NCBI GenBank assembly: GCA_036268055.1
Contig: DATAUW010000013.1
Span: 124,001-188,000 of the forward strand
DNA length: 64,000 bases
DNA from: Verrucomicrobiia bacterium
GTDB taxonomy: Bacteria > Verrucomicrobiota > Verrucomicrobiia > Limisphaerales > Pedosphaeraceae
Reading direction: 5' to 3'
Position 1 is the first letter of the stretch. Each line of letters starts with the position of its first letter. Position numbers and translations under genes: made by a program. A model generated the notes under the pieces. That model had not been told where the DNA came from and searched no databases. It saw only the letters and a list, made by a program, of their open reading frames with translations. Positions 1 through 64,000 of the stretch are shown here, piece after piece.

Positions 1-917
1 TGGTCGCAATCCAGGCGGGAACCACCAACGTCCTCGCTGTGGGCGATGAAGCCAAGCGGATGTTGGGCCGCACCCCCGGAAATATTGTGGCCATCCGGCC
101 AATGAAAGACGGCGTCATCGCCGACTTCGAAATCACCGAAGCGATGCTCCGTCATTTCATCCAGAAAGTTCATCACCGCAAGCTGATTGCTCCGCGGGTG
201 GTCGTGGCGGTTCCCTCGGGAATCACCGAAGTGGAAAAACGGGCCGTAAAAGACTCGGCTACCCATGCCGGCGCTCGTGAAGTTTATCTCATCGAACAAC
301 CGATGGCTTCGGCCATTGGGGTGGGACTGCCGGTGCATGAACCGGCAGGCAATATGATCGTGGATATCGGCGGCGGGACTTGCGAAATCGCAATTATTTC
401 CCTGGCCGGAATTGTCTTTAGCCGCAGCCTGAGGGTCGGCGGAGATGAATTTGATGAAACGATCGTTGCGCACATGAAGCGGGCTTACAACTTGATGATT
501 GGCGAACGCACCGCGGAGGAAATTAAGATCCGGATTGGATCAGCCTTTCCGCTGGAGCAGGAATTAACAATGGAAGTAAAGGGCCGCGATTTGAGCGCGG
601 GGTTGCCGAAAACCCTGACCATTCGCTCAGAAGAGATTCGCGAGGCCTTGCAGGAACCGCTTTCAAGTATTTTGGAGTCAGTACGCATCACGCTCGAACG
701 CTGCCCGCCCGAATTGTCCGCCGACCTGGTGGACCGCGGCTTGGTCATGGCCGGGGGTGGCGCATTGTTGCGCGGGATAGATCGCCTGGTGGCGGAGGAG
801 ACCGGCTTGCCGGTCCACATTGCCGACGATCCCCTGAGCGCCGTGGCCGAAGGCACCGGACGCGTCTTGCAGGAACTCCAATTTCTGAAACAGGTCACTT
901 CCAATTCGAAGATTTAA
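1..917 (+). CDS. mreB: Rod shape-determining protein MreB (5' partial)
   Basis: The actin-like ATPase that forms membrane-bound filaments and positions the elongasome for lateral peptidoglycan synthesis. The reading frame is already open at the left edge (codons read from base 3), so the start and the first phosphate-binding segment lie outside the window. Visible MreB/Hsp70-fold signatures are the early KDGVIADF segment, the second phosphate loop [10 protein letters not shown] and the adenosine motif [12 protein letters not shown] near the C-terminus. It is the first gene seen of a mreBCD-mrdA-rodA-rng series on the same strand, with a 30-base gap to mreC. Nothing unusual was seen in the part present. 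Identification is firm; only the N-terminus is missing. Confidence 0.96.
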
Positions 918-947
918 TTCCCGCGCGCTCGCCCGCAACTTTGCCGG

Positions 948-1769
948 GTGAACATGTTAAAAAGGCCGCATTTAATTGCCTTGGGTCTGGTAGTATTGCT
1001 GACACTGATAGTTTTGAATTTGCCGCATCACGCGACAAATCAAATCAAACTCGCTATCGGAAGCCTTTTTCTGCCCCTTTTCGGCCTGTCCAAATCTTCC
1101 CAGCAGATCATTGGCCACGCCAGCGATACTCTCCTGCCCCGCTCCGAGTTGCTCCGCCAAAATGAACAGCTTCGCCGCGCGAACCAGGAACTCCAATTCC
1201 GCGCCACCCAAGCCGAAGCTGTGCAACGCGAGAACGATCAATTCCGCGCACTCTTCGGCTGGCAAAAGCAATCTCTTTGGAAAGTTCGCCTCGCCAGTGT
1301 CATCGCCCGCGACCCCGCGAACTGGTGGCACATCATCCGGATTGATTTGGGCACGCGCGACGGCATGCGACCCGACCTCCCCGTTATCACGTCAGCCGGA
1401 TTGGTCGGAAAAATTTCCACGGTCGGACTCACTGATTCCCAGGTGGTGCTCATCGGCAATCCCGATTGCAAAGTCGCGGCCATCGTCGAGAAACCCGGCG
1501 AAAGAAATGGTGAGAGCGGTGTTATCACGGGCGTTTCCAGTCCGCTCGACAACACACTCGTGACGCTCAGCTTTCTTTCCAGCAACAGCAGCTTAAAACC
1601 CGGCGAATTTGTCCGCACGTGGGGCGAAGGAAAAATTTTTCCGCCAGGAATTCCCATCGGCCAGGTGGTCGAGGATTCGCATCTCTCGGAACTCGGCTAC
1701 ACCGAGGCGCGGGTGAAACTCGCGGCGGACCTGGGCGCATTGGAGGAAGTGTGGGTGATCATCCAATGA
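948..1769 (+). CDS. mreC: Rod shape-determining protein MreC
   Basis: A periplasmic scaffold that links MreB to the penicillin-binding proteins of the elongasome. About 273 residues, the normal size. It has one N-terminal membrane segment (residues about 8-25, LIALGLVVLLTLIVLNLP), a coiled coil rich in Q, E and R at about 60-100, and then the two beta-domains typical of MreC, including LPVITSAGLVGKI and a C-terminal IPIGQVV. A GTG at 948 and an ATG at 954 are both possible starts; they differ by two residues. The stop overlaps the mreD start as ATGA, which points to translational coupling. Confidence 0.95.
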   Translation: MNMLKRPHLIALGLVVLLTLIVLNLPHHATNQIKLAIGSLFLPLFGLSKSSQQIIGHASDTLLPRSELLRQNEQLRRANQELQFRATQAEAVQRENDQFRALFGWQKQSLWKVRLASVIARDPANWWHIIRIDLGTRDGMRPDLPVITSAGLVGKISTVGLTDSQVVLIGNPDCKVAAIVEKPGERNGESGVITGVSSPLDNTLVTLSFLSSNSSLKPGEFVRTWGEGKIFPPGIPIGQVVEDSHLSELGYTEARVKLAADLGALEEVWVIIQ

Positions 1770-2317
1770 ACTGGTTGAACTCCATCTTGATTTTGCTCGT
1801 CGCGTTCCTCGCGGTTTTCATGGAGTCCGTCTTTGATGGCGCGCGCAATTTGCTCGGCGCACAAATTGACCTGCTGCCCGCGCTGATGGTCTATGCCAGT
1901 TTGAGTTCCGGCCTGCTCACCGTGACGGCCGTCGCCGTCGCTGGTGGATTGCTATTCGATACTCTCTCATCAAATCCGCTTGGTATCAGCATCCTGCCTT
2001 TATTTCTTCCCGCCTATATCATTTACGTGCGGCGCGGATTGATCCTGCGCGAACAATTTTATGCGCAAATCGTTTTGGGATTGCTCGCCAGCGCCTTCGC
2101 CCCGTTGCTGGCGTTGCTGATGCTCTCCGTGACGAAACAATCTCCCGTGCTCGGCTGGGATTCCGTCTGGCAATGGATCGTCATGAGCGTCGGCGGAGCG
2201 ATCCTCACGCCGTTTTGTTTCTGGCTGTTCGACGGCTTGAACCACGCGCTGAATTACCGTCCGGTGGTCGAGTCCAGTTTCCGACTGGACCGGCAAATCA
2301 AGAGAGGACGCCAATAA
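1766..2317 (+). CDS. mreD: Rod shape-determining protein MreD
   Basis: A small polytopic membrane protein of the elongasome, about 183 residues. The ATG at 1766 overlaps the mreC stop by four bases and gives a protein that begins directly with a membrane segment (NWLNSILILLVAFLAVFMES), as MreD does. An upstream extension in the same frame would be hydrophilic and lies inside mreC, so it was rejected. Five or so hydrophobic segments follow. MreD sequences diverge strongly, so the call rests on size, topology and position between mreC and mrdA. Confidence 0.9.
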   Translation: MNWLNSILILLVAFLAVFMESVFDGARNLLGAQIDLLPALMVYASLSSGLLTVTAVAVAGGLLFDTLSSNPLGISILPLFLPAYIIYVRRGLILREQFYAQIVLGLLASAFAPLLALLMLSVTKQSPVLGWDSVWQWIVMSVGGAILTPFCFWLFDGLNHALNYRPVVESSFRLDRQIKRGRQ

Positions 2318-2318
2318 C

Positions 2319-4364
2319 ATGCTCGTCTTCGACCAACTGAAAAAAGACGACGCGCAATTACGCTTTCTCGCAATGATTGTGCTGGGTGGGATGTTGATTT
2401 TGTTCACCGGCCTGTGGTGGGTGCAACTCGTTTCGAGCCGGCATTACCAGGAAAAACTTCTTATCCAATCCATCCGCACAGTGCGCATCCCTGCCGCGCG
2501 TGGAAAAATCCTCGATCGCAACGGGCAACCGCTCGCGGAAAACCGTCCCAGCTATACGGTGGATTTATACCTCGAAGAATTGAGCACGAATTTTCAGGCG
2601 GCTTACGCCTTCGCCTTGCGCTCGATGCGAACGAATATCACCCACGCGATGTCGTTACGGCAGGTGCAACTGGGCCGTCCGCTCACGCCGCAGGAGAAAA
2701 AACAATTCGCGCTCACCGAGACGATCAAGAATCAGTTGAAACAGGAAACGCGTTACCAAGTCGTCAGCAATTTGGTGGCGGATCTCGGCGCGCGGTTACA
2801 GCAGCCGATCGAACTGCCGCAAAAGGAATTTCAAAAGCAATACGACAAGGCGCGCGCGCTGCCCATGCCCATCATGTCCGAAAGTCTCAACCCCATTCAA
2901 CTCGCGCGCTTCGAGGAACAATCCGCCGCCGAGCAAGGCATGGATCTCGAGGTTCAGTCCATGCGTTATTATCCGAATGGCCCCATCGCCGCGCATCTGC
3001 TCGGCTATCTTCAACGCAACAATGAGTCCAGCGAGGGCGAACGCACCAATTATAATTATCGCCTGCCGGACTACGTTGGGGTGACCGGCATGGAAGGTTT
3101 GTTCGACGACGATTTACGCGGCTCCGCTGGTGAAAAATCGGTGCTTGTCAATTATCTCGGCTATCGCCAGTCCGAAACCATTTGGGCACCCGCCGAACCC
3201 GGCCGCAATGTCGTCCTCACGATTGACCTCGATATTCAAAAAGCGGCGGACGAGGCCTTGAAAGAAGCGCAGGCAAATGTCCGCGGCGCGGTGATCGTCA
3301 TGGACGCGCAAAACGGCGATGTGCTCGCGATGGCTTCCGCGCCAACTTACGATCCCAATTATCGCATCCGTCCTGATCCAAACGTCGCCGAGCGCGAAAA
3401 GGAAAATGAACGCTGGGATGATCCGGTGGTCGGCCTGCAACGCAATCGCGCCATCTACGAAAATTACCATCCGGGCTCCATTTTCAAAATTATCGTCGGC
3501 ATGGCCGCGTTGGAGCTTGGCGTGCTGGATCCAAACGCAATCTTCCACAGTGATGGCTACTATTTGGTTGGCCGGTCATCGCGCCATTACGGGGATACCG
3601 CTGGTGCGGGCGAATTCGATTTTAATCGCGCGATGGCAAAATCATCGAACCCCTATTTTGTGCATTACGGCACAAACGCCGGGGTTTTGCAAAAGGTCAT
3701 CGCGCTCGGACAACGGCTGCACTTGGGCGAACGCACCGGCATCGTTCCGCATCAGGAAGCGTCCGGCAATTTGCCAACGTTTGAACGAATTTCGTCAGAT
3801 TGGCATTTGGGTGACACCGCAAACATGAGCATCGGCCAGGGAGAAGTGGACGTGACACCGATTCAGATGGCCGTGATGACGGCGGCAGTGGGAAATGGCG
3901 GCACGGTGTTTTGGCCGAGGGTGGTCATGCGCACGGAAAATCAGGATGGCAGCGGCGCGGTTGAGGCCTATCCGCAAGGCCGCGTTCGCGATCATCTCGG
4001 CGTCAGCCAGCACACGCTTGACGTGATTCGTGCAGGCATGCTTGCGGACGTGGACTCCGCCGAAGGCAGCGGAAGAAAACTGGGTGTCACCGGTTGGACG
4101 ATTGCGGGAAAAACTGGAACCGCCGAAGTTGAACGCGGCGGAGAAAAAGTCAAAAGCGCTAAAAATACCTGGTTTGTTTCCTATTCATCGGGCGTTGACG
4201 GCAAGGCCCGTTACGTCGTCGTCGCCACTGTCGAAGGCGGTGCGTCCGGCGGCCTGACTTGCGTGCCTATCGCCGGGAAAGTTTACAAAGCGCTTCAACT
4301 GCGCGAGCAGCAACCGTCCAGGAAAAAAGCTTCAACTCGAGGAACGCTCGCCGCCGCCCAATGA
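2319..4364 (+). CDS. mrdA: Penicillin-binding protein 2, peptidoglycan transpeptidase
   Basis: The class B penicillin-binding protein of the elongasome, which cross-links peptidoglycan in partnership with RodA. 681 residues. It has an N-terminal membrane anchor at about 18-38, a dimerisation/linker domain containing RGKILDRNG and GVTGMEG, and a C-terminal transpeptidase domain. All three catalytic motifs are visible: SIFK with Ser387 and Lys390, SSN at 442-444, and KTG at 598-600. It starts one base after the mreD stop and its own stop overlaps the rodA start (ATGA). An insert of about 80 residues in the N-terminal domain (LRQVQLGRPLTPQEKKQ and following) seems longer than in the E. coli protein. 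Confidence 0.96.
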   Translation: MLVFDQLKKDDAQLRFLAMIVLGGMLILFTGLWWVQLVSSRHYQEKLLIQSIRTVRIPAARGKILDRNGQPLAENRPSYTVDLYLEELSTNFQAAYAFALRSMRTNITHAMSLRQVQLGRPLTPQEKKQFALTETIKNQLKQETRYQVVSNLVADLGARLQQPIELPQKEFQKQYDKARALPMPIMSESLNPIQLARFEEQSAAEQGMDLEVQSMRYYPNGPIAAHLLGYLQRNNESSEGERTNYNYRLPDYVGVTGMEGLFDDDLRGSAGEKSVLVNYLGYRQSETIWAPAEPGRNVVLTIDLDIQKAADEALKEAQANVRGAVIVMDAQNGDVLAMASAPTYDPNYRIRPDPNVAEREKENERWDDPVVGLQRNRAIYENYHPGSIFKIIVGMAALELGVLDPNAIFHSDGYYLVGRSSRHYGDTAGAGEFDFNRAMAKSSNPYFVHYGTNAGVLQKVIALGQRLHLGERTGIVPHQEASGNLPTFERISSDWHLGDTANMSIGQGEVDVTPIQMAVMTAAVGNGGTVFWPRVVMRTENQDGSGAVEAYPQGRVRDHLGVSQHTLDVIRAGMLADVDSAEGSGRKLGVTGWTIAGKTGTAEVERGGEKVKSAKNTWFVSYSSGVDGKARYVVVATVEGGASGGLTCVPIAGKVYKALQLREQQPSRKKASTRGTLAAAQ

Positions 4365-5584
4365 TCTACACCGCCACAGAACGCGAACGCCCCGGCAGAA
4401 TTGATATTCTGCAACTGCTGGCTGTCGTGGCATTGATGCTCATCAGCATCGCGTTCGTGTATAGCGCGACGACCGCGAACGACGCCGTCTCGCCCGTGAC
4501 GTGGTATCGCCAAAGCTGGTTCCGGCAAATCATCTGGTTTACGCTCGGCCTCGGCGTGGCGGGCGGCGTCTGTATGATTGATTACCACGCGCTGACGCGT
4601 TGGTCGCTGGTCGCTTATGGCATCGCGATTTTTTTCCTGCTCGTGGTGATCATTCCGGGCATCGGTTCGATGCGTTATGGCGCACGGCGCTGGATTGACC
4701 TGGGCGGATTTCAATTTCAGCCATCGGAATTCGGCAAGCTCGCGTGCATCCTGGCGCTCGCGCATTTCCTGAGCCGGCCGGCGGATGAACTGCGGCAACC
4801 GCGTAATTTCTGGAAAGCCATCGGCCTGATGGTGCTGCCGTTTTTATTGATCATGAAAGAGCCGGACCTTGGGTCAGCGCTCGTTTTGTTGCCGACGGGA
4901 TTGGCGATGATGTATGCCGCGGGCACGCCGCGCCATTATCTTGCGCAGTTGCTCGGCATCGGTGGCATCCTCGCCGCGCTCGTTTTGGCGGATGTGGTTT
5001 ATGCGCCGGCCAAGTACCGGCTCAAGATGCCGTCGTACCAGGCGAAACGGCTGCTTGTTTATTTTGGCCGCAATTATGCGGATTATTACGCCGCCTCCAC
5101 GACTTCGGAAGCGGAGCGGCGTAAATTACAGGAAGAAGAACTGAAAGATTCGTACAACGTGAACCAGGCCCTCATTGCTGTGGGTTCTGGCGGACGGGCG
5201 GGAAAAGGCTGGCGCCAGGGCCAGCAAAATTCGCTCGGGTTTCTGCCAGAAGCGGGCAAGCACAATGATTTTATTTTCTCCGTGATCGCGGAAGAGATGG
5301 GCTTCGTTGGCAGCGTGGTTGTGCTCACGCTTTACTCGGTGATCCTGTTCACGGGAATCAGGATCGCCGGACAGGCGCGCGACCGCCTGGGCAAATTGCT
5401 GGCTGTGGGCGTTGTCGCCCTGTTGTTCAGCCATGTCTTCATCAATATCGGAATGAATATTCGCATCATGCCTGTGACGGGTGTGCCACTGCCGCTACTT
5501 AGTTATGGCGGGTCCTCAGTGCTCGGCTCGTTGATCGCCATGGGCTTGTTGCAAAACGTATATATGTATCGAAAGGCTTATTGA
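4361..5584 (+). CDS. rodA: RodA, SEDS-family peptidoglycan glycosyltransferase
   Basis: Polymerises lipid II into glycan strands together with the class B PBP encoded just upstream. About 407 residues with about ten membrane segments. The SEDS signatures are seen: MKEPDLGSALVLLPTG in the middle and MNIRIMPVTGVPLPLLSYGGSS near the C-terminus. The ATG at 4361 overlaps the mrdA stop; a longer upstream frame exists but lies within mrdA and adds no membrane segment. A soluble loop of about 60 residues between helices (AKYRLKMPSYQAKRLL and following) is typical of RodA. RodA rather than FtsW is preferred because of the mre/mrdA context. Confidence 0.94.
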   Translation: MIYTATERERPGRIDILQLLAVVALMLISIAFVYSATTANDAVSPVTWYRQSWFRQIIWFTLGLGVAGGVCMIDYHALTRWSLVAYGIAIFFLLVVIIPGIGSMRYGARRWIDLGGFQFQPSEFGKLACILALAHFLSRPADELRQPRNFWKAIGLMVLPFLLIMKEPDLGSALVLLPTGLAMMYAAGTPRHYLAQLLGIGGILAALVLADVVYAPAKYRLKMPSYQAKRLLVYFGRNYADYYAASTTSEAERRKLQEEELKDSYNVNQALIAVGSGGRAGKGWRQGQQNSLGFLPEAGKHNDFIFSVIAEEMGFVGSVVVLTLYSVILFTGIRIAGQARDRLGKLLAVGVVALLFSHVFINIGMNIRIMPVTGVPLPLLSYGGSSVLGSLIAMGLLQNVYMYRKAY

Positions 5585-5586
5585 GT

Positions 5587-7548
5587 ATGAGTGGTGGAAA
5601 TTTTTCACGGCGACGCCGTGGCGGCATGCGGTTTCGTCCCAGCAGCGGATTGAATCCCAATCCCAATCGCCCGGACCGCGAAGCCGTTGAGGCCCGCGCG
5701 GAAGTCGTGGGCGACAAAGCGCCGAACGACAAGGTCTATGACCGGTCGCGTCACGCGCAGGAAATCGAACGCGCCGAAAACGTCGCTGCGGGCCTCCCGC
5801 CCGAAGGCGTGCCGCAGGAACCGCATGCTTCCGAAGGTCGCGGCAAGGATGGTTTTCGCGAACCGAATCTCGAAACCCCCGCCGAAGTGGAGGAGGAAAA
5901 GCAGTTTCAGCCGGTGCCGATTCCGCAACGTCCGCAGGGCATCGTCGAAACCATCCGCGCCGTCGCGGACACGGTCATCAAAAAAGTGCAGCGTCTCATC
6001 AAACCGGTGAAGCGCACGCACAAGGAAGTCATCATCAATGCCGAGTCGCTCGAAACGCGCGTGGCCGTGATGGAAGAAGGCAAGCTCGAGGAATTCACCA
6101 TCGAGCGCACGACCGAGGAACGCCTCGTCGGCAGCATTTTCAAAGGCAAGGTGCGCAATCTCGAAGACGGCCTCAAGGCGGCCTTCGTGGACATCGGTTT
6201 CGAGAAAAATGCGTTCCTGCATTACTGGGACATCGTGCCGAGCAACTTCGACAGTGGCGTTGAACTCGTGGAACGTGAAACCAAGAAGCGCGACAAACCG
6301 CGCATCACGCAAAAAGACATTCCGCGCCTTTACCCACCCGGCAGCGACATCATCGTACAGGTCACCAAAGGCCCCATCGGCACCAAAGGCCCGCGCGTCA
6401 CAACGAATCTTGTCCTGCCCGGACGTTACCTGGTGCTGTTGCCGAATTCCGATCAGAGCGGCATCTCGCGCAAGATCGAAAAGCAGGAAGAACGCCAGCG
6501 TCTCAAAAAAATCCTGCGCGAACTCACCATTCCCGAAGGCATGGGCGTAATCATGCGCACGGTCGGCGAAGGCCAGCAGGCGCGGTATTTCGTGCGCGAC
6601 CTCGCGTTGCTGCTTGAGGAATGGAAGCTCATCCAGGAACGTATCAAGGCGCAACCGGCAGCCACGTGCGTTTTCCAGGAACCGGATTTGATCGAACGCA
6701 CCGTGCGGGATTTTCTCACGGAAGACGTTGAACGCATTGTGGTAGACAGCCCCAAGGCGCATGATCGCATGCGCGAAATGATTTCAAAGATTTCGCCCCG
6801 CTCAGCCGACAAGGTGAAATTGTACAACGATTCACAGGCGGTTTTCGACCGTTTCAATGTGAGCCGGCAGTTGGAGAATGCGTTCTCGCGCACGGTGCAT
6901 TTGAAAAGCGGCGGTTATATCGTCGTGGATGAAACCGAAGCGCTCGTGGCGATTGACGTGAACACCGGCCGCCATAAAGGCGGCAAAGACCAGGAATCGT
7001 CCATCCTGCGCGTCAACCTTGAAGCGGCGGATGAAATCTCGCGGCAGTTGCGCCTGCGCAACATGGGCGGGTTGATCGTGCTCGACTTCATTGACATGAA
7101 ATCGCGTCGCGATCAGCAACAGGTTTACCAACGCATGAAAGACGGCCTGCGCCGTGACAAAGCCAAGACCCACATCCTGCCCATCTCGCAACTCGGCCTG
7201 ATGGAGATGACGCGCCAGAGGCATTCCGAAAGTGTGCACGCGGCGGTATATGATGAATGCCCGTATTGCAAAGGCCGCGGCAAAGTGAAGAGTGCGCTCA
7301 CGATGAGCGTGGAGATCCAACGCAAGCTCGGCGAGATACTGAAGAAGCGCTCCCGCGACGAATCAGATTTCCAACTCCGCATCGTCGTGCATCCCAGCAT
7401 TCTTGAACGGTTGCGCAACGAGGACGAGAAACACTTGATCGAAATGGAGAAACGCTATTTCGGCAAACTGTCCTTCCGTGCCGACCCCGCGCTGCATGCG
7501 GAAATCTTCAAAATCGTCAACGTGGCGACTAACGAAGAAGTAAGTTAA
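5587..7548 (+). CDS. rng: Ribonuclease E/G family endoribonuclease
   Basis: An endoribonuclease that processes rRNA and mRNA 5' ends. 653 residues from the ATG at 5587; an in-frame TTG six bases earlier is less likely. Order: a basic, low-complexity N-terminal extension of about 170 residues, an S1 RNA-binding domain from about 178 to 262 (GSIFKGKVRNLEDGLKAAF), then the RNase H-like/DNase I-like catalytic core. The two metal-binding aspartates are in IDVNTGR (Asp457) and LDFIDM (Asp500), matching RNase E D303 and D346. The Zn-link CPYC is at 558-561. There is no RNase E-type C-terminal degradosome scaffold, so it is RNase G-like. It follows rodA by two bases, as in mre operons of other bacteria. 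Confidence 0.93.
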   Translation: MSGGNFSRRRRGGMRFRPSSGLNPNPNRPDREAVEARAEVVGDKAPNDKVYDRSRHAQEIERAENVAAGLPPEGVPQEPHASEGRGKDGFREPNLETPAEVEEEKQFQPVPIPQRPQGIVETIRAVADTVIKKVQRLIKPVKRTHKEVIINAESLETRVAVMEEGKLEEFTIERTTEERLVGSIFKGKVRNLEDGLKAAFVDIGFEKNAFLHYWDIVPSNFDSGVELVERETKKRDKPRITQKDIPRLYPPGSDIIVQVTKGPIGTKGPRVTTNLVLPGRYLVLLPNSDQSGISRKIEKQEERQRLKKILRELTIPEGMGVIMRTVGEGQQARYFVRDLALLLEEWKLIQERIKAQPAATCVFQEPDLIERTVRDFLTEDVERIVVDSPKAHDRMREMISKISPRSADKVKLYNDSQAVFDRFNVSRQLENAFSRTVHLKSGGYIVVDETEALVAIDVNTGRHKGGKDQESSILRVNLEAADEISRQLRLRNMGGLIVLDFIDMKSRRDQQQVYQRMKDGLRRDKAKTHILPISQLGLMEMTRQRHSESVHAAVYDECPYCKGRGKVKSALTMSVEIQRKLGEILKKRSRDESDFQLRIVVHPSILERLRNEDEKHLIEMEKRYFGKLSFRADPALHAEIFKIVNVATNEEVS

Positions 7549-7572
7549 GCGCGCGTCACCAGGCTTAAAACC

Positions 7573-7609
7573 AAAACACCCCGCGAATAAAATCGCGGGG
7601 TGTTTTTTT
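7573..7609 (+). terminator. Rho-independent terminator of the mre-rng operon
   Basis: A perfect 12-bp stem (arms 7575-7586 and 7593-7604, core CACCCCGCGA / TCGCGGGGTG) with a six-base loop, followed by a run of seven T. It lies 25 bases after the rng stop and reads in the same direction. Confidence 0.95.
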
Positions 7610-7620
7610 ATACCCCAGGG

Positions 7621-7646
7621 AGGGCGAGCGTACTCGCGAGCCGTGA
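7621..7646 (+). repeat. 26-bp interspersed repeat, copy 1
   Basis: These 26 bases are identical to 10451-10476 (positions compared by eye). The unit contains the mini-hairpin GCGAG-CGTA-CTCGC and ends in GAGCCGTGA. Both copies are intergenic and in the same orientation. Function unknown. The stretch 7610-7705 holds nothing else recognised. Confidence 0.8.
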
Positions 7647-7705
7647 CTATATTAGTCTAACGCAGCAATCTATTTTAAGTCACGACCGCGACTGAAACAG
7701 AAAGC

Positions 7706-8194
7706 TCAGTGCTTCTTTTCTTCCGGCTTGACCTTGCGCAGCACCACGAGCCACGCCGTTTCATTTCCCGCCGAGCCCGCAAAAATCAACGGCCAGTTAT
7801 CCACGAAAGGTTCCGTGTTGCAGGAAACCAGCTTGCCTTCACCGTATAGTTTGACCTGCACACGGTTTGTACCGAGGTTAGTGATATCCAGGACACAATG
7901 CTTGCTCATGGTCACGCCCTTTTTCGTTTCACCCGTCGGCACTTCAACGATCTCTTTGCGAACTGTGAAATAATGTTTCCAACGATAGGGCGATTTACTC
8001 AATTTGCGCGCAAGCACTTCATCTACGGGAACATGTTTGGGATCCGGAGACTGGGGATCATTGGTGCCCCAAACCAGCATGGCCTCGCCGCGAAGAGGTT
8101 CTTCCGCCCGGGCGCTGCCCGCGCCAAACATCACCACCGCCAAACAAATTAACGCCAGGCGCAAAGAACTGGCCGCAAGACTGAAATTCTTCAT
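7706..8194 (-). CDS. Secreted protein of unknown function in a sigma-factor operon
   Basis: 162 residues. The first 30 form a clear signal peptide ending ARA before EEPLRG. The mature part (about 132 residues) is predicted exported and contains one CVLDITNLG-type beta-rich stretch and a charged lysine/glutamate C-terminus; no known domain is recognised. It is the third gene of a tightly overlapped minus-strand operon behind an ECF sigma factor and its anti-sigma factor: its ATG overlaps the anti-sigma stop. Such third genes are often targets or sensors of the sigma system, but that is only inference here. Confidence 0.75.
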   Translation of the reverse strand: MKNFSLAASSLRLALICLAVVMFGAGSARAEEPLRGEAMLVWGTNDPQSPDPKHVPVDEVLARKLSKSPYRWKHYFTVRKEIVEVPTGETKKGVTMSKHCVLDITNLGTNRVQVKLYGEGKLVSCNTEPFVDNWPLIFAGSAGNETAWLVVLRKVKPEEKKH

Positions 8195-8709
8195 TGGTGA
8201 TCCACACTAGCAAGGGATGAGTCTGCCGTAAACTGCGAATCATCGCGATTGTAAAACCAAACCATCGTCATTCCCTCTTGCTGGTCGCGAAAAGTGTAGG
8301 CGCCCATATTATCAGACGCCAATTCCATCTCGCCAAATTGAGCGGCTGAACTGGATGAATGCAACGCCATGATGCCCATGACGCCCAGCACCAATGCCAC
8401 GCCACTGACCGGCATCAGATGTCCCCTCACCCATTCCACCCATGACGGCTTATGCGCCGGCGCTGCTTGAGCCGCGCTCTGGCGCTCAATCTCGCGCTGG
8501 ATCTTCGACCAAAAAAATTCGCGCGTTTCCGGCAACTTGATCTCCAGATCGGCGCCCGTCAGCGCGGCCTTGACCGACTGCAATTCAATGCACAGCGCCG
8601 ACGCCTCGGCGTCGCTCTCGATCAGGTCCTTGACCTGCGCCTCTTCGCTGGGCATCAATTCGCCGTCCAGGTAGGCTTGCAACTTTAACTGTAATTCCTG
8701 ATTGATCAT
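8191..8709 (-). CDS. Membrane anti-sigma factor (predicted)
   Basis: 172 residues. The ATG at 8709 was chosen because it overlaps the sigma-factor stop (ATGA); upstream extension would lie inside the sigma gene. The N-terminal half resembles the helical anti-sigma domain (LQAYLDGELMPSEEAQVKDL, then a CIELQ helix) but lacks the full zinc-binding His-Cys-Cys set of ZAS proteins. One membrane segment (about 97-115, MPVSGVALVLGVMGIMAL) separates it from a roughly 55-residue extracytoplasmic tail. Position after an ECF sigma gene supports the role of membrane tether. It is probably co-translated with the genes on both sides. Confidence 0.78.
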   Translation of the reverse strand: MINQELQLKLQAYLDGELMPSEEAQVKDLIESDAEASALCIELQSVKAALTGADLEIKLPETREFFWSKIQREIERQSAAQAAPAHKPSWVEWVRGHLMPVSGVALVLGVMGIMALHSSSSAAQFGEMELASDNMGAYTFRDQQEGMTMVWFYNRDDSQFTADSSLASVDHQ

Positions 8710-9308
8710 TTTACGTCTTCGGTTTTCAGGTTGACCAGCAAGGCCGCCATCTTTCGGCGGGCATAAAACAAGCGTGACATCACGGTACCGATCGAACAAT
8801 TCATTGTCTTTGCGATTTCTTTATATTCCATCTCTTCAAATTCATGCAACATCAGAACCGTCCGATGCTCGTGCGATAATTGCTCCATCGCCTTATCAAT
8901 CCGCTTTCGCAATTCTATCCGTTCGAGCCCCTCGGTGGGATTCGTAATCACCACCGGCATCTGCCGTTCCACCCCGCCGGTTTCCTCGCTCATCTCTTCG
9001 ATGGACTCGGTGCGCTGGCGTTTGCGCTTGCGCAGTTGGTCGAGGCAAAGATTGATGACGATGCGCGTCATCCATGTGCCGAAGCTGGAGTCGCCCTGAA
9101 ATTGTTTCAGCCGCTGCCAGCTCTTGACCCATGCTTCCTGGGAAAGATCGAGCGCCTCATCCTCGTTCCGCATCATGCTGAACGCGCGGGCATAAATCTT
9201 ATCGCGATGCCTCGCAACCAACTCTTCAAAAGCCGCCATGTCACCGTCTTTGGCTGCTTTCACCAGTTGCTCGTCACTGGCGGAAGAATGGTCTGCGTTT
9301 GTCTTCAT
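8706..9308 (-). CDS. ECF-type RNA polymerase sigma factor
   Basis: 200 residues, normal for group IV sigma factors. Region 2 spans about 25-95 (ARHRDKIYARAFSMM, then LSQEAWVKSWQRL and a basic DQLRKRKRQR end), an acidic linker follows, and region 4 (about 133-190) holds the HTH in YKEIAKTMNCSIGTVMSRLF. It is the first gene of an operon with an anti-sigma factor and a secreted protein; only 41 bases separate it from hisB upstream, so its promoter is probably close to or inside the end of hisB. The signal it senses cannot be told from sequence. Confidence 0.93.
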   Translation of the reverse strand: MKTNADHSSASDEQLVKAAKDGDMAAFEELVARHRDKIYARAFSMMRNEDEALDLSQEAWVKSWQRLKQFQGDSSFGTWMTRIVINLCLDQLRKRKRQRTESIEEMSEETGGVERQMPVVITNPTEGLERIELRKRIDKAMEQLSHEHRTVLMLHEFEEMEYKEIAKTMNCSIGTVMSRLFYARRKMAALLVNLKTEDVK

Positions 9309-9349
9309 CTGTTTCGACGGGCGTGAATCAGTGGATATTCAACCCAAAT

Positions 9350-19300: not shown

Positions 19301-21351
19301 TTGGGATGATTAAGCGCCTCTACCAACTTGGCGGGTTTCGCGCCGCTCAACTTCGGCACTTCCAATTTGCGCGCGTCGTTATTTTGCACGCGCCAGATGC
19401 GTCCGAAATGATGGTCGCGGTCGGGTCGGTTGGCGCTATTGCTATGCGGATCAGCACGGACGCCGCGCGTATCATTGTGGACCACGGCTTGATTGTAGAA
19501 ATCCAAAACGTAGAGCGCGCCATCGGGACCGACGCGTTCATGAATCGGGCGAAACCATAAATCGGAACTGGTGATGAATTCCGTTTCGAGCCGTTGCGGG
19601 TCTTTGCTGGCGACGTAACTCACTCCTTTCGCCCTGAGATAATCCTGATGGACGATGTTGAGCGTCGGCTCGGAAACATAATAGGTGTAATCATATTTTT
19701 CCGGCCATGCGCCACCGTCGTAAATACAGCATCCCGCCGCCGCCGTGAAATTTCCCACCCAATCAATCTGCACATACGCCTGCTGCTTCCAACTCATCAG
19801 GGGAAAACTGCGGGTGTGGTCTTCAATGTTTAAAAAACTGGTGGCATTTCCGACGCGTCCTCGCGCCAGCGCGGATTCCGGCATCACCACATGGTTCACG
19901 TGACTGCCATTCGCCTGCGAAAAAAAGATTTCACCATCAGGCGCCTGATCCACGCCCCAGGTGTTGCCGCCTTTGGAACTCACTTGTTCCATGGCGCTGC
20001 CATCCGGCTTGAAACGAATCACACCCTCCGTCACGCGTCCGAAATGTTGTTTGCCATCGCCCGAATAAATATCCCCACGTGTATAGCCGAGCGTCGCGTA
20101 AATCCACCCATCCATTCCCCAGCGAAGATTGCTGATCACGGCATGCGTGTCATTTGTGCCAAATCCGCGATACAAAGTGATTTTCTCGTCCGCGTGGCCG
20201 CTGCCGTGCGTATCGCGCAACCATAGTATATATGGCGCTTGCGAAACGATCACACCGTCCTTGTAAAACACCAGGCTCGTGACCAGGTCCAGGTCGTTGC
20301 AAAAAACCGACTTCTTGTCCATGTGCCCGTCGTGATGCGAATCTTCCAATATCGAAATGCGATCATACGGCGCACGTGAACGGTCTTTGCGAAACGGATA
20401 CTCCGGCGTCTCCGCGATCCACAGGCGCCCTTTCGCGTCCCAATCCATCGAAATCGGTTTCTCGATGAGCGGCTCGGAAGCGACGAGGCTGATGTTGAAA
20501 TCCGGCGGCACATTAATTTTCTTCGACGCTTCCTCCGGCGCGGTCGGACCGCCGACCGGATAACGCAGGCTGGCCAATTCCTCCTTGCTCACCAACAAAT
20601 CGGCATCGCGTTTTCCCGCCCACGCGATGCCGCGCAGCAGGACCGCGCGATAGTGCGGCAACTGAAAACTTTTATAGTTGTGGCCCGGTATGGAAACGAA
20701 CGCGCGATAATTGTCTTTTTCGTACGTCCAGATTTGCGGAGCCACGTCATAGACTGAAGGCCGTACGACACCATCACTTTTGTTGCGATCGTCCGGCTGA
20801 TAGGCGTTCGCAAGGACATGCGCTTCGGGCATCATTTCCAGGTCATAATATTCCTCATCGTCAAATTCGAAATTTGAAGCGTCGCGCGTGATGGGATGCT
20901 CGTGGTCCTGATAATAAAGCGAGATGTGGCCCTCATAAAATTTCGCGTGGCCGTACGCCCACGCGCCGCCGATAACGGTCTTAAACCAATCGGCATCCTT
21001 GCCGCACACCGCGTCGTGCAGCACTACCAGACCACCGCCGCGCTTCAAAAATTTGTCGAGATAGCTGCGTTGTTCGGGAGAAATGTCGCCGGCATCAGCC
21101 GCGTACAAAATAAGGACGTCGGTATCGGCCAGTTGTTCCGCCGTCGGAAAATCCATTGCGCCGGTGGCCTTCGCGCCGCGTTCGTTGAGCAGTTCCGTCC
21201 ACTCCTTGAGAAAACGCGGATGGTCATGTTGATCGGGTCCGTGCGTCTTCACCCCCGCGCGTATGAAGACGCGCAACGGCGAAGTATTGCTGGCGTAGGC
21301 AGCGCAGGCAACGAGTACAAAGCACCACGCAAAAAGGATAAATCGTTTCAT
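16330..21351 (-). CDS. Giant secreted ThuA / propeller dehydrogenase / HEAT / c-type cytochrome / ThuA protein
   Basis: 1673 residues with a signal peptide (about 1-20). Domains by eye: a ThuA-like, glutamine-amidotransferase-fold domain (25-260); a PVC membrane-bound-dehydrogenase-like six-bladed propeller (about 280-660, starting PPDFNISLVASEP); HEAT-like repeats (about 690-1090); a c-type haem domain with Cys1126-Ala-Ile-Cys1129-His1130 and a candidate distal Met ligand in SLMPDGFESL; a beta-rich, carbohydrate-binding-like region (about 1240-1430); and a second ThuA-like domain (about 1450-1673, HVLIVGGGSSHDF). The central architecture is known from Planctomycetes and Verrucomicrobia as putative haem-binding dehydrogenases. 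Two ThuA-like domains, one at each end, is the odd point. Likely oxidises sugars outside the cell, but the substrate is unknown. Confidence 0.9.
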   Translation of the reverse strand: MKRFILFAWCFVLVACAAYASNTSPLRVFIRAGVKTHGPDQHDHPRFLKEWTELLNERGAKATGAMDFPTAEQLADTDVLILYAADAGDISPEQRSYLDKFLKRGGGLVVLHDAVCGKDADWFKTVIGGAWAYGHAKFYEGHISLYYQDHEHPITRDASNFEFDDEEYYDLEMMPEAHVLANAYQPDDRNKSDGVVRPSVYDVAPQIWTYEKDNYRAFVSIPGHNYKSFQLPHYRAVLLRGIAWAGKRDADLLVSKEELASLRYPVGGPTAPEEASKKINVPPDFNISLVASEPLIEKPISMDWDAKGRLWIAETPEYPFRKDRSRAPYDRISILEDSHHDGHMDKKSVFCNDLDLVTSLVFYKDGVIVSQAPYILWLRDTHGSGHADEKITLYRGFGTNDTHAVISNLRWGMDGWIYATLGYTRGDIYSGDGKQHFGRVTEGVIRFKPDGSAMEQVSSKGGNTWGVDQAPDGEIFFSQANGSHVNHVVMPESALARGRVGNATSFLNIEDHTRSFPLMSWKQQAYVQIDWVGNFTAAAGCCIYDGGAWPEKYDYTYYVSEPTLNIVHQDYLRAKGVSYVASKDPQRLETEFITSSDLWFRPIHERVGPDGALYVLDFYNQAVVHNDTRGVRADPHSNSANRPDRDHHFGRIWRVQNNDARKLEVPKLSGAKPAKLVEALNHPNEWVRMTALRLLLERNRSDIAPQLQALTQSTQASPITRVHALWLLNDLGVETPAILAAAISSTNEAIAKNGLEMIESAKNKVTADGAVTAAAIGRVNDTNARVRLEAIIAAGELSRRSDDQIKTLVRVYPQLQDSWLESAWLGASASEPQRFIATAVQIADEGDFTTLVGNLAAQMGESQDAAAAAQTVILISSASGVRADGLKQAVLENLARTLKPDAVPSWTPELESALQVLLKSPNRELAMFALPLAARWDTHGALAGQVKPLVVELIAGLNNTSKSEGQRVQIATSLLAARQLDAEILPAVARLLGSANSAAFQRQIIFALGNVSDSSVGAAFTSAYAQIPAELQDVVLNELLKRADWSEALLDAIEANKISLATLGPVTINNLRTHSDHAVAVRANKIIDTLRGPQMKEKNELIAKFTPLVTQPGDPARGKELFTKNCAICHSFNGQGKNVAPDLTGMGAHGPAELIVHVLDPNREVEPNYYAYSIETRDGEIYDGVIARENRNSVTLRNAAGDTEISVANIKTRRNTGRSLMPDGFESLGGDVLRDILAYLCAGDARFRILDLRPAFTEDSRRGMWLAEANSEDALMFKKFGLIKELDVPFEIVNPQKVGNGKNVIVLKGGDGFAKTQPQRVEIPNVNMRAGRLHFLGGVAGWGYPIGEDTLKGVPVVKVTVHFSDQPEEEIILKNGVEYADWIGQQDVPGSQPAGDLVKRGQVRWFTKSFKHEGMIQSITLESFDNQVSPAIVAITAEAGLGQPAAAVEPAAHADFQWQPGTKHVLIVGGGSSHDFNKWYKSVDAATLAASGKFSVNYTDKLDDVLPTLKNVDVLFWTSNQAMDDAALQQGIFDFANAGHGLVLAHPGLWYNWKNWPEYNRVLVGGGAHGHDKYGEFEVDVTQPANPLMANVPATFHVNDELYHSEIDPQATPIEVLAEAKNLATGKTFPSVWIVKHPKARIVGIALGHDGGSHDLAPYKTILQNAVAWAAGE

Positions 21352-21487
21352 GATTCGGAGTTGTGACGCCGAAGCTAACGGAAAGATTCAACCGTCAAAA
21401 GAGATTTTTCTGCGCGCTGAAATGAAAACGTGATATCGGGTCAGCGACACTTAAAATCATGTCATCCGCCAACCTTTTACGCAAAAA

Positions 21488-22351
21488 TCATTGTCCAACG
21501 AGACAGGTGGAGCGTTGGGTGAACCAAATATAATCTGGATTACCCAAGCCTGCGTCCACGTTGTGTTCGATCACGCCGCTCACGACCGGCACTTGCACTT
21601 CGGGCCGCACCCATTTGCGCAATTCGACATGGCTGTCCGCGAAAGAAAAACTTGACGACCCGCCGTGATACGAACCGGGCACGTCCGCCCATTGCGCCTT
21701 GTCCATGCTCACCCGCAAAAAACCGTCGTCAATGCTCCCGCCGTTCTCATCGCAAAACACCCAGGTCAATCCCGCGCCCGGACAGACCAGGTCGTTCATT
21801 TTATTATATACCGCGTAGCCCGGATTGTTATTCATGACAAAACTCGGCCCGAGCAATGAGAGCAGGTATTGTCCCATTTGGCTGTTCATCGAATACGAGC
21901 GCAAGCGCTGGCCGTTCGCGGAAGGGACGGTATCGCCGGGGCATTTGTAAACGCGGATTTGGTTGGCGAGGTAAGGGCCGAGCGGCGAGGTCGTATAATA
22001 AATGGCGTTGGTGTTCGCGTCCTGGCTCGTCCAGCCTTCCTCCGCCATGCCGCACCACGCGAAAGAATTCACGACCGTGGAGCCGCCGGGTAATTGTGCG
22101 AACTGCGGGTCGTCGGGCGCGTTGGGCAGCAGGACGTCATTGAAATCATTCGCATACATTTGCCAGCCGACCTGGAGTTGTTTCAGGTTGCTCACGCACT
22201 GGGCCGCCTGCGCGCGAAGCTTGGCTTGCGTCAGCGAGGGAAGCAGCAAACTGGCAACGATCGCGATGATGGCAATGACGACCAACAATTCGATCAAGGT
22301 AAAACCCGATCGAACTGGCGACGCTCGCCGAAGATTACGCTGGCTCGTCAT
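21488..22351 (-). CDS. Pseudopilin with H-X9-D(G/S) C-terminal motif
   Basis: 287 residues. The leader [16 protein letters not shown] precedes [22 protein letters not shown], a classical prepilin cleavage and methylation site. The rest resembles the abundant PVC family with paired cysteines around CPGD and a C-terminal H-x9-DS ([17 protein letters not shown]), a one-residue variant of H-X9-DG. Presumed part of a type II secretion-like pseudopilus or surface structure; the actual role of this large family is not known. It is divergent from the sensor kinase gene, with 224 bases between the two starts. Confidence 0.9.
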
Positions 22352-22575
22352 CTGCTAAATTTTATGTGATCAATGGATCGGCAAAATGAATTCTCGCGAC
22401 GCAAAAATCTTTCGCGCGCGGCCGATCCTTGTGCAAAATTTGACGCAAGTGAATCCATGAAACTTTCACCCGTGAATAGTTCACTGCGGCGCGGGGTTTG
22501 TGAACTGTGCGTTTGCGGGCACACCTGTGCTTTTGATTGCACACGAACGCGACTCATTGGATACTCCGGCAGCGC
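22352..22575. promoter_or_regulatory. Divergent control region with inverted repeats
   Basis: Between the pseudopilin (minus) and the sensor kinase (plus). Two palindromic elements are seen: GGATCGGC at 22375-22382 with GCCGATCC at 22421-22428, and GTGAA-TAG-TTCAC at 22472-22484 with a further TGTGAAC nearby at 22499. They could be operators or transcript hairpins. No convincing -35/-10 pair was settled on. Confidence 0.4.
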
Positions 22576-25500
22576 ATGAAATACCCACGCTGGCTTCTAT
22601 ATGGTGCGTTTCTTGCCCTGGCTTCCACGTGTTTGGGCCAGCGTGGTTCCGACTGGCGCGCCTTCAAAGCCGCCGATGGTTTGCCGGAGACATTCGCCTC
22701 GGCGGTGAGCGTCGGGCCCCACGGACATTTGTGGGTTCGCCATCCGAATGTCGAATGGATCGGCTGGCTGAGCGGTTACGACATCAAGGCCATCCCCTCG
22801 CCCGGCCCTGGCAACAGCCACATTTGCGAAAGCGCCAGCGGACAACTCTGGACCTTCACACCCGATGGCCTCGAACAATATGACAAAAATCAAACCGCGT
22901 GGATTCATTACACCATTCCCGGCATCAATGCGGAATTGCGCCGCAACAATCTCAGCAACGTCCGCCCGTTGCCCCTTGCCGGGTTCAAACTAAACCATGT
23001 GCTGATTCTGTTTCCCGACAAGTTGATGGATTGCAATGTCGAGGACGCCGCGCATCCGCAACTCTCCGTCATCCGCGCCACGAGCGACACCGGTTTGCAG
23101 AAATTTTTCAACCTGACGCCCGCCAACGACGGTGGTTTATGGATCGTGGGCGCGCGTGGCCTCGCAAAAATCTCCGCGCCCATTCGCAATCTTAAATCCG
23201 GCACCGAATGGGAAGAACATCTGTTGCCCGGCCAACAACAATTTTTTAACGCGCGCGAGCCTATCGAAAGCGTTAATGGCGGCGTGACCGTTCTGGCCGA
23301 CTCTTCGCAAACCGGGCAACAAACCATCGCCTATTACGCAAACCACGAATGGGAGTTTGAAAAAGTCAGCGGTGAACGGCTCAGCCAGGCGTGGCGCGAG
23401 GGTAACATGTATTGGGCGATGTCGTTTAACTCACTCTTCCAAATTCGATCCGGCAAAAAACAGCCCGTGACCGACGAAGAAATATCCGCGCATCGCTTTT
23501 TCGATGTGGCCGTGCAAACGAATGGTGTCTTTTGGATCGCGACTTCGGACGGTTTATTTCGTCACGCGCCGTTGATATGGCAAACCCCTGCTGAGCCGCG
23601 ATCCAATATGGGCACGCCACCGCTGGCATTGACGGAAGATGCAGCCGGAAAATTGTGGGTTGCCTCGGCTGATTCATTACGCAGTTTGCTGGAAACTACG
23701 TGGACGAATTATCCCTTCCCCGCCGAATTTCGCGGTGGCACAGAGGTTCATGCGTTGTTCGCCGTGACTAATGGTGCTGTGCTTTTGCAAACTGAAGATC
23801 GCCTGTTTCAATTCAATCCACAAAACGCACAGTTCACCGAGCCGGTCTTACTTCGGACGTTCCATCTAAAAGCGCTCGGCTTTCTCAAAGACGGGGCTTT
23901 GTGTGTGCAAAAAAATTCTGATGCCGGAAACGCGTCCGCTGAGCTTGCGCTTTATGATGGCAGCAATCTCGCACCATTTCCTTTCCCGCAACCAAACTTG
24001 AATTCAACGAGCAATCTGCTTTTCCTCGCCGCTTCGCAAAATGGTGACTTATGGCTCGGCACGGAAAAAGGATTGAACTGGTTTCATGATAAAAAGTGGC
24101 AGTCATTTGCCGATGTGCCGTCCGTTTCTTCCGCGCCGTCGTGTTTCGCCGAGGTCGGCGACGGAAAAATCTGGTGCGGCGTGCAGGACAAGATCGTGCA
24201 GTTTGACGGTAAAACCTGGACCGCCATTCACGCTGGTTTTTATCATGTGAATTCGTTGGTCAAGGCCCGCGACGGCAGCATTTGGGTGGCGTCGGACAAC
24301 GGCGTGCATCGCTTTTTTCATGACGCGTGGCTGGCCAATGGTTCGGAAGAAGGTTTGCCGAGCGCGACGGTGCGGCAGATTTTTGAAGATCATACCGGGC
24401 GCGTTGCCGCCGCGACGGCGCTTGGTTTAAGTTTCTATCATCCCGACGCCGACCTCGATCCGCCGCATACTTACGTGGAGAATTTGCCGACGCCCAACAA
24501 CACATTGCCCGAAGGCTCCATCGTCACCATTTCGTTCGATGCCCAGGACAAGTGGAAACAAACCTCCGTGGATCGGCTCGTGTATTCGTTCCGGCTTGAT
24601 GGCCTCGAGTGGTCGCCGTATCAGGAACAGCGAAGCGCCTCGTTCCTCGATGTCGCGGCAGGCAAACACATCTTTCGCGTGCGCAGTATGGATCGTAATT
24701 GGAACGAGGACCCAAGGCCGGCTCAACTGGAATTCGCGATGACCGTGCCGTGGTATCGCGAGTCGCGATTAATTTTTATTTCCGGCACGGGCCTCGCGGT
24801 CGCGCTGTTTTTTGCCAGCCTCGCTCTCAATCGCCATCGCCAACTGCTCCGCAGTTATGCCGAGGTGGAAGCGAAGGTCGCCATTCGCACGAAGCAGCTT
24901 GACCTCGCCAATCAGGAATTATTTCACAGCCAAAAAATGAATGCGCTGGGCACGCTCGCCGCGGGCATCGCGCATGACTTCAATAATATTCTCTCGATCA
25001 TCAAAGGCTCGGCGCAAATCATCGAGGACAATCTCGACAACGAAGACAAAATCCGCACGCGCACCGACCGCATTAAAACGGTCGTCGAGCAAGGCGCGGG
25101 CATTGTCCAGGCGATGCTTGGTTTCAGCCGCAATTCAGATCGCCAACTCGCGCCCTGCAATGTAAATCACATCGTGCGCGATACTATCACGCTGCTTGGC
25201 GACCGTTTTCTGCGTGAGGTCGAAGTCAAATTTGAGCCAGCCGAACCGGCGCCGCCGGAAGTCCCCGCGTCACGGGAATTTTTGCAGCAAATTTTGCTCA
25301 ACTTCATTTTCAACGCGGCGGAGGCAAGCACGGGACATCGCCAGGTGATCTTGAGCACAGCGCACTCGAATCGGCTGCCAATCTCGATGGCGCTCAAACC
25401 GGCGGCGGCGAACAATTATGTTTTTATTTCCGTAAAAGATTTTGGCAGCGGCATCGCGCCGGAAGTCATGCCGCGCATTTTTGAGCCTTTTTTCACCACG

Positions 25501-25698
25501 AAATCGCTCTCCGTGCGGCGCGGAACCGGACTGGGGCTCTCAATGGTGTATGAACTCGCGCGGCGAATGGATTGCGGGCTGGCGGTGGAATCCGTGGTCG
25601 GCCAAGGGAGTAAGTTCACCCTTATCCTTCCCGAACGCGCGGTCACGGAAGTGAGTCCGCCGCCCACCGATGGCAAAGAATCTTCCGCGACAGTTTGA
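22576..25698 (+). CDS. Sensor histidine kinase with N-terminal beta-propeller sensor
   Basis: 1040 residues from the ATG at 22576, which starts a signal peptide (MKYPRWLLYGAFLALASTCLG). An extracytoplasmic sensor of about 660 residues contains repeated two-component-regulator propeller blades (GHLWVRHPNV, GLWIVGARGL, GKLWVASADSL, GSIWVASDNGVHRF) and a Y_Y_Y-like domain (SFRLDGLEWSPYQ). One membrane helix at about 733-755 follows. The cytoplasmic kinase has a HisKA box with His800 (GIAHDFNNIL), an N-box (LNFIFNAAEAS) and G boxes (DFGSGIAPEV, GTGLGLS). Unlike Bacteroidetes hybrid systems no receiver is fused; the partner is the next gene, 32 bases downstream. Confidence 0.93.
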   Translation: MKYPRWLLYGAFLALASTCLGQRGSDWRAFKAADGLPETFASAVSVGPHGHLWVRHPNVEWIGWLSGYDIKAIPSPGPGNSHICESASGQLWTFTPDGLEQYDKNQTAWIHYTIPGINAELRRNNLSNVRPLPLAGFKLNHVLILFPDKLMDCNVEDAAHPQLSVIRATSDTGLQKFFNLTPANDGGLWIVGARGLAKISAPIRNLKSGTEWEEHLLPGQQQFFNAREPIESVNGGVTVLADSSQTGQQTIAYYANHEWEFEKVSGERLSQAWREGNMYWAMSFNSLFQIRSGKKQPVTDEEISAHRFFDVAVQTNGVFWIATSDGLFRHAPLIWQTPAEPRSNMGTPPLALTEDAAGKLWVASADSLRSLLETTWTNYPFPAEFRGGTEVHALFAVTNGAVLLQTEDRLFQFNPQNAQFTEPVLLRTFHLKALGFLKDGALCVQKNSDAGNASAELALYDGSNLAPFPFPQPNLNSTSNLLFLAASQNGDLWLGTEKGLNWFHDKKWQSFADVPSVSSAPSCFAEVGDGKIWCGVQDKIVQFDGKTWTAIHAGFYHVNSLVKARDGSIWVASDNGVHRFFHDAWLANGSEEGLPSATVRQIFEDHTGRVAAATALGLSFYHPDADLDPPHTYVENLPTPNNTLPEGSIVTISFDAQDKWKQTSVDRLVYSFRLDGLEWSPYQEQRSASFLDVAAGKHIFRVRSMDRNWNEDPRPAQLEFAMTVPWYRESRLIFISGTGLAVALFFASLALNRHRQLLRSYAEVEAKVAIRTKQLDLANQELFHSQKMNALGTLAAGIAHDFNNILSIIKGSAQIIEDNLDNEDKIRTRTDRIKTVVEQGAGIVQAMLGFSRNSDRQLAPCNVNHIVRDTITLLGDRFLREVEVKFEPAEPAPPEVPASREFLQQILLNFIFNAAEASTGHRQVILSTAHSNRLPISMALKPAAANNYVFISVKDFGSGIAPEVMPRIFEPFFTTKSLSVRRGTGLGLSMVYELARRMDCGLAVESVVGQGSKFTLILPERAVTEVSPPPTDGKESSATV

Positions 25699-25730
25699 CG
25701 TGATGGCATTAACCTTAGACGATTAAAGTT

Positions 25731-26381
25731 ATGGCAGCGCCTAAAATCCTGGTCGTCGAAGACGATGATTTGCAATACGAGATTTACGAGGAAACCCTCG
25801 CCAAATATCAGTTGGTGCGCGTTCTCACCGGCAGTCACGCGCTCGCGACCATCGCCAAAGACCCGCCGCAACTTTTGATTCTCGACCATGTGCTGGCCGA
25901 TGGCGAACTGGGACTAAACTTTCTCCCGCAGTTCAAGGACTTGCTGCCCTTCGTGCCGATCATCGTCGTTTCTGGTGCGCTGGAAGTGCATCAGCAAATT
26001 CACGCGTTGCAGGGACCGCGCCGCGCGCATTACTGCCTGCCGAAACCGGTGGACGTGCATGAGTTGAAAAAAACCGTGGCCATCGCGCTCAAGGAATGCG
26101 GCGAAGCGGAAGTCGTGCGGCAATTCGAAGCGCTGGAACGTGCCAAGCGCGTGGATGCCCTCGAACTATTCAGCCGTTCGACCGATCGGTTGAGCCGGCA
26201 GAATCGTTTGCGTGAATCCATCGGCAAGTCCACCGGGCGGCCGAACATTTCGGCGTACGCGCGCGAGTTCGGCGTGGCGCGGCGGACGATCATCCGGGAT
26301 TTGCAGGAGTTGATTCGCCGCGGGCAACTGAAGCCGGAAATTTATCCCGAATGGGAAAACCCCGAGCCGGACGAAGATTGA
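25731..26381 (+). CDS. Response regulator with C-terminal helix-turn-helix
   Basis: 216 residues. The receiver domain (about 4-125) has the acidic pocket EDDD (10-13), phospho-acceptor Asp52 in LLILDHV, and Lys105 in LPKPVD. A helical linker leads to a short output region (about 165-205, ISAYAREFGVARRTIIRDLQELIRRGQL) that resembles a DeoR-type HTH rather than the usual OmpR, NarL or NtrC outputs. It follows the propeller kinase closely and is presumably its partner. The regulon is unknown; the glycan and secreted-protein genes nearby are possible targets. Confidence 0.88.
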   Translation: MAAPKILVVEDDDLQYEIYEETLAKYQLVRVLTGSHALATIAKDPPQLLILDHVLADGELGLNFLPQFKDLLPFVPIIVVSGALEVHQQIHALQGPRRAHYCLPKPVDVHELKKTVAIALKECGEAEVVRQFEALERAKRVDALELFSRSTDRLSRQNRLRESIGKSTGRPNISAYAREFGVARRTIIRDLQELIRRGQLKPEIYPEWENPEPDED

Positions 26382-26389
26382 GCCGCCCT

Positions 26390-26419
26390 TAAAAAAGAAG
26401 GCTTCGGTGCACCGAAGCC
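26390..26419 (-). terminator. Intrinsic terminator of the minus-strand RNA
   Basis: A perfect 8-bp stem GGCTTCGG-TGCA-CCGAAGCC (26400-26419). On the minus strand it is followed by TTCTTTTTT; on the plus strand no T run follows. It therefore ends minus-strand transcription and is not the terminator of the response regulator. Confidence 0.88.
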
Positions 26420-26760
26420 GGGTCAACACGCATCAACCCGCTTCGATGGACACCGAAGCACCTTCCATCCTCACTAACCAGTGGACTTCAACACGGACAC
26501 TAACTGCACTCACTCTCAGGACTAACTAGCGCTAACAACACTACTAACACTGATCACTGACTGACTCTAACTCCACACTGGCTTTCTGCTACTTACTACT
26601 ACTGCTGCTACTAACTGCGACAACTTTCCCCTTAACTTCTCCCATTCTGTACTGCACCGACGCATGAGACACTAACGACCTACCGATCCTCCCGTTGAAC
26701 AACGGACAACGGGAAATTGATACCATCTGGGCGCCCCCCAAACTATCGCGCCCAGATGGC
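26390..26760 (-). ncRNA. Candidate structured RNA, GTTAG-rich, ending in an intrinsic terminator
   Basis: On the minus strand, directly after the stop of the 83-residue ORF: a 12-bp hairpin (26748-26759 with 26723-26734), a 7-bp hairpin CCCGTTG/CAACGGG (26691-26713), about 230 bases with nine GTTA repeats mostly as GTTAGT, a run of ARN triplets (26586-26612, AGT/AGC/AAG), a hairpin GCTTCG/CGAAGC (26440-26459) and a terminator. The plus strand here is nearly free of G runs and has no convincing coding frame. It may be a long 3' UTR of the small gene or a separate sRNA. No known RNA family was recognised. Confidence 0.6.
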
Positions 26761-27012
26761 TCAGCCCCACCCCCTAAAATCGCGATCCGAACGGCTTGCG
26801 CCGCCTTTCACGAACTTCGCACCTGACGGCGGCGTGTGAAGCCACGAAGGCATCCGCCGGTTCGCCAGGCAAATTCCCACCCCCAGCAATCTCGCCTGAT
26901 AGTCTCCCAGGTAACTGTAGGTGGTTGAAAACCCACCCACCCATTTAGCCGGAAGTTGCGCATCCGTTTTCACTCTGACAACCGGATTAAATATGTATAA
27001 TTTCCGCGCCAT
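26761..27012 (-). CDS. Small ORF of unknown function behind a sigma-54-type promoter
   Basis: 83 codons. The ATG at 27012 is preceded by AGGAAAA at a good Shine-Dalgarno distance, and by a sigma-54-type promoter at 27046-27061. The product has no signal peptide or membrane helix, is basic, and has aromatic clusters (KWVGGFSTTYSYLGDYQ, RRMPSWLHTPPSG). No family is recognised. Coding status is uncertain: it could be a true small protein or a chance frame at the 5' end of a regulatory RNA. The stop codon directly abuts the first RNA hairpin. Confidence 0.5.
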   Translation of the reverse strand: MARKLYIFNPVVRVKTDAQLPAKWVGGFSTTYSYLGDYQARLLGVGICLANRRMPSWLHTPPSGAKFVKGGASRSDRDFRGWG

Positions 27013-27045
27013 AAATGTTTTCCTGCGAGACGTTGCCAGTTAAAT

Positions 27046-27061
27046 AGCACTCTCAATGCCA
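27046..27061 (-). promoter_or_regulatory. Sigma-54-type -24/-12 promoter of the small gene and RNA
   Basis: Minus strand reads TGGCATTGAGAGTGCT, followed by ATTT. GG and GC are ten bases apart. Expected start near 27035, 23 bases before the ATG. The match to the glnB and pilin sites (TGGCAT, TGCT) is exact at ten positions. Confidence 0.65.
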
Positions 27062-27263
27062 ACCCAAAATCGCTGTAAACAAAGGGTTTTCTTCACGCAT
27101 CCAAAGGGCGCGCTGGAACATTCGCACGCAAAGCGCGTGAAGTTCACACACTCGCGGGAAATTCCTCACTCAAATATCAAAATGGACGCCGTCCGGTTTT
27201 GTTTTGGCAAGTCCAGTGTCTGCTGCTATGCTCCATCACAGTCGGCTTTGCCCATAAAACCCT

Positions 27264-27824
27264 ATGCGCGCACTTCTCGTTCGTTTCTGTTTGGCGTTTC
27301 TGTTTATTCCTCTGTTCTCGGCCCGCGCGGATTTGATGTATCCGCTGGCGGTTGAAGATCTCTCGACCAATTCCCAATTCATTCTGCATGGCAAGGTGAT
27401 CAGCACGACGGTTCAGCGCGACGCGGCCCGGCGCATCTACACGAAGATCGATCTGCAAGTGATGGAGTCGTGGAAAGGCGCGGTGGCCACGAATCATTTT
27501 ACCATTGTCCATAGCGGAGGAATTCTCGGCGATGAAGTGGCCACGGCGTCCGGCGAAGTGGCGTTTGACGTCGGCGAAGAAGTCGTTGCGTTTCTGGTGA
27601 CCAATAAACTGGGCGAAGGCGTTTGCATCGGCATGTCGCAGGGGAAATTTCATGTGTGGGCGGATCCAAGAACCGGCGAAAAATTCACGCACAACCATTT
27701 TCACGGTCTGCATCCCGATTTGCCGAATAATGCCACGACCCCGCAGACCGCAAAAATCATCAATCGCCTGACGCTATCCGATCTGAAACAACGCGTGCAG
27801 AAAGCCAGTGGAGGTGCGCAATGA
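27264..27824 (+). CDS. Secreted protein paired with a matrixin protease
   Basis: 186 residues with a signal peptide (about 1-22, ending SARADLMYP). The mature part is predicted beta-rich with a stretch that could bind metal near the C-terminus (HVWADPRTGEKFTHNHFHGLH, five histidines). No family is recognised with confidence. Its stop overlaps the protease start (ATGA), so the two are co-translated; a role as partner, inhibitor or chaperone of the protease is plausible but is inference. The 250 bases upstream hold no other feature apart from the divergent small-gene promoter. Confidence 0.8.
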   Translation: MRALLVRFCLAFLFIPLFSARADLMYPLAVEDLSTNSQFILHGKVISTTVQRDAARRIYTKIDLQVMESWKGAVATNHFTIVHSGGILGDEVATASGEVAFDVGEEVVAFLVTNKLGEGVCIGMSQGKFHVWADPRTGEKFTHNHFHGLHPDLPNNATTPQTAKIINRLTLSDLKQRVQKASGGAQ

Positions 27825-29578
27825 AATCTCGCGTCGCCGCAATTTTTATCCTGTTGATCATCGCGCTGCCGGTTCACGCATTCGACTACATGTATGGTGC
27901 GAATGGCAGTCCCGAGCGTTGGAGCATCACCACACCGGATGTCAACATCTCGACAAATTCCTTCGATCGCAACACACACGCCATTCGCTTTTATCTTGAG
28001 TCGGACGCCTATTCCACGACGAACACCGCCAACGAATTGAATGCGTTGCGCAATGTGTTTGGCCAGTGGCAATCCGTTCCCAACACGATCATCAAATATG
28101 AAGACGCCGGTTTGGTTCCGCCCGGCCAGGATGTCAACACGTCCGATAATTCCAACATCGTGTTTTGGGCGAAACAGAGCACCATGGTGAACGGCGGACA
28201 CAGTGACATCAGTGGCGCACTCGCCGTGACTTTCTCCTCCTTTTTTCCGACTTCCACGGCCAATGACATCAGCCAGTTCGATATCGCGATCAATGGCGTC
28301 CAAAGCACTTGGTTCACCGATTTCAACGACAAGAATAATCCTGGCATTTTTGTCGAAGGCCCGATTTTACACGAAGTTGGCCACTCACTCGGCCTGAACC
28401 ATTCGGTAATCGGCGGCGCGACGATGCTTTGGGACAGCGGCTCGGGTGTGAATCCCACGGCAGGGCTTTCGGTAGATGAAATTGAATTTGCCCATGCGCT
28501 ATATTCGAGCGGAACTTTCGCGACTACCTTGGGCAATTTGAAAGGCACTGTGACCAAAAATGGTTCACCCGTTTTTGGTGCCGCGGTTATTCTGGAAGGC
28601 TTGAATGGCATTCTCGTCAGCGGCACAGCCACACTCACCAACGGCACTTATCTTTTCAACGCCATACCACCCGGCAACTATAACGCGCGCATCGTCCCGC
28701 TCGATCCCGCTAATGCAAGTAACTGGCTGATTCGCGGTACCGATGTCGCCTCGATTTTCGCCACGGCGGACACGAGTTTTTTACCGACGGGAAATATGCC
28801 GGTGACGCTCGCCGCAAACACCACCAATACCGCCAACTTCACCGTCACGAATGGCACTCAAGCTTTTCACATTACCCTCATCCGGTCTCCAACTTCGACG
28901 CCCAATACGTATTCGATCAGTGGGCAGCCCATATCGCTCTCGCTTGGCGAAAGCAACCAGACCATTGGAGTATTTTCGGCTGATCTGCCGGCCAACAACG
29001 CCACACTTGCAATCACTGGTGATGGCCTCACGCTCGGCACACCCACGTTTGCTCCCGGGAATGTCTTCTCGGGCTTGAACGGCATCTCCGTCTCTATCGG
29101 CGTATCCAGCAACGCCACGCCGGGACTTCGCTCGTTCATCGTTCAACAGGGCACGAATATCGCGTATGCAAATGGCTTTATCGAAGTGCTGCCGCTGGTC
29201 GCCGATTTTAATTTCGACGGTCTCGACGATGTCTTTCAACGGCAATATTTCTTTCCGTTTACTTCCTCCAATGCCGCGCCCGCTGCCGATCCTGATCACG
29301 ACGGTTTCAATAACGCCGCCGAATATGTCGCGGGCACGAATCCAACCGACGCCGCATCCTTTTTGAAACTCGACGGCGTCACCCATGCGGCGAATGGCAA
29401 CACCGTTACTTGGCAAAGCGTCGCCAGTCATCGTTATCAACTGGTTTTCAGTACGAACCTCGTTACCGGCACGTGGCAGAATGTGGGTGGTGTGGTCACG
29501 GCGAACGGCACGACCGCGTCTGAACTGGATACGTCCACTAATCCGCTCCGGTTCTATCGCATCGAAGCGCTTCCGTAG
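27821..29578 (+). CDS. Secreted matrixin-type zinc metalloprotease
   Basis: 585 residues with a signal peptide ending VHAFDYM. The zinc-binding metzincin motif HEVGHSLGLNH begins at His184, followed by a Met in the GGATMLWD segment as candidate Met-turn, so the catalytic domain spans about 30-235. A carboxypeptidase-regulatory-like beta-sandwich follows (about 240-300, GNLKGTVTKNGSPVFGAAV), then beta-rich regions, a calcium-binding-like stretch (DFNFDGLDD, DPDHDGFNNAAEY) and a roughly 65-residue C-terminal module ending FYRIEALP. That last module also ends three other secreted proteins of the window. Presumably degrades extracellular protein. Confidence 0.9.
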   Translation: MKSRVAAIFILLIIALPVHAFDYMYGANGSPERWSITTPDVNISTNSFDRNTHAIRFYLESDAYSTTNTANELNALRNVFGQWQSVPNTIIKYEDAGLVPPGQDVNTSDNSNIVFWAKQSTMVNGGHSDISGALAVTFSSFFPTSTANDISQFDIAINGVQSTWFTDFNDKNNPGIFVEGPILHEVGHSLGLNHSVIGGATMLWDSGSGVNPTAGLSVDEIEFAHALYSSGTFATTLGNLKGTVTKNGSPVFGAAVILEGLNGILVSGTATLTNGTYLFNAIPPGNYNARIVPLDPANASNWLIRGTDVASIFATADTSFLPTGNMPVTLAANTTNTANFTVTNGTQAFHITLIRSPTSTPNTYSISGQPISLSLGESNQTIGVFSADLPANNATLAITGDGLTLGTPTFAPGNVFSGLNGISVSIGVSSNATPGLRSFIVQQGTNIAYANGFIEVLPLVADFNFDGLDDVFQRQYFFPFTSSNAAPAADPDHDGFNNAAEYVAGTNPTDAASFLKLDGVTHAANGNTVTWQSVASHRYQLVFSTNLVTGTWQNVGGVVTANGTTASELDTSTNPLRFYRIEALP

Positions 29579-29597
29579 GTAGGCGTTGCGAGCGGTC

Positions 29598-30371
29598 TCA
29601 CTTGCCCTTCTTTTGCCGATGATTGAAAGCCACCGCGTCGGCGTATTTCACTCCGGTGCCGCCAAAAATATCCAGTGCCGAACCGATGGTCAGGTCAATC
29701 TTTCCCCGGCCCGCTTTCGTCACGGTTTCCAAATCCGCCAACGAATTGGCCCCGCCCGCGTAAGTTGTGGGCAGCGGTGACCATTCGCCCAGCTTTGCGA
29801 CTAGTTCCGCGTCTATGCCACGGCAAAGACCCTCAACATCCACTGCGTGAATCAAAAACTCCACGCAATACGCCGACAGTTTTTCCAGGGTCTCTTTGCT
29901 GACCGGCAAATCGGTGAACTTCTGCCACCGATCCGTCACCACGAAATAATCGCCGCCGCGTTTGCGACAACTCAGATCCAGCACCAGCCGTTCTTTGCCA
30001 ATCGCCTGCACCAGCGACGTCAGCCGTTCCCAATCCACCTTGCCACCCTGAAAAACCCACGACGTCACGATCACTTGCGATGCGCCGTCACTTAAATATT
30101 GCGGCGCATTGCTCAAATTGATTCCACCGCCGATCTGCAATCCTCCCGGGTACGCCCGCAACGCCGCCCTACCCGCTTCCTCATTTCCGGTTCCCAGCAT
30201 GATCACGTGGCCACCGGTCAAGCCATCGCGGCGATACAACTCCGCATAATATTCACTCGACCGTTCAGAAACAAAGTTCGTCCGCAACTCGCTCGCGGCC
30301 CCCAGCGTGCCGCCGACGATTTGCTTCACCTTGCCCTCATGCAGATCAATACACGGACGAAACATCGGCAC
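29598..30371 (-). CDS. hisA: HisA isomerase, eukaryotic (HIS6-like) type
   Basis: Isomerisation of ProFAR to PRFAR in histidine biosynthesis. 257 residues, a TIM barrel. Segments FRPCIDLHEGKVKQIVGG, RTNFVSERSSEYYAELY, LQIGGGINLSNAPQYL, ASQVIVTSWVF, VVDL-like LVLDLSCRKRGGDYFV, FLIHAVDVEGLCRGID, TYAGGANSLADLE and IGSALDIFGG match my memory of yeast HIS6 far better than of the standard bacterial HisA. The catalytic Asp near the N-terminus (CIDLH) is present. Such eukaryote-type HisA proteins are known in a minority of bacteria. Not clustered with other his genes; hisB is 20 kb away. Confidence 0.92.
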   Translation of the reverse strand: MPMFRPCIDLHEGKVKQIVGGTLGAASELRTNFVSERSSEYYAELYRRDGLTGGHVIMLGTGNEEAGRAALRAYPGGLQIGGGINLSNAPQYLSDGASQVIVTSWVFQGGKVDWERLTSLVQAIGKERLVLDLSCRKRGGDYFVVTDRWQKFTDLPVSKETLEKLSAYCVEFLIHAVDVEGLCRGIDAELVAKLGEWSPLPTTYAGGANSLADLETVTKAGRGKIDLTIGSALDIFGGTGVKYADAVAFNHRQKKGK

Positions 30372-30630
30372 AGCTTAATCCCGTCTGGCTCGCCCGTCGA
30401 GTCTCCAGCCTCTAACCATGCTCCACGACCGCCGAATCGCCACTCCCCACGGATCGCGAGTCCATGACTCGCAGCAATACCCAATTAAGATTGCCGCCTC
30501 AGGCTGATTCGACAATGGCTTGACCTTATGGGCGTTGCTGCGGGACACAGACCCGCGGTCCGTTGGGATGAAAAACATTCATTGAAATTTTTTTCGTGAT
30601 TTTGCGCCGGACAAATCTTATGTTGCGGGC

Positions 30631-31863
30631 ATGATCATTTGGCTGCTCGCTTTGGTGTTGTTTGTTTGTCTTGGATATATGGGATGGTGCTTCGGCGCGA
30701 TACGCGTCGCGGGTTCAGTAATCGGGGTCATCCTCGGTGCGCTGCTCGCGTTTCCCCTCGGGCACATATTCGCCCCCATCATCACCGCGACGGGCGAAAA
30801 GAATCCTGTCGTCGTTTGGCTCGTCGGGCCGTTTCTTGCGTTCCTGCTCGTAGTCATCATTTTCAAGATCGTGGGCTTCGCCGTGCATCAGAAGGTGGAC
30901 GTCCATTACAAATACAAGGAAGGTGATCTGCGGCAGGGTCTTTGGCTGCGGCTCAATCAACGCCTCGGTGTTTGCCTGGGCGTGGTGAATGCCGCCGCGT
31001 ATTTCATCCTGATTTCCTGGGTCATCTACGCCTTCAGCTATTGGACGGTCCAGGTGGTTTCCGGCGGCGAAGCCGCATGGTATGTGAAGCTGCTTAACGA
31101 CGCTGGAAAAAATCTGCAAAGTTCGGGCATGGCAAAAGTTTCGGCGGCGATTGATCCATTGCCGGTGGATTATTATCGCGCGGCGGACATCGTCGGTCTG
31201 ATCTATCACAATGACCTGCTCGAAAGCCGCTTGACCCATTACCCCGCGTTTCTTGCGCTGGGCGAACGCGGTGAATTTCAAGACATCGGCAACGACAAGG
31301 ATTTCACGGAGCTTCGCCAGCGCCAGCCGCCATTCATGGACATCCTGAATAATTCCAAAGCGCAAAATATTCTGAACAATCCCGATGAACTCAAGGAAAT
31401 CTGGGGCATTGCCAAGCCGGACTTGGTTGACCTTAATGCTTATCTCAAAACCGGCCAATCAGCCACCTACGATTCGGAAAAAATCCTTGGCCGTTGGGAT
31501 TTCAATCCGAATGCCGCGCTCAACGTGATCAAGCGCACGAAAACGGACATCACGCCCCAGGATTTGCTGCGCACGAAGCAATATATCTCGCTGAGCTTTT
31601 CCAAGACCACGCTCGTCGCAACGCCCGCGCCCAACCGGGTCGCGTTTCTCAAAGACTTCGGCAAGATTCACCCGGCCACCAAGCCGAATACCGCGCCGAC
31701 GATTGACATCCAAAGTTTCCACGGCACTTGGACCGGCAGCGATGGCAAATATCAATTCAGCTTTCCTGACAAAGAGCAAGGCGGAACTCTGGATGCCGTC
31801 GTGGAAGGTGATCGCTTGACGATCACTGGTGATGTTTATCCGCTGGTGTTTGATCGCGAATAA
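30631..31863 (+). CDS. CvpA-like membrane protein with C-terminal extension
   Basis: 410 residues. The N-terminal 150 contain four membrane segments in the pattern of the CvpA/colicin V production family (IIWLLALVLFVCLGYMGWCFGAIR, a GVILGALLAF helix, VVVWLVGPFLAFLLVVIIF, then a helix ending WVIYAF). The remaining 260 residues are soluble; they include a helical stretch (FMDILNNSKAQNILNNPDELKE) and a C-terminal beta stretch (FHGTWTGSDGKYQFSF) typical of small lipocalin-like repeats. CvpA proteins in proteobacteria affect membrane or envelope stress. The 259 bases upstream (30372-30630) hold one hairpin, CGGG-ACACAGA-CCCG, and nothing else recognised. Confidence 0.75.
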   Translation: MIIWLLALVLFVCLGYMGWCFGAIRVAGSVIGVILGALLAFPLGHIFAPIITATGEKNPVVVWLVGPFLAFLLVVIIFKIVGFAVHQKVDVHYKYKEGDLRQGLWLRLNQRLGVCLGVVNAAAYFILISWVIYAFSYWTVQVVSGGEAAWYVKLLNDAGKNLQSSGMAKVSAAIDPLPVDYYRAADIVGLIYHNDLLESRLTHYPAFLALGERGEFQDIGNDKDFTELRQRQPPFMDILNNSKAQNILNNPDELKEIWGIAKPDLVDLNAYLKTGQSATYDSEKILGRWDFNPNAALNVIKRTKTDITPQDLLRTKQYISLSFSKTTLVATPAPNRVAFLKDFGKIHPATKPNTAPTIDIQSFHGTWTGSDGKYQFSFPDKEQGGTLDAVVEGDRLTITGDVYPLVFDRE

Positions 31864-31928
31864 GTTCGCGCTCCAATGTGATCGGCAGACCGCAGCGCCG
31901 TCTACTGTACAAATAGGACGCCGACAGA

Positions 31929-32396
31929 TTAAGGCGAGTAACTTACCTGCTGGACGCTCAGTTTATCCAAACCACCAAACAGGGCGCTCGGCGAGTTGGT
32001 ATTGAAAATGGGATTGATGCTCGGCGTCGTTGAACTGGCCGCAACCGTCCGCGCCGCCCAATCCGGCGGGCTCACTGAAGCCATGCTGACCGGCGACAAG
32101 GCATCGAAAGAATAATCCGCCGACGGTTGGTATTGGGAATAAGCGATTGCAGAAATCAGCAGTCCACAAATGGACATGCCGAAAAGCCCCGCGGCCACAG
32201 GATTTGTTTCCAGGAGATTAAATACCCGGCGGAGCCACGAAGACTGTCTCACAAAAGCGGCCTCGCTTCCCGTCGCTTCAATGCGATCGACGACACGGCC
32301 AGAGAAACCGTTAAAATAGCCGGGTGGCGGCTGCTCATAACGCTTCAGCTTCAGCAACTGTTTCAGCTTTCCAAAATCCTGCTGGTCTTCGCTCAT
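31929..32396 (-). CDS. Putative anti-sigma factor
   Basis: 155 residues. A cytoplasmic N-terminal part of about 65 residues with basic helices (FGKLKQLLKLKRYEQPPPGYF), one membrane segment (about 68-88, NPVAAGLFGMSICGLLISAIAY) and a serine/threonine-rich tail of about 65 residues outside. No zinc motif and little similarity to the other anti-sigma protein of the window. The call rests on topology and on being one base downstream of an ECF sigma gene. Confidence 0.68.
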   Translation of the reverse strand: MSEDQQDFGKLKQLLKLKRYEQPPPGYFNGFSGRVVDRIEATGSEAAFVRQSSWLRRVFNLLETNPVAAGLFGMSICGLLISAIAYSQYQPSADYSFDALSPVSMASVSPPDWAARTVAASSTTPSINPIFNTNSPSALFGGLDKLSVQQVSYSP

Positions 32397-32397
32397 A

Positions 32398-33039
32398 TTA
32401 CGTCAAGTATTCGGATAAATAAGCCTGCAACTGCTGGCGCGCGTAAAACAACCGCGAACGCACCGTTCCAATATTGCAGTCCATGATCGTCGCGATTTCT
32501 TCATGCGACAAGCCCTGGACATCGTGCAAGGTCACCACGAGTCTATGGTGTTCTGACAGCTTCTGCATGGCGGCGTTCAATTTTTCTTGCAACTCCGCCA
32601 GATTCAGGTCGCGCCGGGGGGTCTTATCAGAAATCAATGCCACCAAATCCGGGTCGTGCTCGGCATTAAAATCCAGATCGTTGAGGCTTACTTGTACCCG
32701 GTTCTTCCTCTGCTTCAAGAAATTAATCGTCTTGTTCACCGCGATCCGATAAACCCACGTGTAGAAACTCGACCCGCCCTTGAACGAATTGAGCGCCTGA
32801 TAAGCCTTGATAAACGCATCCTGCGCCAAATCATTGGCATCCTCATGATTGGATGTCATGTGATAGACCGTGGCGTAAATGCGTTCCTGATAACGGCGCA
32901 CGAGGGTGTCATACGCGGACATGTCTCCGCTTCGCGCGCGTCCGACAAGCTCCATCTCCTCCGCTTTGCTGTGTTGGGCTGCGTTTTCGGCGGGTTCGTT
33001 AGAACCCGGCGACGCCTTCCCGGAAACCGGATCGGTCAT
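32398..33039 (-). CDS. ECF-type RNA polymerase sigma factor
   Basis: 213 residues. Region 2 (about 40-110) has LVRRYQERIYATVYHM and DLAQDAFIKAYQAL; region 4 (about 150-205) has the HTH HEEIATIMDCNIGTVRSRLF. A polar N-terminal extension of about 25 residues precedes region 2. Related to but distinct from the sigma factor at 8706 (shared SRLFYARQ/R end). It lies 16 bases downstream of a polyprenyl synthase gene, so it may share its promoter. Confidence 0.93.
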   Translation of the reverse strand: MTDPVSGKASPGSNEPAENAAQHSKAEEMELVGRARSGDMSAYDTLVRRYQERIYATVYHMTSNHEDANDLAQDAFIKAYQALNSFKGGSSFYTWVYRIAVNKTINFLKQRKNRVQVSLNDLDFNAEHDPDLVALISDKTPRRDLNLAELQEKLNAAMQKLSEHHRLVVTLHDVQGLSHEEIATIMDCNIGTVRSRLFYARQQLQAYLSEYLT

Positions 33040-33055
33040 AATTACTAAACCGGCG

Positions 33056-34126
33056 TCAAACTCCTAGTCGGTCCGTCAGGCGGCCAAGGTATTCGGTGAG
33101 ACCGATCAAACCCGCCTGATTCGCTTCCGGCAAACCTTTGATGTTTTGCCGCGCCTGCCCGAGATATTGATGAATGGTCGTCAGCGATTCCGCCAGCGTC
33201 CCATATTTACCGAGCAATTCCAAAACCATCGCCAACTCCCCAGGCTTCCAATTCTGGATCAAGTCCTCCATCCGCACCTTGTCCGGCGCCGTGGCTCGCT
33301 GCCAGAAACAAAGAATCGGCAAAGTCAATTTCCCCTTCGCCAAATCTGTTCCCAAAGATTTCCCGGCATCCGCCTCGGAACCAAACAAATCGAGGCAATC
33401 GTCGTACACCTGATACGCCGTTCCCAACGCCACGCCGAAATCCCGCAAGGCCGTCCGTTGCGCACTCGGCGCACCACTGAGACACGCGCCTAAATCACAC
33501 GACAGCGCAAACAACTCCGCCGTCTTCATCTCCAAAATCTTGAAATATTCCGCGCGCGAAAATTGGAAATTGCGCCGCTGCTGCGTCTGCAAAATTTCAC
33601 CCGAACAAACCGTGTTCGTCGCCATCGCTACCGCGCGGCAAATCTCCGGCGTCGGAAAACTCGCCGCCAGTTTCAACGCCTGCGCAAACAGGCAATCGCC
33701 AAACAACACCGCGACTTCATTTCCCCAATTCGCGCTGAACGTCAACCGACCACGCCGAATCTCCGCCTCATCCATCACGTCGTCATGCACCAGCGTCGCC
33801 AGATGCACCATCTCGATGATCACCGCCACGGTGATATGCGAATCATTAAGCTGGCCGGTCGCCTGCGCGCTCATCGCGACCAGCGTTGGCCGTAATTGCT
33901 TGCCCTGCCCCATCAGCGTATATTCCGCATACGGCGCGATGGCAGGATCAAATTCACGGACCTGCTTTCCCAGCCGGCCCGCGACAGCCTCCAAAAAAGG
34001 CTCAACCGGACCCGCTATATCTTTCCACGCAACCAGCGTTTCCTTATTCGGGGAATTATTGACAGGAACAGCAACCGTTCTAGTTTCGGCAGCAAACATG
34101 CTCAGCCAATCTACGGTTGCGCCCAT
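33056..34126 (-). CDS. Trans-polyprenyl diphosphate synthase
   Basis: Condenses isopentenyl diphosphate onto an allylic primer to make the quinone side chain (octaprenyl, nonaprenyl or heptaprenyl type). 356 residues. Both aspartate-rich motifs are present: DDVMD (first) and DDCLD (second), plus GQGKQLRPTLV and the KGKLTLP segment. A polar N-terminal extension of about 40 residues precedes the domain; an inner ATG at MFAAET is also possible. Chain length cannot be read from sequence by eye. Links the window to the isoprenoid pathway, as does ispH at 40.6 kb. Confidence 0.92.
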   Translation of the reverse strand: MGATVDWLSMFAAETRTVAVPVNNSPNKETLVAWKDIAGPVEPFLEAVAGRLGKQVREFDPAIAPYAEYTLMGQGKQLRPTLVAMSAQATGQLNDSHITVAVIIEMVHLATLVHDDVMDEAEIRRGRLTFSANWGNEVAVLFGDCLFAQALKLAASFPTPEICRAVAMATNTVCSGEILQTQQRRNFQFSRAEYFKILEMKTAELFALSCDLGACLSGAPSAQRTALRDFGVALGTAYQVYDDCLDLFGSEADAGKSLGTDLAKGKLTLPILCFWQRATAPDKVRMEDLIQNWKPGELAMVLELLGKYGTLAESLTTIHQYLGQARQNIKGLPEANQAGLIGLTEYLGRLTDRLGV

Positions 34127-34220
34127 TGCAAGTCAATGCGTTATCCTGAAAGCGCCCATTCGCGCAACATTCAAACCCAATCCCCCGCAGTCCCTTCGCA
34201 AAAAAATTCTCCTGCCAGAC

Positions 34221-34363
34221 GAGCTTAAGCGAGCCAACGCGAACTTATCCGGACCAAAGTGAACCATTTTGCGATCTTTCCCGAACCAACCCGTCTCACC
34301 CACCCCATCCGACGCAAAAATTTAAGCGCACTTATCCGCACTTTCGCGCTCTGACCCGCTCGA
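34221..34363 (+). repeat. Second 10-bp-period array (CGAGC/CGAAC, then CGCAC/CGCTC)
   Basis: Units gagcttaagc, gagccaacgc, gaacttatcc, ggaccaaagt, gaaccatttt (34221-34270) repeat at exactly ten bases, each unit starting G(A/G)(G/A)C preceded mostly by C. After about 50 bases a second run, taagCGCACTTATCCGCACT-type (34324-34363), has CGC at the same period of ten (four units). It lies about 95 bases upstream of the polyprenyl synthase start. It is clearly related to 10161-10220: both contain AACTTATCCG and AGCCAAC. Confidence 0.8.
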
Positions 34364-34548
34364 AATCCCCACACATTCATACCGGGACTGGAGCAATGCC
34401 TCGATCTGAGAAAACCAAATCAAAAATTCAAACGCTTGACAAAAGTCTCCGTGCGCATGGCCAATCCCAACCAAATTTCAAAGAACTGTCTCCACTTAAC
34501 CATATTCCCCGGACCTTTACAAACCTTCCATAGGTATCATCTTCATCA

Positions 34549-34873
34549 ACCCAAAGTCCCACACGGATAGTAAATCGTCGTGAAAGGCCATGCCGCCCAA
34601 AGCCCCGCCAGGACAACTAATATCCTGGCGTATGGTAGGGCTGCGCTGCCGCGCAGCCGTCCGAAGTCCCGCAGGGACGGCAGATCTTAGCCCAGCAATT
34701 TATTGCTGGGTTTGTATTCGTTCCAAAACAAGTCCCGCAGGGACGAAAGAAATTCTCGCGCGGAACTAACCTTTAAACACTCGTCCAATCGCTTCTTATT
34801 AACCCCGGCTGCCGCAAGAATTACATCCCACTCAAATCCGCTATTCCAAGCGCAGCGAGGCAAGCCTGTACGT
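34549..34873 (+). repeat. Composite hairpin repeat, copy A
   Basis: After an eroded first module (34549-34600) come, in order: aactaatatcctggcg, the GCAGCC hairpin ggctgcgctgccgcgcagcc, gtcccgcagggac, the hairpin CCCAGCAA-ttta-TTGCTGGG (34691-34710), a second gtcccgcagggac with gaaagaa, cgcttcttattaacccc with a degraded third hairpin, and the tail agcgcagcgaggc. Open frames across this stretch are spurious. The interval 34364-34548 and 34874-34951 show nothing else. Confidence 0.88.
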
Positions 34874-34951
34874 CAACATCAAAATCAAACAAGTTCCTTT
34901 CTATCTCATACCTCGCGCACCCGGGAAAAACTTTCTCAACCTTGCACCCAC

Positions 34952-34984
34952 AAAAAAAGCTCCCGTCCGAAAACGGGAGCTTTT
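34952..34984 (-). terminator. Terminator of the glnK-amt operon
   Basis: A perfect 12-bp stem AAAAGCTCCCGT/ACGGGAGCTTTT (34955-34966 and 34973-34984) with a six-base loop, followed on the minus strand by TTTTTTT. It lies about 30 bases after the amt stop. Confidence 0.93.
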
Positions 34985-35015
34985 GCCACGCATTATTCAA
35001 CGCGCAAATCCCACC

Positions 35016-36500
35016 TCAACCGTGGTGCGTGTAACCTTCCTCGCCATGCTCGGCCAAGTCCAACCCCGCCGATTCGATTTCCTGCGTTACCCGCAACCCG
35101 GTCACCGCTTTCACTACGTATGCGATCACCACCGTGCCCACCACCGCCATCGTAAGCGTGATGCCCATCGCCTTTAATTGCTCGATCCACAACGTATGAT
35201 TCGCGACCAGTTGCGCGAGGCCGTTCTTCGTCGCCGCATTGGCCGAAGCCGCGTCAGTCGCCAACGCAAGATTTGCATTCACTTTCGAAGTCGCGAGAAA
35301 GCCGGTGAGCAATGCGCCCATCGTCCCGCCGATCGCATGCACGCCAAACGTATCCAGCGCGTCGTCGTAACCCATCATCGCCTTCAATTTCCACACCGCG
35401 AAAAACGGCACGATACCCGCCGCGAAACCGATGATCACCGCGCCCGTCACATCCACGAACCCGCACGCCGGCGTGATCACCACCAGCCCCGCCACCGCGC
35501 CCGAACAAAAGCCCAGCACGCTCGGCTTGCCGCGGAACACATATTCCGCCATCGCCCATACAAATGATCCCACTGCCGTCGCAATCGTCGTCGTCGTGAA
35601 CGCATTGGCCGCGATGACATCCGCCGCCACCGCGCTGCCCGCGTTGAAGCCGTACCAGCCCACCCACAACATCCCCGTGCCCACCATGCACAACACCACG
35701 CTATGCGGCGGCATCGGCTCGCGCCCGAAACCAAGACGCTTGCCGAGAATCAAACACAACACCAGCGCCGACCATCCCGACGACATGTGCACCACCGTGC
35801 CGCCCGCGAAATCAATCGCCTTGATCTTTGCGTCCGGGTTGCCCACGCCATTCATCAAGCCATCCACGCCCCACACCATGTGCGCCAGCGGAAAATAAAC
35901 CACGAACATCCACAACGTGACGAACAGCAGGATTGCCGAAAATTTCATGCGCTCCGCAATCGAACCGATGATGAGCGCCGGCGTGATGATCGCGAACATC
36001 AGTTGATACATGCAATAGATGTTGTGCGAAACCCATTGGCTGTAATCGCCATTCGGATTTCCATCCACATCATTGAGAAACTTCCAATCCAACGTGCCCC
36101 AAAAACCGTGTCCGCCCGCGCCGCCACTGTGGAAGGCAATGCTATATCCACACAACCACCACAGAATGCTCACCAACCCCGCGATGCCGAAGCATTGGGC
36201 CAGCACCGACAGCACATTTTTTTGCCGCACCAGTCCGCCGTAAAAAAGCGCCAGCCCCGGCAATGTCATAAACAAAACCAGCGCCGTGCAAACCATCTGA
36301 AAACCATTATGTCCCGGTCCCGGCCCGGGAATGTTCGTCGCCGTATTCGTGTCCGAGTTGCGCGCGCTGTTGTTCACATACGCTTCGAGATCTTCGAGCC
36401 GCTGATCCACGGTGCGCGCCGGACGCTGCACCCCGCCGGCAAAAACACCCACCGGCAACAACACCGCCAGCAAACAAATCGAGAGAATAAATTTTTTCAT
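35016..36500 (-). CDS. amt: Ammonium transporter
   Basis: Channel-like ammonium uptake protein of the Amt/MEP/Rh family. 494 residues: a signal peptide, a polar N-terminal extension of about 45 residues (RTVDQRLEDLEAYVNNSARN), then eleven membrane helices. Family motifs: LFYGGLVRQKNVLSVL, the first pore histidine in DFAGGTVVHMSSG, and the second in DTFGVHAIGGTMGA. The C-terminal cytoplasmic tail that touches the PII trimer is present (GLRVTQEIESAGLDLAEHGE). It follows glnK by 22 bases and shares its sigma-54-type promoter, so it should be induced in nitrogen limitation. Confidence 0.97.
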   Translation of the reverse strand: MKKFILSICLLAVLLPVGVFAGGVQRPARTVDQRLEDLEAYVNNSARNSDTNTATNIPGPGPGHNGFQMVCTALVLFMTLPGLALFYGGLVRQKNVLSVLAQCFGIAGLVSILWWLCGYSIAFHSGGAGGHGFWGTLDWKFLNDVDGNPNGDYSQWVSHNIYCMYQLMFAIITPALIIGSIAERMKFSAILLFVTLWMFVVYFPLAHMVWGVDGLMNGVGNPDAKIKAIDFAGGTVVHMSSGWSALVLCLILGKRLGFGREPMPPHSVVLCMVGTGMLWVGWYGFNAGSAVAADVIAANAFTTTTIATAVGSFVWAMAEYVFRGKPSVLGFCSGAVAGLVVITPACGFVDVTGAVIIGFAAGIVPFFAVWKLKAMMGYDDALDTFGVHAIGGTMGALLTGFLATSKVNANLALATDAASANAATKNGLAQLVANHTLWIEQLKAMGITLTMAVVGTVVIAYVVKAVTGLRVTQEIESAGLDLAEHGEEGYTHHG

Positions 36501-36522
36501 TGTCTATAAATAATGTTGGGGA

Positions 36523-36897
<375 letters not shown>

Positions 36898-36978
36898 TCA
36901 TCGCGCGAGAAAAAAGGCGACACCTTCTCCCTCACGCTCTCAAACCCTGAGCCAAATGGGTATTCTTGGCCACCTCCA

Positions 36979-36994
36979 AGCAATGAAAATGCCA
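36979..36994 (-). promoter_or_regulatory. Sigma-54-type promoter of glnK-amt
   Basis: Minus strand reads TGGCATTTTCATTGCT, a near-perfect -24/-12 element (consensus TGGCAC-N5-TTGCT) with ten bases between GG and GC. It lies about 118 bases before the glnK ATG. An inverted repeat ATGATT-N7-AATCAT (37026-37044) lies about 32 bases further upstream and could be an activator site. Confidence 0.8.
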
Positions 36995-37050
36995 TGGACC
37001 AACCCTAAAAACAAAACCTCCCTAAATGATTCACTATAAATCATATACGT

Positions 37051-37143
37051 CGTTTAAAAATCACCGTTAGACAAAATAAAAAAGAGCCATGCTGCGCTTT
37101 TCTGCGCACAATGCTCTTTTTTAACCAACTGGATTTTTAAACG
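37051..37143. terminator. Terminator nested inside a 12-bp inverted repeat
   Basis: The core is AAAAAAGAGC (37078-37087) pairing with GCTCTTTTTT (37113-37122), with a further GCGC/GCGC pairing inside; it has T runs on both strands and so could act in both directions. It is flanked by CGTTTAAAAATC (37051-37062) and GATTTTTAAACG (37132-37143), a perfect 12-base inverted repeat. It separates the second PII gene from glnK-amt. Confidence 0.85.
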
Positions 37144-37218
37144 GTCTGACTATCTCTCACATAAAAATTTCTTTCGTTTCGTCTTTCCATTTCGGCAAAA
37201 TTAATTTCCAACCCGCGC

Positions 37219-37566
<348 letters not shown>

Positions 37567-37773
37567 TTAATTCGTTGGAAGCAACCAGGCCGGCGAACCG
37601 TTTCCCGGCTGCTTCATAAATTCTTCGAGCGAGACCTTCGCGGAAATTTTTTTCAACCCGTCGCGCCGCGATGCCTGGCAAAATGTTTCGCGCAAAAATA
37701 TTTCCCGCGGAATATGACAACCAATGACGAAACTTCTATCAGAGCAGGTTGTCAATCGCATCTAACCCTCCAA

Positions 37774-37789
37774 AGCACCTGCAATGCCA
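37774..37789 (-). promoter_or_regulatory. Sigma-54-type promoter of the second PII gene
   Basis: Minus strand reads TGGCATTGCAGGTGCT with ten bases between GG and GC. Expected start near 37762, giving a leader of about 205 bases before the ATG at 37557. A 64-codon open frame (37567-37761, minus) fills this leader almost exactly and begins at about the predicted transcript start; it has no recognisable product and was not called a gene. Confidence 0.6.
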
Positions 37790-37976
37790 CGAACAAACAA
37801 TGCGTTTAAACAGAGATGCAACCACCTAATTGTTAAACGCTTACAACCAACCAAAAGTTTTGTTATTTTTTAAAACCACGGGAGTGTAAAAAAGAATTGG
37901 CCATGCTGTAGGATTTTGACCAGCGCGAATGAAGACTTTTCACAAAAAATTCAGACAAGGATTTTTGCGAACAACC

Positions 37977-38250
37977 TCCAAGTTCCGCAGGGAACAATAG
38001 ATCGTCGTGGTAGGGCTGCGCTGCCGCGCAGCCGTCCCAAGTCCCGCAGGGACGGCAGAACTTAGCCCAGCAATTTATTGCTGGGTTGAATTCCTTTTCA
38101 AATCCAAGTCCGCAAGGGACGAAAGAAATTCCCAGATGGAACCACCTCCCACACTCATCCATCGCTTCTCATTTAACTCCCGGCTTCAGCCGGGGAAATG
38201 CAACTCCTCAAAAAATCTGTTCCGAACAAAGCGAGGCAGGCCCGTTCCTT
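37977..38250 (+). repeat. Composite hairpin repeat, copy B (fullest)
   Basis: Modules in order: agttccgcagggaac with aatagatcgtcgtgg, the GCAGCC hairpin ggctgcgctgccgcgcagcc, gtcccgcagggac, CCCAGCAA-ttta-TTGCTGGG (38065-38084), gtccgcaagggac with gaaagaaatt, cgcttctcatttaa, CCCGGCT-tc-AGCCGGG, and a tail ending agcgaggcaggcc. Same orientation as the other copies. Confidence 0.9.
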
Positions 38251-38292
38251 GAAACAAAAATCTAACGAACAAAAGCTTTCATCCAATACCGA

Positions 38293-40143
38293 TCACCCGT
38301 GAATCACCAACTGAATATTCTCCGGCAAACTCTTCGCCACTTCCGTCACCACATTTCCCTTGAGCAAACTCGCCAGCGTTTGCCTTTGCGACGCTCCCAG
38401 AATCAGCAAGTCAATGCCCAGCGTCGCCGACAAATCCAGGATGGACATCGCCGCATTCTCACTCACCGAATACAACGGAACAATCTGCACGCCCGCATCG
38501 CGCGCGATGTCCAGCATGCCGTACATGATTTCCGCCGCGCGGCGATCATCCTGCCAGCGCAGCCGCTCGGTCGGCTCGATTCGCGCGGGCATATTCACTG
38601 CCAATTCTTTCACGTAAAGCACATACAACGCGCCCTTGCGAAAACGCGCTTCTTCCAAAGCAAATTTCAACACCGGCGTAATCCCTCGCGCCGCGACCAT
38701 GATGGATTGTTCAATATCCAGTTTGATCCGCATGTCCGCCCATTTTTCCGGCGAAACCGCCTCGGCCACGTCCTTGGTTAGCGTCACCGTTTGCAAACCC
38801 GCGCGCTTCATCGAATACGCGCGCAACGCAAAACCGATTCCCACCACGCAAACCGCAAAGAACAACGCCGCGTGTTTCGTGTTCGCAATCGTGATTTCCA
38901 CCGCCAGCAAAATGAGGAACGTCACGCCCATGATGGCGCGCTCGTGCCAGATCAGCCCCAGCTTTTTATTATACCAACACGAGCCCAGGTTCACCGCGAT
39001 CGCCCCCACCACGCCGATGGCATACATATCCGCGAGCGAATCCAGATCATCAGTCACCATCGTCAGGCAAAACGGCAGCGCCACGCCGATCACCAGCGGA
39101 ACCCACGGCACGCCGTGATTGTTCAACTTCGCAAAATTTTTCGGCATCTCGCCATCGCGCGCGAGCATGTAGATCAGTCCGATCATCGCGCTGATCGCCG
39201 TGTTCACCGCGCTCAACAGCAGCAGTCCGACCACGATTCCGATGAGCCAGCTCAGGCTTTTGCCAAAATGTTCGCCGCTCCAGCCGAGATAATTTCCCAT
39301 GTGGGCGTCCCAAAAAAGCCGTCCGTAATGTTCGCCCAGATAATTGAGCATGTCCTCATGGCGCGCGGTGATCTCCGGGCCTAAATTGCGCGGCAGTGAA
39401 AGCATCGCCCAGCCCAGCAACGCCGTGCCGAACACCACTTCAATCGCCACTGGAAAAATCGCCTTCGCCGCCGTCTTCGCCACGATCGGCACCTCCTCCG
39501 TGCAACCCTCATCCAGTTTCAACACCCCCGTGAGATTCGCAATCGCCTCCACACCGCTCAACGCCAGGATGACACCCACGAACGCCACCCAATTCGTCTT
39601 CGAAAATAGATGCCCGTTATATGCCAAATGCTCGAACGTCAAATACGGCAAACTCAGCGCAATAATAAGGATCACCACCGCCACCATCGGAATCGCCAGC
39701 GACACCGCCAAACTTCCACTGTGTTTCGGCCCGAAATAATTGATGAATCCCACCAGCACAATCACGCCCAGCGTCGCATACTTCACATAATCATGCGGCA
39801 CTCCCAAATAAATCATCGCATCCCAGCCGCTCAGCGCCGCCGTCACGATAAAATCCGCCAGCAGCAACAACGATCCCAGCACCGCCAGCACGCGGCTCTG
39901 TTCCCGCGCCGCCGAATACACGCCGCCGCCGTCCGGGAAATGTTTGCAGACGATGACGTAGTTATATCCCACGAGTCCGGTAAACGCGCACACCGCGAGG
40001 ATGATGGGAAACGAAGCGAATTGCGCCGCGACGAACGCGAAGCCGATGACATACGCTTTGCTCGTGCCCCAGTCGCCGTAGAGAAAAGCCGCTGCCCGCG
40101 CCCAGCCGACATTGCGTGGCCGATGAACTCCGCCCCCGCTCAT
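38293..40143 (-). CDS. APC-superfamily permease with C-terminal universal stress domain
   Basis: 616 residues. The first 430 or so form 12 membrane segments of an amino acid/polyamine permease (GGGVYSAAREQSR, ILALSGVEAIANLTGVLKLDE, YMLARDGEMPKNFAKLNNHGVPWVPL). The last 150 residues are a cytoplasmic UspA-like domain with an ATP-binding-type motif near the end (LLILGASQRQTLASLLKGNVVTEVA). Such fusions are known; the Usp domain is thought to regulate transport. Substrate unknown. No strong Shine-Dalgarno is seen before the ATG at 40143, so the start is less sure. The upstream 220 bases to the tRNA hold no other feature. Confidence 0.9.
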   Translation of the reverse strand: MSGGGVHRPRNVGWARAAAFLYGDWGTSKAYVIGFAFVAAQFASFPIILAVCAFTGLVGYNYVIVCKHFPDGGGVYSAAREQSRVLAVLGSLLLLADFIVTAALSGWDAMIYLGVPHDYVKYATLGVIVLVGFINYFGPKHSGSLAVSLAIPMVAVVILIIALSLPYLTFEHLAYNGHLFSKTNWVAFVGVILALSGVEAIANLTGVLKLDEGCTEEVPIVAKTAAKAIFPVAIEVVFGTALLGWAMLSLPRNLGPEITARHEDMLNYLGEHYGRLFWDAHMGNYLGWSGEHFGKSLSWLIGIVVGLLLLSAVNTAISAMIGLIYMLARDGEMPKNFAKLNNHGVPWVPLVIGVALPFCLTMVTDDLDSLADMYAIGVVGAIAVNLGSCWYNKKLGLIWHERAIMGVTFLILLAVEITIANTKHAALFFAVCVVGIGFALRAYSMKRAGLQTVTLTKDVAEAVSPEKWADMRIKLDIEQSIMVAARGITPVLKFALEEARFRKGALYVLYVKELAVNMPARIEPTERLRWQDDRRAAEIMYGMLDIARDAGVQIVPLYSVSENAAMSILDLSATLGIDLLILGASQRQTLASLLKGNVVTEVAKSLPENIQLVIHG

Positions 40144-40363
40144 CGGGTCACCGTCAGGTTGGGCCGAATACTATTACCAGTCGAGATCATGAATTCCGAT
40201 TGCCGAAAGATTTCAATCTGCATTTTCGTGCGAAGATGTGACGTTAAAAAATGCTTAACGTCAAATAGAATTGCGAAAAAACCCAACAAATACAATGGTT
40301 TTGGGAGTTATAAATTTGCCCATTTTGGACAAAAAGCAACTTTTACGTCAGGCGGTGAGACGA

Positions 40364-40440
40364 TGGTCGGAGCGACAGGATTTGAACCTGCGACGTCTTG
40401 GTCCCAAACCAAGTGCTCTACCAGGCTGAGCTACGCTCCG
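40364..40440 (-). tRNA. tRNA-Pro (anticodon TGG)
   Basis: 77 bases on the minus strand with a complete cloverleaf. Acceptor arms CGGAGCG and CGCTCCG pair fully, the D arm contains AGCTCAGCCTGGTAGAGC, the anticodon stem CTTGG/CCAAG encloses loop TTTGGGA with anticodon TGG, and the T arm contains GGTTCGAATCC. The CCA end is encoded. Confidence 0.97.
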
Positions 40441-40594
40441 AGTGATCGGACGCTCATCATCGCTAAAAAGCCGCCGGGTGCAAACTATATTTGCATTTTT
40501 CGCCACCGGTTCTTGCTGGACGCCGCGCCCCTTGGTGTTAAAGTTCTTATGACAGGTTGCCTAAACGCCTGCCGGCCAATTACCGGGCGGCTGC

Positions 40595-41923
40595 ATGAGT
40601 GATTTTAAATTTCCATGTCCCAAGTGCGGGGAAAAAATTCCCTGCGATACCGCCACCGTTGGCGCGCAAATCGTCTGTCCTGGATGCAAAACTATGTTGA
40701 ATGTTCCCACCACGCCCGCCGCTCCCCAAAAAATCAACCTTCGCCGCCCGGACATCATGGAGACCGTCCAGGCCCAGGTGCTCTCGCATTATCGCAGCGA
40801 ACTCGTCGAACGCATCCGCGCCAATGGCAACATGCTTTCCTCCGGCGAACTGACGGTGAAGCTCGCCAAGGAATTCGGTTTTTGCTATGGCGTCGAACGC
40901 GCCATTGATCTCGCCTACGCCGCCCGCAAATATTTTCCGCCCGAGAAACCCATCTATCTCCTCGGCGAAATCATTCACAACCCCGAGGTCAACGACCAGA
41001 TTCGCAACATGGGTATCCAGATCATCTCGCCCAAGCCGACCGATGAGGAGATCGCCCGCTTGACCGCCGACGATGTCGTGATGATCCCCGCCTTCGGCAC
41101 CGAGGTTGGCACGCGCAAAAAGATTGAAGCCAAAGGCTGCCAGCTTGTGGACACCACCTGCGGCGACGTGATGAGTGTCTGGAAACGCGTGCGCCAATAC
41201 TCCAAGGAAAACGTCACGAGTATCATCCACGGCAAAGCCAAGCACGAGGAAACCAAGGCCACCACTTCTCAGGCGCGCGCTTATGGCGCCGGCCATTATC
41301 TCGTCGTATTCACGCTCGCCGAGACGGATTACGTTTGCAGCTACATTTTGAACGGCGGCAACAAAACGGAATTTCTCGATAAATTCAAAGGCGCGCATTC
41401 CGAAGGCTTCGACCCGGATGTAGACTTGCGCGCTATCGGCGTCGCCAATCAAACCACCATGCTTCGCGGTGAAACCGAAGAAGTCCAGCGCCGCTTGAAG
41501 ACCGCCATGATCCAAAAATACGGTGCCAGCGAGGTCGAAAAACATTTTCGTTTCTTCGACACCATTTGCGGCGCCACGCAGGACCGCCAGGACGCCCTCG
41601 AAAAACTTCTCCGCGAACCGATGGATTTGCTGCTCGTCATCGGCGGCTACAATTCCTCCAACACTTCCCATCTCGCGGAAATGGGCGAAGCCAAGTTGCC
41701 GACCTATTTCATCAAGAACGCCGCCAAGATGGCCTCGGACAAATTGATTTGCCACTACGACCAGCACAAGGGCAAGGAAGTCGAAACGCAGAATTGGTTT
41801 CCGCCCGGCAAAATCACCGTGGGCATCACCGCCGGCGCTTCGTGTCCGAACAACTTGATCGAAGACACCATTCGCCGGTTGTTCGAACTGCGCGGTATTT
41901 CCGTTCGCGAACTTTTGCAGTAA
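40595..41923 (+). CDS. ispH: IspH (HMBPP reductase) with N-terminal zinc ribbon
   Basis: Last step of the MEP pathway: reduction of HMBPP to IPP and DMAPP by a [4Fe-4S] enzyme. 442 residues, longer than the usual 310-330. The three cluster cysteines are Cys97 (FGFCYGV), Cys189 (TTCGDV) and Cys417 (GASCPN). Extra parts: a zinc-ribbon-like head (CPKC at 8-11, CPGC at 28-31), and long insertions in the middle (about 230-330). A start at 40757 would remove the ribbon, but the ATG at 40595 directly yields a well-formed CxxC...CxxC unit in frame, which argues that it is real. It fits with the polyprenyl synthase gene at 33 kb. Confidence 0.93.
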   Translation: MSDFKFPCPKCGEKIPCDTATVGAQIVCPGCKTMLNVPTTPAAPQKINLRRPDIMETVQAQVLSHYRSELVERIRANGNMLSSGELTVKLAKEFGFCYGVERAIDLAYAARKYFPPEKPIYLLGEIIHNPEVNDQIRNMGIQIISPKPTDEEIARLTADDVVMIPAFGTEVGTRKKIEAKGCQLVDTTCGDVMSVWKRVRQYSKENVTSIIHGKAKHEETKATTSQARAYGAGHYLVVFTLAETDYVCSYILNGGNKTEFLDKFKGAHSEGFDPDVDLRAIGVANQTTMLRGETEEVQRRLKTAMIQKYGASEVEKHFRFFDTICGATQDRQDALEKLLREPMDLLLVIGGYNSSNTSHLAEMGEAKLPTYFIKNAAKMASDKLICHYDQHKGKEVETQNWFPPGKITVGITAGASCPNNLIEDTIRRLFELRGISVRELLQ

Positions 41924-41980
41924 GCGGCTCTATCTATTGCCGCGTTCCGCCATTAACTCATAGCCTATTTATTTAATCCC

Positions 41981-43132
41981 ATGCCCCGCACTCGCCAGGA
42001 ACTCGAACAGATCGAACGCCAAATCCTCGCCCCCTACGCCCAATTCAGCGTCGACACCCGCGGCCGCAAATACAAGGAAGCCCCGCCCGAATGGCGCACT
42101 GAATACCAGCGCGACCGCGACCGCGTCATCCACTCGCGCGCCTTCCGCCGCCTGGAATATAAGACCCAGGTTTTTCTCAACGGCACCGGCGACCATTTGC
42201 GCACCCGCCTCACGCACACGATGGAAGTCGCCGCCGTCACGCGCAACATCTGTCGCGCCCTGAAACTGAATGAAGACCTTGGCGAAACCATCGCCCTCGC
42301 CCACGACCTCGGCCATTCCCCGTTCGGCCACAAAGGCGAAACCGTCTTGAATCGCTTGATGAAAAAACACGGTGGCTTCGAGCACAACCGACACAGCCTG
42401 CGCATCGTCGAAGAACTCGAACAAAAATATCCTCTGTTCCCCGGGCTTAATCTTAGTTGGGAAGTCCGCGAAGGCCTGGTCAAGCATTACACCGCCTACG
42501 ATCATCCGAGCAAACGCGCTGATTTCGCCGCCAAATCCTCCGCGCTCGAAGCCCAGGTCGCCAATCTCGCCGACGAAATTACCTACTACAGCCACGATTT
42601 GGACGACGGCCTCGATTCCGGCTTGCTCTCGGAAAAAGTTCTCAGCAAAAACGTCCGCATCTGGCGCCAGGCCTCGCGCGCCGTCGTCAAGCAATACGGC
42701 AACCTCTCCGACGAATGCCGCCGCTACATCATCATCCGCACCATCATTGACATGCAGGTCAAGGACGTCGTCGAAACCACCGAGCAGAATATTTTGAAAG
42801 CCGGTGTGCAAAGCGCCGATGACGTCCGCCTCCAATCCAAATCCCTCGTCGCCTACAGCCCCACTCGCCACGATCTAAATTTGGAACTGCGCGAATACCT
42901 CTACAAAAATCTTTACTACAATCCCGTCGTCCACGGCCCGAACCTCCGCGCCGTCCGCATGCTCGACGACCTCTTCCATTTCTATCAGGAGAACCTGGAC
43001 CAGATCGGCGAACACGCCCGCAAACGCGCCAAAAAAATCGGCAAACCCCGCGCCATCTGCGATTACCTTGCCGGCATGACCGACCGCTACGCCATGCAAG
43101 AACACGCCCGCATCTTCGGCCCCTCCGCCTAA
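41981..43132 (+). CDS. dgt: Deoxyguanosinetriphosphate triphosphohydrolase-like protein
   Basis: 383 residues. HD-domain metal ligands: the first His in RTRLTHTMEV, then LAHDLGHSPFGHKGE with the HD pair. N-terminal YQRDRDRVIHSRAFRRLEYKTQVF is typical of the dGTPase family that cleaves dNTPs to nucleoside and triphosphate. The family helps control dNTP pools and has an antiphage function in some bacteria. It follows ispH by 57 bases on the same strand and may be co-transcribed with it. Substrate range unknown. Confidence 0.93.
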   Translation: MPRTRQELEQIERQILAPYAQFSVDTRGRKYKEAPPEWRTEYQRDRDRVIHSRAFRRLEYKTQVFLNGTGDHLRTRLTHTMEVAAVTRNICRALKLNEDLGETIALAHDLGHSPFGHKGETVLNRLMKKHGGFEHNRHSLRIVEELEQKYPLFPGLNLSWEVREGLVKHYTAYDHPSKRADFAAKSSALEAQVANLADEITYYSHDLDDGLDSGLLSEKVLSKNVRIWRQASRAVVKQYGNLSDECRRYIIIRTIIDMQVKDVVETTEQNILKAGVQSADDVRLQSKSLVAYSPTRHDLNLELREYLYKNLYYNPVVHGPNLRAVRMLDDLFHFYQENLDQIGEHARKRAKKIGKPRAICDYLAGMTDRYAMQEHARIFGPSA

Positions 43133-43168
43133 CCACGCCGCAACCGCGCGTAAGCTAAGATATTCCGG

Positions 43169-43573
43169 GCGTGGCAGCGCGGAGTTGCCGCTGCTCCGTC
43201 AAAGTCCCGCAGGGACGACAGATCTTAGCCCAGCCATTTATGGCTGGGTTGGATTCCCCTTCAATCCAAGTCCCAGGGACGAAAGAGATCAGCGATTTAC
43301 CAACACCCATCCTCGTCACATGCAATCGCGACCTAACGCACTCCGCCCCTCCCCACGACAAGAGAGGCTGGGAGAGGGGCGCGCTATCCAAATAATCATT
43401 GCGTCCCAATAACAATGTCGAAGTCCCACAGAGACGACCGATCTTAGCCCAGCCATTTTCCCCAGCAATCAAACCTGCAAAGACTTCTCATTAACCCCCA
43501 ACTTCAGTTGGGGGAATCCTCGTCGAAACAACTCACCTCTATATCGAGCGAAGCGAGGCGAGCCCAGGCGAGC
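43169..43573 (+). repeat. Composite hairpin repeat, copy C (interrupted, with compensatory changes)
   Basis: Modules: a diverged GCAGC hairpin, gtcccgcagggac, CCCAGCCA-ttta-TGGCTGGG (43229-43248), gtcccagggac with gaaagaga, then an interruption with GCCCCTC/GAGGGGC arms (43345-43380), a second degenerate gatcttagcccagcca unit, cttctcattaa, CCCCCAACT-tc-AGTTGGGGG, and a GAGCGAAGCGAGGC tail. The two hairpin stems carry paired substitutions against the other copies. 43574-43779 shows nothing else. Confidence 0.88.
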
Positions 43574-43779
43574 ATCCTTGAGAAGGGCCGTTTTATTCCA
43601 AATGTTTAAAAATTCTCTATCACCCACACTCCTCATTAACCTCTTACACCGCCGCCCATTCCAAAAAAATATTTCTCCTCAAAAAAATTATTTTCTCTTG
43701 CGTTGCCCTTCGTCGCGTCATACGGTCACCCCAGTTCTTTGAACGGCGGCTCATCCGCCATCAAATCACCATCACATTT

Positions 43780-43915
43780 GAATGTCTGGGAACCCGGTGA
43801 GAATCCGGGACGGTCGCGCCACTGTAAAAGGCTACGGACTCCCAATGCCACTGACACACGTCGGGAAGGCGGGAGCGAGGTTTGAAGCCCCAAGTCAGGA
43901 TACCGGTTCATCTGT
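43780..43915 (+). promoter_or_regulatory. Cobalamin riboswitch
   Basis: Matches the adenosylcobalamin aptamer: GGGAACCCGGTGAGAATCC, then CGCGCCACTGTAA, a GGGAAGGC stretch at 43863 and the 3' B12 box AAGTCAGGATACCGG at 43891-43905. Downstream, before the gene, are two hairpins: CCCGGCGAA/TTCGCCGGG (43972-43994) and GCCGGAG/CTCCGGC (44024-44054, with seven T in the loop), which may form the expression platform. It lies about 210 bases before the secreted-protein gene at 44125 and is in the same orientation. B12 is expected to repress that gene and those behind it. Confidence 0.95.
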
Positions 43916-44124
43916 GCTCGTCAGCCCCGCCTGTGCGGGACACTTCTCCGCAAAGAGAAGGATGAGGCCAGCCCGGCGAACTGTCTTCGCCGGGGTTCGT
44001 TGAATGCCTTCATTCCCCGTTTTGCCGGAGTCTGGAGGTTTTTTTATCTCCGGCTTCGCGCTGGTCTCTCAACCAAAACCGTTCGCGCAAAATATTTTTT
44101 TCGCGCGCATTGAAAGACCAGTTC

Positions 44125-46299
44125 ATGAAAAAGTTCTGTCTGCCGCTGGCTATTGCCGGCTTGTTCCTCGTCCTCAAATCCTACGCCATTTCCCTGGATG
44201 ACATCCAGCTTTGGACCGGCTCCGGCTCCAACCGCGCCGCCCTCGTCATCGAGTGGAGCACGCCCGAATTGATCACCAATTCCACCGTGCCCGCGCCGCT
44301 CGCCGACAAAACCCTCGTCTGGGGTTATCGCTTCAACGGCACCGCCAGCGGTTTGGACATGCTCAACGCCATCCAACTTGCCGACCATCGCCTGTATTCC
44401 ATCCAGGAGTTCGGTGGTGGTTTTATCGTCGGCTTCGGATATAATCTAAATGGCGATGGCAACATCGGCATCACCGACGGCGCTTCCACCAATTATTTCG
44501 TCAACGGCATTCTCTCCTCGCCAACTGTGGACGTGGACGCCGCGCATGCGATCAATACCAATGATCTTTTCTGGAGTGGTTACTTCGGCCCCAACTGGGA
44601 ACTTTGGAACGAAACCAATGACGCGGGCGGCTTTTTGTTTTCTCCCAATCGCGGCACGAATCAATTTTGGACTCCGTCCGACACCAACAACCCCTACTCC
44701 GGCGACCACGGCCAATGGGAGTACGCGCAAAACTCCCTCGACGGCTTAATGCTCACCAACGGCTCCTGGATCGGCTATTCCGTCGCGTCCGCCGCGGACA
44801 TTTTTACCAATGATTCCGATCCCAACACCATCGCATTCAATTTTGACAAACACGCCCCGCCCTCGCCCGATGGAACCTACGTTGCCTACATCGCCAACAC
44901 AAACGACTTCGCGACCCAAATCATCAGCACAAATAAAATTTATACCATCGCTCCGTACAACACTCCCGTCGCGGTTCTCGGCCGCCCCACCCTCAAATTC
45001 ATAGACCACTTCACCCCGCACCAGGCGAATCCGATCCATCGCAGCAAAATTGTCGAACCACCTTATTGGACTGATCCCTCCAGCAACAACGTCATCACAG
45101 AAATTAACGCCGGCGGTGAAATCACCGTCAACATGGGACGCAAAGTTTACGATGATCCAAATAATCCCTACGGCATTGACCTCATCGTCTATGGCAATTC
45201 ATTCCTGTCAGCATCCGGCTATAAGGGCTCTGAAGTAACCGACTTCACCGACGAAAATACCGTCCTGATTCCCGGCGGCAGCACCGGCATTTTCGGCCAT
45301 CCAACCATTGTATCCGTCAGCCAGGACGGCACCAACTGGTTCACCTATCCCTATGTGGCTGCCATCTTCCCTGACAATTCCTACCGCTGGGACGGCACCA
45401 ACCATTCTTGGACCGACGAACTCGCCAATGAAACCAAACCACTCAATCCCGACACCAGCTTTCCCGGAGGCACCACGGTGTCGAGCGCGCTGGACCGATT
45501 CGTCGGCGCCTTTGGCGGCACCGGTTACGACCTCAAAGAATCCGGCCTCCCGTGGATTCAATACGTCCGCGTGCAAGCCGGAACTACCTTGACCGATACC
45601 AACGCGTCCGACTACACCGTCATTGACGCCATCGCCGCCGCCAACCCCGTCGTCGTCGGCGATGCCCTCTCGATCACGCCCGGCAATCTTACCACCGGCA
45701 TGACCGATCTGAATTTTCAAAATCCCAATGACCTAACCCAAACGCTCATCTCCCTCCACGTGGATTCCGTGGATGCCCTCGCCAAGTTCAGCACGATAAG
45801 CCTCGTCGAATTCTCCTCCTTCGCGCCCGTTCCCGGAAATGTTTCCAGCGCTTACCAAATCACTTTGAAACCAATCACAAACGCCGCCGTCAACTGCCAG
45901 GCTAATGTCACCCTCCGCGTCGGCGATTCCTATACCGGCAACGGCCACGACCTTCGCGCCTATGAATGGACCGGCACAAATTTCGCGCCACAAACCTTCA
46001 CCTACGATGCGCTCAACCGCGAAGTCTCGCTCAACGGCGTCACGAATTTCTCCGCCTTCGTGATTTCACAAATCGTCCCGCCGCAACTCGCGGCACAGCC
46101 GCAAATGCATGGCTTTGGCTTTGCCTTCCAGTTCGTGCCCGTGCCGAATTGTTTCACCATTTTGGAACGCTCGACTGATCTCCATACATGGATAACCGTC
46201 AGCACCATGACCGCTACCAACTCGCAACCCGCCACGTTGCGCGACTTCACGCCGCCACACGACAAGGCCTTTTATCGCCTCCGAGTCCAGATGCCCTGA
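44125..46299 (+). CDS. Secreted surface protein under B12 control
   Basis: 724 residues from the ATG at 44125 (a TTG five codons earlier is possible). Signal peptide [21 protein letters not shown]. The mature protein is beta-rich. A central segment (about 328-365) reads [19 protein letters not shown] then [13 protein letters not shown] remember a similar GG-I-V-F...D-hydrophobic-V-x-G/E-N-x-F pattern from cell-surface proteins near btuB genes in other phyla, but could not check it. The C-terminus has a YEWTG...FVISQ beta unit and ends in the FYRLRVQMP module shared with other secreted proteins here. It has no lipobox and no PEP-CTERM. With the riboswitch this suggests extracellular corrinoid binding or presentation. 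Confidence 0.8.
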
Positions 46300-47171
46300 T
46301 GCAACTTGATCGTACATCACGTCGAGCCTGTCTCGACACAAGGCCCGCATCTTCTCCCTCTCCCGCAACGCCATTGCGGGAGAGGGCCGGGGAGAGGGTG
46401 CATCGCTTACGAAAATCCACCGCCCCCCACATTCACCACAATCATAGCGCCTTCACCCTCGTCGAACTCCTCGTCGTCATCGCCATCATCGCAATCCTCG
46501 TTGCCATGTTGCTCCCCGCGCTGAGCGCCTCAAAAGCCACCGCCCGCCGCATCCAATGTCTGAGCAACCTCCGGCAGATGACCATCGCCGCCCATATTTA
46601 TAACGGCGACAACACCGACTTCTATCCCATCGCGCAATATTTTGACAATAACACCGGCACGTCCTATTGCTGGGATCTTACCGTTTTTTACGACAATAAT
46701 TTCAACCCACACGTCGTCCCCGGAATCCTTTGGGAAAGTCAGGGCAACCCGCAAATCCAGCAATGCCCATCATTCACCGGCAGTTCCGATTTCGCCGACA
46801 ACCCCTACACCGGTTACAATTATAACACGAGTTACATCGGCCATGGCCAGGGCGAAGCCATCGAACAACCCGCAAAAAATTCTGACGTCCTCCATTCTTC
46901 GAAAACCGTTTTGTTCGGCGATGGCCAATATTCCGCCGGCGCAAATAAATTCATGCGCGCGCCTTTTCCAAATCCCGGCGATGCCTCCTTCACCGGCAGA
47001 ACGTCCGGCACGCAGGGTTTTCGCCATCGCCAGCTCAGCAACGCCGCTTACTGCGATGGCCACGCCGAATCGCTTTCCGCGTGCTTCACCAACAACGCCG
47101 ACGGCGCCAGCCTCGTCGCGCCGGGCACTGGTTTTCTCTCCGCCGACAATTCCGCTTATGATCTGAATTAA
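46299..47171 (+). CDS. H-X9-DG pseudopilin in the B12 operon
   Basis: 290 residues from the ATG at 46299, which overlaps the previous stop as TGATG. The class III signal is [22 protein letters not shown], followed by CLSNLRQM and the exact H-x9-DG ([13 protein letters not shown]). The leader before the cleavage site is unusually long (51 residues) because a repeat element (46353-46400) lies within it. A GTG at 46398 would give a normal leader of 18 residues but has no spacing for a ribosome site. The gene is translationally coupled to the B12-controlled surface protein, so a shared surface structure is plausible. Confidence 0.85.
46353..46400 (+). repeat. Palindromic CCCTCTCC element inside the pseudopilin 5' end
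   Basis: Perfect 13-bp arms: CCCTCTCCCGCAA (46356-46368) and TTGCGGGAGAGGG (46374-46386) with a five-base loop, followed by a partial repetition ggggagaggg. A related element interrupts the composite repeat at 43345-43380. If translation starts at 46299 it adds a proline/arginine-rich stretch to the leader peptide. Confidence 0.75.
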
Positions 47172-47172
47172 A

Positions 47173-47565
47173 ATGGAAACTTCGGCCGGCCAAAACATTG
47201 ACGCCACGAAATGCCCGCTCTGCGGACAGCCCAACGATTGCCAGCTCTGCACCGCCGCTAGTTACAAAGGCCCGTGTTGGTGTGCGAAAATGAAGTTTCC
47301 CGAAGAACTCCTCGCCAAAGTTCCGCCCGAACTGCGTAACCGCGCCTGCATCTGCCTCGCCTGCGTCATGCAATTTAATCGCGAAAGAAAAAACGGCAGC
47401 GCATCACAAAAAGTTTTGCCCGGAGATTTTTATTTTGAAAATGGTCTGATGGTCTTCACCGCCGCCTACCATTTGCGCCGGGGTTTTTGTTGCGAAAGCG
47501 GCTGCCGCCATTGTCCCTATCCAAGCCACTCAACCGTCCGCACATTTCCCAGTGCCAGCCAATGA
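47173..47565 (+). CDS. CWC-DUF5522 cysteine-rich fusion protein
   Basis: 130 residues, starting one base after the pseudopilin stop. It has twelve or more cysteines. The N-terminal half matches the cysteine-rich CWC family (CPLCGQPNDCQLC, then GPCWC at about 36-40, and ACICLACV). The C-terminal half matches DUF5522 (DFYFENGLMVFTAAYHLRRGFCC then GCRHCPYP). Both are small families of unknown function with likely metal or Fe-S sites. No signal peptide, so cytoplasmic. It is the third gene behind the cobalamin riboswitch. Its connection to B12 is not explained by the sequence. Confidence 0.82.
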   Translation: METSAGQNIDATKCPLCGQPNDCQLCTAASYKGPCWCAKMKFPEELLAKVPPELRNRACICLACVMQFNRERKNGSASQKVLPGDFYFENGLMVFTAAYHLRRGFCCESGCRHCPYPSHSTVRTFPSASQ

Positions 47566-47572
47566 CCCGGAA

Positions 47573-48634
47573 TTATTTTCCCGCCGCCCACGCCAGCCCA
47601 TCCGTCCCCTTGCCCGTATCAATCAGCGCCCGAACCTTCCATTCCTTGAGATCAATCGCCGCCACCTGCTTGCTCGCATCACAGGAAACATACGCCACCT
47701 CGCCATCGGGACGCACCAAAACTTCCTGCGGCACCGCCGGGACCGGAATCGTCCGCGCCAGTGTCATCGTCTGCAAATCCAGCACACCCACCGCATTCGA
47801 TTTCGGCAACGCCATGATCAGCCAGCGCCCGTCCGGCGTCGGGTCCGTGCCATAAGCCGCGCACGGCAAATCAATCCGTTTCGCCACTTCATTTTTCGCC
47901 GTATCAATCACCACCAGTTGCGGCTTCGCCTGGTCCGCCGTGAAAACCCATTTATCATCCTTCGAAATCGCAATGCGCTGCGTGTTCTTAGAAATCGGAA
48001 TGATCTTCACCACCTTTTTCGCCTCCATATCCAAAACCGAAACCGTCCCCGGTCCCACATTCGCCGTATAGCCTTTCGTCCCATCGCTGTTAAGAATCAG
48101 CATGTGTGATTGTTCCTGCCCCGTCGGCACCATTCCCACGATCTTCAACGTCGCCGGATCAATGATCGTGATCGCCTGCTCCAATTCCGTCGTCACATAA
48201 AGCAAGCCATTCTTCGGCCCGATACGCGCGCAATGCGGCCGCACTCCCTTGCCAAAATCCACCGTCCCGACAATCGCCCGCTTGTCCAAATCAATCACTC
48301 GCAAAAGCGATCCGTCCGTGCCCGGACTGCCCACGCCCGAATTTCCGTAGATCGGCACGAACGCCAGTTTCCCGTCCGGCGACGCCACCACTTCATGACC
48401 CGTCGTTCCGTCTTCAGCCACCGCGGCAATTTGTTTATTCGACTCCGGGTCAATGATCGAAAGCGTTTTATCGCCCTTGTTCGTAACCAGCAATCGCGCA
48501 TGAGAACTGTCCGCCGCAAAACTATGCACCGTCGTAGCCATCAACAAACTTCCCGCAACGCCGATAGAAAACAAATTCGCAAAAAATGAATTACCGTGAT
48601 TGGACAGCGCGACAAACGCAGTTTGTATTTTCAT
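47573..48634 (-). CDS. Secreted YVTN-type beta-propeller protein
   Basis: 353 residues from the ATG at 48634; an ATG six codons upstream is also possible. A signal peptide ends near VHSFAADSS. The rest is about seven repeats of the YVTN/YncE type (LLVTNKGDKTLSIIDPES, AFVPIYGNSG, LLYVTTELEQAITIIDPAT, TANVGPGTVSVLDMEAKK, VFTADQAKPQLVVIDT, VSCDASKQVAAIDL). It ends eight bases from the end of the convergent B12-regulated operon. Known for the family: seven-bladed propellers of this kind include the B12-binding surface lipoprotein BtuG of Bacteroides. Here there is no lipobox, and the link to B12 is by position only. Confidence 0.88.
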   Translation of the reverse strand: MKIQTAFVALSNHGNSFFANLFSIGVAGSLLMATTVHSFAADSSHARLLVTNKGDKTLSIIDPESNKQIAAVAEDGTTGHEVVASPDGKLAFVPIYGNSGVGSPGTDGSLLRVIDLDKRAIVGTVDFGKGVRPHCARIGPKNGLLYVTTELEQAITIIDPATLKIVGMVPTGQEQSHMLILNSDGTKGYTANVGPGTVSVLDMEAKKVVKIIPISKNTQRIAISKDDKWVFTADQAKPQLVVIDTAKNEVAKRIDLPCAAYGTDPTPDGRWLIMALPKSNAVGVLDLQTMTLARTIPVPAVPQEVLVRPDGEVAYVSCDASKQVAAIDLKEWKVRALIDTGKGTDGLAWAAGK

Positions 48635-48745
48635 GATGGCAAAAGTATGCACATCCCCACCCGAAAGCCGATAAGAAAATAGGCATCACGGATCATTATT
48701 ATTCGAGAATATCCACACGCATACCGGCAGCAGGGCGGAACTCCG

Positions 48746-49013
48746 CGGTAGTCCCGTACGGACAACTAATATCCTAACGCATGGTAGGGCTGTGCTGCCG
48801 CGCAGCCGTCCGAAGTCCCGCAGGGATGACCGATCTTAGCCCAGCAATTTATTGCTGGGTTTACCTTCATTCCAAACCAAGTCCCGCAGGGACGAAAGAA
48901 TTTCCCCCTTGAAACCAAACCTCACCCACTCGCCCAACGCTTCTCATTAACCCCAACTTCAGTCGGGGGAAAAACTAGGCGCACACGCGCAAGAAACGGT
49001 TTCAACCGTTTCT
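48746..49013 (+). repeat. Composite hairpin repeat, copy D, with a trailing inverted repeat
   Basis: Modules: gtcccgtacggac with aactaatatcctaacg, the GCAGCC hairpin variant ggctgtgctgccgcgcagcc, gtcccgcagggat, CCAGCAA-ttta-TTGCTGG (48841-48858), gtcccgcagggac with gaaagaa, cgcttctcattaacccc and a hairpin of CCCCAACT with AGTCGGGG. It is followed by a separate perfect inverted repeat AGAAACGG-N6-CCGTTTCT (48992-49013), which lacks a T run and is not a clear terminator. Confidence 0.88.
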
Positions 49014-49083
49014 AAAATCTACCTTTCATAGCCGATAACTCTGCCCACCGATTTAGAGACAATGTGCAGATGCCGCGATTTGT

Positions 49084-51477
49084 CTAACGAACTTCGCGCA
49101 ACTCCCCATCCAATTTCACTTCCCGCCCTTTTTTAATTTTCAATTCAACTGTCCGGCCCCGGTAACTCACTTGACAAGGTTCTCCCACGTCAGAACGCAC
49201 CGTCGCCGATACCAACCGTCCATCCTTCCAACTCATCCCCACTTCAAATCCCCCTCGCGCGCGCAATCCCGAAACACTTCCGCTTTTCCACGCATCCGGT
49301 AGCGCGGGCAATAATTGAATGACCCCCGTCTGGCTCTGCACCAGCATCTCCGCCATCGCCGCCGTCGTTCCAAAATTTCCGTCAATCTGAAACGGTGGAC
49401 AGGCATCAAATAAATTCGGATACACCCCGCCGCCATTGTCGTAACGAACCTCATGCGTCGTCACCGGGTTCAACGCGCGGCGGACGATCAGCCACGCATG
49501 ATTGCCGTCGCCCAATCGCGCCCACACCGCTGCCTTGTAGGCATACGACCAGCCCAATCCATCATCCCCGCGCACCGCCATTGTCTTCCGCGCCGCCAGC
49601 GCCAGCTCCGGCGTCGCCGTCGAAATTTCGTTTCCCGGATACAATCCCCACAAATGCGAAAGATGCCGATGCTGCGGTTCCGGCTCGCCATATTCTTCCA
49701 GCCATTCCATGATGCGCCCGTCCGATCCGATTTGCGTCGGCGGCAGCCGCGCCAATTTGGGTGCCAGCTCTCTTCCAAATTCTTCATCTTCACCCAGAAT
49801 TTTTTCCGACTCGATGCACGCGCCAAATAAATATCTCAACATCTGCGCATGCACCGTCGTTCCCAGCGCAATCGAAACCTCTTTTCCATCCGCCGTGCGA
49901 AAATGATTTTCCGGCGAATTCGCCGGCGCGACCACCAGCCAATGATGTTTCGGCTCTTCAATCAACATGTCCGAATAAAATTCCGCCGCGCCCTTCATGA
50001 TCGGATACGCCCAGCGCAAAAAATTTTTATCGCGCGTGAATAAATAATGATCGAAAAGATGCTGGCACAGCCACGCCGAGCCGCCCGTGGTCGCGCCCCA
50101 CGACGCCGATTCGCCCGGCGATGTGAATCCCCACGGATTCGTGATCACATGCGCCACCCAGCCGCGCGCCGCGTAATAATCCTTCGCCGTTTTCGCGCCC
50201 GGCGCCTGCAATGAATCAATCAGCGCGAACAACGGCTGCGTCAATTCCGGCAACGCGCAAACTTCCGCCGGCCAATAATTCATCTCCACGTTCACGTCGA
50301 GATGCCAGTCACCGTCCCAGGGCGTGCGAATTTCCTCGGCCCAAATCCCCTGAAGATTCGGCGGCAGGCCTCCAGGACGCGACGACGAAATTAAAAGATA
50401 CCGCCCGAAATTAAAATACAACGCCGCCAGTTGAGGATCCTCCACCCCGCCCTTAAACGCTTTTATACGCTCCGGCGTCGTCATGCTCGTGGCGCGTTCG
50501 TCTCCCGGCTCCAAGTCCAACTTCACGCGCTCAAAATATTTTTGATAATCCGCAACGTGTCTTTCTCTCAACGACGCGAATGACTTTTTAATCGCCTTGT
50601 CCAAATCCCGCTCCGTCGCCGCTTTTGGATCTGCCGTGTGCCGTCCCGCAAATCCCTGATAATCCGTCCCCGCCGCAATAAATAAAATCACTTCATCTGC
50701 GCCAATGACTCGCACGCCATTCCCCTGCTCCACCGTTTTCCCGCCGCGATGGATCACTCGCGCGCGCGCCGCATATTTTACTCCCGGCACTTGAGCGCCG
50801 CTGTCTAATTGCCCCGTCATCAACAATCCACCGTTTGGCTCAGCCGTCGTAACAAATCTTTCCGGCCTGTCCATCGCCATCGCAAATGAGATTTGCCCCG
50901 GCTTGTCCGCCGTCAGGTGCACAACCATTACTTCATCCGGCGCGCTGATAAACATCTCCCGCCTGAAAGTCACGTCACCGCGTTTGAACTGCACTCGCGC
51001 AATCGCTTCGTTCAAATCCAACTCGCGGCGATAATTCTCCACCGGCGAATTCGTCTCGCTCGCTATGAACGACAAATGAAGATTTCCCAAAACCTGGTAA
51101 CACCCATAAGCCGCTCCTCCCGACCCCGGCCCTTTGCATGTGAAGTTCGCATTCACCAATGCCTCCGCCTCCGAATTTTTCCCCTCGATCAACAACCGCC
51201 GGATTTCCGGCAAGACTTTATAAGCGCCTTCGCGGTCCGCATCCTGCCGCGATCCCGACCAGACCGAACTCTCGTTCAAAACAATCCGTTCCTCATCCAC
51301 CCCACCAAACATCATCGCACCCAGCCGCCCGTTTCCCAATGGCGATGACTCGGTAAAATCTTTCGCCGCCGCGTCCAACCAAATCGTCGTCTCCGCCTTC
51401 GGCATCCCCGCCGCGAAAAATATTCCCGGCAGAAAAGACACACCAGCCGCAACAATCAAACAAAGCCATCTCATCAT
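49084..51477 (-). CDS. Glycoside hydrolase family 95 alpha-L-fucosidase
   Basis: 797 residues with a signal peptide (about 1-22). N-terminal beta domain ([26 protein letters not shown]), then an (alpha/alpha)6 barrel. GH95 signatures: [14 protein letters not shown] followed by [14 protein letters not shown] with the conserved Asn pair, the general-acid region [13 protein letters not shown], and [16 protein letters not shown]95 enzymes invert alpha-1,2-fucosyl (some alpha-galactosyl) linkages, for example in xyloglucan or mucins. The last gene of the minus-strand glycan locus; 48 bases separate it from the aldose epimerase. Predicted to be periplasmic or secreted. Confidence 0.93.
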
Positions 51478-51525
51478 GACGAATTTTCAGAAAGGCAGAC
51501 AAATGACTCAAACGAAAACACCAGC

Positions 51526-52410
51526 TCAGGTCCCATTTCCGCCAACGCGAAAACATAATTGCCACGAAGCCGTCCCTTGTGCCGCGACCACCCCGCAATG
51601 CTGCCGTGCCGCCGCCACGCACAACGCATCGTCATCCCCATTCGTCGGCTCCAGCGCAAAATGATGATGCCCATGCCAGCCGCCCCGCGTCAGCCACACT
51701 CCCAGCGTATTATTTTCCGCCGCGTCCCACTCAAACTCCAATCTATCCGCGCCGTCCGCGCTCACGACCGCCGCCACGCCTTCGCTCAACGGCCGCGCAA
51801 AAATCTTCGCGTGTCCTCCAATTGGAACCGCCGATTCCTCGGCCGTAGTCCACACTTCGCCATTAAATAATCGCCGTGTCGAATCCGGCAAAACCATCCG
51901 GTCGCCCGCACGCAACTTTAACAACGGATGTATCGCCCATAAAAATGGTTCTTCCACGCTGCCACAATTTTTCAATCGGTAACTGAAGCGAACTTCATTA
52001 TCTCGCAATTCGATGCTCCGCTCGAATTCGAATGGCGACACCGGCAGCTTAACCGACGTCCGCAAAATCCCGCTTTCCCACGCCGCTTGATCCACGCGCC
52101 ATTCCGCATTCCAAACTTCACCGTGATCCGGCAAATCGCGCCCACGCCAGTGGCACGGCGCAATCGTCGGCAAACATTCATCGGCTCCCACTAGCGTGCT
52201 CGCCGCAAAATCGTCACCCAAAGAATTACGAAAAAGTTTCATTGCGCCCGGCGGATGCCACATCCATTCCCGCCCCGTCTCCAGGTCTTTCAGCGAAATT
52301 ATTTTCGCGCCCAGTTCGGGCGCCACCGCGATTTCCAGCCGCTGATTTCCCAGCACATGCACGGCAACCCCCTGTTCGCGCCGCACCGAAATATTATCTA
52401 CTATATCCAT
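51526..52410 (-). CDS. Aldose 1-epimerase-like protein
   Basis: 294 residues, no signal peptide. The beta-sandwich of the galactose mutarotase-like fold is suggested by LEIAVAPELGAKIISLKD, the WMWHPPGAM segment, VGADECLPTI and EPFLWAIHPLLKL with a conserved histidine. It interconverts anomers of galactose or related sugars, or acts on an unidentified sugar. It overlaps no gene but lies one base after the DUF5107 protein stop, so the two are co-expressed. It is cytoplasmic and should act on sugars released by the GH95 and alpha-galactosidase and imported by the MFS porter. Confidence 0.83.
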   Translation of the reverse strand: MDIVDNISVRREQGVAVHVLGNQRLEIAVAPELGAKIISLKDLETGREWMWHPPGAMKLFRNSLGDDFAASTLVGADECLPTIAPCHWRGRDLPDHGEVWNAEWRVDQAAWESGILRTSVKLPVSPFEFERSIELRDNEVRFSYRLKNCGSVEEPFLWAIHPLLKLRAGDRMVLPDSTRRLFNGEVWTTAEESAVPIGGHAKIFARPLSEGVAAVVSADGADRLEFEWDAAENNTLGVWLTRGGWHGHHHFALEPTNGDDDALCVAAARQHCGVVAAQGTASWQLCFRVGGNGT

Positions 52411-52411
52411 G

Positions 52412-55400
52412 TTACATCTCGTTCAAAAGATCGGACGCCAGCGCGTGATTCGGATCGCGCTTGAGCACTTCCAGTAAAAGCGCCCGCGCCGCCGCCGCAT
52501 TCCCCAAACCTAACTGCGCCTGCGCCTCAAGAAACTTCGCCGTCGTCTCCTGCCGGTATTGAATATCGTCTTCAAACAACAACATCGCCGGCAACGACGT
52601 TGCAAAATAATCAATCTTCGCTTTCGACCTTGCTAACTCGCGCGCGTAATCCAGCAATTCGTTCAATAACTTTTTCGTCTGTGCGCCCCGTCCCAGCCGC
52701 GCCCGTGCGAGTGCCGAGTAGTAAGTCATCTCACTGAAAGCCCGCACGCTCATCTGCTGAAAGTCTCCCGCGAAAGTCGCCGCAGCGTGCCAATATTGTT
52801 TCGCCTTTAATTTTTCACCGAGCGCGTCGCACGCCACACCCAGCCAATATAGAATATCACTTTGGTTCGCCAACAAATGCTTCGCTTCGCCCAGATTGAG
52901 CGGCGATGACAACGCGCGTTGAAAATGTTTCGCGGCGGTTTTGTTATCACCTTGTTTCAAAGCCGTGCGCCCCAGCGACAAATGCGAACGCACATGCTGG
53001 CCGAGCGGTCCGCCTTCTCCACCCTCCCAGGGCTGGAAATTCCGCCCCGATAAAATCTGCATCGCCTCCCGATGGCGTCCTGCGTGATTCAATAATGTGC
53101 ATAGTTCAACGCTCAAATCATCCCGCATTTGGACCAGATCGGGTTGCTTCTCAAGTTCCGCCAATCGCCGCGCCGGTTTTTCGCCGAGACGCTTCCAAAG
53201 CTGATCGCGCTCGTAAAGCAATCTCGCGTCTCCAGGATTTTCCCGGAACGCCTGATCATAAGCCGCCCGCGCTTTTTGGCCATCGCCGCGAATGTTGAAA
53301 TATCCGATTCCCAAATTCCGCCACCCAACGGAAAATTTCGGGGCCAACTTCGCCGCGCGTTCCCACGACTGAATTCCCTCTTCGTGCCGGCGACGATCAT
53401 AAAACCAATTTCCCAGGTAATACTCGGCGCGCGCATCTCGCGGATGAACCCGCAACGCCTCCTGCAAAATAATTAATTCTTCCAGCCGCGCGGGAAAACA
53501 ATAGTCCGGCGATGCCTCAGACGCGCGCTGAAAACTTTTGCGCTCCGCTTTTTTATCGCCCATTTTTCCATACAGCCAGCCAAGCGTATAATGCACCAGT
53601 GGTTCCGCGCCCCAGCTTTGATCCGGCAAATCCCCCGCCGCGCGCTGTGCTGTTTGCAGCAACAAAATCGCCTCGCCAAAAAATCCCGCCCGCGCGTAGT
53701 CGTGCGCAACATCCAAAACCGTCTGCAAATCCGCCGTGCAACCTTCGCCCTTCAAATGCCGTGCCCACCAGTCGAGCGGATCCAGCCTTAAAGTCTCCGC
53801 GATCAATTCTTTCGCTTCCTTATCACAGCCAAATTTTCGCAACGCCAGCGCCTTCAAATTTCGCGCCCGCGTATTCTCGACATTATATTTCAGCGAACGC
53901 TCGACATGCTCAATCGCCTTCAACCAATCGCCGCGTTTGCAATCAAGTTCTGCCACCGCATGATAACCCGCCGATACCCACGCCTGGTTCCACGTCGCCT
54001 TATAAAAAGCGTCGTACGCTTCGGTATCACGCCCGAGAAATCTCAAACATAACCCTAGATTATAATACGCCTCGCCGTCATACGGATTGGGATTCCGGCG
54101 CGTCAGTCGCTCTATGGCCCCACGAAAATATTTTTCCGCCGTTTCAAATTCCCCGCGTCGCAGATGCCATAACCCCATCGCATTGTTGCAACGCGAATCC
54201 AACGGATCGCGCCGCAGCGCCTCGAGCCAATAAATAGTCGGACATCGCGTCGCATGGCGATATTGCTCAAGATGCAAACCCGTGATGTAAAGCTCGTCCC
54301 CGCTCGCGATTTCCGCCGCCGCGGGCGGTTCCGTCGCCGGAGGAGGAACATCACCCTTCGCATCCGCTTTCGGTTGATAAGCAATCAACTCGCGTCCGGA
54401 AGCGTCGGTCACAGTCACTCGCAAATCACTTTCCTTGATGCGACTCGGCAGCTTGATTTTCTCAATCAACGGATTCGCCGGCTTAAGATCGCGCTTAAAA
54501 CGTGCGATGCTTTTCTCCCCCGCCGTAATCACGACCGACGTTGCCGGATAATTTCCAGTGACGCCCACTCCAATTTGCAATTCACGTTTAACCACCCGCA
54601 AGCTTACCGCCGCATCCAAATTCGCGTGGCACGCCGGGCCTATTTTTTGGATCGGATACCAATATTGACTCCACGTTTTTGTTTCGCCCGGCTGGAGGAA
54701 ACTGAAATCCGGCTGGTTATCCGTGTAAACCCCCGCCATGATCTCGATGTACGGCGCGAATTCTCCCCGCCCATCGGCATCCGTCAGGTTGCGATCCCAC
54801 GCGTAACCGAACTCATGATTGCCCCACGTCCATTGTTTTTTTCCGGGCGAAATATGATGGTTCGCGAAATGGACAATGCCCGATTTCGCCGCATAATCGT
54901 ATCCGCCAAAAAAATCCTCCCGGCTTCCCATGCACATATAGGAAGTCGGCACCGGAATATTTGCATAAAACGAAATATCATTCGGCGCATAATCAACCGG
55001 CCCCGCGCCGCCGCAATTCGGCGGAACAAATTTTGTCGGACGCTCCGCCATCGGCACCCCGCTGCGGCCGCGCTCGCCATAATTCACCCCATAATAGCGG
55101 TCCCGGCAAAATGGATATTCACTCATCGAGCGGCGTGCATGATCAGCAACGTAATAAACATCCGGCGGAAAAAAACTTTGATAAGCTTCATGCACCCGCG
55201 TCGCCACATTCGCCCACCACAAAAAGGTCTGCACAAACTGGGTGCGATTATAGGCGCGCACCTTCAACTCCAGATAAGCGCGCCCCGGATGCACGCACAC
55301 CCCGTGCATCCCCTTCATGCGCGCCATCGGATCATGGTCGCTGCACCAAATCGTTTTCGATCCGTCGGCCTGCTCCTCAATCTCGAAATCCACCGGCAGG

Positions 55401-55816
55401 AAAGTCGCGGGCCGATGATGCTGCGGCCAATTAAATTCAATGCCGCCACTGATCCACGGCCCCGCCAACCCGACCAGCGCGGGCTTGATCACCGCCTGAT
55501 TATATATGATGTCGTGGCCATTCGTCTTGTCCTGCAAAACATGAATCCGCCCGCCGATCTCGGGCAACACCATCGCGCGAATAAATTCATTCTCGATCCA
55601 AATCGCCTTCCACTCGCGATCAATCGGTTTCTCGGCGATCCGGTCCGTGAACGGCAAAGGATAAACTTTCCCGCTGCTGCCTTGATAAACGCGCTTCTCC
55701 AAAAACATCGGGTTCTTGTCCGGTGGCGCGGGCATGTACGTCGGAATGACGACGTTTTCCACACGGACAGAAACTTGTCCTTTGCTCATTCTCAAAATTT
55801 TCTTTTTACCAGGCAT
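52412..55816 (-). CDS. DUF5107 domain protein with TPR repeats
   Basis: 1134 residues with no clear signal peptide. The N-terminal 330 match DUF5107 (IENEFIRAMVLPEIGGRIHVLQDK, then GISGGIEFNWPQHHRP-like, FNWPQHHR). About 500-1134 are TPR-like helical repeats (NAMGLWHLRRGEFETAEKYF, AEYYLGNWFYDRRRHEEGIQ, NLGIGYFNIRGDGQKARAAYDQ). In other bacteria DUF5107-TPR proteins accompany glycoside hydrolases, and the DUF5107 fold looks mutarotase-like; an enzymatic role on sugars is likely but unproven. It sits between the MFS porter (one base away) and the epimerase. Confidence 0.88.
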   Translation of the reverse strand: MPGKKKILRMSKGQVSVRVENVVIPTYMPAPPDKNPMFLEKRVYQGSSGKVYPLPFTDRIAEKPIDREWKAIWIENEFIRAMVLPEIGGRIHVLQDKTNGHDIIYNQAVIKPALVGLAGPWISGGIEFNWPQHHRPATFLPVDFEIEEQADGSKTIWCSDHDPMARMKGMHGVCVHPGRAYLELKVRAYNRTQFVQTFLWWANVATRVHEAYQSFFPPDVYYVADHARRSMSEYPFCRDRYYGVNYGERGRSGVPMAERPTKFVPPNCGGAGPVDYAPNDISFYANIPVPTSYMCMGSREDFFGGYDYAAKSGIVHFANHHISPGKKQWTWGNHEFGYAWDRNLTDADGRGEFAPYIEIMAGVYTDNQPDFSFLQPGETKTWSQYWYPIQKIGPACHANLDAAVSLRVVKRELQIGVGVTGNYPATSVVITAGEKSIARFKRDLKPANPLIEKIKLPSRIKESDLRVTVTDASGRELIAYQPKADAKGDVPPPATEPPAAAEIASGDELYITGLHLEQYRHATRCPTIYWLEALRRDPLDSRCNNAMGLWHLRRGEFETAEKYFRGAIERLTRRNPNPYDGEAYYNLGLCLRFLGRDTEAYDAFYKATWNQAWVSAGYHAVAELDCKRGDWLKAIEHVERSLKYNVENTRARNLKALALRKFGCDKEAKELIAETLRLDPLDWWARHLKGEGCTADLQTVLDVAHDYARAGFFGEAILLLQTAQRAAGDLPDQSWGAEPLVHYTLGWLYGKMGDKKAERKSFQRASEASPDYCFPARLEELIILQEALRVHPRDARAEYYLGNWFYDRRRHEEGIQSWERAAKLAPKFSVGWRNLGIGYFNIRGDGQKARAAYDQAFRENPGDARLLYERDQLWKRLGEKPARRLAELEKQPDLVQMRDDLSVELCTLLNHAGRHREAMQILSGRNFQPWEGGEGGPLGQHVRSHLSLGRTALKQGDNKTAAKHFQRALSSPLNLGEAKHLLANQSDILYWLGVACDALGEKLKAKQYWHAAATFAGDFQQMSVRAFSEMTYYSALARARLGRGAQTKKLLNELLDYARELARSKAKIDYFATSLPAMLLFEDDIQYRQETTAKFLEAQAQLGLGNAAAARALLLEVLKRDPNHALASDLLNEM

Positions 55817-55817
55817 C

Positions 55818-57239
55818 TTAATCCACCAGTTCGCGTTCGATTTCTTCCAGCGTCTTCCCCTTCGTCTCCGGCAATTTCACCACCATAAAAATAAATCCTA
55901 AAACACAAATCGCCGCGTAAAGCCAGAACGTGCCCGCCGATCCCAGTTTGCTGTTTAATATTGGAAACGTATAGGTCAGCAAAAAGCACGCTATCCACAA
56001 GGCTGAAACCGCCACCGCCATCGCCGCGCCGCGGATGCGATTAGGAAAAATTTCCGCGATCAACACCCACGCGACTGGCGCGAGCGAAATGGCATAACAA
56101 CCAATCGCCGCCAGCACCAGCAGAAGCATCGGCAATCCCTTGACTTCGCTGTGATAACAAAAACCCATCACTGTATAAATGACCGCCAGCGCGGCCGAAC
56201 CAAATAACATCAGCGGCCGCCGCCCGCCCCGGTCCACGATTCCCAACGCCGCAAGCGTGAACACCAGATTCACCGAACCGGTCCAAGCAATATTTTTCAG
56301 CACCGTCGAAATGTCATAACCCGCCGCGTGAAAAATATCCTCGGCATAATTAAAAATCACATTGATGCCGCACCATTGCTGAAACACCGCAATGACAACT
56401 CCCAACACGAGCACCTTCCGCATTTTCGGATGCAGCAATTCCGCAAAACGCACTTGCTCCGATTCCTCTTTCGCCAGCGTTGATTGAATGTCTGAGACGG
56501 CGAGGTTCGCGTAATTCGCTCCCCCGATTTTCGTCAGAATGGCCGTGGCTTCGCGAGACCGGCCTTTTTTTGCGAGCCAGCGCGGACTTTCCGGCACCAC
56601 GAGCATGCCAAAAAAGAAAAATAGCGAAGGCGCGGCGGTAAGCCCGAACATCCAGCGCCATCCCTGCTGGCCAAACCATGACGTGCGGATAAATTCGTCC
56701 GTCGCACCCGCCGGCAAGTTGCGCACCAGAAACCAATTAATATATTGCGCGAGCAAAATGCCCATGACCACCGTGAGTTGATTAATTGCGACGAGTTTGC
56801 CGCGGATTTGTGCAGGCGCGATTTCCGCGATGTACATCGGCGAAAGATTCGACGCCAACCCGATCGCCAACCCGCCAAGAATTCGCCACGCGATAAAGAT
56901 CTCAAAATTATTAGCCAGCGCATTGCCGATGGAAGTCACCGCGAACAATAACGCCGCGGCAATCAATAACCGCTTGCGCCCAAAACGATCGCTCATCACG
57001 CCCGCCGTCATCGCTCCCATCAAACAGCCAATCAATGCGCAACTGTTCGCCCACCCAATTTGGAAATCGGTCGTGAGTTGAAAGTACCGCTGAAAAAATG
57101 GTTTAGCCCCGCCGATGACTACCCAATCCCAGCCGAACAGCAACCCGCCCATCGCCGCCACGATGGAAATAAGCCACACATAACGGAGATTGAACTCGGC
57201 GCGGGCTTGGGTCGTGCTGCTTTGGGTGAGGGTAATCAT
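55818..57239 (-). CDS. MFS sugar porter
   Basis: 473 residues from the ATG at 57239; a 27-codon upstream extension was rejected because it adds a hydrophobic stretch before the normal start. Twelve membrane helices. Sugar-porter signatures: DRFGRKR after helix 2, PESPRWLAKKGR after helix 6, QQWCGINVIFNYAEDIF in helix 7, DRGGRRPL after helix 8, and PETKGKTLEEIE at the end. It imports a hexose or pentose with protons, probably the fucose or galactose released by neighbouring hydrolases; this replaces the SusC/D system of Bacteroidetes loci. First residues upstream follow the alpha-galactosidase by 20 bases. Confidence 0.93.
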   Translation of the reverse strand: MITLTQSSTTQARAEFNLRYVWLISIVAAMGGLLFGWDWVVIGGAKPFFQRYFQLTTDFQIGWANSCALIGCLMGAMTAGVMSDRFGRKRLLIAAALLFAVTSIGNALANNFEIFIAWRILGGLAIGLASNLSPMYIAEIAPAQIRGKLVAINQLTVVMGILLAQYINWFLVRNLPAGATDEFIRTSWFGQQGWRWMFGLTAAPSLFFFFGMLVVPESPRWLAKKGRSREATAILTKIGGANYANLAVSDIQSTLAKEESEQVRFAELLHPKMRKVLVLGVVIAVFQQWCGINVIFNYAEDIFHAAGYDISTVLKNIAWTGSVNLVFTLAALGIVDRGGRRPLMLFGSAALAVIYTVMGFCYHSEVKGLPMLLLVLAAIGCYAISLAPVAWVLIAEIFPNRIRGAAMAVAVSALWIACFLLTYTFPILNSKLGSAGTFWLYAAICVLGFIFMVVKLPETKGKTLEEIERELVD

Positions 57240-57259
57240 GAATGAATGGACTGCGATTC

Positions 57260-59719
57260 TTATTGATATATCAAGCGGAAATAAACCGCCGAACCAGCCG
57301 AAGCCATCGGCAGCTCCCAATTATTCGTGGCGCTGGAACCCGCCACATCGGACCAGTTCGTGCCCGGCCCCGAGGTTCGCATCTGCAACTTCCACCCCGT
57401 GTATCCGCTTGGCCAGCTTAAATTAATTTTGCCGGCGCTGATCCACGCAAAAATATTCGTCGGATTCAACAACGTGAGCAATGCGCTGTTGGTCACGCTC
57501 CCATCCGCGCCGGTCACTTGCACTTGATACGTGCCCGCATCGGCAAGCTCAACTGAATTTACCGTGTAAGAATTATCCGTTTGATTTTGCAGCAGCGCGC
57601 CATTTTTTCTCCAGGCATAATTAAAGGGCGGCGTTCCCGCGGCAACCGTGTCAAAGCTAATTGTAGCACCCAAACGCGCCGCTTGATTTGTCGGCCCGCT
57701 CGCCGTCGTGCCGCCCGATCCCAATCGAAATAATTTCGCCTGCTTCGCGCCGAGGTTCACCGTCCAGGTCGTTCCGCTAACCGGTGTAGAAATTCCGCTC
57801 CACAAATCTTCCGCCGTGTAACTCCCTGAAATCCCCAGCCGCGCGAGATTCAAAATTTCATTTGTGCCAGTCGCGCCATAATTGAACACCGCGACGTACC
57901 ACGTATTCCCATCCTGCCGCACAAAAACATTCGCTGCATTAGTCCCTGTGTTGCCTTCGACCGGACGAAAACTCACGCCGGCGCGCGCGACTGCATTTAT
58001 GGCCGAATGGGTCAGGCACATCTCCGCGAGATTCTGCCCCGCAGCCGAAGTTAAGTCGTCACCATTGATAAATATCGTTCCCGAGATGGCACAGTTAATC
58101 AGGCGGCTCTGATTTTCATTCGCGCTTGCTCCGGAAAATTTCATATTGTCCGGATCGTTATATTGATAACACCGCCCGCTGAGCCACCAACCGTAAGTCA
58201 CAGCTTGCATGGTGTTTTTCGTGTCGCTGATAGACGTGGAAGTATCACAATAAATTCGGCGCGCGTTCGCATATTGATGCGGAAAAATCGGCGCAATGGA
58301 TTCACTCAAAAACATACGGTTGCTATTTTGCTCCATCACGTATCGCATCCCGGCATTATAGGCCTGAATCCCAGTCGTGATGTTCGTATCATAATGCACC
58401 CCTTCCATTGCTCCGTGCGTAAGAAAATCCAGCTTCAAATAATCGAATCCTTTGGCTTTAAAATAACTGAGATAATAATTCACCAGTTGTTTGAAACCCG
58501 GATGCGTTGGATCAAGCGCTATTCCATTGTCGTGGGTCTCAATCGTCCCGTCCTCAGTGCGCAAGTAAGCGTCGCTCCAGCGATAAGCCCCGCTTCCCGT
58601 GATAAATGAATTTGAACCTTGCGCCGCCGTGCCCCAATACACAAATGGCGTCCAATAAATTCCGGCCTTCTGGCCATTCAAATGACAGTTGTCGGAAAAC
58701 TGTTGTAACTGCTGGTCACTCAAGTTGGACCAAAAGGCATCGAGATTGATATACACAACGCCGTGATCGTTGAAATGATTCGTTTGCAAATTTGCTTTAA
58801 TGAAATTTGCTGAGGCGCTGGCATTTGAATAGCTCACGCTGCTGGTATAAGCATACCAACTGCTCCACCCAAAAGGCACCCCGCCAGTCCAGGCAAGCTT
58901 GGGCGCGACCGCCGCATTCGCATCGCCGTACGCTTCCATCACGGTTCGCCAATCAGTGCCGAAGCCGACGAACACCGTTGGCGAAACAATCGTGTTGCCG
59001 CGCACCAAACCATGCTCAGACACGTCACGCGTATCGCTCGAAGTGATGCCACCGAATACGTTCAAAACATCAAGCTTGTTGCCGTCGCCTTGAAAATAAA
59101 CACCCGTCTTCCAGGTATCGTGAGTCACAGAACCCACCACCAAACCATTGCGCGTGGTGTTGTCATAAAACGCGGCCGCCTCATAACTCATGCTCGTATT
59201 CGCAATGGCCATCGCATTGTAACTAAAGCTGAACGAATCGTTATCGAAGGGCATCGTAAGCGCGCGGTCATCGCCATAGCTGCCGATGTCCACGCCGCCA
59301 GCCGTATCCATTACGACCGGTCCCATCCAGCGCGATTGCAAGGCGCTGCCCGAAACTTCCAGGCGCGTCAAGAAACTGTTGCTTTGATCGAGAATGAAAA
59401 TCTGTTTCATCGCCGGCAATCCAGTTCCCGTCGAAGTAACTTCGACTTGGTTATTCGTAACTGTCCAGGTGCGGTTGCTATAAATAGTGTCTGTGATATA
59501 AGTATCCAGTCCCACACCCGCATAGAAACCCGAAATCTTTAGCGAATTCTGCCAGTAAAAATTCGCGCGGCCCGTGCTCAAGTCATAATCCAATCGCACA
59601 TTGCCATTAGTCATCTTAACGACACTGCCGATTTGCACCGGCGACAGCAATAAACTTGCCTTGCTCGCCAGTGACATCCCCAGCCAGACTGATAAAACCC
59701 AAACAACAAATTTCATCAC
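57260..59719 (-). CDS. Secreted alpha-galactosidase-like glycoside hydrolase (clan D)
   Basis: 819 residues with a signal peptide (about 1-22). N-terminal beta domain, then a TIM barrel from about 290 with FGWSSWYAY and the nucleophile region DYLKLDFL, whose Asp is residue 431; the acid base is probably in the SESIAP or [10 protein letters not shown] stretch further on. Then a beta domain, an Ig-like domain (about 690-760, [15 protein letters not shown]) and a C-terminal module ending VYFRLIYQ. Family is GH27/GH36/GH31-like clan D; exact number uncertain. It starts with overlapping ATGATGA at the pseudopilin stop. Confidence 0.85.
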
Positions 59720-60504
59720 CAGTACGCATTGGTTGGGCTGTAGGTCATCGTTTCAACAATATTACTCGCAGGAAACAGAAAGTTGGAAACATGACCGTCG
59801 CCGAACAGGGTTGGAAAAATAGGACGCCCCTGATCGTTGTGCCACGCGCTCGCGGCGTTGCCGACATTGCGTCCGTACCAGGGAAAATCGCCTAGGATTA
59901 ATTTGGTTGATGATGCCAAAGCGATAGTTGCTCCCTTGATTGGCCCAAGGTTTCCGGGCAAAGGCCAGGGATAATCCGCCGAGCCACCCACGTGGACGAC
60001 ACCGTAACTGTCGAACCAAAACGCCGTGTAGTAACTGACCCCATAAGCATCCCAGCAGGATTTGACATCACTGTATTGGGCATCGCCATGATCCGCAGGG
60101 CAGTGCAATACATTCAAACTATTGGCCAGGTATTTATTTAGCGGACGAACGGTTTGCGGCACGTCTCCACCATTCGGCTGGACCGCTTCATAGCCCGGTT
60201 GCGATGGAGTAAGCGTCGAAGTCTGGCCCGCGTAAGCAACCCAATTTGACCACACCGGATAATAGTCCGCGTTATCGTCTGAATAGAGTGCGAAGGCGAT
60301 CCCCTGCTGCTTCTCGTTGTTAACGCAGTCCGTTCGTTGCGCCAATTTCTTAGCCCGCGACAATGCCGGCAGCAACAGTCCCGCGAGAATCGCAATGATC
60401 GCGATCACTACCAGTAACTCGATCAGCGTAAATGCCTGGCGCAAACGGCGCAGTTGCTCATTCAATGGATTCGCCTCCATTTCAATTTTCTTTATGGCTC
60501 TCAT
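59716..60504 (-). CDS. Pseudopilin of the glycan-utilisation locus
   Basis: 262 residues (an ATG at 60480 is also possible). Prepilin site [24 protein letters not shown] with A rather than G before the Phe. C-terminal H-x13-DG variant ([18 protein letters not shown]), close to but not exactly the H-X9-DG pattern. Its stop overlaps the alpha-galactosidase start, so it is translationally coupled to a secreted glycoside hydrolase, like the pseudopilin in the B12 operon to its surface protein. This repeated coupling suggests these pseudopilins support secretion or surface display of their neighbour. Confidence 0.88.
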
Positions 60505-60562
60505 AATGTTCGGCGTTCCAATGGTAAAATCTTTGCACCGGGATTAACCCGCTGACTTCTAA

Positions 60563-62383
60563 TCACTGTCCTTTCACCCGGAAAAATTTAGTCCCGCTGA
60601 TAGCATTCGTGTAAGGGCTCGTCGCTCCGGTCACATCGCTGAAACCGGTCAACGCATTTGCCGACTGTTGCAGCGTGCCGCTCGGCCACGTAACGATTAC
60701 GTTCGTGCCAGATTGCGCGATGGATACATTCAGCGGAGCTGACCCAATCGAGGCATAATTCAGACGTGAAAGCGTCAGTTGCGAACCACTGCTGCCGTCC
60801 GTGTAAAACGTCAACGTCTGCCCGGCCGACGCCGACAAGTTAGTAAAGCTCATCACAATTTCCGGCGATTGCGGCGCGTTAAGCGTAAAGTTTAAAATGC
60901 CATTCGCGTAGTTTGCGCCCGTCGCAACGCCCGACGGATCGCTGAATCCCGGATCACTCGTGAAGCCCGCGATGTTGATCTGGCCGCTGGTGTATTTTGT
61001 GCCGAACCCCGACAGCGCGGCGGTGGAAGCCAGTTGAACATTCAAAGTTTCGGTTCCATCCACGGACTGCGTATTGTTGCCGCCCGAGATGCCGAACCAA
61101 TTATAAGTCTCAAATAGATTGGCCGGTTGGGTTCCGGGATTATCAGAGAAACCGGCGAGGCTCAACAAACCATCGGGCGTGGTGTAAGTGGGTGAAGTAA
61201 TTCCGGCGAGATCAGGCGCAATCAGTGAATGAATATTCGCGTATCCAACCAGTGCGACGCCAAATTGGCTGTCGGTATCCGTCATACGCAACGTCTGTCC
61301 CGCCGATGCCGCGCGATTCGTGAAAAAGTAAGGATGAAATCCGCCATCAGCCACGGCGATAGTCAGCACTCCGTTGGTATATCCTGATGAAGTTGCGCCG
61401 CCGCCAGCATCAACAAAACCGGGGTCGCTCAAAAATCCAGATATGGCCAGATGACCTCCCGAATAGAGGCTGTCCAATCGAGACAATCCATTACCGCTGG
61501 TGAAGCTGAGTGTAATGCTCGCATTTCCGTTGATCACATTGCCCGTGGCGATACCAAAACATTGATCATAATAGCGTCCGAGGTTCGCCGGAGCCGTCGC
61601 GTTCAAATCGGAAAAACCTTTCACCGTCAGTGCGCCATCGTCAGTGGTAACGGCGCTGGTGGAATTTTGCGGAATCTGTGTCGGACTCAACTGCGGGCCG
61701 GCGACCGCTTCCTGAATATTCAATTGATGATAGCCGACAAACCAGCCCGTCGCGTCACCATTGGGTGATGGCTCGCCACTGATCGTCAAAGTGGAACCGG
61801 AAGACGACGCCGGATTGGCAAACAACAGTTGGCTGTAATCATTGCCATTATTATCCGAGGCGCAATCGAAGCTAACGACGCCGTTCGTGTAAGAAATATT
61901 GCTGATTTTCGGAGAACTATAAACCACCGCGCTGGCGACGGGATCGCTTTTGAAACCGGAAATATGTACGCGCGCCAGATTATTTGTTACCCCGCCGCTG
62001 CCGCCGGTATAGTTAAATTCGATCATCGAAGCGCCGACCGAACCGAACAACTGCGTCGTCATGGATTCGTTGCCGTCAATCAACGCGCCGTTGCCCACTC
62101 CTGAATCCACACCGATAAAAAGAAAATATTGGTAGATTCCCGCCGGCACGGTCGCAGCCTGGTCCGCCCATGCTGACACGGTAAAAAGATCATCCGCGTT
62201 GGTCGCGGTGATGGACTGTTGTTCGGTGCTGGAGGTGGCCTCAAACTGCGGATCGGAATTAAAGGCGTCCTGAAACACCGGATAGGCGGAAGCGGAGAGC
62301 GCGAGTGAAAGCGGCAAAAGAACTGCGGCTAACTTTGAGCCCGTGCGGCGCGTGGAATTTGCCGGGAACTGAGTGATGGTCAT
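60563..62383 (-). CDS. Secreted protein with three tandem copies of an undescribed domain
   Basis: 606 residues from the ATG at 62383; a 73-codon upstream extension is not credible and overlaps the AraC gene. Signal peptide ends LSASAYPV. Three internal repeats of about 145-170 residues (58-225, 243-386, 400-546) share a TDDG/LTVKGFSD start, an ISGFLSDP motif (141-148, 314-321, 471-478), a YTNGVL motif and an SAGQTL motif near the end. The last 60 residues (NVIVTWPSGTLQQSANALTG...FFRVKGQ) are the C-terminal module shared by other secreted proteins here. No known family was recognised. It heads the glycan locus, so glycan binding is likely. Confidence 0.82.
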   Translation of the reverse strand: MTITQFPANSTRRTGSKLAAVLLPLSLALSASAYPVFQDAFNSDPQFEATSSTEQQSITATNADDLFTVSAWADQAATVPAGIYQYFLFIGVDSGVGNGALIDGNESMTTQLFGSVGASMIEFNYTGGSGGVTNNLARVHISGFKSDPVASAVVYSSPKISNISYTNGVVSFDCASDNNGNDYSQLLFANPASSSGSTLTISGEPSPNGDATGWFVGYHQLNIQEAVAGPQLSPTQIPQNSTSAVTTDDGALTVKGFSDLNATAPANLGRYYDQCFGIATGNVINGNASITLSFTSGNGLSRLDSLYSGGHLAISGFLSDPGFVDAGGGATSSGYTNGVLTIAVADGGFHPYFFTNRAASAGQTLRMTDTDSQFGVALVGYANIHSLIAPDLAGITSPTYTTPDGLLSLAGFSDNPGTQPANLFETYNWFGISGGNNTQSVDGTETLNVQLASTAALSGFGTKYTSGQINIAGFTSDPGFSDPSGVATGANYANGILNFTLNAPQSPEIVMSFTNLSASAGQTLTFYTDGSSGSQLTLSRLNYASIGSAPLNVSIAQSGTNVIVTWPSGTLQQSANALTGFSDVTGATSPYTNAISGTKFFRVKGQ

Positions 62384-62510
62384 ATTTGATGGTGTGGTTG
62401 CTGGTTGTCGTGCTGTTGGAGAGAACGTGACATAAGCAACGCCAAACGGGAATGGACTCCTAGACTGACTACATGGATAATTGACCGGTAAAACGAAAAA
62501 GAAATTGGGC

Positions 62511-63398
62511 CTAGACGTTGTATCGCCGCCGATGCTCGGAAGGCGAATGTCCATGCAGCTTTCGGAAGGCGCGCGAGAAATAAAATTGCTCGGAAAACCC
62601 AAGCTGGTCGCTGATGGCTTTGATGGACAAATTTGTGCTGTTGAGCAGTTGCACCGCTCGCTGCATGCGCAGGTGGTTCAGATACATCAGCGGTCCATAA
62701 CCCGTCGCGCGGCGGAAAATCGTGGTATAATGCGAGCGCGATAAATTCACCACCGCCGCGAGCGTGGAAATGCGCAGCGGCTCGCGCAGATGCTCTTTCA
62801 TGAACTCGATGCTCTTCGCGGTGCGCTCGCGCACGTCCGTTTCGCCGTGCCAGAATTCATCCTTGTGCCGCAGTATCAATCCCATCAAATGCGCGAGCGA
62901 ATGAGCCGCGTAGGTCAGATGCGTCAACGTCGAGCCGTGTTCCAGCCCTTCGAGCACGTCTTCAAAAAGAGAAAATAATTGCACGTCACCGCCCAATCGC
63001 ACGACTGGCTTCTCAGGTTTGACTTCGAGCTTCTCCAGATAGAACGGCACGTTTTGGCCAATGGCGTGAAACCAGTGGATCGTCCACGGTGTTTCGCGCG
63101 ATGCGCCGTACGCGTGAGGCGTCGCCGCGGGGATGACCAGCAACTGGTCCTTGGCGATCTCGTGCTTGCGTCCGGCCATTTCGCACCAACCACTCCCGCG
63201 CGCGCAATAAATAAAAATCGTTTCCGGGCAACCGCGCTCGCGCGTGCATTTGTGTCCCTGCGCTTTCGGATAAAATCCGGCATCAGTCGGCAGCAAATGT
63301 TTGAGAAGCGGTTGCTGCATGGCCATCGCCACGACCGGACGCGGCACCACCACGAGACGTTCTCCCGGAAAACCCTCCTGCTTTTCTCTACGTTTCAT
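62511..63398 (-). CDS. AraC-family transcriptional regulator
   Basis: 295 residues. N-terminal cupin-like sensor domain (about 30-130, ETIFIYCARGSGWCEMAGRKHEI with VIPAATPHAYGA) and a C-terminal double HTH of AraC type (about 195-295, LRISTLAAVVNLSRSHYTTIFRRATGYGP and IKAISDQLGFSEQFYFSRAFRKLHGHSP). Very probably controls the glycan locus on the same strand below it (60.6-49.1 kb), in response to a monosaccharide such as fucose or galactose. 127 bases separate it from the next gene, so that gene may have its own promoter. Confidence 0.93.
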   Translation of the reverse strand: MKRREKQEGFPGERLVVVPRPVVAMAMQQPLLKHLLPTDAGFYPKAQGHKCTRERGCPETIFIYCARGSGWCEMAGRKHEIAKDQLLVIPAATPHAYGASRETPWTIHWFHAIGQNVPFYLEKLEVKPEKPVVRLGGDVQLFSLFEDVLEGLEHGSTLTHLTYAAHSLAHLMGLILRHKDEFWHGETDVRERTAKSIEFMKEHLREPLRISTLAAVVNLSRSHYTTIFRRATGYGPLMYLNHLRMQRAVQLLNSTNLSIKAISDQLGFSEQFYFSRAFRKLHGHSPSEHRRRYNV

Positions 63399-63539
63399 GT
63401 GCCGGCCATGTTTGCCAATCGCGCTGATGTGAATTCCCTATTGATAACACATTCACAGCTATCCAGCAACACACCCAAAAGGGTCGTGCCATTTTGCGAT
63501 AGAGAAGCAAGTCATGAAAATAATCTCCAAACATAAAAA

Positions 63540-63575
63540 GAGCCGCCATTTTTACAAACGGCGGCTCGCAAAAAA
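63540..63575 (-). terminator. Terminator of the PEP-CTERM gene
   Basis: A perfect 8-bp stem GAGCCGCC/GGCGGCTC (63540-63547 and 63560-63567). On the minus strand it is followed by TTTTTATG, with TTTTTTG before it. It lies just after the stop at 63587. Confidence 0.9.
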
Positions 63576-63586
63576 TAATTGCACTA

Positions 63587-64000
63587 TCAGCGTTTAACCC
63601 GGCGCATGAAAGCTATCGCGCCAATTCCCAAACCGAGAATCCCAAAAGTCGCCGGCTCGGGTACGTCCAGGTTGAAACCCAAATTCGCTACTGGATAAAT
63701 AGCGTCGCTGCCCGATTGGTTCGGCGGTTCAGCGGGATAATTTCCCGCGGAGTCGTAGCGTCCGGCACGGCTGAATTCCCAGCCGGAACCCAGTTGCACA
63801 TACTGTGAACTCCAATCAATTTGCCCCGAATCGCCATCGTCCGGCGACGGATTGGAAATAAAATCGCCCCACGTATCCACGCCATCCACTTGCGCGCCGA
63901 TGACATAATAACTGCCGTAGTTCAACTGCACCGTAGAGGCCAGCGGAACCCACCGATAACCATCAATGAGCGGAGCGGCTGTTCCCGCGGGCACGGTCAC
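63587..64000 (-). CDS. PEP-CTERM sorting-domain protein (5' partial)
   Basis: The C-terminal 137 residues of a secreted protein; the start lies beyond the right edge. It ends in a textbook PEP-CTERM tripartite signal: VPEPATFGILGLGIGAIAFMRRVKR (PEP motif, hydrophobic helix, basic tail, total within 25 residues). Such tails are processed by exosortase during export of exopolysaccharide-associated proteins. The remaining part (GSYYVIGAQVDGVDTWGD) is unassigned and may be a galactose-binding-like fold. It is the only PEP-CTERM protein in the window. Confidence 0.9.
   Translation of the reverse strand: MTVPAGTAAPLIDGYRWVPLASTVQLNYGSYYVIGAQVDGVDTWGDFISNPSPDDGDSGQIDWSSQYVQLGSGWEFSRAGRYDSAGNYPAEPPNQSGSDAIYPVANLGFNLDVPEPATFGILGLGIGAIAFMRRVKR

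Follow-up and report, generated by a model that had tools for sequence, protein, structure and literature searches.

The described systems closest to the locus analyzed here include, on the RNA side, mRNA-derived 3'-UTR sRNAs and dual-function sRNAs, of which SgrS is an example. The locus resembles these in that a small ORF is followed by hairpins and an intrinsic terminator, but differs from them in that its 3' part is not conserved, its repeat array is unstructured and no Hfq was found in the genome. On the promoter side, the closest systems are sigma-54 promoters with bEBP sites, such as those of glnA and pilin genes. The likeness lies in the GG-N10-GC core, the dyad located about 70 bp upstream, and the presence of RpoN and AAA+ activators in the genome, whereas for the dyad sequence and the target protein no description was found in the literature. 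A genome survey has identified sigma-54 as a controller of the bacterial exterior (PMC3162934), in agreement with the link to surface structures detected here; a literature search on sigma-54 in Pedosphaera or Verrucomicrobia yielded nothing relevant. Prepilin-like proteins, with an N-terminal methylation motif and a weak similarity to DUF1559 (SBP_bac_10), are connected to the locus in that, in seven genomes, their genes carry a dyad that resembles the one described here and is equally spaced from the promoter, whereas the small protein itself is hydrophilic, lacks a prepilin leader and has no sequence relation to them.

The window, that is, the whole 64,000-nucleotide stretch of DNA that was analyzed, belongs to contig 13 of a 5.1 Mb genome that is 96% complete. 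This genome (G000) was compared with the other members of a family set of 8 genomes (G000-G007, the Pedosphaera group) and with an order set of 320 genomes in all. The features of the locus and its neighborhood are the following:

27125..27139, minus: enhancer-type dyad CACGCGCTTTGCGTG inside GTGTGAACTTCACGCGCTTTGCGTGCGAA, candidate sigma-54 activator site (conserved in 7/7 loci)
27046..27062, minus: predicted sigma-54 (RpoN) -24/-12 promoter TTGGCATTGAGAGTGCT, GG-N10-GC (conserved in 7/7 loci)
26761..27012, minus: predicted 83-codon gene for a basic protein, MARKLYIFNP...GGASRSDRDFRGWG, pI 10.5 (orthologues and purifying selection)
26723..26759, minus: hairpin right after the stop, candidate ancestral intrinsic terminator, U-tract missing here (stem kept, compensatory changes)
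26691..26715, minus: second hairpin TTCCCGTTG...CAACGGGAGG, window genome only (MFE fold)
26474..26690, minus: C-poor, GTTAG/AGT-rich spacer of about 215 nt with 8 GTTAG, window genome only (enriched over shuffles)
26391..26419, minus: predicted intrinsic terminator GGCTTCGGTGCACCGAAGCC TTCTTTTTT, end of the lengthened transcript (terminator scan and fold)
25731..26381, plus: response-regulator gene, receiver domain PF00072, convergent to the small gene (Pfam; synteny in G000, G002, G003, G004, G007)
22537..25698, plus: sensor histidine kinase, two-component propeller (Reg_prop), upstream of the response regulator (Pfam; synteny in G000, G003, G004, G007)
21488..22351, minus: prepilin-like gene divergent from the kinase, conserved neighborhood (synteny and similarity)

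The elements listed in the earlier, sequence-only reading of this DNA are all present: the -24/-12 element, the Shine-Dalgarno site and the 83-codon ORF on the minus strand at these coordinates, the two hairpins that follow the stop codon, the GTTA array (9 GTTA counted), the ARN triplets and the perfect terminator with its T run. The interpretation that we consider quite likely is that the locus harbors a lineage-specific protein gene of an RpoN regulon that also includes prepilin-like genes, and that its transcript has been lengthened in the window genome.

Evolutionary evidence for a small basic protein

Searches with the protein as the query identified orthologues in 7/8 family genomes, the window genome included; those in the six further genomes consist of 84-86 residues and are 49-66% identical to the query. 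No copy was detectable in the remaining family genome (G005), and no orthologue was found in the other ~310 genomes among the 320 of the order. When 388 phylum genomes were searched with a profile, the small protein was recovered only in the window's own genome, and a search with the whole region retrieved the locus in same-family relatives only, the matches spanning the ORF and the first hairpin and not the array. All seven proteins have lengths of 83-86 residues and pI values of 10.5-11.8; their ends are nearly invariant (N-terminal MARKLY.F, C-terminal GASR.DR..R.WG) and the middle is variable. For the pairs of these seven orthologues, dN is 0.09-0.50 and dS ranges from 0.65 to saturated; alignment gaps comprise whole codons, the start and the stop are identical in all orthologues, and third-position changes occur throughout. 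Because dN is well below dS and the gaps comprise whole codons, this is a protein gene under purifying selection. Comparative analysis thus substantiates the small protein proposed in the initial reading and predicts that the 83-codon ORF is a real protein gene confined to one bacterial family, the Pedosphaera group. The Shine-Dalgarno sequence (AGGA) of the gene is weak and is not kept in relatives.

The same alignment bears on the converse proposition, namely that the ORF is untranslated and that what is conserved is a structured sRNA expressed from the sigma-54 promoter. A conserved promoter and terminator do flank a short transcript, and the codons at the two ends are unusually constant (AAA-YTN-TAC-ATA; TTT-AGG-GGG-TGG-GG), but dS far exceeds dN in all pairs, with changes at third positions all along the gene, and gaps occur only in multiples of three between a shared start and stop, so that we regard this possibility as very improbable.

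No significant relative of the 83-residue protein was found in Pfam, NCBIfam, PHROG or PDB (best PHROG E-value of 0.04, in one of the seven family members; best match of the PDB profile search insignificant, with an E-value of 0.75), and there was no relative in the phage and plasmid collections. Fold prediction from six sequences gave no confident fold (pLDDT 52). The small size and the conserved ends framing a variable middle are compatible with a precursor of a modified secreted peptide. However, none of the conserved neighbors, as judged by gene position and similarity only, resembles a peptide-modifying enzyme, the most conserved residues lie at both ends as opposed to a leader followed by a variable core, and there is no match to a precursor family; hence there is very little likelihood that the protein is such a precursor.

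A separate peculiarity of the gene is that, despite the high overall dS, synonymous sites are unusually constant in codons 4-7 (AAA, TAC, ATA) and in the last five codons (TTT AGG GGG TGG GGN). This constancy perhaps serves initiation at the 5' end and a G-rich element ahead of the terminator at the 3' end.

A conserved sigma-54 promoter with an enhancer-type dyad

By itself, a -24/-12 match is weak evidence, such matches occurring at about twice the chance rate in the window genome (15 matches genome-wide, versus 7 for the reversed control and 8 for the control with off-by-one spacing, N5); the promoter of the small gene is convincing because it is conserved in seven genomes. The -24/-12 element is kept at all seven orthologous loci, the variant in G002 having GGTA for GGCA. 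The center of the upstream dyad, CACGCnnnnTGCGYG, is located exactly 72 bp upstream from the GG of the -24 element, again at 7/7 loci, and the mean column conservation is 0.80 for the dyad and 0.80-0.83 for both blocks versus 0.54 for the spacer and the upstream sequence. Other -24/-12 matches in the window genome are found upstream of genes for glutamine synthetase, a secretin-domain protein, a prepilin and PEP-CTERM proteins, which are typical sigma-54 and surface genes (cf. PMC3162934).

The window genome encodes RpoN (PF04552, E-value 3.7e-60) and nine genes with a strong sigma-54 activator domain (PF00158). The promoter and the dyad are arranged as in RpoN promoters that have an enhancer, and an activator putatively binds the dyad. 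The enhancer-dependent (sigma-54) control suggested at the outset is thus supported by the promoter and the dyad at all seven loci and by the presence of RpoN and activators in the genome. A search for dyad-like sites beside the activator genes of the window genome produced none that was convincing, and none of the nine was singled out as the activator.

A similar enhancer-type site at prepilin-like genes

We searched the eight family genomes with a loosened pattern combining the dyad and the -24/-12 element, with 31 spacings allowed. The pattern was loosened after the prepilin site of G000 had been seen, so that only the other genomes provide independent tests; it yielded 40 matches, versus 4 for the reversed control. 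The total length is 93-94 bp in 18 of the 40 matches, with ~2.6 expected under free spacing, although orthologous matches are not mutually independent. Six of these 18 matches correspond to the small gene, and when it is left out, 12 of 34 matches have a length of 93-94 bp. Seven of these 12 precede prepilin-like genes, one each in G000, G001, G002, G003, G004, G006 and G007, a raw count that has to be read against the large number of prepilin-like genes in the family genomes. The leader GAFTLIELL is visible in the flank of six of these matches, the seventh, in G006, likewise precedes a prepilin-like gene with such a leader, and the two proteins that were scanned matched Pfam N_methyl and, weakly, DUF1559. 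The distance between the dyad and the promoter of the prepilin gene is the same as in the small gene or one base longer in all seven small-gene genomes. An additional match in G003 precedes a prepilin-related protein without the leader, and two further prepilin genes have a dyad that is closer by about one helical turn (81 and 83 bp).

A conserved membrane-protein-like ORF, YWVKKLLxCNPFYLVSAAxLLYGFYLV, is preceded by a similar dyad with equal spacing in two genomes that belong to one genus (L087 and L072; G007:C87 and G004:C37) and is a possible further member of the regulon. The remaining two of the 12 matches lie at a contig end in G006 and at a site that seems to be a chance match.

In extended form, the dyads read GTGAGATTCACGCAnTATGCGYG at the small-gene sites and TTCACGCGnAATGCGTGAAAATTTCAC at the prepilin sites, with the half-sites TCACGC/GCGTGA common to both. 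The simplest reading of this similarity is that a single activator would serve the dyads of both genes, and the small protein is probably a member of a surface/pilus regulon under enhancer control. Under the mechanism that we propose, an NtrC-type activator would bind the dyad and loop to the RpoN polymerase and, on its signal, would fire transcription of a short mRNA of ~0.3 kb that encodes the basic protein; the same activator would turn on a prepilin-like (N-methyl, DUF1559-like) gene in every genome with the small gene. Judging from the co-regulation and the gene neighborhood, our guess is that the basic protein is probably a small accessory or regulatory factor of the surface/pilus program. 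The sigma-54 world gains a small-protein family that is limited to one bacterial family and has no database match, and the shared type of enhancer ties this orphan protein to prepilin-like genes. Such a connection offers an initial way into a Pedosphaera-group regulon and a testable place for the protein, in terms of activator, signal and surface phenotype.

Elsewhere in the window, a sigma-54-like site, MKVSQSTKRGFTLIEIMIVVAIIGLLAAIAIPNF, is present at 13742-13758 (minus strand), 118 bp upstream of a prepilin gene.

The 3' end of the transcript

The first hairpin forms a perfect 12-bp stem (26759-26748 with 26734-26723) that begins one base past the stop codon. Six of the 7 genomes retain the stem, and at 4 of its 12 pairs both partners have changed; some of these changes come from G001, where the stem is mostly broken. 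The T-tract behind it is clear in G003 and G006, weaker in G004 and G007, and missing in the window genome, G001 and G002. On this comparative basis, the first hairpin is predicted to be an ancestral, conserved intrinsic terminator, and the mRNA of the relatives appears to end at it, right after the stop. The second hairpin has no counterpart in the alignment of relatives. At the distal end of the region in the window genome, the last terminator comprises a stem at 26419-26400 followed by TTCTTTTTT. As the old terminator lacks a U-tract in this genome, transcripts probably read through the repeat-rich spacer to the new one. The 3' region as a whole folds better than shuffles (z -5.7), and this excess is due to the hairpins since the GTTAG array alone shows no structure beyond shuffles (z -0.7).

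The array comprises 8 GTTAG and 9 GTTA in 261 nt, versus 1.6 and 2.3, respectively, in dinucleotide shuffles, with 0 of 2000 shuffles reaching as high, and the ARN run AGTAGCAGCAGTAGTAGTAAG is present on the minus strand. In all relatives that carry the gene, the array is lacking at the corresponding place. Clusters of three close GTTAG occur only sporadically elsewhere in the 8 genomes.

The sequence-only reading had derived from these features a dual-function transcript or an sRNA released from the 3' UTR, and had set conservation in close relatives beforehand as a test. The outcome of this comparison is divided, the first hairpin being kept and the array being absent, and the RNA proposal as such was not supported. 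It would posit that the transcript, besides encoding the small protein, has a function confined to this species in its GTTAG-rich 3' portion, which, on its own or after release by cleavage, would serve as a protein sponge or regulatory RNA. The density of GTTAG far above that of shuffles, the C-poor and weakly structured nature of the array, its strand asymmetry and the intact terminator at the end of the transcript would all fit such a function; against it stand the absence of the array from relatives with the gene, its fold that is no better than that of shuffles, the lack of a second array of such density in the window genome and the assignment of the first hairpin as a terminator. Furthermore, a search of the region against Rfam at a lax threshold matched no family, and Hfq (PF17209) had no match in the window genome, whereas 5 of the control genomes did match; insofar as an assembly of 96% completeness allows this conclusion, the lack of Hfq removes the basis for the argument from the ARN triplets. 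Taken together, these observations make a dual function of the transcript unlikely, and we find no evidence of a regulatory-RNA function of the 3' tail. There is a small chance that the tail is a newly born regulatory element whose RNA, unstructured and rich in GUUAG, is made when the enhancer-controlled promoter fires and either titrates a protein that binds RNA or pairs with CUAAC-containing targets; if true, this tail would link control at the RNA level to the pilus regulon in a bacterium for which the Hfq search gave no match.

We regard the array as most plausibly a young spacer specific to this lineage. A neutral origin, by slippage growth between two convergent genes, is likely; it concerns the 3' tail only and forms part of our preferred explanation of a sigma-54-controlled protein gene with a lengthened transcript, with which it is not exclusive. 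The GTTAG copies are irregularly spaced (26, 22, 10, 12, 23, 44, 61), tandem-repeat analysis detected one weak repeat with a unit of 9-10 nt and no regular unit, and the array is intergenic and restricted to one genome, all of which is consistent with neutral growth, but the new strong terminator is a sign that selection may still act on the end of the transcript.

Gene neighborhood and other RNA elements

The response-regulator gene is found near the small gene in 5 of the 6 genomes checked, either directly adjacent or one reading frame off, and its product is 73-80% identical between genomes. The kinase and a further prepilin-like gene accompany it in four genomes (G000, G003, G004, G007). 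According to the Pfam search, the response regulator has no AAA+ domain and is therefore not itself the sigma-54 activator. The upstream region of the neighboring prepilin gene (21488..22351) contains neither a matching sigma-54 site nor the dyad.

Between the divergent prepilin and histidine-kinase genes, a conserved element of ~41 nt (GTGCAATCAAAAGCA..GGTGTGCC..AAACACACAGTTC, window 22502-22542) is present in four genomes. It has no match in Rfam and may represent either a leader element or an operator for the adjacent response regulator.

Known RNA families are also represented in the window. Acido-Lenti-1 RNA (RF01687) is present in four copies within 14 kb, all on the minus strand (34665-34710, 38040-38085, 43203-43248 and 48814-48859), and a cobalamin riboswitch (RF00174) is located on the plus strand at 43763-43925.
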